Shown here in pieces: positions 1 through 55,140 of a DNA stretch of 55,140 bases. The position numbers and the translations under genes were made by a program. Origin of the DNA: Fidelibacterota bacterium (GTDB taxonomy: Bacteria > Fidelibacterota > Marinisomatia > Marinisomatales > SCKK01). The DNA lies in the NCBI GenBank assembly GCA_004124475.1, contig SCKK01000021.1:1-55140 (forward strand), given 5' to 3'. Position 1 is the stretch's first letter. Each line of letters begins with the position of its first letter. The notes beneath the pieces were generated by a model, which was given only the letters and a program-made list of their open reading frames with translations, searched no databases and was not told the DNA's origin.

Positions 1-253
1 AGATCACACGGGATCTGAAGGCATTACAGGAAATCGTTATTGAAGAAAAAGAGAAACAACTTGTTATCAGAACAGAATGTCAGGGTGTTAGTGGCAAAGT
101 GTTCAAGGCAGTAGGAGTTGCTCTACCCCCAACTATTAGGGCTCTATGAAAAATACGAGAAAACGTGAAAACGTGGTGCCAAGCTCTATTTGGAGGCTTG
201 TAAGTGTATTTATTACTAAAGTTAACTATTACAACTGTAAAAGATCAGTCTAA
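1..253. mobile_element. Left terminal inverted repeat; probable insertion-sequence end
   Basis: These 253 bp are the exact reverse complement of 54888-55140; I compared them line by line and found no mismatch. The copy contains an open reading frame that ends at 149 followed by about 100 bp of non-coding DNA, as expected for the 3' end of a transposase gene and the element terminus. The inner edge begins TTAGACTGATC when read inwards from the other strand. Because both contig ends stop inside the same sequence, the likeliest reading is a multicopy element that broke the assembly. The rest of the element is outside the window. Confidence 0.8.
3..149 (+). CDS. C-terminal fragment, probable transposase
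   Basis: An open frame enters from the contig edge and ends at the TGA at 147-149, giving 48 residues with no start codon in view. It reads ITRDLKALQEIVIEEKEKQL and ends GVALPPTIRAL. A lysine- and glutamate-rich strand followed by a proline-containing end resembles the C-termini of IS4/IS1634-type DDE transposases, but no catalytic residue is visible, so the family is inference. The identical frame is present at the other contig end on the minus strand. Confidence 0.4.
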   Translation: MTRDLKALQEIVIEEKEKQLVIRTECQGVSGKVFKAVGVALPPTIRAL

Positions 254-360
254 GAATCGATAGGGAATATGGTGCTGCAGCATTAAAAGACGGTTTCAAG
301 TATGCTCTGAACTCTTCAGGGATCAACAAACTTATTGAAGTAAAAGGGATGCTGTCTTAA
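254..360 (+). pseudogene. Truncated 3' end of an unknown gene, cut by the terminal repeat
   Basis: Directly after the terminal repeat an open frame continues for 35 codons (it reads RIDREYGAAALKDGFKYALN and ends IEVKGMLS) and stops at the TAA 358-360. It has no start of its own beyond the junction. Its sequence is protein-like rather than random, so it is probably the tail of a gene interrupted by the element insertion. I do not recognise the family. Confidence 0.4.
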
Positions 361-408
361 TTCTACTATTTACATTTCAGATATTTTTTCTAATGTTAAT
401 GAAATAGA

Positions 409-437
409 AAAAGCCCCTGTATTAACCAAGAGCTTTT
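409..437. terminator. Possible bidirectional rho-independent terminator
   Basis: A short stem pairs the GAAAAAGC side with the GCTTTTC side around a loop of about 13 nt, with A- and T-rich flanks on both sides. It lies 26 bp after the stop of the minus-strand urate-oxidase-N gene and 48 bp after the fragment that ends at 360, so it could end transcription from both. The stem is short and has one unpaired A. Confidence 0.4.
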
Positions 438-462
438 CTAATCAATTTTTTAATTGATTAGA

Positions 463-1224
463 CTAAAAACCTTTTACTTTAGATGCTTTTTTATAAAGTA
501 AGTAAACAACTCCCCATCCTATCAAAACAATAATGGGAAGGTACCACCATTCATTTTGGGGTGTAGTCCCTGCATGGTGAACATTGATCATCGTCCAAAT
601 TAGGGGAACAGAAAGATAGGTGTTGTGCTTTGACCGTAGTCCGGCAAGAGACACCAAATCGGCATCAGGAGCCTTACCTTCTTTTATAGCAGGGATGATC
701 TTTTGTTGAGCAGGCCAGATTCTGAACCAGACATTGAATGCCATAATCGTCCCAAACAGTGTTCCCGTATGAATTACAAATGCCCGGTATTCAAAATTTC
801 CCCAATGAATGAAGCCATAAATAATGCCAACCAATAAAATAAATCCTATGGTTACAGCTACTTGTGTGTTTTTGACCATATTGAATAGAGCATCATAGAC
901 AAAAACGCCCAGGAACGTTACTGCTAACATAGCAAAAGCGCCTGTTGTCCAACCTGAATCCGGATTGTTGGGATCAAACATTTGTTGTTGGTGATAGAAA
1001 ACAATCAGTAGTAGAAATATCCCGGTTACCCACGTCCAAGCGGCACCCCATCTGAACCAATACAGAGTCCGTGGAAATAATTCTGGTACTATCTTTTGTT
1101 TTGTTTCCCCATCTATCGTCGCCGCAAACGGAAGATTTATGAAATTGAACCAATAGAGCAATCCAATCCAAATTATGCCTGCTATGATGTGAGTCCAGCG
1201 AAATAGGGCTTGTAAGTCTTCCAT
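463..1224 (-). CDS. Stand-alone urate oxidase N-terminal (PuuD/DUF989-type) membrane protein
   Basis: A 253-residue integral membrane protein. It opens RWTHIIAGIIWIGLLYWFNF, the tryptophan- and histidine-bearing first helix typical of the urate oxidase N-terminal domain (PuuD family). Further hydrophobic helices lie near residues 60-80, 95-113, 122-141, 147-170 and 226-246. PuuD proteins that hydroxylate urate carry a C-terminal cytochrome c domain. None is present here (no CxxCH), and the protein ends with a basic KKASKVKGF tail. The start is supported by an AAGGAGA box 7 nt upstream, and a TATAAT-like box lies at 1257-1262. No purine-degradation gene is adjacent, so a role in urate oxidation cannot be inferred. 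It is transcribed alone. Confidence 0.75.
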   Translation of the reverse strand: MEDLQALFRWTHIIAGIIWIGLLYWFNFINLPFAATIDGETKQKIVPELFPRTLYWFRWGAAWTWVTGIFLLLIVFYHQQQMFDPNNPDSGWTTGAFAMLAVTFLGVFVYDALFNMVKNTQVAVTIGFILLVGIIYGFIHWGNFEYRAFVIHTGTLFGTIMAFNVWFRIWPAQQKIIPAIKEGKAPDADLVSLAGLRSKHNTYLSVPLIWTMINVHHAGTTPQNEWWYLPIIVLIGWGVVYLLYKKASKVKGF

Positions 1225-2131
1225 GATTTATCTCCTTAGGTTTGATTATTAAACTGATTATATTGGTTTAATTTAGTCGTTACATATGAATATTTCCATT
1301 GGAATTTGGTAAATGATCTGGCTTATGAGTGTCCACGTGACACATCATTCGTACATAAAATTAACGGTCATTTTTACCTGTATAAACTTTGGAACGAACG
1401 GAGAAAATTGTACGGAATCATTAGCCTCATTAATTTTAGTTGGAGAGAACTATTTTTTAATTGACCTTTGGGGGGAGAAAACACAGAAGACTATTTCACA
1501 GCTGATGAGAAAAAGCTTATTTCCCAAGCTCACGCAGGGGAAAGGATAGGGGACCAGATATATTTAGGTGTTGGCATCAGAGAGTATTCAGTATGTTTCA
1601 CCGGAAAAAAGTGTCTCGACGTGCAGCTTCTACTAAAATCCCAGCTTATACATGAGAAATTCTATGTAATTGAGGTTTGCCTGGTCATCCTCCAGGATTA
1701 GTGCAATCATAGTTTTGTTACTTATTATTGGTTCTTTAATGAAAGAAAATCGAATAATTTTGTACTATAAAGCTACGAATCTACAATTCCTTAAATTGTA
1801 GGAATAAAGTCATTTTTTACTAAATTCAACGTAAAATTACAAAACTATTTTACATGTCTCCTCATATTAAGAATCACTGAAAAAAGGCCAATGCCTGTTG
1901 AAATGCCAATTAGTAGGAAAATGACTGTCTTTTTTGTGTGTAATTATTTTGAGACTTGTTACTGTGTTCATACCACTTCTTATCTTGCTTGTCGTAATAA
2001 TACGCCGATTTTGAACTTTTCATATCTAAATTCAAAATTCTTAGCGGTTTCAGTTTTTTTGTATGGTTTTCAATACATACATCCATTCTTTTCCCAGGCT
2101 AAAAATTCTTTTCTTCATTGTTGAACTAAAT
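1225..2131. other. 907-bp gap without a convincing gene
   Basis: AT-rich sequence with only short open frames of fewer than 80 codons (for example 1468-1701 and 1891-2124 on the plus strand), none with a recognisable domain or a good ribosome binding site. The side next to the 463-1224 gene holds its ribosome binding site and a probable -10 box. I see no RNA gene, repeat array or strong hairpin in the rest. Confidence 0.5.
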
Positions 2132-3223
2132 TTATTTCCGGATAAAAATAAGCATAAAAATTCCCCCTATGGAAAATACAACATTTCCTAACCATGCGGA
2201 GAGAAAGGGATCTAAAACTCCTTTAAATCCGAGGGTTTGACCAAATCGAATAAAGGCGTAATAGGAAAAAATTACAAAAACGCTCATTCCAGCCCCGAAA
2301 GCAAGACCGCCTTTGAGTTTGGAGGCAACCAGAGGGAGGGCAAATAAAACAACAATTAAATTTGTAAATGCGAACGAAATTTTATAGTGTAAATTCACTT
2401 CCCATCGCGTTGTATCTACACCGTTATTTTTCAATTCAATTATAAATCCTTTTAATTGTGTATAATTTCTCTCTTCCGGTGATATTGCCTCCTGGCTAAT
2501 ATCTTCCGGCGTAAATTCTATAAAAAGTAACGTGTCTTTTTCTGAGATTGTAACATTGGTTTCAAATCCATCTGAGTCAAATTCCCTTATTGCAAAGGCA
2601 TGTATATTCCATCTTTCAACATCCGCATTCCATTTCATCCACTTTGCATCAATTCGCTTAACTAATTTACCTTTTTCTAAAAATTGCATGGCAACACCTG
2701 TGGCTTTATTATATTTGGAGTGATAACGCTCAATGGCTATGTGAAATCGCTCCGATTTCTGGAGGAAAATATTCCTTCTTCTCTCTCGATAATCTTTACT
2801 TTTTGTTCTACCTAAATATTCGCGTTCTATATTTCTTCGTTTCAGGTTACCTGAAGTGACTAACTTATCCTCAAAAAAGAAAGAACCTATACTTATAATT
2901 AGGGAACATAAAATGAGTGGTGCTGCAATTCTGTACATGGATATTCCTGATGATTTCATGGCTGTCAGTTCATTTCTTCTTGAGAATAACCCCACCGTGA
3001 AAATCGTGGCTATGAGAACAGCCATGGGAAGTCCGATATTGACAAACCATGGAATGGAAAACAGATAATAAGTGGAAATAATTTTTAATGGGACAGAAGA
3101 ATCAATGAACCTGTCGAGATTTTCCACTGCATCCACAATAATAAATATCATCAGAAAAGCAATAATGGAAGCCCCCAGGATAAGAATAAATTGACTGATG
3201 ATGTAAATATCCAGTTTTTTCAT
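2132..3223 (-). CDS. lptG: LptF/LptG (YjgP/YjgQ) family lipopolysaccharide export permease
   Basis: A 363-residue permease with the family layout: an N-terminal block of three membrane segments (about residues 12-35, 55-75, 95-118), a long periplasmic beta-rich region (about 130-280, rich in charged residues) and three C-terminal segments (about 285-360). It starts MKKLDIYIISQFI and has the cytoplasmic loop RRNELTAMKSSGISMYRI, the coupling-helix region that contacts LptB in this family. LptF and LptG form the inner-membrane part of the LptB2FG transporter that pulls lipopolysaccharide out of the membrane. Only one of the two usual paralogues is here, so F versus G is not settled; G is my preference. 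It follows the minus-strand symporter gene with a 215-bp gap that contains a palindromic repeat, so it may have its own promoter. Confidence 0.8.
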   Translation of the reverse strand: MKKLDIYIISQFILILGASIIAFLMIFIIVDAVENLDRFIDSSVPLKIISTYYLFSIPWFVNIGLPMAVLIATIFTVGLFSRRNELTAMKSSGISMYRIAAPLILCSLIISIGSFFFEDKLVTSGNLKRRNIEREYLGRTKSKDYRERRRNIFLQKSERFHIAIERYHSKYNKATGVAMQFLEKGKLVKRIDAKWMKWNADVERWNIHAFAIREFDSDGFETNVTISEKDTLLFIEFTPEDISQEAISPEERNYTQLKGFIIELKNNGVDTTRWEVNLHYKISFAFTNLIVVLFALPLVASKLKGGLAFGAGMSVFVIFSYYAFIRFGQTLGFKGVLDPFLSAWLGNVVFSIGGIFMLIFIRK

Positions 3224-3328
3224 CTTAAAATGCTTTCAGATAGACCCCCAAAGAGTCCTGCGGACAAGTCCCTTGTCTGCTATGTCTGATGACAGATAGG
3301 CGATTAGGCCGGAAAACTCTTCCTTGAT

Positions 3329-3361
3329 GACTCCTCTGACCCGTAGGGTCTCCTGTGGAGG
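3329..3361. repeat. Short intergenic hairpin repeat, copy 1 (GACCCGTAGGGTC core)
   Basis: The block GACTCCTCTGACCCGTAGGG and its continuation resembles the block at 6108-6142 (GGAGTCCTTTTGACCCGAAG...). Both contain a small self-complementary core, GACCC-N3-GGGTC, inside a larger CTCC/GGAG inverted arrangement. Here it lies between the symporter and the permease genes. The family is non-coding. Confidence 0.5.
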
Positions 3362-3438
3362 AGCAAATCGCAAATTTAAGCATATCTTTTTGCCTACTCA
3401 TAACTGAGATATAACTTGGACTTACGACCAATTTTTTA

Positions 3439-4824
3439 TCAGACGGATCGAATTTCACTAAAATATTGTTTCGCAGATTTCATTACTTTGGGAGCAAGGA
3501 TTAAAGTTGAAACTACTGTTGGAATTGCCATGATAGCGAACATCCCGTCAAGAAAATTAATAACTATATCAATGGAGACAATGGCTCCCAATACAATTGA
3601 AATAATGTAAAAAATTCGATAAGATTTCTTCCATTTAGTGCCAAATAAAAAACTTGTGCATTTGGAACCATAATAAGAATACCCGATCATTGTTGAAATG
3701 CTGAACACAAAAACGATGATGATTAAAACAAATTTTCCGATTCCCGGTAGTCCCATATTAAATGCCTGTGTTGTGAGCGTTACGCCATTTGCTTCTGAAC
3801 TTTGCCAAACCCCTGTCGAGATTATTACAAAAGCTGTGATGCTGCATACTATTATTGTGTCGATAAACGGACCTAACATAGCAACAAGTCCTTCGCGTAT
3901 TGGCTTGGTTGTTTTTGCTGCTCCATGTGCCATCGCTTCTGTACCGATACCTGCTTCATTTGAAAATGCTGCTCGACGAATCCCGGTGATGATAACAGTC
4001 CCGACAGCACCACCTAATACTGCTTCTCCAGTGAAGGCATCTTTGAAAATCAGTGCAAAAAAGGTTGGAATTTCTGAATAATTTTTAAAAAGGATCAATA
4101 TACCGGCGGCGATATATAATGTAATCATAGATGGGACCATCCGGGATGCAACTAATCCGATTCGTTTGATTCCACCAAAGATTACAATAGCTACAATGAA
4201 TGCCATTATTATACCGGTTATTAAATCGCCAATGAATGGATTGTCTACAAATATTGAATTAGGTTTATATATTTCATCTCGGATTATCTGGTTAAGTTGA
4301 TTAGCCTGAAATAATGATAAACATCCAAACAACCCGGCTACACTAAATAATATTGCTAATGGACGATATCTGGGGTTTAGTGCTTCAGTAATAACGTACA
4401 TAGGGCCGCCTTGAATTTCACCTTTGTCGTCTTTTCCTCGATACATTATAGCAAGCGTGCAGGTAAAAAACTTGGTAGCAGATCCTACAATTGCGCTTAC
4501 CCACATCCAAAATAAAGCACCGGGACCACCCGTGTGGATTGCCACTGCCACACCGCTAATATTACCCATTCCAACCGTACTTGCCAATGCGCTAGAAAGG
4601 GCTTGAAAATGGTTGATCTGACCGGGATCATCGGGATCGTCGTATTTCCCTCTTAGAATATTAATTGCATGTTTTATATAACGAAAAGGTGTAAATCTGG
4701 AATAGATAATAAAGAAAGTGCCACCACCTATCAGTAGTACTAGTAATGGTATGCCCCACATTAATTCTGCAAATTGAGCAGAGATTTTTTCAATCATTTG
4801 AAGGTATGTATTATGTTCTGACAT
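3439..4824 (-). CDS. agcS: Amino acid carrier, sodium:alanine symporter (AGCS) family
   Basis: A 461-residue polytopic inner-membrane protein that should import alanine or glycine together with Na+. Family marks visible are ALASTVGMGNISGVAVAIHT near residue 80, the GGPMYVI block near residue 141, and AAFSNEAGIGTEAMAHGAAK near residue 285, which contains the conserved asparagine-glutamate pair near the transport site. Length fits the family (about 450-480). About ten hydrophobic segments can be counted. The upstream 600 bp is free of genes and must hold its promoter. It is followed on the same strand by the LptG-like gene after 215 bp. Confidence 0.88.
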   Translation of the reverse strand: MSEHNTYLQMIEKISAQFAELMWGIPLLVLLIGGGTFFIIYSRFTPFRYIKHAINILRGKYDDPDDPGQINHFQALSSALASTVGMGNISGVAVAIHTGGPGALFWMWVSAIVGSATKFFTCTLAIMYRGKDDKGEIQGGPMYVITEALNPRYRPLAILFSVAGLFGCLSLFQANQLNQIIRDEIYKPNSIFVDNPFIGDLITGIIMAFIVAIVIFGGIKRIGLVASRMVPSMITLYIAAGILILFKNYSEIPTFFALIFKDAFTGEAVLGGAVGTVIITGIRRAAFSNEAGIGTEAMAHGAAKTTKPIREGLVAMLGPFIDTIIVCSITAFVIISTGVWQSSEANGVTLTTQAFNMGLPGIGKFVLIIIVFVFSISTMIGYSYYGSKCTSFLFGTKWKKSYRIFYIISIVLGAIVSIDIVINFLDGMFAIMAIPTVVSTLILAPKVMKSAKQYFSEIRSV

Positions 4825-5423
4825 GAATCAGGTTCAACTATTTTTATGTTTAAATTTCTCCCATTTGATTAGATTTAATTACACGGAATATAAAACTATC
4901 ATCTTTAAAAAGGTTTAATTATTGACTAAAATTTTTCACTTCTTGATATTAATCTTGGAAAATCATTGGATAACAGTGTAATCCAGTAGAAATGATATGT
5001 TTATAGTTTAGGAATAAAAAAATAAATTAACCCATCAGCTGACGGGTGGTATATTTCGAGTAAATCTGTTCACAACCTCATTGAAAACAGTATATATCAC
5101 CCCTATGGAGTTGTTTTATGGGAATAGCAAAAAGTGGTTTAACCCTTATGAGAACCAAACAAAGTGGTAAAGATATTGTTTCCGTAAGATAAATAAGAGG
5201 TTATGTATCCACTAATAAGGTGAGAAATGTTAGTAAGTAAGTTTAAGTTTCACAATTCCCCGTATCACGAAGCTTCGGGATTCCGCTTCTTGCCTGCCTC
5301 CCGAGATTTCGGGATCATTCAGGCGGACAGGGCAGGTACGAATCACATCTTTATTCCTCACAATGATAAAATAACAGATCAGTCAGTATTTAGAACAGAA
5401 CCAATAATATAAAGGAGGTTTAG
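4825..5423. other. 599-bp divergent intergenic region with palindromes
   Basis: This gap separates the minus-strand symporter from the plus-strand GNAT gene and should hold promoters for both. It contains two of the dispersed palindromes: CCCATCAGCTGACGGG at 5031-5046 and CGAAGCTTCG at 5269-5278. The latter is followed by a larger arrangement at 5292-5336 in which CCTGCC pairs with GGCAGG around CCCGAGATTTCGGG. I see no gene in it; the short open frame at 5227-5412 runs through the palindromes and looks spurious. Confidence 0.55.
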
Positions 5424-5885
5424 ATGATATTAATTAGAAATGCCACCACACGCGACTTGGGTACTATTGTATTATTTAACGAAAAAATGGCAAGGGAAAC
5501 AGAACGGAAAAAATTGAACCATGACAAATTAGAAAAGGGCGTTTCACGAGTTTTGGCATCTCCTGAAAAAGGATTCTATTTGGTAGCAGAAATTGACAGT
5601 GAAGTAGTAGGACAACTTTTGATTACTACTGAATGGAGTGACTGGCGAAACTGTGATTTTTGGTGGATTCAAAGCGTTTATGTAAGACCTGATAGCCGTC
5701 GGATGGGCGTTTACCATCAACTGTATGAAAAGGTTATAGATTTAGCTAAGGAAAAAGGAGATGTTTGTGGTATACGGCTTTATGTAGAAAAATCGAATCA
5801 TTCAGCTTTGAAAACCTATCAGTCTCTGGTAATGACTGAAACCCATTACATTATGATGGAAACACAATTTGCTGAGAATGACTAA
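5424..5885 (+). CDS. GNAT-family N-acetyltransferase
   Basis: A 153-residue protein starting MILIRNATTRDLGTIVLF, a typical GNAT beginning (strand 1 and helix 1). The acetyl-CoA-binding region follows as WWIQSVYVRPDSRRMGVYHQ (about residues 83-102), where R-R-M-G-V matches the R/Q-x-x-G-x-G/A loop with the last glycine replaced by valine. YVEKSNHSALKTYQSL is the usual C-terminal N-x-x-A-x-x-x-Y block. The substrate cannot be told from sequence. A strong AAAGGAGG box lies 4-11 nt upstream of the ATG. The reading frame stays open for 48 more codons after the TAA stop, described separately. Confidence 0.85.
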   Translation: MILIRNATTRDLGTIVLFNEKMARETERKKLNHDKLEKGVSRVLASPEKGFYLVAEIDSEVVGQLLITTEWSDWRNCDFWWIQSVYVRPDSRRMGVYHQLYEKVIDLAKEKGDVCGIRLYVEKSNHSALKTYQSLVMTETHYIMMETQFAEND

Positions 5886-6032
5886 ATCCTTGACTTTAAC
5901 CTATTAGGTAGTTGGGATCAGCCTGCTTTTTCTAATATTTCAACGACTCATTTATTTAAGCTTTTTCCAGATTATACCCCCACGAAAATGATTTTTATGC
6001 ATGAACTCTATAAAGTTAAACAAATAAAATAA
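5886..6032 (+). pseudogene. In-frame 48-codon continuation after the GNAT stop
   Basis: Directly after the TAA at 5883-5885 the same frame remains open for 48 codons and closes at TAA 6030-6032. It reads ILDFNLLGSWDQPAFSNIST and ends KMIFMHELYKVKQIK, which looks like folded-protein sequence. It may be the tail of a longer ancestral GNAT protein, or the remnant of a second gene whose start is lost. It is not a selenocysteine case, because the stop is TAA. Confidence 0.3.
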
Positions 6033-6373
6033 TGTAAGAAATCCAATCATATACCAATTTTATCCCATGAGTACTATGACACTCTCACACTTAACACTTG
6101 CTCCAACGGAGTCCTTTTGACCCGAAGGGTCTCCCTTGGAGGGAAACATTTAAACACTCCGACATCTTCTCTCGATACGTTCCACTTCGCTTCGACATCA
6201 ACCCTCAACCCCAGTTCTGTCACTTTACTCCTTACGGGGGGCAGGTATCAACGATCAACCCTCAACCATCGCTCATTTCCCCCTCTCCCATTTCCCTTGC
6301 CTATCTGTGATTTCTCCAAATAAATTCCATGCCTTTTTTAATTAGATAATTCCTTCGAAAATAAGGACGGAAA
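6033..6373. other. 341-bp gap before pruA with a hairpin repeat
   Basis: Holds the second copy of the GACCC-N3-GGGTC repeat (6101-6142) and a C-rich stretch of low-complexity words (about 6190-6300, CAACCCTCAACC and similar). The pruA ribosome binding site, AAGGA, is just before 6374. Short open frames here follow the low-complexity words and are not convincing. Confidence 0.45.
6101..6142. repeat. Short intergenic hairpin repeat, copy 2 (GACCCGAAGGGTC core)
   Basis: CTCCAACGGAGTCCTTTTGA followed by CCCGAAGGGTCTCCCTTGGA. The 13-nt GACCC-GAA-GGGTC core is self-complementary, and the outer CTCCAA/TTGGAG arms also pair. It matches the block at 3329-3361 in sequence order and spacing. Non-coding. 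Confidence 0.5.
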
Positions 6374-8011
6374 ATGAATCAAAATTCAACCTATCGAGTA
6401 TCTAAACCGGTGAATGAACCTGTGAAATCATATTTTCCAGGTAGTACCGAGAGAGAGTCACTAAAATCGAAACTCACCGAACTCAAATCTACACAGATCG
6501 AAATACCGCTAATTATTGGTGGTAAAGAAATTTACACCGGGGATTTAGGAAATTGTATCTTACCTCATAACCATCAACATGTATTAGCTGAATACCATAA
6601 AGTAGGGAAAAAAGAGGTGGATATGGCGATTGAATCCGGACTGAAGGCGTGGAAAGAATGGTCTACTACTTCATGGAAAACCCGTTCAGCCATATTTAAA
6701 AAAATGGCTGACCTTCTATCCGATTCTTATCGGGATCTCCTGAATGCTTCAACCATGTTAAGTGTGAGTAAAAATGTATATCAGGCAGAAATCGATTCAG
6801 CCTGCGAACTCATAGATTTCTACAATTTCAATCCGTGGTATGCTCAGGAACTTTATAACCAACAGCCTATGTATTCCCCAACCGGGATAAATAATCGAAT
6901 GGAACACCGTCCGCTCGAAGGATTTGTTTTTGCGGTGACGCCATTCAATTTTGTCAGTATTGCAGGGAATCTACCCACTGCTCCTGTCCTCATGGGAAAC
7001 GTTGTCCTCTGGAAACCTGCATCAAGTGCGGTTTACCCTGCCTATCATTTGATGAAACTTTTCCAGGAAGCGGGATTGCCTGATGGGGTGATTAATTTCA
7101 TCCCTGGCGCCGGTTCACAGGTGGGTCCGAAAGTGATTGTTCATGAAAGTCTCGCGGGTATTCATTTTACCGGCTCTACGATTGTGTTTCATAGCATGTG
7201 GGAGACATTAGGAGAAAATATCGGCCATTACAAATCTTACCCAAGAATCGTTGGAGAAACAGGAGGTAAGAACTTCTGCATTGCCCACGAATCAGCAGAA
7301 ATTGATACACTTGTTACTGCCATGATCAGAGGCGCTTTTGAGTACCAGGGACAGAAATGCTCTGCCCTCTCCCGTTGCTACATTCCCTCTATCATCTGGG
7401 ATACCTTAAAAGCAAAATATCTTTCAGAGGTAGACACAATCAAAATGGGGGATGTAGAAGATTTCACCAATTTCATGAATGCTATCATCGATAAGGCAGC
7501 TTTTGATACCATTGTCGAATATATCGAATACGCAACAAATTCACCAGATGCGGAAATCATCACAGGCGGAAATTACGATGACACCGTTGGCTATTTTATT
7601 GAACCGACAACTATCCTGACTACCGATCCACATTTCAAAACCATGGAAGATGAAATATTTGGTCCTGTTCTGACTGTTTATATTTATGATCCCGATGATT
7701 GGGTTGAAACACTCAAGCTTGTTGACCAGACCTCTCCCTATGGATTGACGGGATGTGTCATTGCACAGGATAAAAAAGCGATTAATGAAGCGACCCGAGT
7801 CCTAACTTACGCTGCCGGTAATTTTTACATCAACGATAAACCGACAGGCGCCATCGTGGGACAACAACCATTCGGTGGCAGCCGCGCTTCCGGGACCAAC
7901 GATAAAGCAGGATCAATATTTAACTTGATACGGTGGGTCTCCCAACGAACCATCAAAGAGAACTTTGATCCTCCAAAAGATTACCGATACCCTTTTATGG
8001 GTGATAGGTGA
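6374..8011 (+). CDS. pruA: L-glutamate gamma-semialdehyde (P5C) dehydrogenase
   Basis: A 545-residue aldehyde dehydrogenase that oxidises glutamate semialdehyde (from proline via P5C) to glutamate with NAD+. It has the group-1 P5CDH features: VTPFNFVSIAGN in the NAD-binding region, the general base in GETGGKN (Glu295), the catalytic cysteine in EYQGQKCSALS (Cys329), and the near-universal P5CDH ending QPFGGSRASGTNDKAGS followed by the RWVSQRTIKENF strand. Length matches the stand-alone mitochondrial-type enzyme, not the PutA fusion. A separate proline dehydrogenase is not in the window. AAGGA lies about 7 nt before the ATG. The next gene starts 3 bp after the stop, but that gene appears to be an insertion. 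Confidence 0.93.
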   Translation: MNQNSTYRVSKPVNEPVKSYFPGSTERESLKSKLTELKSTQIEIPLIIGGKEIYTGDLGNCILPHNHQHVLAEYHKVGKKEVDMAIESGLKAWKEWSTTSWKTRSAIFKKMADLLSDSYRDLLNASTMLSVSKNVYQAEIDSACELIDFYNFNPWYAQELYNQQPMYSPTGINNRMEHRPLEGFVFAVTPFNFVSIAGNLPTAPVLMGNVVLWKPASSAVYPAYHLMKLFQEAGLPDGVINFIPGAGSQVGPKVIVHESLAGIHFTGSTIVFHSMWETLGENIGHYKSYPRIVGETGGKNFCIAHESAEIDTLVTAMIRGAFEYQGQKCSALSRCYIPSIIWDTLKAKYLSEVDTIKMGDVEDFTNFMNAIIDKAAFDTIVEYIEYATNSPDAEIITGGNYDDTVGYFIEPTTILTTDPHFKTMEDEIFGPVLTVYIYDPDDWVETLKLVDQTSPYGLTGCVIAQDKKAINEATRVLTYAAGNFYINDKPTGAIVGQQPFGGSRASGTNDKAGSIFNLIRWVSQRTIKENFDPPKDYRYPFMGDR

Positions 8012-8527
8012 GTAGTGAGTAGTGAATACAAAGAGCCATGGATATATCCAATGGAGATTGATGAACCAGAGAGCAGGTACGGACTGGAAGAGTTTGAACT
8101 GTACAAGTCTGCGAGGCACTATCGAAAGAGAATCTACAAAGTCATCAAGTGCCTGCCATCCGAAGAGAAGTATGCTCTTGGGTTGCAGATGAGGAAGGCC
8201 ATCGTGTCTGTAACTAACAACATTGCTGAAGGTCACGGCCGCTGGCATTTCAAGGAGAACATCAAGTTCTGCAGAATTGCCCGAGGGTCTACAGAAGAGA
8301 TCATAGACGATCTTAATGTCTGTATTGATGAGAAATATTACTCTGTCAGTGATTGCGGAGAACTGAAGAAAGAAGGTTACGAGTTAATCAGGATGATCAA
8401 CGGATACATCTCATACTTGAATAAAACTAAAAGTGAATTTAGATCGAAACACGACACTGGCCTGAACACAGCATGACCAGCTACAATTCACAAATACCCA
8501 ATCACTACTCACCACTCACTACTCACC
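8007..8527. mobile_element. S23-type gene between inverted low-complexity arms
   Basis: The four-helix-bundle gene is bracketed by the 12-mer GGTGAGTAGTGA at 8007-8018, overlapping the pruA stop, and by its reverse complement TCACTACTCACC twice, at 8502-8513 and 8516-8527. The left arm extends to 8027 with GTAGTGAAT, which also has a match on the right. S23-type genes are known as inserts in 23S rRNA, flanked by complementary arms. Here the same layout sits between two protein genes. Mobility is inference. Confidence 0.45.
8015..8476 (+). CDS. Four-helix-bundle protein (S23 rRNA-intervening-sequence / Avd-like)
   Basis: A 153-residue helical protein with the S23 family signature: YGLEEFELYKSARHYRKRIY (helix 1), EEKYALGLQMRKAIVSVTNN with IAEGHGRW (helix 2, with the hallmark N-I-A-E-G-x-G-R), FCRIARGSTEEIIDDLNVC (helix 3, hallmark A-x-G-S-x-x-E) and a final helix to about residue 140. 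The start is uncertain: GTG at 8015 overlaps the low-complexity arm, while ATG at 8051 would give 141 residues and still contain the whole fold. Relatives include proteins encoded in 23S rRNA intervening sequences and the Avd accessory protein of diversity-generating retroelements; no reverse transcriptase is nearby. The function of free-standing copies is unknown. Confidence 0.8.
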   Translation: MSSEYKEPWIYPMEIDEPESRYGLEEFELYKSARHYRKRIYKVIKCLPSEEKYALGLQMRKAIVSVTNNIAEGHGRWHFKENIKFCRIARGSTEEIIDDLNVCIDEKYYSVSDCGELKKEGYELIRMINGYISYLNKTKSEFRSKHDTGLNTA

Positions 8528-8556
8528 AATAGTTCTATCACAATAATGGAGAAATA

Positions 8557-9873
8557 ATGAACAAAACAAGAATTCTAATCATGGGTGCAGCCGGTAGAGA
8601 TTTTCATAATTTCAATACTGTATACAGAGATGATCCCAATTCCGAAGTGATTGCTTTTACAGCTACACAAATTCCAAATATTGAAGGTCGAAGGTATCCA
8701 CCGGAATTAAGTGGAGATTTATATCCCAACGGTATCCCAATTTATGATGAAAAAAATCTGGCAGAACTCATTACAGATCATATTATCGACGATGTTGTGT
8801 TTTCTTACAGTGATATCTCCCATGTATTTGTCATGCACCGCGCGTCTGAAATCCTTAAAAGTGGAGCCAATTTTAAATTACTGGGCAGCGAAAAGACGAT
8901 GATCAAATCCGGTAAACCCGTCATCGCCATTGGCGCTGTGAGGACAGGATCAGGCAAAAGCCAGACCACTCGTCGAGTAGCAGAAATACTGAAAGAAGCT
9001 CACAAACAGGTTGCGGTAATTCGGCATCCCATGCCTTATGGCAATCTTGTTAAACAGAAAGTCCAACGATTCACTACAATTGAGGATTTAAAAATTCATA
9101 ACTGTACTATTGAAGAAATGGAGGAATATGAACCTCACATCGTGACCGGTTCGGTGGTATATGCGGGAGTAGATTACCAGGCTATCCTTGATGAGGCGGA
9201 AAAGGAAGCAGATGTTATTTTATGGGATGGAGGCAATAACGACCTGCCATTTTACAAACCTGATCTGTTCATTGTGGTAGTAGATCCCCATCGTCCCGGA
9301 CATGAATTGGCTTATTTTCCAGGTGAGTCAAACTTCAGAATGGCAGATGTGATCATTATTAATAAGGTGGATACTGCCGAACCCCATAATGTGGATATTG
9401 TAATGGAAAACATACAGCAGACAAATCCGGGAGCGATGATAATAAAAGCCAATTCACCTGTCACACTGGAAGACCATTCCGTGATAGCAGGTAAACGTTG
9501 TCTGATCGTGGAAGACGGACCCACTGTTACGCATGGTGAAATGAAATATGGCGCTGGAACCGTAGCAGCTAAGAAATTCGGTGCAAGTGAAATAATAGAT
9601 CCCAGACCTTGGATCGTCGGCACCATAACAAAAACGTTCGAGAAATACCCTGAAATTGGTATACTACTCCCCGCTATGGGATACGGTGGAAAGCAGATCA
9701 AAGACCTGGAACAAACGATCAACGCTGTAGATTGTGATGTGGTGGTTATCGGTACGCCCATTGATCTTCGGAGAATCATTACCATTAATAAACCTTCTGT
9801 GAGGGTCATATACAATCTTGAAGAAATCGGAAGTCCTAACTTAAAAGATGCACTAGCTCCATTTACTTCATGA
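8557..9873 (+). CDS. Cyclic 2,3-diphosphoglycerate synthase-like NTPase
   Basis: A 438-residue protein starting MNKTRILIMGAAGRDFHNFN, the conserved opening of the cyclic 2,3-diphosphoglycerate synthetase family. A P-loop, GAVRTGSGKSQTTR (residues 126-139, Lys134), follows an N-terminal Rossmann-like domain. A Walker-B-like VILWDGGNNDLPFYKPD lies near residue 215, and VIIINKVD, resembling a GTPase N-K-x-D motif, near residue 263. The family enzyme makes cyclic 2,3-diphosphoglycerate in some methanogens; the job of bacterial homologues is not established. Here it overlaps carbamate kinase by 4 bp and leads a run with sucCD and ndk, so a link to phosphoryl transfer is plausible but inferred. Confidence 0.75.
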   Translation: MNKTRILIMGAAGRDFHNFNTVYRDDPNSEVIAFTATQIPNIEGRRYPPELSGDLYPNGIPIYDEKNLAELITDHIIDDVVFSYSDISHVFVMHRASEILKSGANFKLLGSEKTMIKSGKPVIAIGAVRTGSGKSQTTRRVAEILKEAHKQVAVIRHPMPYGNLVKQKVQRFTTIEDLKIHNCTIEEMEEYEPHIVTGSVVYAGVDYQAILDEAEKEADVILWDGGNNDLPFYKPDLFIVVVDPHRPGHELAYFPGESNFRMADVIIINKVDTAEPHNVDIVMENIQQTNPGAMIIKANSPVTLEDHSVIAGKRCLIVEDGPTVTHGEMKYGAGTVAAKKFGASEIIDPRPWIVGTITKTFEKYPEIGILLPAMGYGGKQIKDLEQTINAVDCDVVVIGTPIDLRRIITINKPSVRVIYNLEEIGSPNLKDALAPFTS

Positions 9874-10820
9874 GTCAAAAAAACAAAATTGCTGTAGTGG
9901 CATTGGGTGGGAATGCTGTTTCCCCAAAAGGTGAAAAAGACACCATTCCTAACCAATTCAAGCACACACGCGAAAGTCTTTATGCTGTCAAGCATCTCAT
10001 AGAATTGGGTTACGATCTTGTGATCACACATGGTAATGGTCCACAAGTAGGAAACGCTCTGCTTCGTACGGAACTGACTGCTGAACAAACCCCGATTCTC
10101 CCATTGGGTATATGTGTCGCTGACATTCAGGGAGGCATGGGTTACATGATTCAACAATCTTTGCAAAACCTGTTACGTCAGGAAAACATTCATCGTGAGG
10201 TCGTCACAGTAATTACGCAAGTGGTAGTGAACAAGGATGATCCGGAAGTGAAAAACCCAACCAAATTCATTGGGCAATATTACGACAAATCAAAGGTAAA
10301 ACAACTGATGGAGCGGTTTGGGTGGAAAATTCATCAGACATCTTCCGGAGAATGGAGGCGCGTAGTTCCCTCGCCTGTACCAAAATCCATAGTTGAATCT
10401 ACCGCCATCAAAGACCTGCTAAGCAGTGGAAAGATTGTTATTGCTGCCGGGGGTGGCGGTATTCCAGTCTACTTTTTGGAGAATGAAAATCTGGAAGGAT
10501 TAGATGCTGTCGTAGATAAAGACCTTGCATCTGCTGTACTCGGTTGCGAAATTGGTGCCCAGGAATTATTTATTCTCACCGATGTGGAAGGCGTCGCCCT
10601 CAATTATGGCAAACCGAATGAAACCTGGATAAAAAAATTAGATGTAAATGAGGCTAAGCGATTATATAAAGAAGGTCATTTCCCCCCAGGCTCTATGGGT
10701 CCCAAAATTACCGCAGCCATCAATTTTCTTGAATCCGGTGGAGAGTGTGTGATTATTACTTCAATCGAAGCCATCAAAAAAATACTCGCTGGTAAAGGTG
10801 GAACAACCATTACAAAATAA
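9870..10820 (+). CDS. arcC: Carbamate kinase
   Basis: A 316-residue amino acid kinase-fold enzyme. It opens KIAVVALGGNAVSPKGEKD and has DLVITHGNGPQVGNALLR near residue 50, VIAAGGGGIPVY near residue 190 and DAVVDKDLASAVLGCEIGAQ near residue 212, all characteristic of ArcC. It transfers phosphate between carbamoyl phosphate and ADP, in fermenters to make ATP. No arginine deiminase or ornithine carbamoyltransferase is nearby, so the carbamoyl-phosphate source is unknown. The ATG overlaps the end of the upstream gene by 4 bp (ATGA), and sucC follows after 3 bp, so the genes are very likely co-translated. A long open frame on the opposite strand here is a shadow. Confidence 0.93.
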   Translation: MSQKNKIAVVALGGNAVSPKGEKDTIPNQFKHTRESLYAVKHLIELGYDLVITHGNGPQVGNALLRTELTAEQTPILPLGICVADIQGGMGYMIQQSLQNLLRQENIHREVVTVITQVVVNKDDPEVKNPTKFIGQYYDKSKVKQLMERFGWKIHQTSSGEWRRVVPSPVPKSIVESTAIKDLLSSGKIVIAAGGGGIPVYFLENENLEGLDAVVDKDLASAVLGCEIGAQELFILTDVEGVALNYGKPNETWIKKLDVNEAKRLYKEGHFPPGSMGPKITAAINFLESGGECVIITSIEAIKKILAGKGGTTITK

Positions 10821-10823
10821 CCC

Positions 10824-11996
10824 ATGAAAATTCACGAATATCAGGCAAAAGAACTACTCAAAGAGTCGGGGGTTCCCGTTCCCAAGGGGAATCATGCTTT
10901 CACCGTGGATGAAGCTGATGAAGTGGCAAAGAACCTCAAGACTGAATTAATTGTAGTGAAGGCGCAGATTCATGCCGGTGGCAGAGGCAAAGGTGGAGGA
11001 GTGAAACTTGCCCATAGCTTTGAAGAAGTCAAACAGCATGCTTCAAACATACTCGGGATGACACTCATCACTCATCAAACCGGCCCAGAGGGGAAAGTCG
11101 TCCGAAGGTTGCTTGTCGAGGAAGGCGTTGCGATTGCTACGGAACTTTATGCGGGGATTGTCCTTGACCGGTCAAAAAATCAATTTGTGTTTATGGTATC
11201 CACAGAAGGGGGAGTTGAAATTGAAAAAGTGGCTGCTCAATCCCCTGAAAAAATAATTAAAGAATGGATCGACCCGGGTTTGGGGCTTACCGATTTTCAA
11301 GCGAGGAATCTTGCTTATTCATTAGGATTAGCCGGTGATCAAGCGAAAAATGCATCCAAAACATTTCTATCCCTTTGGAATGCTTTTGAAAAAAGTGACT
11401 GTTCACTCGCAGAGATTAATCCTCTTGTCGTCACAGAAAGCGGGAATGTATTGGCATTAGATGCAAAGATGAACTTCGACGATAATGCACTATACCGCCA
11501 GCCCCAAATAAATGAAATGCGAGACCTGTCAGAAGAACTTGAGAGCGAAATCGAAGCCTCAAAGCACAATCTGAACTACATTAAGTTGGGTGGAAACGTG
11601 GGTTGTATGGTGAATGGTGCCGGTCTGGCGATGGCTACGATGGATATTATCAAGCTGTCGGGTGGTGAGCCTGCAAACTTCCTCGATGTGGGTGGAGTTG
11701 CAAGTGCGGAAACCGTAGCCCGGGGTTTCCAAATAATTCTAAGTGATCCGGCAGTGAAGTCAATCCTGATCAATATTTTTGGGGGTATCGTAAGATGCGA
11801 CAGAGTAGCACAAGGTGTTATCGACGCTCTCAGCCAAATGGATGTGGAGGTTCCGGTTATCATCCGCTTAGAAGGGACCAATGCGAAAGAAGCAGCCAAC
11901 CTGCTTGAGAACTCCGATCTGGACTTTATTGTCGCAACAAGTTTTCAGGATGGTGCCGAAAAAGCTGTGAGAGCAGCTATTAGGATAGAATCATGA
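10824..11996 (+). CDS. sucC: Succinate-CoA ligase, beta subunit
   Basis: A 390-residue ATP-grasp subunit that binds the nucleotide. It starts [20 protein letters not shown], has [19 protein letters not shown] near residue 45 (ATP-grasp strand and flexible loop) and ends with a CoA-ligase domain containing [16 protein letters not shown] near residue 315. With SucD it converts succinyl-CoA to succinate with formation of ATP or GTP in the TCA cycle. It is 3 bp after arcC and overlaps sucD by 4 bp. Confidence 0.96.
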
Positions 11997-12880
11997 GTAT
12001 CTTAGTTGACGGAAACACGAGAGTTGTAGTCCAGGGAATCACCGGGAAAGAAGGGTCTTTCCATACCACACAAATGATTGAATACAATACCAATATTGTT
12101 GCAGGTGTCACCCCGGGGAAAGGTGGACAAAAATTCTTGAACATTCCGATTTTCAATACAGTTAAGGAATCAAAAGAAAGAACGGATGCAAATACATCAG
12201 TCATTTTTGTTCCTCCCCCCTTCGCGGCAGATGCCATTATGGAAGCTGCTGCTTCAGGATTGGGGCTTGTGGTTTGTATAACGGAAGGTGTTCCTGCTTC
12301 TGATATGGTAAAAGTGAAAAATTTCTTGAACGGCACAAATACAACCCTTGTTGGGCCAAACTGTCCCGGTGTTATCACCCCGGAAAAAGGGAAGATTGGC
12401 ATTATGCCAGGATTTATACACTCGCCGGGGAATATCGGAGTAATATCCAGAAGCGGAACACTCACATACGAAGCCGTCGATCAATTAACGAAGCAGGGAC
12501 TAGGACAGTCAACGTGTATTGGGATCGGTGGTGATCCGATAATTGGCAGTAATTTTGTCGATCTGCTGACGTTGTTTGCCCATGATGATGGAACAGATGG
12601 AGTTATCCTCATTGGTGAAATTGGCGGGACAGCCGAAGAAGAAGCAGCCGAGTGGGTTGTAAAAAATCATTTCACAAAACCGATCGTAGCATTCATAGCG
12701 GGTCAAACAGCGCCTCCCGGACGGCGAATGGGGCATGCCGGTGCTATCATAGCCAGTGGAAAAGGAACTGCTGAAGAAAAAATGAAAGCTCTGAAAAAAG
12801 CGGGTATCACCGTTGTAGATAGTCCTTCTGAAATTGGTATCACAATGAAAGACATTATTGATGAAAGGAATTCCGATTGA
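11993..12880 (+). CDS. sucD: Succinate-CoA ligase, alpha subunit
   Basis: A 295-residue subunit with an N-terminal CoA-binding Rossmann domain ([18 protein letters not shown] near residue 11) and a C-terminal ligase domain. The phosphohistidine that carries the phosphoryl group is His248 in [15 protein letters not shown]. The block [11 protein letters not shown] near residue 119 is also diagnostic. It overlaps sucC by 4 bp and ndk by 4 bp, so the three are translated together. Confidence 0.96.
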
Positions 12881-13299
12881 GTAATAGAACACTGGCAATC
12901 ATAAAACCTGATGCAATACAAAACAGATTAACTGGGAAAATAATTGACCATATTCTTGATAGCGGATTTGATATTATCGCTATGAAAAAAATTCGCTTAT
13001 CCGTTACTGAAGCAAAAGAATTTTATGCAATTCACAAGGAAAAACCGTTTTATTCGGACTTGGTGAGCTTTATGACATCGAGTCCATGTGTTGTGCTGAC
13101 ACTACAAAAAGAAGAAGCTGTGGAGGCATGGCGAGATACTATCGGCGCAACCGATCCTGCTGAGGCGTCTCCTGGTACTATTAGAAATTTGTATGCGGAT
13201 AACGTTCAAAAAAATGCCGTCCATGGTTCAGACTCGGATGAAAATGCTATAAAAGAAATTGCATTTTTCTTCTCTACCAACGAAATTCTAATGAATTGA
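12877..13299 (+). CDS. ndk: Nucleoside diphosphate kinase
   Basis: A 140-residue kinase that equalises nucleoside triphosphate pools. It shows [12 protein letters not shown] at the start and the active-site histidine His116 in [12 protein letters not shown] near the C-terminus; [13 protein letters not shown] precedes it. The start codon is TTG at 12877, overlapping the sucD stop (TTGA). This gives the normal length and is the only start that keeps the first beta strand. Its place right after sucCD fits the known link in which Ndk passes phosphate from the succinate-CoA ligase product to other NDPs. Confidence 0.95.
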
Positions 13300-13315
13300 T
13301 TAGTATTATTTTTAC

Positions 13316-14176
13316 ATGTTAAAACAAGTGATACAATTCGGGTTGATTATTATTGTGGTTTCCTTTTATTTTTCATGTGAGAGAACTGATGTACATACAG
13401 GGACTGTTGGAAATTATTTTGTCATCAAAACAAAGGAGCCTATAAGGATTAAAAAACCTACATTCGATTGGATAATCCTTGATGTGCCCAAATCAAGTCG
13501 GCTCGGATATTCCGATTTAATCCTCGAGGAGGGAAAAAGCCGTATGACTTTCTCAGCCGATGAACACGGCGAGTATCTGTTTGAACTGGTAATTTATGAT
13601 TCGGTGGGTGATGAAATTGCATCACAGAAATATTTGTTCAAGATTGATAAATCTGAATATGCAGATATAGATAGACAGGTTGCGGAAAAAGGTATTACTC
13701 CAGCGGAAATAGATACCGTACAAATTACCAAAGCGGGAATTCAACCGGATACTTTAGAGCCAGAAACTGTAGTTGTAGTTTCAAAAGAAATGGTTGAAGT
13801 AGAGTATTTTGAATCTGCTCCTCTCGCTGAGGAAGAAGCGACACCTGAAGAAAAAGATGAGGTGCCCACAAAGATCTCCACGGAAGCACAACAAGCTCCG
13901 CCTGCAATCAGTCAACCATCTGCATATGATCGCTATACAATTCAAGTATCCTCCTGGGATAATCCAGATGATGCAAAAAGAGAAATGAACAAATTAGTAG
14001 AATTGGGTTTTGATGCTTATATTCAAAGAGTATACTTTTCAGAGTTAGATGAGCTGTGGTATCGGATACGGATTGGAGCATTTGAAAAATATTCTGCTGC
14101 CGACAAAGCAGCCAAACAAATCTCAGGTATTATTCAAAAAACAACCTGGGTAGATAAAGTTCGCCTGGAATATTAA
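13316..14176 (+). CDS. SPOR-domain lipoprotein
   Basis: A 286-residue protein with a lipoprotein signal peptide: a hydrophobic stretch from residue 6 to 20 and a lipobox-like SFYFSC with Cys21. Residues 30-110 are beta-rich and could be an Ig-like domain. A proline- and glutamate-rich linker (about 140-205) leads to a C-terminal SPOR domain (about 206-286, starting YTIQVSSWDNPDDAKREMNK, with LWYRIRIGAFEKYSAADKAA). SPOR domains bind denuded glycan strands of peptidoglycan at division sites. It starts 16 bp after ndk and is 17 bp before the next gene. Confidence 0.8.
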   Translation: MLKQVIQFGLIIIVVSFYFSCERTDVHTGTVGNYFVIKTKEPIRIKKPTFDWIILDVPKSSRLGYSDLILEEGKSRMTFSADEHGEYLFELVIYDSVGDEIASQKYLFKIDKSEYADIDRQVAEKGITPAEIDTVQITKAGIQPDTLEPETVVVVSKEMVEVEYFESAPLAEEEATPEEKDEVPTKISTEAQQAPPAISQPSAYDRYTIQVSSWDNPDDAKREMNKLVELGFDAYIQRVYFSELDELWYRIRIGAFEKYSAADKAAKQISGIIQKTTWVDKVRLEY

Positions 14177-14193
14177 ATAAGGAGGGTAATTAA

Positions 14194-15414
14194 ATGGGAC
14201 CTATGAATCTACACTTTGATGTTCGGGATATCTTTCGAGCGCCTCGTCTTGCGTTGGGTGGTAAAAAGATATGGATTATGCTCATTGCCAACTTAGTGGG
14301 TTATACTGGTTACTGGCTTTTGACCTATGCTTCTTTATTAGCTGCTGGAATATCGTTTAATCAAGCATGGTCGAAATACGGGCTGTACCCTTGTTTGTTT
14401 GGAAACGAAGTAACATATATTCCCGCCTGGATACTTTATGTGTTGGGGAGCATAATTTGGCTTATTATGCTTGTTTTAGGATCAACCGCTGTAGCAAGGG
14501 TCACTTACAAACAACTGAAAGGAGATGAATTCTATTCGTCAGGAGATGCATGGAAATTTGTTAAAAAACATTGGCACGCTGTTGTATTCACTCACCTGTC
14601 GATCGTATTGATTCTTCTATTTTTTGTGGTAATGGCCACAGTGTTCGCTCTGATTGGAAAAATTCCATATTTAGGAGAACTGTTTTTTGCTATTCCTTAT
14701 CTGTTATGGTTCTTTGGTTCGGTTTTCGTGGCATACACATTAGTCGTCCTAGTTATTTCAGTTTTCTTTACACATGCCATTGTGGGAACTCTCGAAGAAG
14801 ATACCATGGGAGCGGTTTTCCAGAATTTTTCCATAACATGGTCTCAACCCTGGCGGATCGTTTTATACTTGACAATCATATGTGGTTTGATGTATGCAGG
14901 TCTACTGATTTTTGGGTGGTTCATGGGAGCTGGATATGAGTTAATTAACATTGTGTACGGTCACAAATGGTTGATGGGAGATAAACTTGCAAATATGGTT
15001 GGATGGGCAACAAATATTGTCATTGGTCCAAATTCTCCAATTGCATGGGGTTTAGGATGTTATTCGGGTGGAATTTGCACCATTAATGTTCCAATTATGG
15101 CTTCTCCTCTCGGACCTATGGAATATATCGGCGGTACATTTATTGCTGTCTTTCTTTTCTTAATTATCGGGACGGTGATTTCCTATGCATTTGTGATTGA
15201 GGCAGTTGGTGAAACCATCGCTTTGGTTATCTTTAAGAAAAAATCTGATGACGAAAATTTACTCGAACGGAAAGATGAAGAGGAATTGGAAGCAGAAACA
15301 GACGAGACAGATTGGACTGAGCCTGTAGAAGGTGACAAAAATGAAAAAGGGGATAGTGATTCTGAGAAATCTGATGAAGAAGGAAAGGATGAAGCAACTT
15401 CTGAACCTGAATAA
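14194..15414 (+). CDS. Polytopic membrane protein with acidic tail, unknown function
   Basis: A 406-residue protein I cannot assign. It has about six to seven hydrophobic segments (near residues 28-48, 78-98, 128-152, 160-195, 228-250, 310-345) and then a 60-residue, strongly acidic, lysine-containing tail from about residue 350. The N-terminal FDVRDIFRAPRLALGGKKIW suggests an amphipathic cytoplasmic start, as in DUF975- or YciC-type regulator-like membrane proteins, but this is weak. GGAGGG lies 9 nt before the ATG. The last three codons and the stop codon lie inside a small inverted-repeat element (15406-15491), so the C-terminus may have been altered by its insertion. Confidence 0.6.
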   Translation: MGPMNLHFDVRDIFRAPRLALGGKKIWIMLIANLVGYTGYWLLTYASLLAAGISFNQAWSKYGLYPCLFGNEVTYIPAWILYVLGSIIWLIMLVLGSTAVARVTYKQLKGDEFYSSGDAWKFVKKHWHAVVFTHLSIVLILLFFVVMATVFALIGKIPYLGELFFAIPYLLWFFGSVFVAYTLVVLVISVFFTHAIVGTLEEDTMGAVFQNFSITWSQPWRIVLYLTIICGLMYAGLLIFGWFMGAGYELINIVYGHKWLMGDKLANMVGWATNIVIGPNSPIAWGLGCYSGGICTINVPIMASPLGPMEYIGGTFIAVFLFLIIGTVISYAFVIEAVGETIALVIFKKKSDDENLLERKDEEELEAETDETDWTEPVEGDKNEKGDSDSEKSDEEGKDEATSEPE

Positions 15415-15491
15415 TTCGTCAGCAGTTAATAAATGTGTATAAATTAAAAAATAGATAAAGATAGGAAAATATTGCTGATGAATTATTCACC
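15406..15491. mobile_element. MITE-like 86-bp inverted-repeat element, copy 1
   Basis: The left arm TGAATAATTCGTCAGCA (15408-15424) and the right arm TGCTGATGAATTATTCA (15473-15489) are inverted repeats with one mismatch, around an AT-rich 48-bp core. A second copy with the same arms and size is at 30826-30911. The left arm supplies the GAA CCT GAA TAA that ends the upstream reading frame. It is non-coding and may fold as a long hairpin in the mRNA. A small transposable element or a REP-like structure are both possible. Confidence 0.65.
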
Positions 15492-15504
15492 GAAGGCCGG
15501 CAAA

Positions 15505-15541
15505 GTCGGGGTTAACCCCGACACCGACGAGTCGGTGTCGG
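15505..15541. repeat. Two overlapping GC-rich palindromes
   Basis: GTCGGGGTTAACCCCGAC (15505-15522) is a perfect 18-bp palindrome. It overlaps a second hairpin whose 11-bp arms start CCGACACCGAC (15518-15541) with a 2-nt GA loop. The two stems share CCGAC, so they are mutually exclusive. Base composition is far above that of the surroundings. Confidence 0.7.
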
Positions 15542-15550
15542 CCCGAAGGG

Positions 15551-15579
15551 TGATTAATTCATGTCTCATGAATTAATCA
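15551..15579. repeat. 13-bp perfect stem with 3-nt loop
   Basis: TGATTAATTCATG (15551-15563) pairs fully with CATGAATTAATCA (15567-15579) around TCT. It faces a related arm GAATTATTCACC at the end of the preceding inverted-repeat element, so the GC-rich palindromes at 15505-15541 appear nested inside AT-rich arms. No T-run follows, so it is not a typical terminator. Confidence 0.6.
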
Positions 15580-15610
15580 GGTGAAGAATAAAGTCGGATT
15601 TAATTGTGGT

Positions 15611-15647
15611 ACCCAAAAAAGGGCTGTTAATCAGTCCTTTTTTGGGT
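15611..15647. terminator. Rho-independent terminator, probably bidirectional
   Basis: ACCCAAAAAAGGGCTG pairs with CAGTCCTTTTTTGGGT around a 5-nt loop, TTAAT, with one internal G-T wobble. The stem itself contains the A- and T-runs. It lies 200 bp after the last gene of the sucCD-ndk run and is the best terminator candidate for that operon. Confidence 0.7.
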
Positions 15648-16112
15648 TGAGTAATATATTTCGCTATTGCCAAAAAAACTCTTGTCTGTTTTACGTAAAC
15701 TTTCCATGACTGCATCTCTACGGAGTATTATTATTACTCAAGTTTCGCATACACTAAGTAGTTGATTATTTATTTGATTACAAGAGGTATTATGTCAGAA
15801 TGAGGTGTAGGGTATAGGGTATATGGTAGGTATCCATGATCAGACTATTGAGACATCCTATTTCTGAAAAATTCATATTATGTGTCCGAGAGATTGGAGG
15901 CTAAGTATAACAGTTTCAATTAGAACCACTTTCCCCTTATACCTTATACCCTTCAACATAGAAATCGTAATGAAATGTACCTGCGAAACATGATTTATTA
16001 TTGCGAACACCGGAGGCTTGACGGGCATTTTTTCGACATGTGAGAATATTTTTTGATTGTGTATCCAGACCTTGACTATGAATTACCAATAAGGGTAATT
16101 TTGTAAGTTTAT
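15648..16112. other. 465-bp gap with inverted low-complexity arms
   Basis: Between the terminator and the yceD start I see no gene. At 15805-15830 words of GGGTATAGGGTATATGG occur, and at 15933-15957 their inverted counterpart (CCCCTTATACCTTATACCC), about 100 bp apart. The promoter of the yceD-rpmF-fab cluster should be close to its end. Confidence 0.45.
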
Positions 16113-16625
16113 ATGAAGCTTAAATTAACAGATTTAGTTAATAGCCAGGGTACACTTGAATTTAATTTTTCGGTGGGAGATATTTCTTTGGAAGAAATAA
16201 ACCCCGTCACAATAGGTATCCAATTAAAGCTCAACATACAACAATCTGGACCGAATTTTAAAATTACCGGGACAGCAAACCTGATTTTAACAGAAATGTG
16301 TGATCGTTGTTTAGATAACTATAAATTAGACATTAAAGCTCCTTTTTCCATTTTTGTTACAACCCAAAAATCCCTGAAACCCGGCTTTTCTGAATCAGAC
16401 GTTATTTTATTGGAAACTAACCAACGTGACTTTAATCTTGGTCCGACGGTTCATGATGCAATACTTTTAGAAAGATCGATTAAAAATTTGTGTAAGGAAG
16501 ATTGCCTCGGTTTATGTTCGAACTGTGGAGTTAACCTAAATAATGGTTATTGTAACTGTGCAAGTAAGAAAATTGACGAAAAGTGGGCGTCTTTAATAGA
16601 GATTAACTTTTCACATTCAGAGTAA
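16113..16625 (+). CDS. yceD: YceD/DUF177 family protein (23S rRNA accumulation)
   Basis: A 170-residue protein with the DUF177 layout: an N-terminal beta domain, an MCDRCLDNYKLDI block (residues 67-79) and a C-terminal cysteine cluster (LCKEDCLGLCSNCG and CNC, about 130-150) that probably binds a metal. The family is needed for 23S rRNA accumulation in plants and bacteria and is almost always directly before rpmF. Here rpmF starts 3 bp downstream. This is the first gene of the L32/fatty acid cluster. Confidence 0.85.
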   Translation: MKLKLTDLVNSQGTLEFNFSVGDISLEEINPVTIGIQLKLNIQQSGPNFKITGTANLILTEMCDRCLDNYKLDIKAPFSIFVTTQKSLKPGFSESDVILLETNQRDFNLGPTVHDAILLERSIKNLCKEDCLGLCSNCGVNLNNGYCNCASKKIDEKWASLIEINFSHSE

Positions 16626-16628
16626 AAT

Positions 16629-16811
16629 ATGGCATTACCAAAACGAAAAATATCAAAAGCAAGGGGAAGAAAAAAACGAACTCATTGGAAAGCAAAAATA
16701 CCTAATACAATAGTTTGTCCCCAATGCAATCAGCATAAACTGCCTCATCGAGCATGTCCAAACTGCGGTTATTATAGAGGTCGTCCTGTTATTACCCCCT
16801 CAGGATCGTAA
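16629..16811 (+). CDS. rpmF: 50S ribosomal protein L32
   Basis: A 60-residue basic protein starting MALPKRKISKARGRKKRTHW, with a zinc-ribbon pair, CPQC (residues 30-33) and CPNC (43-46). This is the cysteine-containing form of L32, which needs zinc. Tightly placed between yceD and plsX, the usual order. Confidence 0.96.
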   Translation: MALPKRKISKARGRKKRTHWKAKIPNTIVCPQCNQHKLPHRACPNCGYYRGRPVITPSGS

Positions 16812-16820
16812 TAAACTTGT

Positions 16821-17837
16821 ATGAAAATTGCAGTTGACGCCATGGGCGGTGATTTCGCCCCTGCTACCATAATCGATGGTGCTATACGCGCTCTCCAAGA
16901 AGAAAACGATATGAGCGTGTACCTTCTCGGGGATGCAATTCAGATAAAAAAAGAACTAAAAAAAATTAACTATAATTGGCCAAATCTAACCATCATTCCC
17001 ACCACCGAGATTGTTCACATGGAAGACACACCTTCTCAAGTATTTAAAAAAAAGCCGGATTCTTCCATAGTGGTAGGTATTCGGATGGTCAAAGAAGGCA
17101 GATGTGATGCATTTGTCAGTGCTGGTAGTACGGGAGCGATTTTATCAACTGCTCTTTTACTTTTAGGAAGAATAAAAGGGGTTCTAAGGCCCGCATTAGG
17201 AGTTTTCTTTCCGGTGAAACCTACAGGAATCCTGCTTTGTGATGTGGGTGCAAATGTGGATGTAAAGCCCGATCATTTGGTTCAATTTGCAATAATGGCT
17301 TCAGAATACATGAAACATATTCAGGGGGTTAAAAATCCAATTGTGGGTCTTCTTAATATTGGCATTGAACCCAACAAAGGTCAGGATGTTTATATAAAAG
17401 CACACCAACTTCTTACTGATAATTTACCATCATTTATTGGGAATATTGAAGCCCGGTATCTACTTGATGGTAAAGCAGATGTCATCATATGCGATGGATT
17501 TATCGGGAATATCTTGGTAAAATTTGCGGAAGGGTGGATAAATCACGTGAATTATGAGATATTACGTGAGTTGATGAAAAAAACCAGTTTAGAGTCTGAC
17601 AGAACGCTCATAACCAATATTTTCTCAGAAGTTATACGAGAATATGATTATGAGGAATATGGTGGAGTTCCATTACTGGGAATTAACGGTGTCTGTATTA
17701 TTTGCCATGGTAGTTCGGGTCCGCGAGCTATTAAAAATGCGATCCTGGCTGCTAAAAAGTCGGTAGAAGAAAGTCTGGTGGACGCCATCCGTGATGATAT
17801 TTCTTTCAATTTGACTGCGACAGAAACACTCATTTAA
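16821..17837 (+). CDS. plsX: Phosphate acyltransferase PlsX
   Basis: A 338-residue enzyme converting acyl-ACP to acyl phosphate for phospholipid synthesis. It begins MKIAVDAMGGDFAPATIIDG and has GRCDAFVSAGSTGAILSTAL near residue 93 and a C-terminal GVPLLGINGVCIICHGSSGP near residue 279, all typical of PlsX. It starts 9 bp after rpmF and is 10 bp before fabH. Confidence 0.95.
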   Translation: MKIAVDAMGGDFAPATIIDGAIRALQEENDMSVYLLGDAIQIKKELKKINYNWPNLTIIPTTEIVHMEDTPSQVFKKKPDSSIVVGIRMVKEGRCDAFVSAGSTGAILSTALLLLGRIKGVLRPALGVFFPVKPTGILLCDVGANVDVKPDHLVQFAIMASEYMKHIQGVKNPIVGLLNIGIEPNKGQDVYIKAHQLLTDNLPSFIGNIEARYLLDGKADVIICDGFIGNILVKFAEGWINHVNYEILRELMKKTSLESDRTLITNIFSEVIREYDYEEYGGVPLLGINGVCIICHGSSGPRAIKNAILAAKKSVEESLVDAIRDDISFNLTATETLI

Positions 17838-17847
17838 AATTTAAGTT

Positions 17848-18837
17848 ATGAGAGCAACCATCACAGCAACTTCTCGTTTTTTACCTGAAAAAGTATTGAC
17901 AAACTCTGATCTGGAGAAATTAGTCGATACAACGAGTGAGTGGATACTTTCAAGAACCGGAATTTCTGAAAGAAGGATTGTGGAAAACGGGGAAGTCACC
18001 TCCCACATGGGAACCAAAGTCGCTTTGGAACTCCTGGAAAAAACGGGTATAGATCCAAGTGAAATTGATGTTATTCTTGTGGGTACCATAACCCCGGATA
18101 TGGTTTTCCCTTCCACGGCTTGCCTGATTCAAAATAAAATAAAGGCAGTGAATGCCTGGGGTTTTGATTTGTCGGCAGCTTGTTCCGGATTCCTGTTTGC
18201 TTTGGAAGCCGGAGCAAAAATGGTTGAATCTGGAGCTTACAAAAAGATAATAGTCATCGGAGCAGAAACTATGAGCTCCATCCTTAATTACGAAGATAGA
18301 AATACATGTATTTTGTTTGGAGATGGTGCAGGAGGTGTCATGCTGGAACCTGCGAAAGGGGATGAAGGAATTATCGATTCGCTACTTTATTCAGACGGAA
18401 GTGGAGGCGACTTTTTAAAGATGGAAGCTGGAGGAAGCTTACATCCAGCCTCCATCGATACGGTTGAAAAGAGAATGCACTTTCTCCAGCAGGACGGTAG
18501 AAAAGTTTATAAGTTTGCTATAAAGAGTATGGCTGAATCTTCGCAAGCCGTTATTCAAAGAAACAATATTAGTGGAAAAGATATCAGTCTGTTCATTCCT
18601 CATCAAGCCAATCGCAGAATTATCGAGGCAACTGCAGAACGCCTCGGACTTAGACAGGATCAAATTCTCATTAATATTGAAAAGTATGCAAATACCACAG
18701 CGGGCACAATCCCAATAGGAATTAGTGATGCCGTCGATTCAGGACGGTTGAAGCAGGGAGATTATGTGATTCTATCGGCTTTTGGTGCAGGATTTACTTG
18801 GGGAAGTATCCTCGTCCGTTGGGGAAACTGTAAATGA
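17848..18837 (+). CDS. fabH: Beta-ketoacyl-ACP synthase III
   Basis: A 329-residue condensing enzyme that joins an acyl-CoA primer with malonyl-ACP. The full catalytic triad is visible: Cys112 in DLSAACSGFLFAL, His252 in IPHQANRRIIEA and Asn282 in EKYANTTAGTIPI. It overlaps fabD by 4 bp (ATGA). Confidence 0.96.
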   Translation: MRATITATSRFLPEKVLTNSDLEKLVDTTSEWILSRTGISERRIVENGEVTSHMGTKVALELLEKTGIDPSEIDVILVGTITPDMVFPSTACLIQNKIKAVNAWGFDLSAACSGFLFALEAGAKMVESGAYKKIIVIGAETMSSILNYEDRNTCILFGDGAGGVMLEPAKGDEGIIDSLLYSDGSGGDFLKMEAGGSLHPASIDTVEKRMHFLQQDGRKVYKFAIKSMAESSQAVIQRNNISGKDISLFIPHQANRRIIEATAERLGLRQDQILINIEKYANTTAGTIPIGISDAVDSGRLKQGDYVILSAFGAGFTWGSILVRWGNCK

Positions 18838-19757
18838 GTCTTGGGTTTCTTTTCCCCGGACAGGGATCTCAGAAGGTGGGTATGGGGAAAGATCTCTACG
18901 AAAATTCCGAAATTGGCCGCAGGTTTTATGAAACTGCCAATGAGATCATGGGAATCAATCTTGCCCAATTATCTTTCGAAGGACCCAGTGAAGAATTAAA
19001 AAGGACGGAATATACCCAACCGTCTATTTTTGTCGTAAGTATCATACTTTCCGAGATGTTGATGGATTCCGGTACTTACCCGGTATTGGCTGCCGGACAT
19101 AGTTTAGGAGAATATACTGCATTAACCGCTGCCGGTGTTTTTTCCTTTGAAGATGGACTGGCCCTTGTAAAACTCAGGGGAGAAAGTATGAAAAAAGCAG
19201 GAAAAGAAAATCCAGGTACCATGGCAGCGATTCTGGGTCTCGATTTAAAAATGTTAGAAGAAATTTGTGAAGAATGTTCAAACTTCGGAATTGTTACACC
19301 TGCAAATTTTAATTCTCAAATTCAAATTGTAATTTCCGGGGAAATAGATGCTGTAAAAAAGGCAATGGAATTAGCAAAAGAACGGGGTGCACGAAAAACA
19401 ATAGCGTTGAATGTTAGCGGTGCGTTTCATTCTTCTCTAATGACATCCGCAAAAGAAAGAATCGAGGAAACTTTAAACACTATTCAAATGAATGAACCAA
19501 AATTCCCAATTGTTATGAATGTAACTGCTGAAGAGACAACAGACTTAGAAATTATCCGGAAAAACCTGATAGATCAGATGGACAATCCGGTTCGGTGGAT
19601 CGAGATAATCAAAATCATGAAACAAGCAGGGATATCGCATTTTATGGAAATTGGTCCGGGAAAGGTCTTACAAGGACTCAACAAAAGAATTGATCAATCT
19701 CTGGTTACAGAAGGGATTTCATCCTTCAATCAAATTTTTGAAGTTGCACATGCTTGA
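18834..19757 (+). CDS. fabD: Malonyl-CoA:ACP transacylase
   Basis: A 307-residue acyltransferase that loads malonyl groups onto ACP. LFPGQGSQKVGMGKDLY at residues 5-21 and the nucleophile Ser90 in AAGHSLGEYTAL are diagnostic, and GAFHSSLM near residue 200 holds the second catalytic residue. It overlaps the preferred fabG start by 8 bp. Confidence 0.96.
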   Translation: MSLGFLFPGQGSQKVGMGKDLYENSEIGRRFYETANEIMGINLAQLSFEGPSEELKRTEYTQPSIFVVSIILSEMLMDSGTYPVLAAGHSLGEYTALTAAGVFSFEDGLALVKLRGESMKKAGKENPGTMAAILGLDLKMLEEICEECSNFGIVTPANFNSQIQIVISGEIDAVKKAMELAKERGARKTIALNVSGAFHSSLMTSAKERIEETLNTIQMNEPKFPIVMNVTAEETTDLEIIRKNLIDQMDNPVRWIEIIKIMKQAGISHFMEIGPGKVLQGLNKRIDQSLVTEGISSFNQIFEVAHA

Positions 19758-20493
19758 AAAAATGCAAAAAGTTGCCTTTGTAACTGGTGCTTCCAGAGGG
19801 ATAGGAAAAGCAATTGCACTAATTTTTGGCAGAGAAGGCTATGCTGTGGTTTGCGCCAGTCGAACACTAAATGACTTACAAAAAGTTGTTCAAAGTATCA
19901 CTGATTTGGGTGGTGATGCTTTGGCAATCGAATTAGACGTTTCTATTTTGGTTGAATTTCAATCTTGTGTTAAAAAAGTAGTAGAAAAGTATGGTAAGAT
20001 TGATGTCCTGATCAACAATGCAGGAGTAGTTCGAGACAAATTATTATTAAGAATGAGTGAAAATGATTGGGATACCGTTTTAAATATCAACCTGAAAGGA
20101 TGTTTTAATGGCATAAAAGTAGTGACACCCGTTATGATGAAAAATCGATATGGACGGATAATTAATATCACTTCCGTTGTGGGTATTACTGGCAATGCGG
20201 GACAGGCTAACTATGCATCCTCGAAAGCGGGTATTATTGGTTTAACAAAATCTGTGGCGAAAGAGCTTGCATCTCGAAACATAACTGTTAATGCTGTAGC
20301 CCCGGGATATATAGACACAGATATGACGGACAATCTTTCGGATAAAGTCAGAGAAGAACTTATCAATCAAATTCCGCTCAGGAGAATCGGAACTCCCGAA
20401 GATGTGGCTCTAACAGTAAAATTTTTAACTGAAAATGGAGCTAACTACATCACGGGACAGACAATCTCTGTTAACGGTGGTTTGCACATGTAA
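19750..20493 (+). CDS. fabG: 3-oxoacyl-ACP reductase
   Basis: A short-chain dehydrogenase that reduces 3-oxoacyl-ACP with NADPH. I chose ATG 19750 ([20 protein letters not shown]), giving 247 residues, close to the family norm; ATG 19762 is also possible. The open frame extends further upstream inside fabD, but that part has no SDR homology. The cofactor loop [10 protein letters not shown] and the catalytic Ser142, Tyr155 and Lys159 (in YASSKAG) are intact. An SD-like GAAGGAGG and the acpP start follow its stop. Confidence 0.93.
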
Positions 20494-20510
20494 ATAGAAG
20501 GAGGATAACA

Positions 20511-20744
20511 ATGTCTAGTTTTGATCGCGTAAAAGATGTCATCATGGACAAATTAGGTGTGGAAGAGAGTAAAATCACACTGGAAGCTTCATTTGTTGAC
20601 GATTTAGGCGCCGATTCCCTTGACACGGTAGAACTTATCATGCAGTTAGAAGAGGAATTCGGAATTGAAATACCAGATGAAGACGCCGAAAATATGACTA
20701 CTGTAGGGATGGCGGTCGATTATATCGATTCCCATGTCGAGTAA
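20511..20744 (+). CDS. acpP: Acyl carrier protein
   Basis: A 77-residue acidic protein with [20 protein letters not shown]. Ser36 in the D-S-L motif takes the phosphopantetheine arm. It has the strongest ribosome binding site in the cluster (GAAGGAGG about 8 nt upstream), as expected for a highly expressed protein, and a 17-bp gap from fabG. Confidence 0.97.
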
Positions 20745-20749
20745 CTGAC

Positions 20750-21991
20750 GTGAAACGACGAGTAGCAGTTACCGGCATGGGGGTTGTCTCCCCTGTCGGT
20801 AATGGGGTTGAATCATACTGGAATTCACTCATCGCAGGCGAAAGTGGTATCCGCCCTGTCACCAAATTTGATACCACTGACTGTCCTGTAAAGTTTGGTG
20901 GTGAAGTAAAGAATTTTGATCCATTAGAAATCCTGGATAAAAAAGAGCTGGTCCGGCTGGATGATTTTTCCATATTCGCCCTTGCCGCTGCTGATGAAGC
21001 CATTAAGGATGCAGGACTTGAGAATGGAATTCCGGACATGGACAGATTCGGTGTTATCGTGGGTTCCGGTATAGGTGGTATTGGTACTTTGGAAAAACAG
21101 CATACTCGTCTTTTAAACAGAGGTAGTCGGGCTGTATCCCCTTTCTTCGTTCCTATGATGATTTCCGATATCGCTGCGGGTCACATCTCAATCAGATGGG
21201 GATTGAAAGGTCCGAACTATTGTGTTGTTTCTGCCTGTGCCACCGGTACGCATGCCCTGGGTGATGCCATGAGGTTAATTCAATATGGAGATGCCGATAT
21301 CATCATTGCAGGCGGAACAGAGGCAACGATTACCCCTATATCTTTCGCTGGATTTGCAAGTATGAGAGCGCTCTCTCGTAGAAATGATGAACCGGAACGT
21401 GCATCTCGACCTTTTGATGCAGACAGAGACGGGTTTGTTATGGGTGAAGGAGCCGGACTTCTTATATTGGAAGAAATAGAACATGCTATCTCTAGAGACG
21501 CAAATATATACGCTGAAATATCCGGTTATGGTGCAACTGCTGACGCTTTCCACGTTACTGCACCTGCCCCAGGTGGAGAGGGGGCCTATAGAGCCATGAA
21601 AAGGGCTATTAAGGATGCGGGAGTACATCCAAATGATGTGGACTACATTAATGCTCATGGAACTTCCACGCCATTTAACGACAAAAATGAAACAATTGCC
21701 ATCAAAAATGTCTTTGGCGACCACGCTTATGAATTAAACGTAAGTTCCACAAAGTCTATGACAGGGCATCTACTCGGAGCGAGTGGGGGAATTGAAGCAA
21801 TTGCTTGTATTAAATCCATAACTGATGGTATTATCCCTCCAACTATCAACTATGAAACTCCGGACCCTGAATGTGATTTAAATTATACACCTAATAAAGC
21901 TGTAAAAAAGGAAGTCAATATAACCCTTTCTAACACATTCGGATTTGGGGGTCATAACGGAGTTCTGTTGATGAAGCGTTTCGAAAAATGA
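20750..21991 (+). CDS. fabF: Beta-ketoacyl-ACP synthase II
   Basis: A 413-residue elongating condensing enzyme. Cys163 in VVSACATGTHALG, histidines in YINAHGTSTPFNDKNE (near residue 303) and STKSMTGHLLGASGGIEA (near residue 333), and NTFGFGGHN near the end give the full C-H-H site. It starts with GTG, 5 bp after acpP, and overlaps rnc by 4 bp. Confidence 0.96.
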   Translation: MKRRVAVTGMGVVSPVGNGVESYWNSLIAGESGIRPVTKFDTTDCPVKFGGEVKNFDPLEILDKKELVRLDDFSIFALAAADEAIKDAGLENGIPDMDRFGVIVGSGIGGIGTLEKQHTRLLNRGSRAVSPFFVPMMISDIAAGHISIRWGLKGPNYCVVSACATGTHALGDAMRLIQYGDADIIIAGGTEATITPISFAGFASMRALSRRNDEPERASRPFDADRDGFVMGEGAGLLILEEIEHAISRDANIYAEISGYGATADAFHVTAPAPGGEGAYRAMKRAIKDAGVHPNDVDYINAHGTSTPFNDKNETIAIKNVFGDHAYELNVSSTKSMTGHLLGASGGIEAIACIKSITDGIIPPTINYETPDPECDLNYTPNKAVKKEVNITLSNTFGFGGHNGVLLMKRFEK

Positions 21992-22710
21992 CAAATTACC
22001 AGTTCATCAGGAGCTTAAAATGGCATCTCTTCAGAAAAAACAATGAATTAACCCAATTACAAAAAAAGTTGGGTTATTTTTTTTCGAATCAAGATTATCT
22101 TATCCAGGCACTAACCCACAAGTCAATGTATCAATTATCCAGTAAAAACTATGAACGGTTGGAGTTTTTAGGTGACGCCATTATTGACTATATTATTTCA
22201 GAAAAATTAATTAAAGAATTCCCTGAGGGAGACGAAGGTTTGTTAACAAACAGGAGATCTTCACTTGTACGAAAATCCTTCCTGGCAAAAATGGGAGGGT
22301 TACTGAATCTTCTCGATTACCTGATAGCCAAACCATCTGTTGATTATAGTCAGACAAAAGTGGCTGAAAACCAATTGGAGAATATTTTTGAAGCTTTAAT
22401 GGGTGGCATTTATCTTGATGGTGGTATAAAAGCATGTAAACGTCTTATTGATAATACCGTTTGGGCTTACAGGCGGGAAGCTTGGGAAAAAATTAACTAT
22501 AAAGGATTATTAATAGAATATTGTCATTCTAAACAATTAGCAGCACCTAAGTTTCTTGTGATCAATACAACAGGACCTGACCATGAAAAATTGTATGAAG
22601 TGTCTGTACAGATTGGAAAGAAAAAATTTCCACCGGGAATTGGTGAAGATAAAAAAACCGCTGAACAGGCAGCGGCACAGTTGACTATTGACAGCTTGGT
22701 AGAAAAGTAA
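21988..22710 (+). CDS. rnc: Ribonuclease III
   Basis: A 240-residue double-strand RNA endonuclease. The signature YERLEFLGDAIIDY is near residues 55-68, and the second acidic site NIFEALMGGIYLDGG lies near residue 131. A C-terminal double-strand RNA-binding domain (about 170-240) ends GEDKKTAEQAAAQLTIDSL. The N-terminus is about 20 residues longer than in E. coli, with a basic stretch. It is the last gene of the plus-strand cluster and converges on the next gene with 3 bp between the stops. Confidence 0.94.
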   Translation: MTNYQFIRSLKWHLFRKNNELTQLQKKLGYFFSNQDYLIQALTHKSMYQLSSKNYERLEFLGDAIIDYIISEKLIKEFPEGDEGLLTNRRSSLVRKSFLAKMGGLLNLLDYLIAKPSVDYSQTKVAENQLENIFEALMGGIYLDGGIKACKRLIDNTVWAYRREAWEKINYKGLLIEYCHSKQLAAPKFLVINTTGPDHEKLYEVSVQIGKKKFPPGIGEDKKTAEQAAAQLTIDSLVEK

Positions 22711-22713
22711 TTA

Positions 22714-23274
22714 CTACTTTTTACCCTCTATTTGTTGGATCTTATCCCGTAAATCAGCTGCCATTTCGTACTCTTCTTGTTCTATTGCTTGTTCCAGTTT
22801 TTCCTGAAGTAATTTTTTCGAATTCTCAAACCCATGCCTGAATTCCTCAAAGCTGACATCGGATTGAGGTTCTTCAATAAAACCAGCTTCTGCCATGACC
22901 GGTTCTGCAACATATATGGGAGCGCTCATTCTTAAAGCAATTGCAACGGCGTCACTTGGTCTTGAATCAATTTTCTGCCCTGTAAGTTGGTCAGAGCCAA
23001 TCCTAATTTCTGCGTAAAAAGTACCCTCTAACAACTCAGTAATAACCACTTCTCTTACATCCACATTTGTGGCTTCTAAAATGTCACAAACAAGATCATG
23101 AGTCATGGGTCGTGGGGTTTCAATACTCTCCAGAGCCAATGCAATCGCTTGAGCTTCATAGGAGCCAACGATAACAGGTATCTTTCTTCCCTGACCACCA
23201 ACCTCCTGAAGGAGTACAGCATACCCCTTGCTTGGCGGATAAAAGGAAATCTTTGTTACTTCAACGAGAATCAT
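22714..23274 (-). CDS. Bifunctional nuclease (DUF151) with C-terminal UVR motif
   Basis: A 186-residue protein. The DUF151 domain occupies about residues 1-135, with the family blocks GRKIPVIVGSYEAQAIALAL and RPSDAVAIALRMSAPIYVAE. A UVR-type helical hairpin (LEQAIEQEEYEMAADLRDKI, about 157-176) follows. DUF151 proteins of plants and Thermotoga act on RNA and DNA. Fusion to a UVR motif is common in the FCB group and is one reason for placing the organism there. Confidence 0.82.
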   Translation of the reverse strand: MILVEVTKISFYPPSKGYAVLLQEVGGQGRKIPVIVGSYEAQAIALALESIETPRPMTHDLVCDILEATNVDVREVVITELLEGTFYAEIRIGSDQLTGQKIDSRPSDAVAIALRMSAPIYVAEPVMAEAGFIEEPQSDVSFEEFRHGFENSKKLLQEKLEQAIEQEEYEMAADLRDKIQQIEGKK

Positions 23275-23304
23275 AATAATAGATTATTTAGGCTTGTAAT
23301 TAAT

Positions 23305-24402
23305 TTAGTATTGGCTGTCACAGTTTGCAACCCTCTTTCTATCATTTTTTATACTATTAAATTGTGAAAGCCCGGATTTAAGCACTGTGATCTTGGTCAC
23401 TGGAGTTGGGTCTGTATTATTCAAAATGGCAACCCAATAACTCACCCAATCCCCTAAATATACGAAATAAAACAATCGTTCATACTCGGACTCTCCCTTA
23501 GACGTAACTTCAATCTGGATATTTACCAATGTATCAATTAGATTCTTTGTCAGTTTTTGTCTAAGTTGAATCCTTAGATGGTCTTCCTTATCCTTTAGCC
23601 AGATAATACTAATATTTTTCAGAAGATTTTTATTATTCTCATATCCCACAATTTCGTTATGATTCATTTCAGGCAACTCGTTATTGAATGCAAGAATTTT
23701 CCCGTTTTCTTCCAATTGTGCTCTCCATCTTTTGGTGACAACTTCTGTATCATCCGCAACACCATAAATCACCGGAACCGTGTTGAAAATACTTTTTGCT
23801 ATTCTGAACGGTTCTGATTTTTCACCAGTCTTGCAAAAACTATCTCGCCATATTGTTAAATGGTTAACGACTAATTCAATCTCATTTGTGACATCAGATT
23901 TGAGAAGCGTGAGATTTTTAAGAAGATATAAGATGGGAAGAGTAAGAAACCCCAGTGATGCACGGGGTGGGAACCCCCCTGGGATTTGAATAAACTCTGA
24001 TTCAATTTGAACGATTCTTTCTTTTAATCTTCCACCAGAAGAAATCCCTACAATCATGCTTTTACGGATAATAGCATCTTCCAGCATTGAGAGGGTCTCT
24101 TCCGTATTGCCTGAATAGCTGAAACAGATAACCAATGATCTTTCATTAGCCCAATGTGGCAGTGAATAATTCCGACACACATATGTGGGGAATGGACATT
24201 CACGAGAGATTAAACGTTTTATTACCTCGCCCCCAATTGCCGACCCTCCCATCCCACAAAAAATAATTGAATTAATGTTTGTGTAATTTCCTGTTACCTC
24301 AATTCGTTTCCCTATTTCCATTGCTTGTTGAAGTTGTTCTGGAAATTTATAGATGATCTCGAACATGTCGGAAAGGTCAATTTTTCTGATTGATTTATCC
24401 AT
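23305..24402 (-). CDS. Bifunctional phosphoglucose/phosphomannose isomerase
   Basis: A 365-residue SIS-domain isomerase of the archaeal/FCB type. SIIFCGMGGSAIGGEVIKRL near residue 46 is the first SIS phosphosugar site. SLVICFSYSGNTEETLSMLE near residue 89 is the second. ELPEMNHNEIVGYE near residue 244 carries the catalytic histidine region. It interconverts glucose-6-P, mannose-6-P and fructose-6-P. It is downstream of the phosphohexomutase and prenyl synthase genes on the same strand, with a 21-bp gap. Confidence 0.88.
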   Translation of the reverse strand: MDKSIRKIDLSDMFEIIYKFPEQLQQAMEIGKRIEVTGNYTNINSIIFCGMGGSAIGGEVIKRLISRECPFPTYVCRNYSLPHWANERSLVICFSYSGNTEETLSMLEDAIIRKSMIVGISSGGRLKERIVQIESEFIQIPGGFPPRASLGFLTLPILYLLKNLTLLKSDVTNEIELVVNHLTIWRDSFCKTGEKSEPFRIAKSIFNTVPVIYGVADDTEVVTKRWRAQLEENGKILAFNNELPEMNHNEIVGYENNKNLLKNISIIWLKDKEDHLRIQLRQKLTKNLIDTLVNIQIEVTSKGESEYERLFYFVYLGDWVSYWVAILNNTDPTPVTKITVLKSGLSQFNSIKNDRKRVANCDSQY

Positions 24403-24423
24403 GGTTATTGCATTCAGTAATTA

Positions 24424-25419
24424 TCAATTTTTACGGGACATGATCAAATTAACAAAATGAAGGAGATCATCACCATCACTATTAATATTTTCCAGACATA
24501 ATTTCGCCTGAGATACAAGATTGTTGATATCTTTTTTTGCACTTCCCGCAATGCCTGTATCAATAAAATATTTTCTAAGCTTAGGGAGTACGTCTTGTTC
24601 CATATTTTGGCCTGAAACATCCTCCAACAACTGATTCCAAGTACGGTGGTTACTTTTAATTGCTTTACATGTTAAATATGTTTTTTTTGAAGTCAGCACA
24701 TCACTTCCAAGACTTTTCCCCATCTTTTTGGAAGTAGAAAAAATTTCCAGTAGGTCATCCTGAATCTGAAATGCCTGCCCAATAAATCTGCCGAAGTTCG
24801 AGAGTTCAGCATTTTTTTCACTTGTTGTATTTCCCACTATACCCCCTATTTGACAGCATAAAGAAATTAACGCCCCGGTTTTCAGACTGACCATATTCAA
24901 ATATTCATCAAGTGAAACCACATTAATTTCTTCAAAAGCTTTATCAAGGGCTTGACCTTCACAGAGTTTAATGGTGGCTTCATTAAAAATTCTGATACAG
25001 TCCAGAGAATATTTCCCCAGTTTTGTCAATTCGATATGTGCAAGAGCAAATAAAGCGTCACCGGCAAGAATGGCTGCAGATTCATCCCATTTCAAGTGGA
25101 CTGTAGGTAGTCCATGGCGAACATCGTCCCTATCCATAATATCATCATGAACCAGTGAGAAATTATGCAATATCTCTACCGCCAGAGCAGCGGGCATTGC
25201 GGTTTTTCGGGGCGTTCCAAATGACTTAGCAACCAACAAAACTAAAATTGGTCTCAGTCTCTTCCCTTTTCCACTGAATACATATCTGACAGGATCATAC
25301 AAATAAGCAGGTTCATGATTATCCAATAGAGACAACAGCTCATTATCAATAACAGACCGGTAATCATTTAATCTTTGTAAAAAAGAATCAGGTATCATCG
25401 GGAATTCTAACATCTCCAT
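24424..25419 (-). CDS. Polyprenyl (geranylgeranyl/farnesyl) diphosphate synthase
   Basis: A 331-residue trans-prenyl chain-elongation enzyme. The first aspartate-rich motif is in FSLVHDDIMDRDDVRHGLPT (about residues 88-107), the second in AFQIQDDLLEIF (about 215-226), and GKGKRLRPILVLL is near residue 50. Chain length cannot be read safely from sequence. Three in-frame ATGs lie at the start (25419, 25413, 25398). The first two overlap the upstream mutase gene by 26-32 bp and the third by 11 bp. None has a clear ribosome binding site, so translation is probably coupled. Confidence 0.88.
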   Translation of the reverse strand: MEMLEFPMIPDSFLQRLNDYRSVIDNELLSLLDNHEPAYLYDPVRYVFSGKGKRLRPILVLLVAKSFGTPRKTAMPAALAVEILHNFSLVHDDIMDRDDVRHGLPTVHLKWDESAAILAGDALFALAHIELTKLGKYSLDCIRIFNEATIKLCEGQALDKAFEEINVVSLDEYLNMVSLKTGALISLCCQIGGIVGNTTSEKNAELSNFGRFIGQAFQIQDDLLEIFSTSKKMGKSLGSDVLTSKKTYLTCKAIKSNHRTWNQLLEDVSGQNMEQDVLPKLRKYFIDTGIAGSAKKDINNLVSQAKLCLENINSDGDDLLHFVNLIMSRKN

Positions 25420-26758
25420 ATTCTACTAATTTATTCAGTACGAGTAACTTTATTTCTTCCAAACTATCAGGATTTTTAGCTTCGAACCGGCAAACAATGA
25501 CAGGCTGAGTATTTGAGGCACGAACCAGACCCCATCCATCATTAAATTTTATCCTGACTCCATCAATATCAAGACAGTCGTAGTTTTTCTTAAAATAATC
25601 GGCTGCACTCTTGGCAATCTTAAATTTTTCCTCATCGTTCACACATTCCATACGCAATTCCGGAGTTGAGTAATATTGAGGTAACGCCGCAATCAGGTCC
25701 GACAATTTTTTATTTTGATTGGAAAGCATTTGAACAAACCGAGCAGAAACATAAATAGCATCATCATATCCGAAATAATCATCTGCAAAAAAGAGGTGAC
25801 CACTCATCTCACCCCCAAATTTACATCTTAACTCTTTCATTCTTTGTTTAATCAGTGAATGACCTGTTTTCCAAATAACCGGTTTCCCGCCTAAACGGAT
25901 GATTTCATCTTCCAAAGCTTGAGAACACTTTACATCAAAAAGGATTTCATCCCCTTGTTTAACGATTTCAGGCAAAAATAGTGACATGATGGTGTCAGCC
26001 CACACAATGTTTCCTGAATCATCAACCACCCCAATCCGGTCTGCATCTCCGTCATAAGCAATTCCCACATCATATTGACCATCTTTTACAGTCCGGACCA
26101 GGTCTTTTATATTTTCAGAAACAGTGGGGTCGGGATGATGATTGGGAAAACGACCATCTACTTCACAATATAACTCGGTGAGGTCTACCTGTAGCGCCTT
26201 GAATATTTGTGGCGCTGCAAGGCATGCCGCAGCATTCCCACAATCCATCGCTACTTTCATTTCTCTGCCAAAACTGATCTTTTCAATAATCATCGAAATA
26301 TATTCTTCTAACAGTTTGTATCTGACCTCAGTCCCTTCTCCCCGTTCGAAATCGTCATTCACTAACAAATTTTTAATTTCCTGGATCTGCTTCCCGTATA
26401 CAGCTGCTTTTTGAAAGGACAATTTAAACCCGTTCATTTCAGGGGGATTATGGCTTCCTGTAATTTGAACCGCCCCGGCGACATCGAGTTTAAACATGCT
26501 GTAATAATTAACTGGTGTAGGAATAATACCGATGTTGATAATATCTACTCCAGTTTCCAATACTCCATTTTTAAATACATATATTAAATCGGGAGTCGAC
26601 AGCCGCACATCACCACTAATGGTAATTTCCTTTCCTCCCTGTCGTCTTACAAATGTTCCAAATCCTCTGCCTAAAGCTTGAACAAAGTCCGGAGGAAAAT
26701 CATCTACCACAACTCCTCGAATGTCGTATTCCCTGAATATGTATGGATTGATCTTCAT
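25388..26758 (-). CDS. Phosphomannomutase/phosphoglucomutase
   Basis: A 456-residue alpha-D-phosphohexomutase. The N-terminal FREYDIRGVV is typical, the phosphoserine is in ITGSHNPPEMNGFKLS (about residues 99-114), the metal loop in YDGDADRIGVVDD (about 235-247), the sugar-binding GEMSGHLFFADD near residue 316, and a C-terminal phosphate-binding RASNTQPVIVCRFE near residue 420. It converts 6-P and 1-P hexoses for nucleotide sugars. It is first in the run mutase-prenyl synthase-isomerase-nuclease; the ribosome binding site is AAGGAGAAAA. Confidence 0.92.
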   Translation of the reverse strand: MKINPYIFREYDIRGVVVDDFPPDFVQALGRGFGTFVRRQGGKEITISGDVRLSTPDLIYVFKNGVLETGVDIINIGIIPTPVNYYSMFKLDVAGAVQITGSHNPPEMNGFKLSFQKAAVYGKQIQEIKNLLVNDDFERGEGTEVRYKLLEEYISMIIEKISFGREMKVAMDCGNAAACLAAPQIFKALQVDLTELYCEVDGRFPNHHPDPTVSENIKDLVRTVKDGQYDVGIAYDGDADRIGVVDDSGNIVWADTIMSLFLPEIVKQGDEILFDVKCSQALEDEIIRLGGKPVIWKTGHSLIKQRMKELRCKFGGEMSGHLFFADDYFGYDDAIYVSARFVQMLSNQNKKLSDLIAALPQYYSTPELRMECVNDEEKFKIAKSAADYFKKNYDCLDIDGVRIKFNDGWGLVRASNTQPVIVCRFEAKNPDSLEEIKLLVLNKLVEYGDVRIPDDT

Positions 26759-27052
26759 TTTTTCTCCTTTAATTCTACTCTGTTTTTTTGAATGATCATC
26801 TATTTTACTGTATCGCCGGCCTGTCCAGCTTCCCTGCAGGCATCCGATGGGCAGTCAAGCAGGGAATTTCTCCGCAAGATCTTTTGGAAATATTTGTTGT
26901 GAATAAACATGGGAATGGTCTGTTGTTTTTTGCCTACTGTCTAATGCATACTGACCAATAACCACTCACCAGTAACCAAATTAAATACACCTTCATCTTT
27001 TCAAATCCTCTCTACATGTTGGGGCTATGTTCTAGAAACCATCAATTTTAAA
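26759..27052. other. Gap with an imperfect hairpin and low-complexity words
   Basis: TTCCCTGC (26830-26837) pairs with GCAGGGAA (26859-26866) in a GC-rich island that belongs to the dispersed palindrome set. Near 26960-26980 low-complexity words of the ACCACTCACCAGTAACC type appear. The mutase promoter must lie here. No gene seen. Confidence 0.45.
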
Positions 27053-28216
27053 TCAAATGGTTAATTTCCCAAGGATAACGGCTTTTTTAGCACCAGTTAC
27101 AAACGGAATATTTGCCGGTATCCCTTTTAAATAGGCAGCAGCAAGTATTGCAAATCCCAAAGCCTCTTTGATATCGGGATCTACTCCCACTTCATTTGAT
27201 GAGATTACTCGAATAGAGCTAAATTCCTTCTGCAGCATTTTCATGACCGCCTGGTTGTGAACCCCGCCCCCACTAATAATGATCTGAGAAACCGTTTTGA
27301 AATCCGTATACTGCCGACAATTTACCACGATGGAACGAGTAGTAAAAAGGGATAATGTGGCGAATAAGTCTTCCATGTCCCATTGAGAATAGTTGGGTAT
27401 TTTTTTTCGTATCCAACTTTCTCCGAAATAATCCCTTCCAGTTGATTTTGGAGGTTTTTTCGTGATAAAAGGATCTTTCAGCCAATTTGAAATAGATTCC
27501 TCATCCGGCTTACCCTTTAAGCCCATTGGAGAACTTTCAAACCCATCGAATCCAAACAAATGACGTGCTTCATCAATGAGCGCCATACCCGGGCCGGTAT
27601 CAAAGCCAATCACCGGTGAATCACTGTGGCGAGGTGGTAAAAAGGTTATATTTGCAACACCCCCCAGATTTATGGCAATGATGCTGTCTTCCTCTTGTTG
27701 AAATAGGCATTGATCTACAAAAGGGATAAGTGGTGCGCCGGTTCCCCCAACTGAAATATCCCGGGCACGAAAATCGGAGATCACGGGAACACCCAGGGCT
27801 TCGGCCAAAAAGGAAGGCTCTCCAATCTGAAGTGTCGCTTCACCGCTGATATGGTGGATAGTCTGACCGTGCATTCCAACAGCGTCAATTTTATCAATTC
27901 CCAATTCTGATAAAAATCTGGCTGTTTGCTCTGCGTAATACCGCCCTAATTGATAATGAGTTTCACAAACAATCTCAGTCGGTCCTGATAGGCAAGTCCT
28001 GATACTTTCTTTGATTGCTGGGTGAAAGGAGACGGTTTGTGAACCCAACACTCGTGTTTGAAATGAATGTTTGTCCAAAGGATCCTGCGGAGAATAATCA
28101 ACATCAGCAAGACAAATATCGAGTCCATCCATAGACGTTCCGGACATTAACCCTACGACTCTGAGGGGATTTTTTGTTGATAGTTGATGTAATTTAGTGT
28201 AAAGGAATTTCTTCAT
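27053..28216 (-). CDS. anmK: Anhydro-N-acetylmuramic acid kinase
   Basis: A 387-residue sugar kinase that opens and phosphorylates 1,6-anhydro-MurNAc to MurNAc-6-P during cell-wall recycling. VVGLMSGTSMDGLDICLADV near residue 20, GMHGQTIHHISG near residue 114, AINLGGVANITFLP near residue 178 and GFDTGPGMALIDEA near residue 200 are all AnmK signatures. MurQ, the next enzyme in the pathway, is the upstream neighbour on the same strand after a 295-bp repeat-rich gap. Confidence 0.94.
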   Translation of the reverse strand: MKKFLYTKLHQLSTKNPLRVVGLMSGTSMDGLDICLADVDYSPQDPLDKHSFQTRVLGSQTVSFHPAIKESIRTCLSGPTEIVCETHYQLGRYYAEQTARFLSELGIDKIDAVGMHGQTIHHISGEATLQIGEPSFLAEALGVPVISDFRARDISVGGTGAPLIPFVDQCLFQQEEDSIIAINLGGVANITFLPPRHSDSPVIGFDTGPGMALIDEARHLFGFDGFESSPMGLKGKPDEESISNWLKDPFITKKPPKSTGRDYFGESWIRKKIPNYSQWDMEDLFATLSLFTTRSIVVNCRQYTDFKTVSQIIISGGGVHNQAVMKMLQKEFSSIRVISSNEVGVDPDIKEALGFAILAAAYLKGIPANIPFVTGAKKAVILGKLTI

Positions 28217-28511
28217 TAGAGTTCCTACAGAACAATGTTTATCGGCGACATTCGTAAAACGTGATTCGTGATTCGTGATGCGTGATTCGTGAAACGTGAT
28301 TCGCTTGCCCTCCGCCAGCTGGCGGAAAGGAGCGTACTGGGGTGATACGTGAACACTTGAATACTGATCCTTGGTTCTTGTTTCTTAGTCACTGGTAACT
28401 GGTTACTGGTTACTGGTCACTGGTTATTAGTACTACCACTCCACCACTCACCAGCTACCACTCACAACTTCCTCAGCCTTATCCCGAAGCTTCGGGACTT
28501 AGCCTTTTCAA
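28217..28511. repeat. Intergenic block of low-complexity words and two palindromes
   Basis: Between anmK and murQ lie: 28260-28303, irregular tandem words of CGTGATTCGTGATTCGTGAT type; the perfect palindrome TCCGCCAGCTGGCGGA (28311-28326); 28388-28428, words of ACTGGTTACTGGTTACTGGT type; CCACTCACCAGCTACCACTC near 28440-28465; and the perfect palindrome TCCCGAAGCTTCGGGA (28482-28497). No coding sequence. Confidence 0.7.
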
Positions 28512-29441
28512 TTAATTCGCGCAGCTATGTTCTTCAGGACTCTCAATAACCGGTCTGAGAAAACCATTGTGTTCTGCAAGTATTTCCTTTGCCCTGTTAA
28601 AGTCACAATTTCTAAGACACATAACAACCGCTGTTTTTACTTCCTTATTAGCCTGAAATAATAATTTTTTTGCACTTTCTCGGTCGATGGAAGTCAACTT
28701 CATAATTATTCGAGTTCCTCTATCAACGAGCTTCTCATTCACCGCTTTCAAATCGACCATAAGATTCCCATATACTTTACCCAATTGAACCATGGTAGCA
28801 GTAGATATCATATTGAGAACCATTTTTGTTGCAGTACCTGACTTCATACGGGTTGAACCGGTGATAACTTCCTGTCCAACATCAATAGCAATCAGAACAT
28901 CAACCTTAACGGGAATCAGGGGTGATGGATTGCATATTAAAAAAACCGTTTTACAGCCAATCTCCTTCCCATACTCTAATGCCCGAATTACATACGGGGT
29001 GGTGCTGCTGCTGGCGATTCCAATGATAATGTCCCCTTTTTTAATTCCGGCATTATTTAAGTCCACAACAGCATTTTCAGGTATATCTTCTGCTCCTTCT
29101 ATTGACCTTCTTAAGGCATCTTCACCCCCTGCGATGATACCATTGAACATTTCCGGTGGTGCTGAAAAAGTAGGGGGACACTCTGCGGCATCAAGCACGC
29201 CCAATCTCCCACTGGTACCTGCACCGATGTAAAAAATGCGGCCACTACTCTTAATGGACTCCACAGTCATCCTGACCACTTTTCGGATTTCGGGAAGAAG
29301 CCTGCCAACTGCTCCCGCAACAATTTTGTCTTCTTCATTGATAACCTGGAGCACCTCAGAAACGGAACGAGTGTCTAAATCCATGGATCGAACATTTTGC
29401 TGTTCGGTTGATAAAATTCCTCTATCTAACGATTTGTTCAT
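28512..29441 (-). CDS. murQ: N-acetylmuramic acid 6-phosphate etherase
   Basis: A SIS-fold lyase that splits the lactyl ether of MurNAc-6-P to give GlcNAc-6-P and lactate, the step after AnmK. IGAGTSGRLGVLDAAECPPT and GSTRMKSGTATKMVLNMIST are the two MurQ signatures. I prefer ATG 29441 (309 residues, MNKSLDRGILSTEQQNVRSM) because AGGAT lies 5 nt upstream; an in-frame GTG at 29465 would add eight residues. The C-terminal helical part (about 250-309) is a UBA-like extension common in the family. Confidence 0.93.
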   Translation of the reverse strand: MNKSLDRGILSTEQQNVRSMDLDTRSVSEVLQVINEEDKIVAGAVGRLLPEIRKVVRMTVESIKSSGRIFYIGAGTSGRLGVLDAAECPPTFSAPPEMFNGIIAGGEDALRRSIEGAEDIPENAVVDLNNAGIKKGDIIIGIASSSTTPYVIRALEYGKEIGCKTVFLICNPSPLIPVKVDVLIAIDVGQEVITGSTRMKSGTATKMVLNMISTATMVQLGKVYGNLMVDLKAVNEKLVDRGTRIIMKLTSIDRESAKKLLFQANKEVKTAVVMCLRNCDFNRAKEILAEHNGFLRPVIESPEEHSCAN

Positions 29442-29614
29442 ATAATCCTGTCGAATAACTTCCACCCATTTAAGTGATAACCTTTAGCATTGTAAAGTTA
29501 GTAAATAATATTACAGATTGTATACCAGATTACCTCACAAAATGTATATATTTGAGAAAGGGAATGCTATCATTTATATAGGCATTAGATAGAAATCGTA
29601 GTATTAGAAAAGTC

Positions 29615-30823
29615 GTGTTAGAACTAACGCTTGCACTTATTGGTCTTGTCCTGTCTGCTTTTTTTTCCGGTAGTGAAATCGCTTTTATTCAGGCAAATCC
29701 TGTTCAAATTGATGTCTGGAAAAAACAAGGGAATTTAAAAGCAAAATATACATCAAAATTTCTAGCAGAACCTGAGAGATTTCTCACAACCTCAATAATA
29801 GGCACCAATTTTGCAAATATCCTCACATCTTCTTTTGCTACGATTGCTCTATTAAGAATCGGTGTACATAGTGTTTGGACGTTTGTTGTAATCACACTTA
29901 CCATTTTAATTTTTGGAGAAATTGTACCAAAGGTAGTTTTTCGCAGCCGGTCTAACAGTTGGGCAGTAGGGGTAACACCCCTTCTCCGAATAGCAGAAAA
30001 ACTACTGTCTCCTATCATCATTCTTGTACAACGGTATTCAAAGATTATCACCGGAAATACCGGGGAAATCCGTTCAAAACATTTGACAAGGGAAGATTTG
30101 AAAATCCTATATTCGGAAATCGAGACAAGCGAAGAATACGAACCGGATGAAAAGGAAGTAATTTCGAATATCATTGACTTCAGTTCTCGTTCTGTAAAGA
30201 CTGCCATGACCCCTGTCTCAGATGTTGTTGCCATCCCTGAAACATATTCCACAGAAGATGCCATTAAAGTTTTAATAGATACAGGATTTTCAAAACTACC
30301 TGTTTATCAAAAAAAAATAGATAAGATTATCGGCGTGGTCTTTCTTCATGATTTATTCAAAAATTCTAAAAATGTTACAGATATTATAAAAACACCCCTT
30401 TTTATCCCAGAATCATTACCTGCAAGCGAAGCCTTAGAAAAACTCAAACGTAATAAATCAAGCATTGCAATCGTACTGGATAAAAGACAAAAAACCGCCG
30501 GGTTAGTCACAATTGAAGGTCTATTAGAAGAACTTTTTGGTGAATTTGAAGATGTTTTCGATGATATGGGAAAAAGAATCACCCAAATATCAGATGGAAA
30601 TCTTGTAGTTGACAGTCTGGTAGAAATTGATGATATAAACAGAAATTATAATTTTGTAATACCCAAAGGAAATTATGAAACCATAGGAGGATTTGTACTT
30701 TCGAGAGCAGCGCGGATACCCAATATAGGGGAAACATTAAATTTTAGCGAATTCAAAGTTAAAGTTCTTCGGAGAACACCCAACAGGTTGGTAAGACTCC
30801 ATCTTTATAAAACACGAGTTTGA
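29615..30823 (+). CDS. CNNM/CorC-type (DUF21-CBS) membrane transporter
   Basis: A 402-residue protein with the three-part layout of the hemolysin-C/CorC family. The DUF21 membrane domain spans about residues 1-150 and opens LVLSAFFSGSEIAFIQANPV. A CBS pair (about 190-310) includes AMTPVSDVVAIPETYSTEDA. The C-terminal CorC_HlyC domain (about 325-402) includes GNYETIGGFVLSRAARIPNI. Relatives export Mg2+ or Co2+, but the ion is not proven. The start codon is GTG at 29615. A MITE-like element begins 3 bp after the stop. Confidence 0.88.
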   Translation: MLELTLALIGLVLSAFFSGSEIAFIQANPVQIDVWKKQGNLKAKYTSKFLAEPERFLTTSIIGTNFANILTSSFATIALLRIGVHSVWTFVVITLTILIFGEIVPKVVFRSRSNSWAVGVTPLLRIAEKLLSPIIILVQRYSKIITGNTGEIRSKHLTREDLKILYSEIETSEEYEPDEKEVISNIIDFSSRSVKTAMTPVSDVVAIPETYSTEDAIKVLIDTGFSKLPVYQKKIDKIIGVVFLHDLFKNSKNVTDIIKTPLFIPESLPASEALEKLKRNKSSIAIVLDKRQKTAGLVTIEGLLEELFGEFEDVFDDMGKRITQISDGNLVVDSLVEIDDINRNYNFVIPKGNYETIGGFVLSRAARIPNIGETLNFSEFKVKVLRRTPNRLVRLHLYKTRV

Positions 30824-30825
30824 TG

Positions 30826-30911
30826 CCTGAATAATTCACCAGCAAATACAAAATTGTATTATGTGTAGCAATAAATAGTATTATGAAGATATTGCTGATG
30901 AATTATTCAGG
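30826..30911. mobile_element. MITE-like 86-bp inverted-repeat element, copy 2
   Basis: CCTGAATAATTCACCAGCAA (30826-30845) is inverted at 30892-30911 as TTGCTGATGAATTATTCAGG, with one mismatch over 20 bp. The 46-bp core is AT-rich. Same arms and length as at 15406-15491, and again placed directly after a stop codon. No open frame. Together the two copies define a small element family in this genome. Confidence 0.7.
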
Positions 30912-31243
30912 TTAAAAAAGGAACATAATGATTATGAAATTTATCAGGTATTTTTTTCATATAGAATTAACCAGTATTTGATGGATAACATTCAGAGTAG
31001 AGAGCATGAATTTTTCTATACAAATGCAGTAATGCCTCAGTGACGAGGACATAATTGAAGAACCAAGAACCAAAAGTCAAAATTCGTTTATTTTTAAGGA
31101 TATTTGGATATTGGATCTTGGGTCTTTCAGACTATTCTTTCCACCCATAACTAAGGGATTACCAAATGCAATGTGTCTTTATTGTTTTTTGAATTGATAT
31201 TACATATATTGGCATTATCTAGAAACTATCTACTTACTTGTTA
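30912..31243. repeat. Long non-coding direct repeat, copy 1 (before the TIR gene)
   Basis: Starts TTAAAAAAGGA and contains ATTTATCAGGTATTTTTTTC and GTATTTGATGGATAACATTC, then ATGTGTCTTTATTGTTTTTT to ACTTACTTGTTA. The same order is found at 33045-33271. The two copies diverge immediately after ACTTACTTGTTA, within a GTTRRRY-like core (GTTATGC here, GTTAGGT there). This copy carries an extra 142 bp at 31029-31170 flanked by AAATGCA direct repeats. Confidence 0.8.
31029..31163. mobile_element. 135-bp insertion with 7-bp target duplication inside the direct repeat
   Basis: The second repeat copy reads ACAAATGCAATGTGTC without a break. Here AAATGCA occurs twice (31022-31028 and 31164-31170) around 135 bp that begin GTAATGCC and end GGATTACC, weak inverted ends. 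Inside are the low-complexity arms AAGAACCAAGAACCAA (31058-31073) and TTGGATCTTGGGTCTT (31111-31126), inverted with two mismatches. This looks like a small element with a duplicated target. Confidence 0.6.
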
Positions 31244-31246
31244 TGC
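31240..31246 (+). mobile_element. Candidate integron core site GTTATGC (5' end of the TIR cassette)
   Basis: GTTATGC stands at the end of the direct repeat, 45 bp before the TIR start. Its exact reverse complement, GCATAAC, directly follows the TIR stop codon (32033-32039). In an integron cassette the 5' core (G^TTRRRY) and the 3' R'' box (RYYYAAC) must pair when the cassette is circular, and these do over all 7 bases. The middle bases deviate from the strict consensus. Confidence 0.55.
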
Positions 31247-31291
31247 TTATTAAATCAAGAAATGAAGTATAAAGAAATGAGGTATAAGTAA

Positions 31292-32756
<1,465 letters not shown>

Positions 32757-33044
32757 TTACATTATCAAAACGTAAAAAGGAAAAAACATAACCAACCCGT
32801 CAAATTTACAGACATGGTATCCCCGCCTCCTGCGGGCAGGCAGCCAGGGTAAATTGAAGTTAATTCTTTTCAGCTTAGGATCATCCAAAATAGTTACTGT
32901 CCACAAGCAGACTTGTTCAGCGGTTTGGGATTGTATACTCACCTGGTTAAGGGACATTTTGATTGGTGGCAAGATGACTTAAAGATGATTCCCCGCAGGA
33001 TGCTGTGCACTTACCCATTTTCCCTGGATGGGATTTCATGCTGT
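32757..33044. other. Gap after the toxin gene, with a degenerate attC-like stem
   Basis: ACATAAC (32786-32792), TCAAATTTAC (32800-32809), GTAAATTGA (32849-32857) and GTTAATT (32859-32865) are in the order R''-L''-L'-R' of an attC. The L arms pair well but the R boxes poorly, and a GC-rich CCTGC/GCAGG palindrome fills the loop. It may be the remnant of the toxin-antitoxin cassette's attC. No gene is seen in the rest of the gap. Confidence 0.35.
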
Positions 33045-33271
33045 TTTAAAAAGGAGGGATATGGATTATGAATTTTATCAGGTATTTTTTTCATATAGAT
33101 TTATCTAGTATTTGATGGATAACATTCATACTTGGGATGCTTAGCATGATCTGGATAACATACAGAGTAGGGAGTATGAATTTTTCTACACAAATGCAAT
33201 GTGTCTTTATTGTTTTTTGAATTGATATTGCATATATTGGCATTATCCGGAAACTATATACTTACTTGTTA
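33045..33271. repeat. Long non-coding direct repeat, copy 2 (before the membrane protein/ATPase pair)
   Basis: Same order as 30912-31243, without the 142-bp insertion but with a partly duplicated GGATAACATTCA (33117-33128 and 33153-33164). It ends ACTTACTTGTTA, and the next bases form GTTAGGT (33268-33274), which fits the GTTRRRY core consensus exactly. The repeat may contain an attC-like stem itself (CAGAGTAGGGAGTATGAA against ACTATATACTTACTTG). Confidence 0.8.
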
Positions 33272-33274
33272 GGT
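33268..33274 (+). mobile_element. Integron core site GTTAGGT (5' end of the membrane protein/ATPase cassette)
   Basis: GTTAGGT matches GTTRRRY fully. Its exact reverse complement, ACCTAAC, is the R'' box at 34704-34710 after the ATPase gene. The implied cassette runs from 33269 to 34824 (1556 bp) and holds exactly the two overlapping genes. Confidence 0.65.
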
Positions 33275-33315
33275 TGATATTTTAAATCTCTTTCTCAGTG
33301 TGAGAAGGAAACATC

Positions 33316-33708
33316 ATGAAAATAGACCTTGGAGCATCTTTAACAACTTTGTTTACTACAGTTGCGTGTCCCTACATAAGTGGCGTTGCCCTTGAGTCAA
33401 CTATATTAGGCAAAGTAGTAGCGGGTGTGAAAAGACCATTTGTACGTCACCTGTTTCTTGGTCTTGGTTGCTTCGCGATTATTTTCATTTTGGGATTTGT
33501 TGCTCCAATTTCCGATTTCCTTGAATCCCTGATTGAACGCCATGATATGACTACCTATTTCGGAGACAAGATAAAGGCTTATGTTTTCTTAATTGGAATA
33601 GCCACTCTGGCAGTCTCACTTACTCTGACCATAATTCTTTTTCCAATTGATTGGTTACTAACTAGAAAAGACGAAAGTAATGTACGACGCAAACCGCTAT
33701 TTCGATAA
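33316..33708 (+). CDS. Small membrane protein, partner of the ParA/MinD-like ATPase
   Basis: A 130-residue protein of unknown family. It has two clear hydrophobic segments (about residues 45-66, HLFLGLGCFAIIFILGFVAP, and 88-112, YVFLIGIATLAVSLTLTIIL), a possible weaker one at 7-25, and a positively charged C-terminus (RKDESNVRRKPLFR). Charge distribution suggests a cytoplasmic C-terminus. The SD is GAAGGAAA. It overlaps the ATPase gene by 29 bp, so the two proteins are surely made together and likely act as one complex. Confidence 0.65.
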   Translation: MKIDLGASLTTLFTTVACPYISGVALESTILGKVVAGVKRPFVRHLFLGLGCFAIIFILGFVAPISDFLESLIERHDMTTYFGDKIKAYVFLIGIATLAVSLTLTIILFPIDWLLTRKDESNVRRKPLFR

Positions 33709-34675
33709 TAAGATAATATCTTTCCTTAGCGGTAAGGGTGGGACAGGAAAAACGTCAATCGTTACAAACCTAGGGTTCTACCTCGCAATGAACAATGCAA
33801 AAGTGCTATTGCTGGATATGGATTTTTTCACGAGGGGACTCACATTTTATATAACTAAAGGAACAAAGTCTTTTGAGGGAAGCATCTTCGATACATTACG
33901 AGATAAGGAAGATTTTCGATTAACCCCCATACTTCCTGAAAACTTGTATCTTCTTCCTCCGTTTGAAGAGATTTTGGATTTGACTTCGTCTACACAGATT
34001 GATGAAGCATTCAAACTACACAGGGAGTCTTTTGCTCGTTTACTCGACGACTTAAAACAAAAATTTGACTTTATTCTGATTGATCAAAGATCAGGAATCG
34101 ATCCTCTAACAATATCTTCGGCATTGTGCTCTGATGCTTATATCATAGTCACAGAAGAAGATCGTACCTCACAAAGAACTAGCCATCTACTTATGCAAGT
34201 CTTGGAGGATTACAAGAAAAAGCTAGACGTCGGCCGAAAAAACGGTGCATTTCTCGGTTTCATAGTTAATATGTATACAACCAAATTCGGTAGTGATTTG
34301 ATCCAGTTTTTAGAGACCTCAGTCTTTGAGCAAAGGTGCCTAGCAGCAATTCCTCATTTTTCGACTGTCCGTAAAGTCTTTGTAAGAGACGAAATAATGG
34401 TTCAGAAAAGAAAGAATCACTATTTTTCACGTGAAATCAATTCGTTGGCTGAAACACTAAGGGGTCGAAAGGTGCTAAATTCTTTTCTGCGAGCCAAACG
34501 CCGTAGACGTTTAGATCTTCTTATTCCTGCAATAATCGGGATGTTGGCTGTTTATGCTTCGGGTACTAGTTACTTCCTATTTCAGCAGAAGAAATTGCTG
34601 GATGTAGAGGGATTAATGATTACGCTACTACCACTGATTCTATATACAATCTGGTTATTGATTCGCCGAGACTAA
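33680..34675 (+). CDS. ParA/MinD-like ATPase with C-terminal membrane anchor
   Basis: A 331-residue deviant-Walker-A ATPase. SFLSGKGGTGKTSIVTNLGF carries the KGGTGKT motif (residues 19-25), VLLLDMDFFTRGLTFYI the first switch aspartate (near residue 47), and FDFILIDQRSGIDPLT the Walker B strand (near residue 133). IVTEEDRTSQRTSHLLMQVL follows, as in MinD. Residues 270-275 are basic (AKRRRR), and two membrane helices close the protein (about 278-298 and 310-328). MinD itself uses an amphipathic helix, so the double-helix anchor is unusual. No plasmid partition gene (ParB) or MinC/E is nearby. A membrane-surface defence or signalling role is inference from context. Confidence 0.72.
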   Translation: MYDANRYFDNKIISFLSGKGGTGKTSIVTNLGFYLAMNNAKVLLLDMDFFTRGLTFYITKGTKSFEGSIFDTLRDKEDFRLTPILPENLYLLPPFEEILDLTSSTQIDEAFKLHRESFARLLDDLKQKFDFILIDQRSGIDPLTISSALCSDAYIIVTEEDRTSQRTSHLLMQVLEDYKKKLDVGRKNGAFLGFIVNMYTTKFGSDLIQFLETSVFEQRCLAAIPHFSTVRKVFVRDEIMVQKRKNHYFSREINSLAETLRGRKVLNSFLRAKRRRRLDLLIPAIIGMLAVYASGTSYFLFQQKKLLDVEGLMITLLPLILYTIWLLIRRD

Positions 34676-34703
34676 CTCAAAGAGTGAAAGGCTTTATAAA
34701 GCA

Positions 34704-34830
34704 ACCTAACAACAGCTGGAGTTGACGAAGGGCTACTGCTTAATTAGCGGATTTTGTTTCCTCTCGAAGTTATTTTGAAATACCAAGTTAGGTGTCCTAT
34801 CATCCTTCGCAACTCAGCCAAGCGTTAGAT
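34704..34830 (+). mobile_element. attC site, best example in the window
   Basis: R'' ACCTAAC (34704-34710) and R' GTTAGAT (34824-34830) fit the RYYYAAC and GTTRRRY consensus. The inner arms pair as GCTG(G)AGTTG(A)CGAAGG on the left (34715-34731) with CCTTCGCAACTCAGC on the right (34804-34818), 15 base pairs with two unpaired bases on the left strand. Unpaired bases at fixed places in an otherwise long imperfect stem are the hallmark used by integron integrases to choose the strand. The site is 127 bp, within the known range (about 55-150). It begins 28 bp after the ATPase stop and ends 49 bp before selA. Confidence 0.8.
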
Positions 34831-34879
34831 TCTCTTGCATTTGATAAATTCACGCTATATTTTTTAAAATAAGAATATT

Positions 34880-36262
34880 ATGTTGAACTTACGTGAAATT
34901 CCCCCAGTCAATACTATTTTGGATAATATGGATTTATCATCTATTAATCTACCCAGGGCTTACGTGATGACGATCGTTAGAAATGAGTTGACAACCATAC
35001 GTATGGAAATACAGAATGGGCAAGTGATTAAAAATTCTGAGGAGATTTTTAGTCGTATTATGACATCTGTCGAAAGTGTGAATAAACTTGGATTAAAGAG
35101 GGTTATTAATGCAACGGGCATTGTTCTACATACGGGTTTAGGTCGAGCGCCTCTTTCACCGTCAGTTTTAAAGAAAACGGTTTCTCAAATGGAAGGTTAT
35201 ACCTCACTTGAACTGGATCTTACTACGGGAAAGCGAGGGGATCGGACAAAATATATTTCATCATTGCTGAATTCCCTAACTGGCGCTGAAGCATCTCTGG
35301 TTGTAAATAACAATGCGGCTGCGGTTCTGTTAGCGATAAACACGCTGGCTGATAACAAGGAGATCATTATCTCCCGAGGACAACTTGTGGAAATTGGCGG
35401 ATCGTTTAGAATTCCTGATGTTATTGCGAAAAGTGGCGCCAAAATGATGGAGATTGGAACCACAAATCGAACTCACTTCAAAGATTATAAAAATGCTTTA
35501 TCGAATAAAACAGGCGCCATTTTAATTGTCCATACAAGTAATTACCGGGTGGAGGGATTCACAAGCGAGGTGGGAATTAAAGAGCTTTCTGAATTATGTA
35601 AGAAAAAAAGGATTCCCCTGATAGTTGACCTGGGAAGTGGTGCGTTATTTGATCTATCAACTGTGGATATTCCCAAGGAACCTGTAGTTCGTGATGTATT
35701 AAAATTAGGAGCCAGCTTGGTCATGTTTTCCGGTGATAAACTTTTGGGGGGACCCCAAGCAGGTCTGATTTGCGGGGAAAAAAGAATACTATCTCAAATT
35801 TTCAAAAATCCGCTCTATCGTGTATTACGGTGTGATAAAGTCATTATTTCACTTCTTGAGAATACACTAAAAACCTACAAAAAAATCCCTCCGGAAAACG
35901 AAAATTTGACCTATTCCCTATTACTTGCTACATGGAAATCATTGCAGGTGAGGGGAGAATCGATTCTTTCATCACTGGAGAGTGACTCTGTGAAAAAACT
36001 GGAATTATCCGTTGTGCCATCTTGGGTGGAAGCTGGAAGCGGATCTCTTCCAACAGAAAAGATCGAGAGTGCAGCTTTACGATTCCGATGTAAGACGATG
36101 AAACCGACAGTACTGGCTCAAAAATTTCGAGAGTGGGAGATTCCAATCATAGGATATATTACAGGAAACAGGTTTTACATTGATTTAAAAGCTGTGTTGC
36201 CGGAAGAAGATACAATTCTGAGGAAAGCGATTCATGGAATTGGGTTGGAGATTGGGGAATAA
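34880..36262 (+). CDS. selA: L-seryl-tRNA(Sec) selenium transferase
   Basis: A 460-residue PLP enzyme that converts seryl-tRNA(Sec) to selenocysteyl-tRNA. The conserved LKRVINATGIVLHTGLGRAP is near residue 77, VVNNNAAAVLLA near residue 140, IVDLGSGALFDL near residue 250, and the PLP lysine is Lys287 in MFSGDKLLGGPQAG. Length is normal. The start ATG has no clear SD. It lies only 49 bp after the attC, so its native upstream region has been replaced by the cassette array. selB is 3.4 kb downstream instead of adjacent. Confidence 0.95.
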   Translation: MLNLREIPPVNTILDNMDLSSINLPRAYVMTIVRNELTTIRMEIQNGQVIKNSEEIFSRIMTSVESVNKLGLKRVINATGIVLHTGLGRAPLSPSVLKKTVSQMEGYTSLELDLTTGKRGDRTKYISSLLNSLTGAEASLVVNNNAAAVLLAINTLADNKEIIISRGQLVEIGGSFRIPDVIAKSGAKMMEIGTTNRTHFKDYKNALSNKTGAILIVHTSNYRVEGFTSEVGIKELSELCKKKRIPLIVDLGSGALFDLSTVDIPKEPVVRDVLKLGASLVMFSGDKLLGGPQAGLICGEKRILSQIFKNPLYRVLRCDKVIISLLENTLKTYKKIPPENENLTYSLLLATWKSLQVRGESILSSLESDSVKKLELSVVPSWVEAGSGSLPTEKIESAALRFRCKTMKPTVLAQKFREWEIPIIGYITGNRFYIDLKAVLPEEDTILRKAIHGIGLEIGE

Positions 36263-36308
36263 AATTTATTGGATCTTTCCAAATATTGACTGAACTGTTA
36301 TATAATCT

Positions 36309-36322
36309 TTGGGTAGCCTTTT
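36309..36322. repeat. Left arm of a 14-bp inverted repeat around the restriction-modification genes
   Basis: TTGGGTAGCCTTTT is the exact reverse complement of AAAAGGCTACCCAA at 38525-38538. It sits 47 bp after selA. GGGTA (36311-36315) can also pair with TACCC a few bases on (36326-36330) and is followed by a T-rich stretch, so it may double as a weak selA terminator. Confidence 0.65.
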
Positions 36323-36392
36323 AATTACCCATTTTTATTGTTGAATTATTTTAATTGGAAGTTTATTCTATTATATATATTTACCGCTGAAA

Positions 36393-37700
36393 ATGATGCA
36401 AACTTTAACAACAAAGAAAGCGAACAATTCAAATAAGATTTTGGATATCGACAAATCATTCCATAGTTGGTATCGATTCGTTCTTTCTTTTCCTCCACAC
36501 CTTGTTCGAGAATATATAAACCGATTTAAATTAGATAATTCAAATATAGTTCTTGATCCATTTTGTGGAACTGGGACAACTCTCGTTGAATGTAAAAAAA
36601 TGGGAATCCCCAGTATTGGTATCGAAGCACATCCAATGGCTCATTTTGCAGCTTCAGTTAAAATAAATTGGGAAATAGACCCTATTAACCTTATTAACAG
36701 TTCAGAAATAATCGCTGAAAAAGTTATTGAAGAACTTCGTTGTCAAGGAATTGAAGATGAACCATTCTTTCATATTAATGTTATAAACAATCAAAATTTA
36801 ATATCTTTGCCAAGTGAACAATTCAGATTGTTAATTAAAGACTCAATCAGCCCAATACCACTACATAAAACTTTAACTTTATTACAACATCTTAAAAATC
36901 AAGATAATACTAAGATATATAATTATCAGTTGCTTGCACTTGCAAAAGCATTGGTTTCGAATATAGGCAATGTTCGATTTGGCCCAGAAGTTGGAATTGG
37001 CAAAATTAAAGAAGACACACCGGTTGTTTTATATTGGTTGTCGGAAATAAAAAAAATAGCACGTGATATTCAAAATAACGATATCCATTTATCTGGCAAA
37101 TCACAAGTGATACTTAGCGACGCAAGGAATCTTAATAATCAAATTGAAGAAGAATCTATTTCGGCTGTGATAACATCTCCTCCCTATCCAAATGAAAAGG
37201 ATTATACGCGAACGACAAGGCTAGAATCAGTCATATTAGGATTCGTCAGAAGTAAGAATGATTTACGCAATTTGAAGAAGAATCTAGTTCGATCAAACAC
37301 TCGTGGTATCTACTCTTCCGATGATGATGATAAATGGATTTCAGATAATATTACAGTACAAGGAATAGCCCGAGAAATAGAGAAGCGCAGAATTAAATTA
37401 GGAAAGACTTCTGGATTTGAGAAAAATTATCATAGAGTTGCAAAACTCTATTTTGGCGGAATGTTTAGACATCTTTCGGTCTTACGAAATTTCTTAAAAA
37501 GAGGTGCCAAATTGGCTTATGTAGTTGGTGACCAAGAATCATACTTAAGAGTAAATATTCCTACAGGTCATATTCTGGCTGATATGTCACAATCATTAGG
37601 TTATGAAGTGTTAGGGTTGGATGTTTTTAGAAAAAGATTCTCTACATCATCAAAAAAATGGCTTAATGAGGAAGTATTACTTCTAGAGTGGAACCACTAA
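36393..37700 (+). CDS. DNA methyltransferase (beta-type, SPPY motif)
   Basis: A 435-residue enzyme of a Type II-like system. Motif I is IVLDPFCGTGTTLVECKKMG (about residues 52-71) and motif IV is AVITSPPYPNEKDYT (about 258-272). The S-P-P-Y form is most often seen in N4-cytosine methylases, but N6-adenine activity is also possible. Motif I lies before motif IV, with a 185-residue region between them that may contain target recognition. It ends 15 bp before the likely endonuclease gene. Both are more AT-rich than selA and selB, a sign of transfer. Confidence 0.82.
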   Translation: MMQTLTTKKANNSNKILDIDKSFHSWYRFVLSFPPHLVREYINRFKLDNSNIVLDPFCGTGTTLVECKKMGIPSIGIEAHPMAHFAASVKINWEIDPINLINSSEIIAEKVIEELRCQGIEDEPFFHINVINNQNLISLPSEQFRLLIKDSISPIPLHKTLTLLQHLKNQDNTKIYNYQLLALAKALVSNIGNVRFGPEVGIGKIKEDTPVVLYWLSEIKKIARDIQNNDIHLSGKSQVILSDARNLNNQIEEESISAVITSPPYPNEKDYTRTTRLESVILGFVRSKNDLRNLKKNLVRSNTRGIYSSDDDDKWISDNITVQGIAREIEKRRIKLGKTSGFEKNYHRVAKLYFGGMFRHLSVLRNFLKRGAKLAYVVGDQESYLRVNIPTGHILADMSQSLGYEVLGLDVFRKRFSTSSKKWLNEEVLLLEWNH

Positions 37701-37715
37701 AAAAGGATTTTATGG

Positions 37716-38513
37716 ATGTCAATAAGTAACAATAGATATTCACAACTTATTGATTATATATTTCACAAATACTATAAAAAAGGAAAAAAGGAAATCCTAT
37801 TTGAACGTTCTGATTTTAAAATCACAGCAAAGAAATTGAGAATAGAACTCCCTAAAAATTTAGGTGATATTATTTACTCATTCCGTTACAGGGCGAATCT
37901 TCCAGAAAAAATACAGAAAAAAGCAAAAAAAGATTACGAATGGGTAATTGTCCCTAAGGGTCAATCAAAGTATGCTTTCGTTCAAAGAAAATTATCTAAA
38001 ATAATCCCAAATCTAATGATGAGTATCATAAAAATTCCGGATGCCACTCCTGGGATTGTTATGAAATATTCATTGGAAGATGAACAAGCATTGTTAGTAA
38101 AGTTAAGGTATAATAGGCTAATTGATATATTCACTGGTATAACTTGTTACTCACTTCAAAATCATTTACGAACAACCGTTCACGAAATGGGTCAGGTTGA
38201 AACCGATGAGATATATGTTGGCATAGATAGGAAAGGTGCTCAGTACGTTTTACCGATTCAAGCAAAAAGTGGTAGCGATCAAATGGGAATTGTTCAAATA
38301 GAGCAAGATATAGCAGTTTGCAAGGACAAATTCCCTAACCTAATATGCAGACCTATCGGTGCTCAATTCATAAAAGATGGACAAATTGCACTGTTTGAGT
38401 TTGAAGAAAGCAATAAAGTTGTGAGCATTTTGGTTGAGAAACATTACAAATTGGTTCCGCCTAATGATCTTTCAGAAGAAGAGTTAATAAAATATAGGGA
38501 AAGTCTTAATTAA
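37716..38513 (+). CDS. Restriction endonuclease, PD-(D/E)xK-type (putative)
   Basis: A 265-residue protein directly after the methyltransferase. The likely nuclease site is QVETDEIYVGIDRKGAQYVL followed by PIQAKSGSDQMGIVQIEQD (about residues 163-202). An acidic residue on one strand and Q-A-K on the next give the D-(x)n-(E/Q)xK pattern. The N-terminal third is very basic (many lysines), fitting DNA binding. Because it is co-transcribed with the methylase I call it the endonuclease of the pair; specificity cannot be deduced. Confidence 0.7.
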   Translation: MSISNNRYSQLIDYIFHKYYKKGKKEILFERSDFKITAKKLRIELPKNLGDIIYSFRYRANLPEKIQKKAKKDYEWVIVPKGQSKYAFVQRKLSKIIPNLMMSIIKIPDATPGIVMKYSLEDEQALLVKLRYNRLIDIFTGITCYSLQNHLRTTVHEMGQVETDEIYVGIDRKGAQYVLPIQAKSGSDQMGIVQIEQDIAVCKDKFPNLICRPIGAQFIKDGQIALFEFEESNKVVSILVEKHYKLVPPNDLSEEELIKYRESLN

Positions 38514-38524
38514 TTTGATAGAAC

Positions 38525-38538
38525 AAAAGGCTACCCAA
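38525..38538. repeat. Right arm of the 14-bp inverted repeat around the restriction-modification genes
   Basis: AAAAGGCTACCCAA, exact reverse complement of 36309-36322, starting 11 bp after the endonuclease stop. With the left arm it defines a 2.23-kb unit. No target-site duplication is obvious at the edges. A further near-palindrome, ATCCATCAGCCGACGGAT, follows at 38635-38652. Confidence 0.65.
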
Positions 38539-38769
38539 CTCCCGATATCTCAAAGACTCTAGTCACGGAATAATTGGGGAATATCTATTTAATTTTAAAT
38601 CAGATTGTTATTTCCTTTTTGTTCTCCCATAGGATCCATCAGCCGACGGATGGCTTGTCTAGTTTAAAAAGGAAAATAGTCAGTTCTTAAACAGGTGCTG
38701 TCAATATGCTTGCATTCGCTATTTATCCACATTATATTTATTTGGAACTAAGGAAATAGGAGAAAATAT

Positions 38770-39009
38770 ATGGCTACAATTACTGTAAGAAATTTATCTG
38801 AGAAAGTCGTAAAAGCCCTAAAAGAGCGAGCAAAACGCAATAATCATTCTATGGAGCAGGAAGTGCGAGAGATTCTCGAGGCTCAAGCGGTGGATCGAAC
38901 GGAGATTCTTCGCCGGATTGAGGAGGAAATCTGGCCTAAAATTCGAAGACCCATCAGTAAGGAAGAAGTAGATAAGTGGATTGAAAATACCTGGAAACAT
39001 GAGTTGTGA
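38770..39009 (+). CDS. RHH antitoxin (FitA-like)
   Basis: A 79-residue protein. MATITVRNLSEKVVKALKER and AKRNNHSMEQEVREILEAQA form a ribbon-helix-helix DNA-binding domain of the FitA/Arc type. The C-terminal RPISKEEVDKWIENTWKH is the part that would wrap the toxin. It overlaps the toxin gene by 4 bp. TAGGAGAA lies 6 nt before the ATG. Confidence 0.85.
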   Translation: MATITVRNLSEKVVKALKERAKRNNHSMEQEVREILEAQAVDRTEILRRIEEEIWPKIRRPISKEEVDKWIENTWKHEL

Positions 39010-39419
39010 GTCTGGTAATCGATACTAATATTCTTTTTTATTTTATTGCTAAAGTGGAGCCGTTTTTTAAACATAGCCACGCTATTCTTGAAGCAGAAGT
39101 CGAATTAGTGGCACCGGATATTTGGCGCCCAGAATTCTTAAATGCCTTATGGGTTGCAAGTCGTTTGGGAGCGATGGATGAAAACGAGTTAATTAATTAT
39201 TTACCTTTAGCAGCAAATATAATTGATCGAACTGTTCCTGCTGATAGAATTTGGACAGATGCTCTTCAACTTGCTGTAAAGACAGGACATCCTCCTTATG
39301 ATACACTTTTTGTCGCCCTGGCTCAAAAAGAAAAAACGTTGCTTGTGACCTTTGATAAAAGAATTTTAGAAATATTTCCCGGTATAGCCAAAAGACCAGA
39401 TGAGATTCTGAGGAAATAA
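39006..39419 (+). CDS. PIN-domain toxin (VapC/FitB-type)
   Basis: A 137-residue ribonuclease toxin. SLVIDTNILFYFIAKVEPFF has the first aspartate (Asp6), RPEFLNALWVASR the glutamate near residue 43, GHPPYDTLFVALAQ the third acidic site (near residue 99) and LLVTFDKRILEIF the fourth. GTG start at 39006, overlapping the antitoxin stop. Such toxins usually cut tRNA or rRNA. The site is complete, so it is probably active. Confidence 0.87.
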   Translation: MSLVIDTNILFYFIAKVEPFFKHSHAILEAEVELVAPDIWRPEFLNALWVASRLGAMDENELINYLPLAANIIDRTVPADRIWTDALQLAVKTGHPPYDTLFVALAQKEKTLLVTFDKRILEIFPGIAKRPDEILRK

Positions 39420-39621
39420 TCTACTTTAGCACAGATGTTTAGTCCTTTAGTCATGATTTTTTTGCTTTTTTTTCATCCCGAAGCATCGGGATTATTTCTC
39501 GTCGGGGAATTAATGGTATCAGCTTTTCCCGATATGGTTGTCCCTCCCTACGGGACAGGCAGCTTTTTTGGTTTTCCCGTAGGGATGCCTGTGGCACGGC
39601 TTTGCCCGAGTTAGGTAACAG
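39420..39621. repeat. Palindrome-rich gap before selB
   Basis: ATCCCGAAGCATCGGGAT (39475-39492) is a near-perfect palindrome. CCCTACGGGA (39546-39555) is inverted as TCCCGTAGGG (39575-39584), a 10-bp stem around a T-rich loop. They belong to the GC-rich intergenic set seen at 5269, 28482 and 45399. There is no gene or tRNA here. Confidence 0.6.
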
Positions 39622-41502
39622 ATGACACAAGTTGTTATTGGAACAGCAGGACATATTGATCACGGGAAAACGACCCTCGTGAAAGCCTTAACGGGAACGG
39701 ACACAGACAGGCTTCGGGAAGAAAAGGAACGAGGGATGACCATTGACCTCGGATTTGCATTTCTTACAGAAAATATTACTATTATTGACGTACCCGGACA
39801 CGAAAAGTTTATCCGTAATATGGTAGCAGGTGTAAGTACGGTTCAAATTGCACTGGTCACTATTGCAGCGGATGATGGCATTATGCCTCAAACCCGGGAA
39901 CACATCGATATTTTGAATCTGCTGGGGTGTAAATTAGGGTGTATTGCTCTAACCAAAATTGATTTGATTCGAGACCCCGAATGGATTGAATTGATAGAGT
40001 CTGATATTAAAGACTATGCAAAAGGGACCTTTCTCGAAAAGGCGCCTTTGGTCAAAGTATCGGGTGAGACAGGGGAAGGGATCGAAGAATTAAAATCTAC
40101 CCTTATCGACCTTGCTAATGAAGCAGGAGAAATGGATGATCGGGGTTTTTTCCGTCTGTATGTCGACAGGGCGTTTACTATGAAGGGATTTGGAACCGTT
40201 GCAACCGGGACAGTTGTAAGTGGCTCACTCAGTACGGGAGATAGAGTAGAAGTTATTCCAGGTGGAAAAGTTGTAAAAGTAAGAGGGTTACAATCACATG
40301 GAATTAATGTTGGGAAAGTACGAATAGGTGACAGAGCTGCAGTAAATTTATCTGGTCTGGAGAAACGGTTATTAAAACGGGGAAGCCAGTTATCTGAACC
40401 TGGATATCTGACACCCGTTACTCGATTAGGTACTGAGATATTTTTACTCCCTGCCACAAAAAAGACAATTAAAAACGAGCAGAGAGTCAGAATACATGTG
40501 GGAACAGAGGAAGTAATGGGGCGGGTTTATTTGGCGTCAGTGAAAAGGAAAAAGAAAATTAATCCGGGGGAAAAATTAACAGCGCTAATTCGCTTGGAAA
40601 AGAAAGTTGCAGCAGCAGTAAATGACCCAATCATCATCAGGTTTTACTCTCCCTCCGAAACCATAGGCGGAGGCAGAATCTTGGATATTCAACCTCCAAA
40701 ACAATGGGCAGAATGTCAAAAGTGGTTGAGTTCGTTGAACAACCTGGACGAAAAAGCCATCAGAGAAAAATATATTAATTTGAGTTTAAACTATCCCAAA
40801 CGTATATCAGAATGGAGCAAACGGTGGCAAATTTCACCGGATAAAATCAGTCTGTTTCTGGATGAATTGGATGTCATCTATTTGGGACCACCTTCAGATC
40901 CTTTGGTTTCCTTTCAATCGTCTTTGAGTTATCAAATTAATGAGTACATTAACAGAGTCAATCGTTTTCATGACAAAAAACAGTGGTCCAAAGGGATAGG
41001 TTTGGATGACCTCCGACAACAATTGGATTTTAGTGAAGATTTATTCTCCTACGTCACGCAAAGACTGGAATCGGAAAAGGAAATAACCCTTTCTGATGGG
41101 ATTGTGAGGAGATTTGGTTTTAAAATCGAGTTGAAAGGAGAGCGAAAAATATTGGCGGAAAAAGTAATGAGACTGTTTAAAGATTCTGAGTTTATTCCTT
41201 TATCATCACCCGAACTTGGTTCAATCCTCAGTATTCCGGAAAAGGAAATATTGGAAATTGTCCATATTCTCAAGAATGAGGATAAAATTGTCGAAGTTAA
41301 TCGGGCATTATGGTTAGATGCTAAAAATTTTGAGCTCCTTAGGCAAAAAGTAAAACAATTTTTTAAAACCCAATCATCAATGACGGTAAATGATTTTAAG
41401 GAGTTGACAAAAACAACCCGCAAACACGCAATTCCAATGTTAGAATTTTTGGATGAACAACAAATAACAAGTAGAGAAGGGAATATACGAGTTACCGGCT
41501 AA
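39622..41502 (+). CDS. selB: Selenocysteine-specific translation elongation factor
   Basis: A 626-residue GTPase that brings selenocysteyl-tRNA to UGA codons marked by a SECIS hairpin. VVIGTAGHIDHGKTTLVKAL near residue 4, DTDRLREEKERGMTIDLGFA (switch I), IIDVPGHEKFIRNMVAG (switch II) and ALTKIDL near residue 110 are diagnostic. Domains II-III follow, then four winged-helix repeats from about residue 380 that bind the SECIS RNA. It overlaps mutS by 1 bp. With selA it shows that the organism makes selenoproteins, although none is recognised in this window. Confidence 0.96.
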   Translation: MTQVVIGTAGHIDHGKTTLVKALTGTDTDRLREEKERGMTIDLGFAFLTENITIIDVPGHEKFIRNMVAGVSTVQIALVTIAADDGIMPQTREHIDILNLLGCKLGCIALTKIDLIRDPEWIELIESDIKDYAKGTFLEKAPLVKVSGETGEGIEELKSTLIDLANEAGEMDDRGFFRLYVDRAFTMKGFGTVATGTVVSGSLSTGDRVEVIPGGKVVKVRGLQSHGINVGKVRIGDRAAVNLSGLEKRLLKRGSQLSEPGYLTPVTRLGTEIFLLPATKKTIKNEQRVRIHVGTEEVMGRVYLASVKRKKKINPGEKLTALIRLEKKVAAAVNDPIIIRFYSPSETIGGGRILDIQPPKQWAECQKWLSSLNNLDEKAIREKYINLSLNYPKRISEWSKRWQISPDKISLFLDELDVIYLGPPSDPLVSFQSSLSYQINEYINRVNRFHDKKQWSKGIGLDDLRQQLDFSEDLFSYVTQRLESEKEITLSDGIVRRFGFKIELKGERKILAEKVMRLFKDSEFIPLSSPELGSILSIPEKEILEIVHILKNEDKIVEVNRALWLDAKNFELLRQKVKQFFKTQSSMTVNDFKELTKTTRKHAIPMLEFLDEQQITSREGNIRVTG

Positions 41503-44120
41503 TGGCTAACCAAAAGAAAAAACGCGTTGTTCGGAAAGGTGAAACACCCTTGATGCGGCAATACGGCGAGATAAAGGCTCAATATCCTGACTCGTTGGTA
41601 TTATTCAGGATGGGGGATTTTTATGAAACTTTTGAGGAAGATGCGAAAATAGCCTCTAAAATTCTTGGCATTGCACTTACCAAAAGAGCCAACGGGGCTG
41701 CAGCAGATATACCCCTGGCAGGATTTCCATATCACGCTTTGGAATCGTATTTGTACAAACTTATCAGGTCGGGACTTCGAGTGGCTATCTGCGAACAGGT
41801 AGAAGATCCTAAGCTTGCCAAAGGATTGGTTAAGAGAGAAGTGGTGGAAGTGGTTACTCCCGGAACCGCCATTTCAGACAATTACCTGGATCATAAGTCG
41901 AACAATTTTTTAAGCGCTATTTTTCAAAGTAAATTTCAAATCGGATTTGCCTTTTTGGATCATTCTACGGGTGAATTTTATGTGGGAGAATCTCTAAAAG
42001 AAAATTTGAAAGAAATCCTTATCAAGTTTGCACCGAAAGAAATGATCGTGGTTGAAGGTTTGAAATTTGAGAAAACGGATTGGTATAAAAAACTTCGACC
42101 CTTTATTACTGAGATGGATGAATGGGCATTTGATTATGATACCTCTCTTCAGTCACTTTTGGAACATTTTGGAACGACCACCCTCAAAGGTTTTGGATGT
42201 GATGGAATGATAGAAGGTATTTCTGCTGCAGGCGTAATCCTTCGGTATGTTCAGCATAATATTTACGGAAGTCTGGATCACGTGACCAAGTTGACATCCA
42301 TTAAGGATGATGAAGTGATGGGGCTGGATGAATTTACCATCAGAAATTTGGAAATTTTTAAGTCTCTAATGACCCAGGGCACCCACGGTACTCTCATTGA
42401 TATATTGGACAAAACCATCACCTCAGGTGGTGGACGTCTTCTGCGGTACCGATTGAAACGACCTCTCACGAATCGATCTCAAATTGAAAATCGTATTAAT
42501 TGCGTGGAAGGTTTTGTGAATGATAATGAGCTGAGAATGACCGTTATAAGACGATTGAGTGATTGCACGGATTTGGAGAGGATCGTTGCAAAACTGAGTC
42601 AAGGGAAAGCTACACCAAGAGATGTCTGGAGCCTGAAACTAACCCTTGAACTTATTCCTACTTTTATGGAATTGTTGGAAAGTTCGGAGAGTCATCCTCT
42701 TAAGGAACTTGCACATAGGTTCAAAGATACTTCGGAATTGGTGGGATTTATTGAGCAAATAATTACAGATTCACCGCCAATATCTCTTGCAAATGGTGGA
42801 GTTATTTGTGATGGCGTTGATAATGAATTAGATGAACTTAGAGTTATTGCAAGTGGCGGAAAAGACTGGATAGCTTCCCTGAAAAAAAGTGAACGTGAAA
42901 AGACAGGTATCTCTTCTCTGAAGATTGGATACAATAAAGTGTTCGGATATTATCTCGAAGTAACAAAAACCCACTTAGATAAAGTACCCGATACCTATAT
43001 CAGAAAACAGACATTAGTGAATGCGGAAAGATACGTCACTCCGGAATTAAAAGAATACGAAGAAAAAATACTAAATGCTGAAGAGAGAATAATTGAAATC
43101 GAGACACGAATCTTTGAGGAATTGCGGAAATCTGTATTAAAAGAAGCGGGAAAGATACAAGATAATGCAAAAATTTTTAATCAAATAGACCTTTACTCTA
43201 CTCTCGCAGAGGTGGCTAAAATGCATAATTACTGCAAACCGAGTTTTGTTGAAAAACCGTCTATTAGTCTAATAGAATCAAGACATCCTGTAGTTGAAAC
43301 TATACTTTCGGCGGGAGAATCCTTTATTCCTAACGACTTGAGAATGTCCAGTGATGGTGACCAGATTTTGCTTATCACGGGGCCCAACATGGCAGGAAAA
43401 TCGACTTATCTCCGTCAGGTGGGTCTTATAGTTGTCATGGCTCAGATGGGTAGTTATGTACCGGCTTCTGAAGCCAGAGTCGGGATAGTAGACAAGTTAT
43501 TCACAAGAGTGGGAGCGAGTGATAATCTGGCAGGCGGTGAATCTACGTTTCTTGTAGAAATGATTGAAGCTGCTAATATTTTGAATAATGCCACTCAACG
43601 GAGTCTTGTACTTTTCGATGAAATAGGTCGAGGAACAGCTACCTATGATGGATTATCTCTTGCATGGGCAATCACTGAATATCTTCATAATACTCCAAGC
43701 GCACAGGCACGGACATTATTTGCAACTCATTACCATGAGTTGACGGAGTTGGAAGGTCTATTTAAAAGGGTAAAAAATTTCAATGTGGCTGTCAAGGAAT
43801 TTGGTGACAGAATTGTTTTTTTACGGAAAATTGTACCGGGTCCCTGTGATAAAAGTTATGGAATACATGTGGCAAAAATGGCGGGTCTTCCTAAAAGTGT
43901 CATCTCCAGAGCCACCGAAATTCTCTCTCGGTTGGTACATCATGAATTACCTGAGGAAGCGGGAACAGAATCAGTTCAAAGTTCGTCTAAACAATTAAGT
44001 ATTTTTGAGGAACAGGAAACCCAGTTAAGACACGAGCTATCGGAATTAGATATAAATAATATTACACCATTGGAAGCATTAAAGAAACTTGATGAGTTAA
44101 AATCAGAATTTGGCTTATAA
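41502..44120 (+). CDS. mutS: DNA mismatch repair protein MutS
   Basis: An 872-residue mismatch sensor. The N-terminal LVLFRMGDFYETFEEDA holds the mismatch-probing F-Y-E region, and the ABC-type ATPase has LITGPNMAGKSTYLRQVGLI (Walker A, Lys633), LVLFDEIGRGTATYDG (Walker B) and ATHYHELTELE. A C-terminal helix-turn-helix dimer region (ISRATEILSRL onwards) is present. Length is normal for MutS1. It overlaps selB by 1 bp. Confidence 0.97.
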   Translation: MANQKKKRVVRKGETPLMRQYGEIKAQYPDSLVLFRMGDFYETFEEDAKIASKILGIALTKRANGAAADIPLAGFPYHALESYLYKLIRSGLRVAICEQVEDPKLAKGLVKREVVEVVTPGTAISDNYLDHKSNNFLSAIFQSKFQIGFAFLDHSTGEFYVGESLKENLKEILIKFAPKEMIVVEGLKFEKTDWYKKLRPFITEMDEWAFDYDTSLQSLLEHFGTTTLKGFGCDGMIEGISAAGVILRYVQHNIYGSLDHVTKLTSIKDDEVMGLDEFTIRNLEIFKSLMTQGTHGTLIDILDKTITSGGGRLLRYRLKRPLTNRSQIENRINCVEGFVNDNELRMTVIRRLSDCTDLERIVAKLSQGKATPRDVWSLKLTLELIPTFMELLESSESHPLKELAHRFKDTSELVGFIEQIITDSPPISLANGGVICDGVDNELDELRVIASGGKDWIASLKKSEREKTGISSLKIGYNKVFGYYLEVTKTHLDKVPDTYIRKQTLVNAERYVTPELKEYEEKILNAEERIIEIETRIFEELRKSVLKEAGKIQDNAKIFNQIDLYSTLAEVAKMHNYCKPSFVEKPSISLIESRHPVVETILSAGESFIPNDLRMSSDGDQILLITGPNMAGKSTYLRQVGLIVVMAQMGSYVPASEARVGIVDKLFTRVGASDNLAGGESTFLVEMIEAANILNNATQRSLVLFDEIGRGTATYDGLSLAWAITEYLHNTPSAQARTLFATHYHELTELEGLFKRVKNFNVAVKEFGDRIVFLRKIVPGPCDKSYGIHVAKMAGLPKSVISRATEILSRLVHHELPEEAGTESVQSSSKQLSIFEEQETQLRHELSELDINNITPLEALKKLDELKSEFGL

Positions 44121-44125
44121 AAATT

Positions 44126-45157
44126 GTGAAAAATAAATTAACTCTCGTAATTCTATTGTTTGCATGTATCATGAACCCTCTTGTTGGAGAATCAATATGG
44201 GTTAAGTACGGGAATCAGCTTTTCCAAGGCTCAGGAGATGCTGCTTCCATTTCTCTCGGGGAAGCCAATATTGCTGCGGTAAGTGGACCTCTTTCACTCC
44301 TTCTAAATCCCGCCCGATTGTACTTTGAACAGGAGAGATATCTTTCTTTCTCTCATCAGGAGCGGTTTTCAGGACTGGTTAGCTATGATGTAATTGGATT
44401 TCATTTAAAAGATAACCTCAAGTATAAACGGGCATTTGTACTCATAAGAGAAGGGGTTCAAGGTATTCCTAATACTACCCGAGCCCTCTTGTTTGACACA
44501 GGTTCCTTGGATGACGAAAATGAACGTATCCTGGCTTCGAAAATCACCTACTTTAATCAAGTTCAATGGGGAGGAATATTTGGATTGGCTACTATGTGGG
44601 GGGATTGGATTGTAGGGGGTAATGTAAAAGGCATCATTCACCAATTAGGGAGTTACACCGGTTATGGTGTGGGTTTTGATTTTGGGTTGTATCGTGTTTT
44701 TCGTTTTTCAAACACATTTGCTATCACAATTAGGGATGTCACATCTTCATGGATTATTTGGGAGTCAGGTACGGTAGAAAGAATAGCTCCCGAAATTGTA
44801 TTGGGTGATGTACAATCGTTAAAAATCAATTCATTAAATCTCGAAGTCAAATTATTGGCGACGGCACTATTGAGTTTTTCCGGACGAACCAACACAGACG
44901 ATTTTTTTATTGGAAATATGGGTGGGAATTTCCGGTTTGGATTAGATATCATATATAAAGACCGTTTCCACTTGAGATTAGGGCGAAATCCGATTTCAAA
45001 TTATACATCCGGTCTTGGTTTTCTTTTACCCTTTGGGTCAATCGATTATGCTTTCATGCCTTCCCCTCTCGGTTCTATTTTAGGGAACAGCCATTACTTG
45101 ACTTTGAATGTGAAGCTACGATTTCTAAGTTCACTACTGGAATCGGTCAAACGATAA
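44126..45157 (+). CDS. PorV/PorQ-like outer-membrane beta-barrel protein
   Basis: A 343-residue protein with an N-terminal signal peptide (about residues 1-21, MKNKLTLVILLFACIMNPLV, cleaved near VGES). A region like GSGDAASISLGEANIAAVSG follows, with many alternating hydrophobic strands and an aromatic C-terminal end (YLTLNVKLRFLSSLL). The G-x-A-x-x-x-S-L-G-x-A-x-x-A block plus NPARL is typical of the PorV/PorQ family in the FCB group, in part linked to type IX secretion. The start is GTG 44126, 5 bp after mutS. Function beyond outer membrane is uncertain. Confidence 0.7.
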   Translation: MKNKLTLVILLFACIMNPLVGESIWVKYGNQLFQGSGDAASISLGEANIAAVSGPLSLLLNPARLYFEQERYLSFSHQERFSGLVSYDVIGFHLKDNLKYKRAFVLIREGVQGIPNTTRALLFDTGSLDDENERILASKITYFNQVQWGGIFGLATMWGDWIVGGNVKGIIHQLGSYTGYGVGFDFGLYRVFRFSNTFAITIRDVTSSWIIWESGTVERIAPEIVLGDVQSLKINSLNLEVKLLATALLSFSGRTNTDDFFIGNMGGNFRFGLDIIYKDRFHLRLGRNPISNYTSGLGFLLPFGSIDYAFMPSPLGSILGNSHYLTLNVKLRFLSSLLESVKR

Positions 45158-45516
45158 TTGTGGATAACTTGATTGTATCTGCCTCCCGAAAGTTCAGGCT
45201 CATTCAGGCGGGTAGGAAGTTTCATTTTAATGTAGTTTCACATCGGTGATCCTGTCATTTTCCGGTACGCCAAGTGGGTAATATACTCCTCTATCTAACT
45301 ATCTGCTCACCGACCCTTTCCGGGGTCGGTGACGGATAATAACTTGATTCTCCCTGCCCACACTCATTCTTGGGGAACAGATGGGTAGTAATTTTCATCC
45401 CGAAGCATCGGGGCTGATTTCCAATAACTTGTTAATTATTGCAGGGTTATACTTTTTTTTCTTGTACGATTACAACAACTTGATTAAGTTTATAAGCAAA
45501 AATTTTAAGGAAATTT
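45158..45516. repeat. 359-bp gap with a hairpin and dispersed palindromes
   Basis: TCACCGACCC (45307-45316) pairs fully with GGGTCGGTGA (45323-45332) around a 6-nt loop; there is no T-run, so terminator function is doubtful. CCCGAAGCATCGGG (45399-45412) is another member of the CCCGAAGC(T/A)TCGGG set. CCTCCCGAAAGTTCAGGCTC with GGCGGGTAGG (45182-45216) repeats the motif seen at 5292-5336. No gene seen. Confidence 0.6.
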
Positions 45517-46383
45517 ATGATCAGAAGTATGACAGGATTTGGATCAGGATATAAAAGCACGGAAGGTGTGTCTCTTGCCGTTGAAATAAGTTCATTGAAC
45601 AGTCGTTTTTTGGATATAAGAATCAAATTACCCTTCAACTCTAATTCTCTGGAGAGAGTGATTAGGCAGCGAGTTAAAGAAAAATGTCAACGGGGTAAAA
45701 TATCTGTTATTATTTCTTTAGAGTATGATATGAATTCCGGTAATAACTCCAATATATTTGACCGGAAGAAATTTGAAGTGTATACATCAATACTTTCGAC
45801 TTTAGAAAAAGATTATGATCAAAAAATTAATTTGGCGGATGTAATTGATTTAAACGAATTCATACTTTTGGATAGCCCCGAGGAAATTGATCCGGAAATT
45901 GTTATACAAGTGTTTGATAAAGCCTTGATGGATTTTATTGTAATGACCGAAAAAGAAGGAGAAATGTTGAACAACGATATATCGCAGAGGTTGGATAAGC
46001 TTACGGATATTCTTTCTCCTTTGGAACAGGTATGTCGGGATTCCAAACCTGAGATTTTCAAAGAATATCGGACAAAGATTAAGGAATTATTGAAAAATAT
46101 TGCTATCGATGACAATAGGATTCTTCAGGAAACGGCAATTTTGGCTGAAAAGGCTGATGTTTCAGAAGAGTGTGTGCGAATGAGAAGTCATCTCAAACAG
46201 TTTAGTGGGCTTCTATCAGAAAATAAGCCGGTGGGTAAGCGGTTGAACTTTTTACTTCAGGAGATGTACCGCGAAGTGAATACTATCGGTTCAAAAAACA
46301 ATAAGCTTAAGGTAATCCAGATGGTCATTGACATGAAAGATAATATAGAAAAAATTAAAGAACAGGTCCAAAACATTGTATGA
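45517..46383 (+). CDS. yicC: YicC-family endoribonuclease
   Basis: A 288-residue protein. It starts IRSMTGFGSGYKSTEGVSLA, continues EISSLNSRFLDIRIKLPF, and ends with the conserved block RLNFLLQEMYREVNTIGSKN (about residues 248-267), the DUF1732 signature. Family members are RNases that act on small RNAs. It overlaps gmk by 4 bp, a very common pairing. This is the first gene of the run to lnt. Confidence 0.92.
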   Translation: MIRSMTGFGSGYKSTEGVSLAVEISSLNSRFLDIRIKLPFNSNSLERVIRQRVKEKCQRGKISVIISLEYDMNSGNNSNIFDRKKFEVYTSILSTLEKDYDQKINLADVIDLNEFILLDSPEEIDPEIVIQVFDKALMDFIVMTEKEGEMLNNDISQRLDKLTDILSPLEQVCRDSKPEIFKEYRTKIKELLKNIAIDDNRILQETAILAEKADVSEECVRMRSHLKQFSGLLSENKPVGKRLNFLLQEMYREVNTIGSKNNKLKVIQMVIDMKDNIEKIKEQVQNIV

Positions 46384-46958
46384 AAAGGAATCTGATTATT
46401 ATTTCAGCCCCATCCGGAACAGGAAAGTCCACGATCTGTCGTGAGATTCAATACAGACGTCCAGATTGGGATTTTTCTTTATCGTGTACCACTCGTCCAA
46501 AACGTTCTTATGAAAAAGACGGATTTGATTATTTGTTTTTAACTGAAGAAGAATTCAAAAAAAAAATCGATAATGGGGAACTGTTTGAGTATGAAGAAGT
46601 TCATGGATATCTGTATGGTACACCCAATAATTCCATCGAGAATGCTATTATCAATGGAGATATGCTCCTATTAGAAGTCGACGTAAAGGGTGGACTTGCT
46701 TTTCAAAATTCTTTTAAAGAGAATACTTTATCAATTTTTATTAAACCACCTAATAGAGAGGAATTGGTTAAACGGTTATTACATCGTGGATCCGATTCGG
46801 ATGATCAAATTGAAAAACGACTGGAAAGGATGGATTTGGAACTTTCTTATGAAGATCGATATGATTATACCGTTATCAACAATACATTAAAAGAGACTGT
46901 AGATCAGATCATCCACATAGTTGAAAATCAGAAGGAGGAATTACAACATGTCAATTAA
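46380..46958 (+). CDS. gmk: Guanylate kinase
   Basis: A 192-residue kinase that makes GDP from GMP. IIISAPSGTGKSTICREI is the P-loop, SCTTRPKRSYEKDGFDYLFL the GMP-binding region and LLEVDVKGGLAFQ the next conserved block. It overlaps the omega-subunit gene by 11 bp and yicC by 4 bp. Confidence 0.95.
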   Translation: MKRNLIIISAPSGTGKSTICREIQYRRPDWDFSLSCTTRPKRSYEKDGFDYLFLTEEEFKKKIDNGELFEYEEVHGYLYGTPNNSIENAIINGDMLLLEVDVKGGLAFQNSFKENTLSIFIKPPNREELVKRLLHRGSDSDDQIEKRLERMDLELSYEDRYDYTVINNTLKETVDQIIHIVENQKEELQHVN

Positions 46959-47235
46959 GACAATCCCTATTCGGGAAATAGAGAAACAAACAGAGGATAT
47001 ATTCGAGGCGACTGCTGTGATTGCTGAGAGAGCTCGTCAGATAATAGCGGATAGAAATATTAAAATGGAAATATCGGAAATGGAGCTCGAGCCCGGATTA
47101 TTGGAGGAGATAGTGGAACCTGTTGAGGATTATGTAGAAGAAAAAAAACCGATTACCGTAGCGTTAAGGGAATTTCTTGATGGCGAACTCGAGTGGAGTT
47201 ATAGACGTGAAGAGGAAGAAGAAAAATCTGAATAA
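46948..47235 (+). CDS. rpoZ: RNA polymerase omega subunit (RpoZ/Rpb6-like)
   Basis: A 95-residue protein starting at ATG 46948 (MSIKTIPIREIEKQTEDIFE), because GAAGGAGGAA lies 7 nt upstream; a longer in-frame start inside gmk is not supported. IFEATAVIAERARQII is the omega signature helix. An acidic tail follows (about residues 55-95). gmk-rpoZ order is standard. Omega helps to fold the beta-prime subunit and in many bacteria links RNA polymerase to ppGpp. Confidence 0.86.
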   Translation: MSIKTIPIREIEKQTEDIFEATAVIAERARQIIADRNIKMEISEMELEPGLLEEIVEPVEDYVEEKKPITVALREFLDGELEWSYRREEEEEKSE

Positions 47236-47909
47236 TGTCAATTGAGATCCCAATTTCAGGGATGGTCAAACGTTATCTGACTCAGGTGAAAGAAATGTAT
47301 GGGGACAATCTTTTCTTCGAAGATGCAGGCATTTCATTTGCAATACAATCTTCATTTAACACTTCACTTACAGAATTTGAGAAGGCTATTAACAAATGTC
47401 AGAAATGTCCCTTGGGTGCAACACGGAACAAGTTTGTCTTTGGAGTAGGTGATCCATCAGCTAAATTAGTATTCGTAGGCGAAGCGCCCGGAAGGGATGA
47501 AGACCTTCTGGGTGAACCCTTTGTAGGTCGAGCTGGGAAGTTGCTTGATAAAATACTCAGCGCTATTAATATGACACGAGAAGAAGTCTATATTTGCAAT
47601 ATTATAAAATGCCGTCCTCCGGATAATAGAACCCCGCACAGTGAGGAAATTGAAACCTGCTTACCTTATCTTGAAACCCAATTGAAAATCATTAATCCGA
47701 AATTAATTGTAGCTTTGGGAGCAACGGCTGCTCATACGCTTTTATCCATAAAAACCTCACTCGGCAGTCTTCGGTCAAAGATTTGGAAATGGCGGGATAT
47801 CAATGTAATTGTAACATATCATCCTGCAGCGCTACTGAGAAATCCGAATTTTAAGCGACCCGCATGGGAGGATTTTCAATGGATTCAATCCATTATCTCT
47901 AGGAATTGA
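47235..47909 (+). CDS. udg: Uracil-DNA glycosylase, family 4 (Fe-S)
   Basis: A 224-residue repair enzyme. [20 protein letters not shown] (first two cluster cysteines), [20 protein letters not shown] (catalytic motif GEAPGxxED), [16 protein letters not shown] and ETCLPYL (further cysteines), and [17 protein letters not shown] (second catalytic motif) are complete. It removes uracil from DNA and carries a 4Fe-4S cluster. The N-terminal 50 residues are extra and look like a polymerase-linked extension. It overlaps both neighbours by 1-4 bp. Confidence 0.94.
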
Positions 47910-49282
47910 TTATGGCGAACGATAAAGAACCCCTACTTGTTTTAAAAGCGCCCCCACAATCAATTGAAGCTGAACAGGCAGTGTTGGGAGCAATGTTATC
48001 TTCTAAAGAGGCAGTCAGTCGCGCTATAGAAATAGTCTCTTCAGAAGCTTTTTATAAAGAAGGACATGTTAAGATTTTCAGGTCAATGGTAGAGCTTTTT
48101 AATTCCGGAGACCCCATAGATGCAATTTCACTCAATAATATCTTGAAGAAGAAAAAACAGTTGGACGCTTGTGGTGGAGCTTATTATATAACAGGACTTG
48201 TTGATAGTGTTCCCACCTCGGCAAATGTGGATCATTACGCAAGAATTGTGCTTGAAAAATGGAGTCTCCGAAGATTAATAGAGGTTTCGGCTGAACTATC
48301 TAAAAGTGCATTTGATGATCAACAAGAGATTGATGTTATTCTCGACAGTGCTGAGCAGAAGATATTTAGTATTGCCGAGGGCAGATTAAAAGGTGGGTTT
48401 CTCCAGATTAAACCGATACTTGAGGAAACTTTTGAGGAGTTGGATAGGATTCATCAGCGTCCGGGTACGGTTACAGGCGTTCCCTCCGGCTTAAAAGAAT
48501 TGGACGATATTACTTCTGGCTTTCAGAAGGGTGATTTGGTAATCATAGCCGGAAGACCCGCAATGGGCAAAACAGCCTTGATTCTGAATATTGCTCGTAA
48601 TGCAGCAATTGACCATAAAGTACCTGTGGGAATTTTCAGTTTGGAAATGGCAAACAGCCAACTGGCAATGAGGCTTCTCTGTGCAGAAAGTAGAGTAGAT
48701 AGCCATAAAGTCAGAACAGGTAAACTTCCCAAAGACCAATGGAAGAACCTATCCATGTCTGTAGGTATCCTTGCGGAAGCTCCCATTTATCTGGATGATA
48801 GTCCGACTATGACAGTTACCGAACTGCGGGCAAAAGCCCGGAGACTTAAAGCTGAAAGAGATGTTCAAATGATTGTTGTGGATTATCTACAACTTATGCA
48901 AGGTCCTAGAACAGCGGAAAGCAGGCAGCAGGAGATTTCTCAGATTTCCAGATCCTTAAAAGCTTTAGCCAAAGAATTAAATCTTCCTGTGGTAGCTGTT
49001 TCCCAGTTGTCGAGAGCGGTAGAATCTAGAACTGATCGCCGTCCTCAACTCTCAGATCTGCGAGAAAGCGGCGCTATCGAACAGGACGCAGATCTTGTCA
49101 TATTTGTCTATCGACCATTTTTATACACACATAATCCTGATGACGAGGGAAAGGCCGAGATTATTATTGCTAAACAAAGAAATGGGCCCACAGGGAAAAA
49201 AAATTTTACATTTATCGATAAGTATGCTAAGTTTGAAAATATCTCGCCTTACGAACAAGCTGAGATAGAAGTGCCATTTTAA
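47906..49282 (+). CDS. dnaB: Replicative DNA helicase
   Basis: A 458-residue hexameric helicase. The N-terminal domain begins PPQSIEAEQAVLGAMLSSKE. The RecA-like domain shows LVIIAGRPAMGKTALILNIA (Walker A, near residue 215), FSLEMANSQLAMRLL and IVVDYLQLMQGPR (Walker B), with AVSQLSRAVESR and LSDLRESGAIEQDAD. Overlaps udg by 4 bp and rel by 1 bp. Confidence 0.96.
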   Translation: MIMANDKEPLLVLKAPPQSIEAEQAVLGAMLSSKEAVSRAIEIVSSEAFYKEGHVKIFRSMVELFNSGDPIDAISLNNILKKKKQLDACGGAYYITGLVDSVPTSANVDHYARIVLEKWSLRRLIEVSAELSKSAFDDQQEIDVILDSAEQKIFSIAEGRLKGGFLQIKPILEETFEELDRIHQRPGTVTGVPSGLKELDDITSGFQKGDLVIIAGRPAMGKTALILNIARNAAIDHKVPVGIFSLEMANSQLAMRLLCAESRVDSHKVRTGKLPKDQWKNLSMSVGILAEAPIYLDDSPTMTVTELRAKARRLKAERDVQMIVVDYLQLMQGPRTAESRQQEISQISRSLKALAKELNLPVVAVSQLSRAVESRTDRRPQLSDLRESGAIEQDADLVIFVYRPFLYTHNPDDEGKAEIIIAKQRNGPTGKKNFTFIDKYAKFENISPYEQAEIEVPF

Positions 49283-51477
49283 TGAGAGTCCCCTCTATTG
49301 CGAGTTTAATCCCCACTGTTACAGGAGCCTATCCAAAAGATTTACTCGAATTGGTGGACATTATCTCTAATGGCAATTCGGCTGAGAAGGAGGAAATTAG
49401 GGACAAAGTCTGGTTTGCTTATCAATTCAGTAAGGAGCACCATCAGGACCAAAAGAGACGCTCGGGTCGACCCTATTTTGAGCATGTGTACGCAGTTGCG
49501 CACTCTTTAGCGGAATGGAACATGGATGTATCCACTGTCATTGGTGGAATACTCCACGATACTGTTGAGGACACCCAAGCTACCTATAAGGAAATACAGG
49601 AATTATTCGGTGATGAAGTTGCAAATTTAGTTGAAGGAGTTACAAAACTTGGTGAACTAAAATTTCAAAGCAGGGAAGAAAAACAAGCAGAAAACCTGAT
49701 GAAAATGTTATTGTCCATGACAAAGGATATTCGGGTTATTATCATTAAATTTGCAGATCGAATTCATAATATGGGTACGATTGAACACCTGCCTCTTATA
49801 AAACAACGGAGAATAGCAATAGAAACAAGAGACGTATATTCTCCACTTGCTCATAGGCTTGGAATGTTTGCTATAAAAAGTCAGTTAGACGATTTTGTAT
49901 TACAAACTTTAGAACCTGTGGCATATAAAGAAATTGATAAAAGACTTAAAGCCACAAAAGGATATCGCCAAAAATTTATAAAGGAGATCATCAAATCTAT
50001 TAATGCAGAATTAGTTAAAAATGGTGTTGACGCAGACATTATATGGCGGTTGAAGTCTTATTATTCTATACATGGTAAAATTAAAAAACGTGAAAAACCA
50101 CTTGAAGAAATATATGATATCCTTGCAATTCGAATTATCGTTGAGGATGTCAGTCAATGCTATATTGTTTTGGGTGTTGTTCATCACTTTTATGCCCCGG
50201 TGCAGGAAAGATTTAAAGATTTCATTGCTACCCCCAAAAGGAATGGCTACCAATCTCTCCATACGACCGTGGTAGGCCCTTCGGGGAAAATGGTTGAGAT
50301 TCAAATTCGTACGAAAGATATGGATGAGACAGCGGAAATTGGCGTGGCCGCTCACTGGAAATATAAAGAAGGTAACAAATCCGGTGGAGAATTGGATCGG
50401 CACGTAAAATGGCTGCGAGATTTGGTTTCAATTCTCAGGGATGAATCTGCGGATCCAAAAGAGTTCATGAACTTGTTACAGATTGACCTTTACCAGGACG
50501 AAGTTTTTGTTTTTACTCCCGCCGGTGATTTGACCCAACTACCCATGGATGCTACCCCAATTGACTTTGCCTATGCCGTACACACAGAAGTTGGCGACCA
50601 TTGTCTCAGTGCAAAAGTAGATGGGAGGATTGTCCCATTAAATACAAAACTGCAAAGCGGTTGTACCGTTGAAATCATCACTTCCGATAGTCAATCGCCC
50701 AATTATGCCTGGTTAAGATTTGTAAGAACATCGAAAGCAAGAAATTCCATTCGTAAATGGCAACGCCTTATCGAAAAAGAACAAAGTATGAAATTGGGGC
50801 AGGAAATACTTGAAAAAACATTACGGAAAATGAAGCTCTCTTCCTCACTTAAAAAGATAAAATTTTCTGCTAAGGAGTTAGGTTTTGTAGGTAAGGAAAA
50901 TTTGATGGTTGCAATAGGTACCGGTCAGATTACTATCCGGGATATTGTTAAAAAACTTCTTCCGGAAAGCGTAATTAAAGATGATGTGGAATTTGAGAAA
51001 AAATCCATATCTTTTCTGGAGAAAGCCAGGAGAGCCGCAAGGGGGGTACGAGTTCACGGGATTAACAATATTATGATGAATTTTAGTAAATGTTGTAACC
51101 CTATACCGGGTGATGAAATTATCGGTTTTGTCACTCGTGGGAGAGGAATAACTGTCCATCGAGTGGATTGTAATAATTTACCTATAGCCAATGAGGATTC
51201 TGACCGCTATCTCGATGTCGAATGGGATGCGGGTCGAAAAGAAGAATTTCTTGCTCGTATCAAAGTAGTTGCGCAAGACAGAAAAGGATATCTCAAGGAT
51301 CTAACGGAAACGATATCAAACATGAATATCAATATTACAAGCGTAGATATTAAAGTGGATGAGGGATTAGCTACCTGCTTTTTAGTTACATCTGTTCCAC
51401 ATTTACGTAAATTAAATACAGTTCTGGCAAAGATTAAGAATATAAACGGGACTGTAGAAGTTGAAAGGGCAACATAA
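49282..51477 (+). CDS. rel: Bifunctional (p)ppGpp synthetase/hydrolase (Rel/SpoT)
   Basis: A 731-residue stringent-response enzyme. The hydrolase HD domain is intact (YFEHVYAVAHSLAEWN and GGILHDTVEDTQ, His92-Asp93), so it can degrade ppGpp. The synthetase domain has RNGYQSLHTTVVGPSGKMVE and EIQIRTKDMDETAE. TGS (DEVFVFTPAGDLTQLP, near residue 410) and a C-terminal ACT domain (last 75 residues) follow. Length fits. It lies 2 bp before the HU gene. Confidence 0.95.
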   Translation: MRVPSIASLIPTVTGAYPKDLLELVDIISNGNSAEKEEIRDKVWFAYQFSKEHHQDQKRRSGRPYFEHVYAVAHSLAEWNMDVSTVIGGILHDTVEDTQATYKEIQELFGDEVANLVEGVTKLGELKFQSREEKQAENLMKMLLSMTKDIRVIIIKFADRIHNMGTIEHLPLIKQRRIAIETRDVYSPLAHRLGMFAIKSQLDDFVLQTLEPVAYKEIDKRLKATKGYRQKFIKEIIKSINAELVKNGVDADIIWRLKSYYSIHGKIKKREKPLEEIYDILAIRIIVEDVSQCYIVLGVVHHFYAPVQERFKDFIATPKRNGYQSLHTTVVGPSGKMVEIQIRTKDMDETAEIGVAAHWKYKEGNKSGGELDRHVKWLRDLVSILRDESADPKEFMNLLQIDLYQDEVFVFTPAGDLTQLPMDATPIDFAYAVHTEVGDHCLSAKVDGRIVPLNTKLQSGCTVEIITSDSQSPNYAWLRFVRTSKARNSIRKWQRLIEKEQSMKLGQEILEKTLRKMKLSSSLKKIKFSAKELGFVGKENLMVAIGTGQITIRDIVKKLLPESVIKDDVEFEKKSISFLEKARRAARGVRVHGINNIMMNFSKCCNPIPGDEIIGFVTRGRGITVHRVDCNNLPIANEDSDRYLDVEWDAGRKEEFLARIKVVAQDRKGYLKDLTETISNMNINITSVDIKVDEGLATCFLVTSVPHLRKLNTVLAKIKNINGTVEVERAT

Positions 51478-51479
51478 CA

Positions 51480-51788
51480 ATGAGTAAAAATACCTACACA
51501 AAAAGAAACATCTCTGAAAAGGTCGCGGATCGGATAAATCTTGATAGAAAATTGGCGCATGAAATGGTATCGGAAGTGTTTACCGTGATGAGAGAAATGC
51601 TGTCAGGAGATTCGAAGAATATTCGAATTGAAATACGGAATTTCGGAACGTTTACGATTAAGCCTACTAAAGCAAAACCTCGAGCACGAAATCCTCGTAC
51701 AAATGAAGAAATTTACGTTCCGCCTCATCGCAAATCTCATTTTAAACCCGGTAGGCTTCTCAAGGAAGAATTGCGGAAACCGATATAA
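51480..51788 (+). CDS. HU/IHF-family DNA-binding protein
   Basis: A 102-residue protein. TYTKRNISEKVADRINLDRK starts the helical dimer part, IRIEIRNFGTFTIKPTKAKP and RARNPRTNEEIYVPPHRKSH form the beta arms with the conserved R-N-P tip, and FKPGRLLKEEL is the final helix. The body is about ten residues longer than E. coli HU. It starts 2 bp after rel. Confidence 0.92.
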   Translation: MSKNTYTKRNISEKVADRINLDRKLAHEMVSEVFTVMREMLSGDSKNIRIEIRNFGTFTIKPTKAKPRARNPRTNEEIYVPPHRKSHFKPGRLLKEELRKPI

Positions 51789-51826
51789 TAATTCTTTTCC
51801 GATCCTTTCATCTGTGAGGGATACAG

Positions 51827-52246
51827 ATGGGACGAATCCTCTGTATCGATTATGGAAGTAAGAGGATTGGCACAGCTCTCTCAGATCCTGGGAAGACAAT
51901 CGCCTCTCCTTTTAAAACATTAGATTTCAAATCTAAAGAAATTCTTATTTCAGAAGTTGTATCTCTTATCGAAGAGTATGATGTGGAAATATTGGTGGTT
52001 GGTTATCCTATAGGTATGAAGGGGCAAAAGACGCTTCAGACAGAAATAACCGAGAAATTTGTCGAGACATTAAAATCATCTATCTCCCTTCCCATCGTTT
52101 GGATAGATGAAAGGCTCAGTTCAGTGGAAGCCGAACGGGCGCTCAGAAACCAGGGAATAAAACCAAGCCGTCATAAAGCTATGATTGATACAACTGCAGC
52201 AGCGCTTATTCTCCAAACATACCTGGATAGTCGTTTATATCGGTGA
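51827..52246 (+). CDS. ruvX: Holliday-junction resolvase-like protein YqgF/RuvX
   Basis: A 139-residue RNase H-fold nuclease. GRILCIDYGSKRIGTALSDP holds the first aspartate (Asp8), VVGYPIGMKGQKTLQTEI the family block, WIDERLSSVEAE the second acidic site and MIDTTAAALILQTYLD the last. It is linked to 16S rRNA maturation and perhaps junction processing. It overlaps lnt by 4 bp. Confidence 0.92.
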   Translation: MGRILCIDYGSKRIGTALSDPGKTIASPFKTLDFKSKEILISEVVSLIEEYDVEILVVGYPIGMKGQKTLQTEITEKFVETLKSSISLPIVWIDERLSSVEAERALRNQGIKPSRHKAMIDTTAAALILQTYLDSRLYR

Positions 52247-53757
52247 TAAATCGCCTGTTTGCGCAATCCCCGCTTAGATTATCACTCATATCCGGATTGT
52301 GCATCGGATTATCCTATCCGCCACTAAAGCTTGGATTTTTGTCTTGGATAGGATTGGTTCCTTTGTTGGTTGCGTTGGAATATTCAGAGCCAAGGCAAAG
52401 TGCAAAACTCGCTTTTTTGTCTGGAATTACGGCGAATCTCATTGTCATGTATTGGATGGCGTTTAATATCGGCGCTCAATTCCTGGCAGTTTTTGCTTCT
52501 ATGGTTGGGGCTATTGTGTATCTCAGTTTATTTTGGGGATTAGTTGGGTATGTATTTACGCTATTTCATGTTAACTGGGGAAAGGGGTATTTTATATTCC
52601 CCTTTCTCTGGGTTTCGATAGAGTACTCTCAATCTTTTGGTTCGTTAGGATTTCCGTGGATTTCCCTGGCGACCACACAAAGTTATTATTTGCCTCTTGT
52701 TCAGATGGTGGAGTTTACGGGGATTTATGGTATTTCAATTTTGTTGGTCACTGTTAATGTTTTGGTATACCGATATATTCGAATTCCTTCGGTAAATAAA
52801 TCAAAGGTAATAAGATGGGGTGTTATCCTTGTTGTGTTTCCCTGGCTTTTCGGGTATGGTCGTATGGCGATGATCAATCAATCCAGGGAGAGTGGTGATA
52901 TTTTCAGGGTATCAATTGTTCAACCCGATGTCGGACCTCATGAAAAATGGGCGGTTGAAAACCGGGATTGGATTTTTCATCACCTTGATTCCCTTTATGT
53001 TGAAGCGGCAAAGACAGATCCTCAATTAATTGTTTGGCCGGAAAGCGCCACCCCAACGTATTTAAGAAAAAATTTGCGAAGAATGAAACAGGTAAGCCAG
53101 AGAGTTGAAGAATATGGAATTCCACTACTCACCGGGATTGTGGATTGGGAATATGAAAAAGGTAAACGGAAGAATTATAACAGCGTTTTACTGATCGACC
53201 CGGAAAGTAACAAAGAAAGTAATTTGTATCATAAAATCCAGTTGGTCCCTTTTGGGGAATATATCCCATTCTCAAACCAATTTGAAGTACTTGATCAGTT
53301 AAACCTTGGGCAGGGGAATTTTGATTCCGGTCAAAATTATACGTTGTTTGATGTTGACTCCGTATCATTTTCCTCTGTTATTTGTTTTGAGTCCGCCTTT
53401 CCCAAATTGGTGAGAAAATTTGTAAAGAAAGGGGCAGAATTTCTGGTAGTGGTTGTAAATGATGGTTGGTTTGGACAAAGTTCAGAACCATATCAACACG
53501 AAATTTTATCAAGGTTTCGAGCGATAGAAAACCGAATACCCGTTGTCAGGTGCGCCAATACGGGTATTTCTGTAATATATGATGCAGTTGGACGTGTGCA
53601 GTCATATCTACCGTTGAATAAGGAAGGTGTAATATCGGCTGGAATAACACCGGGAAATACATTAACCTATTATACGAAATTTGGGGATCAAATTGCCCAT
53701 TTGTCAGTATTAATCACAGTAATTTTAGGAATTTGGTTCTGGTATCGAGAAAAATAA
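52243..53757 (+). CDS. lnt: Apolipoprotein N-acyltransferase
   Basis: A 504-residue membrane enzyme that adds the third acyl chain to lipoproteins. Six hydrophobic helices in the first 210 residues precede a periplasmic nitrilase domain with the full triad: Glu267 in IVWPESATPTYL, Lys331 in LYHKIQLVPFGEYIPF and Cys381 in SSVICFESAFPKLV. The start may be ATA/ATT-type; the open frame's first usable codon is GTG at 52243, overlapping ruvX. It fits the lipoprotein found at 13316-14176. It overlaps the next gene by 1 bp. Confidence 0.95.
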   Translation: MINRLFAQSPLRLSLISGLCIGLSYPPLKLGFLSWIGLVPLLVALEYSEPRQSAKLAFLSGITANLIVMYWMAFNIGAQFLAVFASMVGAIVYLSLFWGLVGYVFTLFHVNWGKGYFIFPFLWVSIEYSQSFGSLGFPWISLATTQSYYLPLVQMVEFTGIYGISILLVTVNVLVYRYIRIPSVNKSKVIRWGVILVVFPWLFGYGRMAMINQSRESGDIFRVSIVQPDVGPHEKWAVENRDWIFHHLDSLYVEAAKTDPQLIVWPESATPTYLRKNLRRMKQVSQRVEEYGIPLLTGIVDWEYEKGKRKNYNSVLLIDPESNKESNLYHKIQLVPFGEYIPFSNQFEVLDQLNLGQGNFDSGQNYTLFDVDSVSFSSVICFESAFPKLVRKFVKKGAEFLVVVVNDGWFGQSSEPYQHEILSRFRAIENRIPVVRCANTGISVIYDAVGRVQSYLPLNKEGVISAGITPGNTLTYYTKFGDQIAHLSVLITVILGIWFWYREK

Positions 53758-54395
53758 TGCAATTAGCCATCATAAGTTTATTGCTAATCTTGACAGGGAA
53801 GGGGTTTTCCCAGGCCAGCATTTCTCCACCGGATCTTTCCATAAAAAAATCTATCGCCAAATCGTTAATTTTACCCGGACTGGGAGAATATGATTTAGGA
53901 GAAAAAAAACGTGGGCAAATTTTTACAATGACGGAGCTGAGTTTATGGACTGTTCTGTTCCTAAGTCAGAATATAGTTGATATATCTGAAACTCAGTTCA
54001 AATCCATCGCATCAAAACATGCAGGCGTTACGACAAGGGGAAAATCAAATCAATATTTCGTTGACATCGGAAATTACGAAACTATGGAAGAGTATAATGA
54101 AACACAACAACGATACAGAGACCCTGACCTTGTGTATCCTACTGGGTTGGGATTCCAATGGAGTTGGGATAGTGATGGGAGCAGAAATCGATTTAAGAAA
54201 TATCGAATAAATAAGGATCTTGCAAGAAAAGTGGGAAGATTTGTTATTGGGGGAATAGTATTAAACCATATTATCTCCGTCATCGATGTAACCTATTTAC
54301 ATCGCATTAAGAAGACTCAAAAAAGTTCAATAATTAAACCTTCCTTGTATGTAAATAAGGATGGGATGTCTCTGACTATGACCATTATTCTTTAG
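53757..54395 (+). CDS. DUF5683-like protein, signal peptide plus membrane helices
   Basis: A 212-residue protein. I start it at ATG 53757 (MQLAIISLLLILTGKGFSQA), which overlaps the lnt stop and gives a normal signal peptide. KSIAKSLILPGLGEYDLGEK with KRGQIFTMTELSLWTVLFLS (about residues 34-72) matches DUF5683 of the FCB group, where a short S-L-(I/V)-P-G-L-G-(Q/E) motif precedes the first helix. RFVIGGIVLNHIISVIDVTY is a second hydrophobic region near residue 162. Function unknown. Confidence 0.7.
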   Translation: MQLAIISLLLILTGKGFSQASISPPDLSIKKSIAKSLILPGLGEYDLGEKKRGQIFTMTELSLWTVLFLSQNIVDISETQFKSIASKHAGVTTRGKSNQYFVDIGNYETMEEYNETQQRYRDPDLVYPTGLGFQWSWDSDGSRNRFKKYRINKDLARKVGRFVIGGIVLNHIISVIDVTYLHRIKKTQKSSIIKPSLYVNKDGMSLTMTIIL

Positions 54396-54526
54396 ACTAT
54401 TTTGAATCTTTATGTTTTATTTTAAAAATAATATTCCTGTGTTTTCCACAGATATATACGAGGATGCCTTGTTTATGCGGAATATCGTCTGGTTAAAAAC
54501 GGGTTAGACCCACATAAACTTAATCA
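54396..54526. other. Short gap with a second GTTAGAC core
   Basis: GTTAGAC at 54503-54509 fits GTTRRRY and is identical to the core at 54887-54893. The implied cassette between them is 384 bp. No attC arms can be seen upstream of 54503, so it may be a first (attI-like) or degenerate site, or chance. Confidence 0.3.
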
Positions 54527-54797
54527 ATGTCGAAATCAACAATTATATTCGAAGAAATAGGAGAGATTGGGCTTAAATTTATCCACGCTCCTGAATACCT
54601 TATCATACTGCACTAGAATAACAAAAAAGTCTTACGGGAAAAACCCAATTACACTCGAACTTAAATTTAATGGCATCCCACCATTTGCAGCTCCAATGCC
54701 ACCAGAGAATCACAAAATAACATCAGAGAACATCTCTTCTCTTTTTTGTAAAATCAATAGGTGGGCAAAAAAGTATGGATACACAATACATTACTGA
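54527..54797 (+). pseudogene. Small cassette ORF with probable frameshift
   Basis: The frame from ATG 54527 encodes MSKSTIIFEEIGEIGLKFIH and about ten more residues, then stops at TAG 54614-54616. The neighbouring frame, open from before 54567, continues with RITKKSYGKNPITLELKFNG and ends FCKINRWAKKYGYTIHY at TGA 54795-54797. Joined, they give about 89 coherent residues, so a one-base shift near 54600 is likely (real or a sequencing error). Unknown family. Its stop is 8 bp before an attC-like site. Confidence 0.4.
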
Positions 54798-54805
54798 AAA
54801 AATTG

Positions 54806-54893
54806 GTTTAACAATGCAATGTACTTGGACCGAAACAGCTATCGCTGTTTTACCCTCGCTTCGCTCGGCGGCCGGTGATCACTGGTGTTAGAC
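54806..54893 (+). mobile_element. Second attC-like site, at the right edge
   Basis: R'' GTTTAAC (54806-54812) and R' GTTAGAC (54887-54893) fit the consensus. Pairing between CAATG-TACTTGG on the left and CCGGTGATCACTG on the right is imperfect, with one extra base, and the loop holds the hairpin AAACAGC-TATC-GCTGTTT. Size 88 bp. It follows a small ORF, as in a cassette. The R' box runs into the terminal repeat, which begins at the second base of the core (54888). Confidence 0.55.
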
Positions 54894-55140
54894 TGATCTT
54901 TTACAGTTGTAATAGTTAACTTTAGTAATAAATACACTTACAAGCCTCCAAATAGAGCTTGGCACCACGTTTTCACGTTTTCTCGTATTTTTCATAGAGC
55001 CCTAATAGTTGGGGGTAGAGCAACTCCTACTGCCTTGAACACTTTGCCACTAACACCCTGACATTCTGTTCTGATAACAAGTTGTTTCTCTTTTTCTTCA
55101 ATAACGATTTCCTGTAATGCCTTCAGATCCCGTGTGATCT
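54888..55140. mobile_element. Right terminal inverted repeat; probable insertion-sequence end
   Basis: Exact reverse complement of 1-253. Read from its inner edge it starts TTAGACTGATC, immediately after a G, so that edge coincides with the G^TT exchange point of the attC-like core. At the left contig end the same edge is preceded by C, not G, which favours an insertion-sequence terminus over a cassette boundary. Confidence 0.8.
54992..55138 (-). CDS. C-terminal fragment, probable transposase (second copy)
   Basis: Identical frame and sequence to 3-149 but on the minus strand, running in from the contig end and stopping at 54992. The transposase genes of both copies point into the contig, so the two copies lie in opposite orientation. 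Confidence 0.4.
   Translation of the reverse strand: MTRDLKALQEIVIEEKEKQLVIRTECQGVSGKVFKAVGVALPPTIRAL

Follow-up and report, generated by a model that had tools for sequence, protein, structure and literature searches.

Within the window analysed here, a 55,140-nucleotide stretch of the genome of a marine Neomarinimicrobiota bacterium, positions 34704-34830 of the forward strand very probably form the attC that closes an integron cassette of two genes. The cassette sits on an attI-like platform (copy B), next to which no integrase gene lies. The anatomy and bottom-strand folding of the site, its complementarity to the start of its own cassette and a single-base homology break against the sister species all point to this reading. 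A sequence-only reading had proposed an integron attC at this position, which folding, the six-nucleotide bulge spacing and the homology break at the R' crossover now support; it had overlooked a repeated attI-like site, two decayed attCs upstream and the absence of a nearby integrase.

Anatomy and folding of the attC site

Direct reading of the sequence gave an R'' box of ACCTAAC (34704-34710), which fits the consensus RYYYAAC, and an R' box of GTTAGAT (34824-34830), which fits GTTRRRY, the two being complementary at 6 of 7 positions, with cleavage predicted within R' at G34824^T34825. Between the boxes lies an imperfect stem in which L'' (34715-34731, GCTGGAGTTGACGAAGG) pairs with L' (34804-34818, CCTTCGCAACTCAGC) over 15 bp. 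Two extrahelical bases, both on the L'' arm and six nucleotides apart, are left unpaired: one G (34718 or 34719, the choice being degenerate) and A34725. The site begins 28 bp 3' of the stop codon of the gene at 33680-34675. The stem, its two unpaired bases on one arm, the six-of-seven match between R boxes and the position directly after a gene had all been described from the letters alone, and each held to the base.

The site resembles the attCs of class 1 and chromosomal integrons (attC aadA1, VCR) in its R''/R' consensus and R' cleavage motif, and the layout of the aadA1 attC matches that seen here. The extrahelical pair on L'', six nucleotides apart, and the variable terminal loop are likewise shared, a bulge spacing of six nucleotides being that of the most efficiently excised attC sites (PMC3053210). 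Sites with T-N6-G were excised efficiently by all integrases tested, with some exceptions for VchIntIA (PMC3053210); in contrast to these best-excised attCs, the bottom-strand extrahelical pair here is T-N6-C, in a host of the phylum Neomarinimicrobiota.

When the bottom strand was folded with DNA parameters, as the earlier reading had proposed, the attC stem was dominant and was present in both the minimum free energy structure and the centroid. Fourteen stem pairs had P of 0.93-1.00, the fifteenth was split 0.49/0.49 between the two Gs at 34718/34719, the R-box core pairs had P of 0.91-0.94, and the base opposite A34725 was always unpaired (P=1.00). The folding energy of the whole site was unexceptional (z -1.7, with 13 of 200 shuffles equally good) because the terminal loop of about 72 nt is unstructured; lying merely 1.7 standard deviations below the shuffles, total energy alone is therefore weak evidence. 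A search for consensus R boxes combined with paired arms was more discriminating, scoring 26 at the site against a best of 22 when the 55-kb window was dinucleotide-shuffled 200 times, so that the co-occurrence of boxes and pairing arms is not a product of chance. The strict attC consensus occurs at one place in the window only, 34704-34830, and an Rfam search of the attC region returned nothing relevant.

The cassette closed by this attC spans 1,556 bp (33269-34824, forward strand) and starts after a crossover at 33268/33269. Its start, G^TTAGGTT, is the exact reverse complement of R'' plus one flanking base, AACCTAAC; counting the G, the bases after the crossover read GTTAGGTT, complementary to AACCTAAC. 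R'' and its own cassette start GTTAGGT are thus complementary at 7 of 7 positions, as expected if the R' half of the excised circular cassette is the cassette's own start. The cassette carries two forward-strand ORFs, one of 130 aa (33316-33708) that is hydrophobic, belongs to no family and looks like a small membrane protein, and one of 331 aa (33680-34675) resembling MinD/ParA-like P-loop ATPases with a hydrophobic C-terminus.

A terminator or some other hairpin behind the ATPase gene, with a purely accidental likeness to an attC, would fit the 28-bp distance from the stop codon and a weak terminator-like match inside the site (34736-34750). No shuffle attained the observed score, however, R'' has its match 1.4 kb upstream at the start of the cassette, and homology between species breaks exactly at the R' box, so that the species comparison already contradicts a chance hairpin, which we regard as extremely improbable.

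Cassettes before selA in two sister species

The array is flanked by the host gene selA (34880-36262, forward strand). The sole other genome of the genus that we found is Candidatus Neomarinimicrobiota MAG B71T3L11 (G001), a scan of genome contigs giving this sister MAG only; its SelA protein is 93% identical to that of the window. Before selA the sister species carries, in order, an AIPR gene, an attC (L070 604-660), the DUF433/DUF5615 pair also found in the window and, directly preceding selA, an attC of canonical form (L070 1333-1459). In the window, the first cassette (31241-32107, forward strand) carries a bSEFIR/TIR defence gene (31292-32032) and ends in a decayed attC (32033-32113) in which most arm pairing is gone, its R'' GCATAAC still being the complement of the cassette start GTTATGC. 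It is followed by a toxin-antitoxin-like cassette (32108-32797, forward strand) with DUF433 (32155-32382) and DUF5615 (32379-32756) genes, whose attC retains only its 5' end (R'' 32786-32792) in the window and is intact in L070. Two of the three attCs in the window are therefore decayed. Where the toxin-antitoxin cassette should have its attC, the window has the stretch 32798-33020 instead.

The toxin-antitoxin-like cassette is common to the two species (32107-32797 in the window, 99.4% identity to L070 654-1344), and the homology to its left ends exactly at G^TTATTTTTTG, upstream of which lies the bSEFIR/TIR cassette in the window versus AIPR in the sister species. Towards selA, the two sequences become homologous again at CG^TTAGATTC, from 34823 onward and hence at 34823/34824, after a different attC. 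The two species thus have different cassettes whose ends in front of selA fall on one and the same base, which places the 3' end of the cassette at the G^TT of R'. Cassettes have been exchanged between the two sister species at the R' box with single-base precision, and IntI was presumably the enzyme that made the exchange.

Further along, a type II methyltransferase and a restriction enzyme lie between selA and selB (36393-38513) and are missing from the sister species. No attC was seen at these restriction-modification genes, and they were therefore probably not inserted as a cassette.

An attI-like repeat in front of different cassettes

The cassette at 33269-34824 adjoins an 89-bp attI-like sequence that we found in five copies, in two genomes and in this genus only. 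Copy B (33021-33268, forward strand) has a conserved core at 33191-33268 ending ACTTACTTG^TTA, and copy A (30912-31240, forward strand) is split by a MITE-like insertion at 31029-31162, which has an 8-bp duplication, CAAATGCA; nearly identical sequence ending ACTTACTTG^TTA thus precedes the cassettes at 31241 and 33269. A third copy lies on contig C45 of the same genome (G000), so that this genome has the sequence at three places with one or two cassettes each, and two more are in the sister species, one of which (the fifth copy) stops at a contig edge. A sequence-model search of these two genomes and 39 relatives found no convincing further copy. Weak matches in other families were rejected as copies, being located in unrelated DNA, and comparison led us to reject the idea that the sequence matches the attI sites belonging to the intact integrons of this genome.

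All four testable copies are followed by a different cassette, inserted at one fixed G^TT, and in all four the cassette start is the reverse complement of R'' at 7 of 7 bases: GTTATGC/GCATAAC at copy A, GTTAGGT/ACCTAAC at copy B, GTTAGAA/TTCTAAC at the C45 copy (attC L025 9867-9994) and GTTAGGC/GCCTAAC at the copy on contig C101 of the sister species (attC L068 11211-11337). With a different R''-complementary cassette at each testable copy, the repeat behaves as an attI, and we infer that it is a true one. The C101 cassette region of the sister species (L068 10409-11331) is visibly higher in G+C than its surroundings, which suggests import from another lineage.

A divergent mini-ORF of 27 aa (33014-33094, reverse strand; MKKIPDK..) recurs in four of the copies, with its start 138-174 bp from the crossover once the MITE-like insert of copy A is subtracted, a distance similar to that between intI start and crossover on contigs C50 (155 bp) and C65 (185 bp). 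It is a possible remnant of the 5' end of intI. Profile comparison with IntI N-termini gave a weak match (hhalign, P=0.006, probability 6%), and because this likeness is weak we go no further than to infer that the mini-ORF may be such a remnant. Searches of Pfam, NCBIfam, PDB and plasmids with the peptide returned no informative match, and a phylum-wide alignment search gave, outside the two genomes of the genus, weak matches only, those inspected not being integrases. Copy B also contains a candidate promoter (-35 TTGTTT, 17-bp spacer, -10 TATATT) whose position is conserved across copies; its hexamers fail a generic promoter scan.

Rather than attI sites that remain from integrons whose intI was lost, the repeats (A, B, C45 and the two in the sister species) might be mobile elements of a promoter or MITE-like kind, or else promoter cassettes. 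They occur at several genomic places without an integrase, their left ends differ, and a real MITE-like insert lies within copy A. Against this speak the four of four testable copies that end exactly at the crossover and then give way to a different attC-terminated cassette, and the divergent ORF at an intI-like distance from the crossover, as on C50 and C65, and we consider this explanation unlikely.

The MITE-like element at 31029-31162 has inverted ends GTAATGCCTCAGT / ACTAAGGGATTAC, and its relatives in the sister species lie on L068, L069 and, after selA, L070. Between a CNNM gene and copy A, at 30826-30911, there is a 20-bp inverted repeat (95%) with a 46-nt loop, a similar stretch occurring at 15406-15489.

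Integrases, classification and possible loading in trans

No IntI was found in the 55-kb window, nor, as far as the available sequence extends, next to any of the five attI-like copies. Elsewhere the genome has six strong IntI matches (TIGR02249), with intact genes on C57, C54 and C50 and interrupted genes on C65 and C13, and matches of this kind were present in 21 genomes among 150 relatives. The closest PDB match of the C57 IntI is VchIntIA (2a3v; 311 residues, 1e-87). On contig C71 (L011 12651-14711), the IntI frame forms an ORF of 686 aa that runs on into what, from sequence alone, looks like an allantoicase.

AttCs built in the same way, the bulged arm included, lie beside IntI genes on C57 (L010 4657-4525), C50 (L013, five sites) and C65 (L014 11374-11506). 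An alignment of seven attCs, namely that of the window, one from the sister species and five from IntI-adjacent arrays, had 95.7% paired cells and 12 pairs changed on both sides, a strong covariation that is supportive and not independent because the arms were chosen for pairing. A short-loop attC covariance model (R1) misses long-loop sites, including 34704-34830, even without filters, so its whole-genome attC counts are lower bounds. A cassette with a BrnT toxin and a CopG-family antitoxin lies beside the intact IntI on C50 (L013 4034-4678).

Clusters of attC sites lacking integrase (CALINs) have been proposed to be degraded integrons (IntegronFinder, PMC9024848). The locus is like these in its attC-terminated cassettes without a neighbouring intI, having one canonical and two decayed attCs and no IntI in the window, and so the site at 34704-34830 belongs to this known kind: it is a genuine attC of ordinary type, and its array has no integrase. 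The array differs from the usual CALIN in that its single canonical attC would be missed at the default setting, which asks for two attC sites, and in that an attI-like site still precedes the cassettes. With a sedentary chromosomal integron that has attI and Pc it shares the attI-like site, the possible promoter and insertion at G^TT, whereas intI adjacent to attI, as in a complete integron, is lacking at this locus and the attI-like sequence stands at three places of one genome.

In established integron chemistry, IntI acts on the folded bottom strand and cuts R'. IntI would accordingly be predicted to bind 34704-34830 folded as a single-stranded bottom strand and to cut the R' box at 34824/34825, whereby the cassette at 33269-34824 would be excised or inserted; normal integron chemistry is the most likely maker of the site. 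Continued function would need an integrase acting in trans, and one of the remaining IntI enzymes of the genome might still act on the repeat in this way. Against the overall reading stand the missing integrase in the window, the unexceptional folding energy and an outer bottom-strand extrahelical base that is C, not G.

A further point against it is the decay of the neighbouring attCs, in view of which the array is possibly inactive. That it is a frozen relic on which no cellular enzyme acts any longer has, in our judgement, a chance only a little short of even: the decay of two of the three window attCs, the attI-like copies without intI and the broken IntI genes on C65 and C13 fit such a relic, while the perfect anatomy retained at 34704-34830, at least three intact IntI genes (C57, C54, C50) and the different cassette content of the sister species speak against it. 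That the genus keeps several dispersed attI-like capture sites which, having lost their own integrase, are still supplied with cassettes in trans by other IntI of the cell, we put forward only tentatively, as a somewhat doubtful reading.

What is new is modest, namely dispersed, cassette-bearing attI-like sites without integrase, here with defence genes before selA. Our searches of open-licence papers found no report of integrons in Neomarinimicrobiota, nor any of a single genome with several orphan attI sites. The present results confirm well-formed integron sites in this phylum, and the repeated integrase-less attI-like sites allow one to ask whether orphan attI platforms are served in trans. 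Cassettes at the locus are largely defence-related (bSEFIR/TIR and a toxin-antitoxin-like pair, with AIPR in the sister species), linking integrons to the turnover of anti-phage genes. If loading in trans is true, defence cassettes would be exchangeable at several chromosomal places simultaneously.
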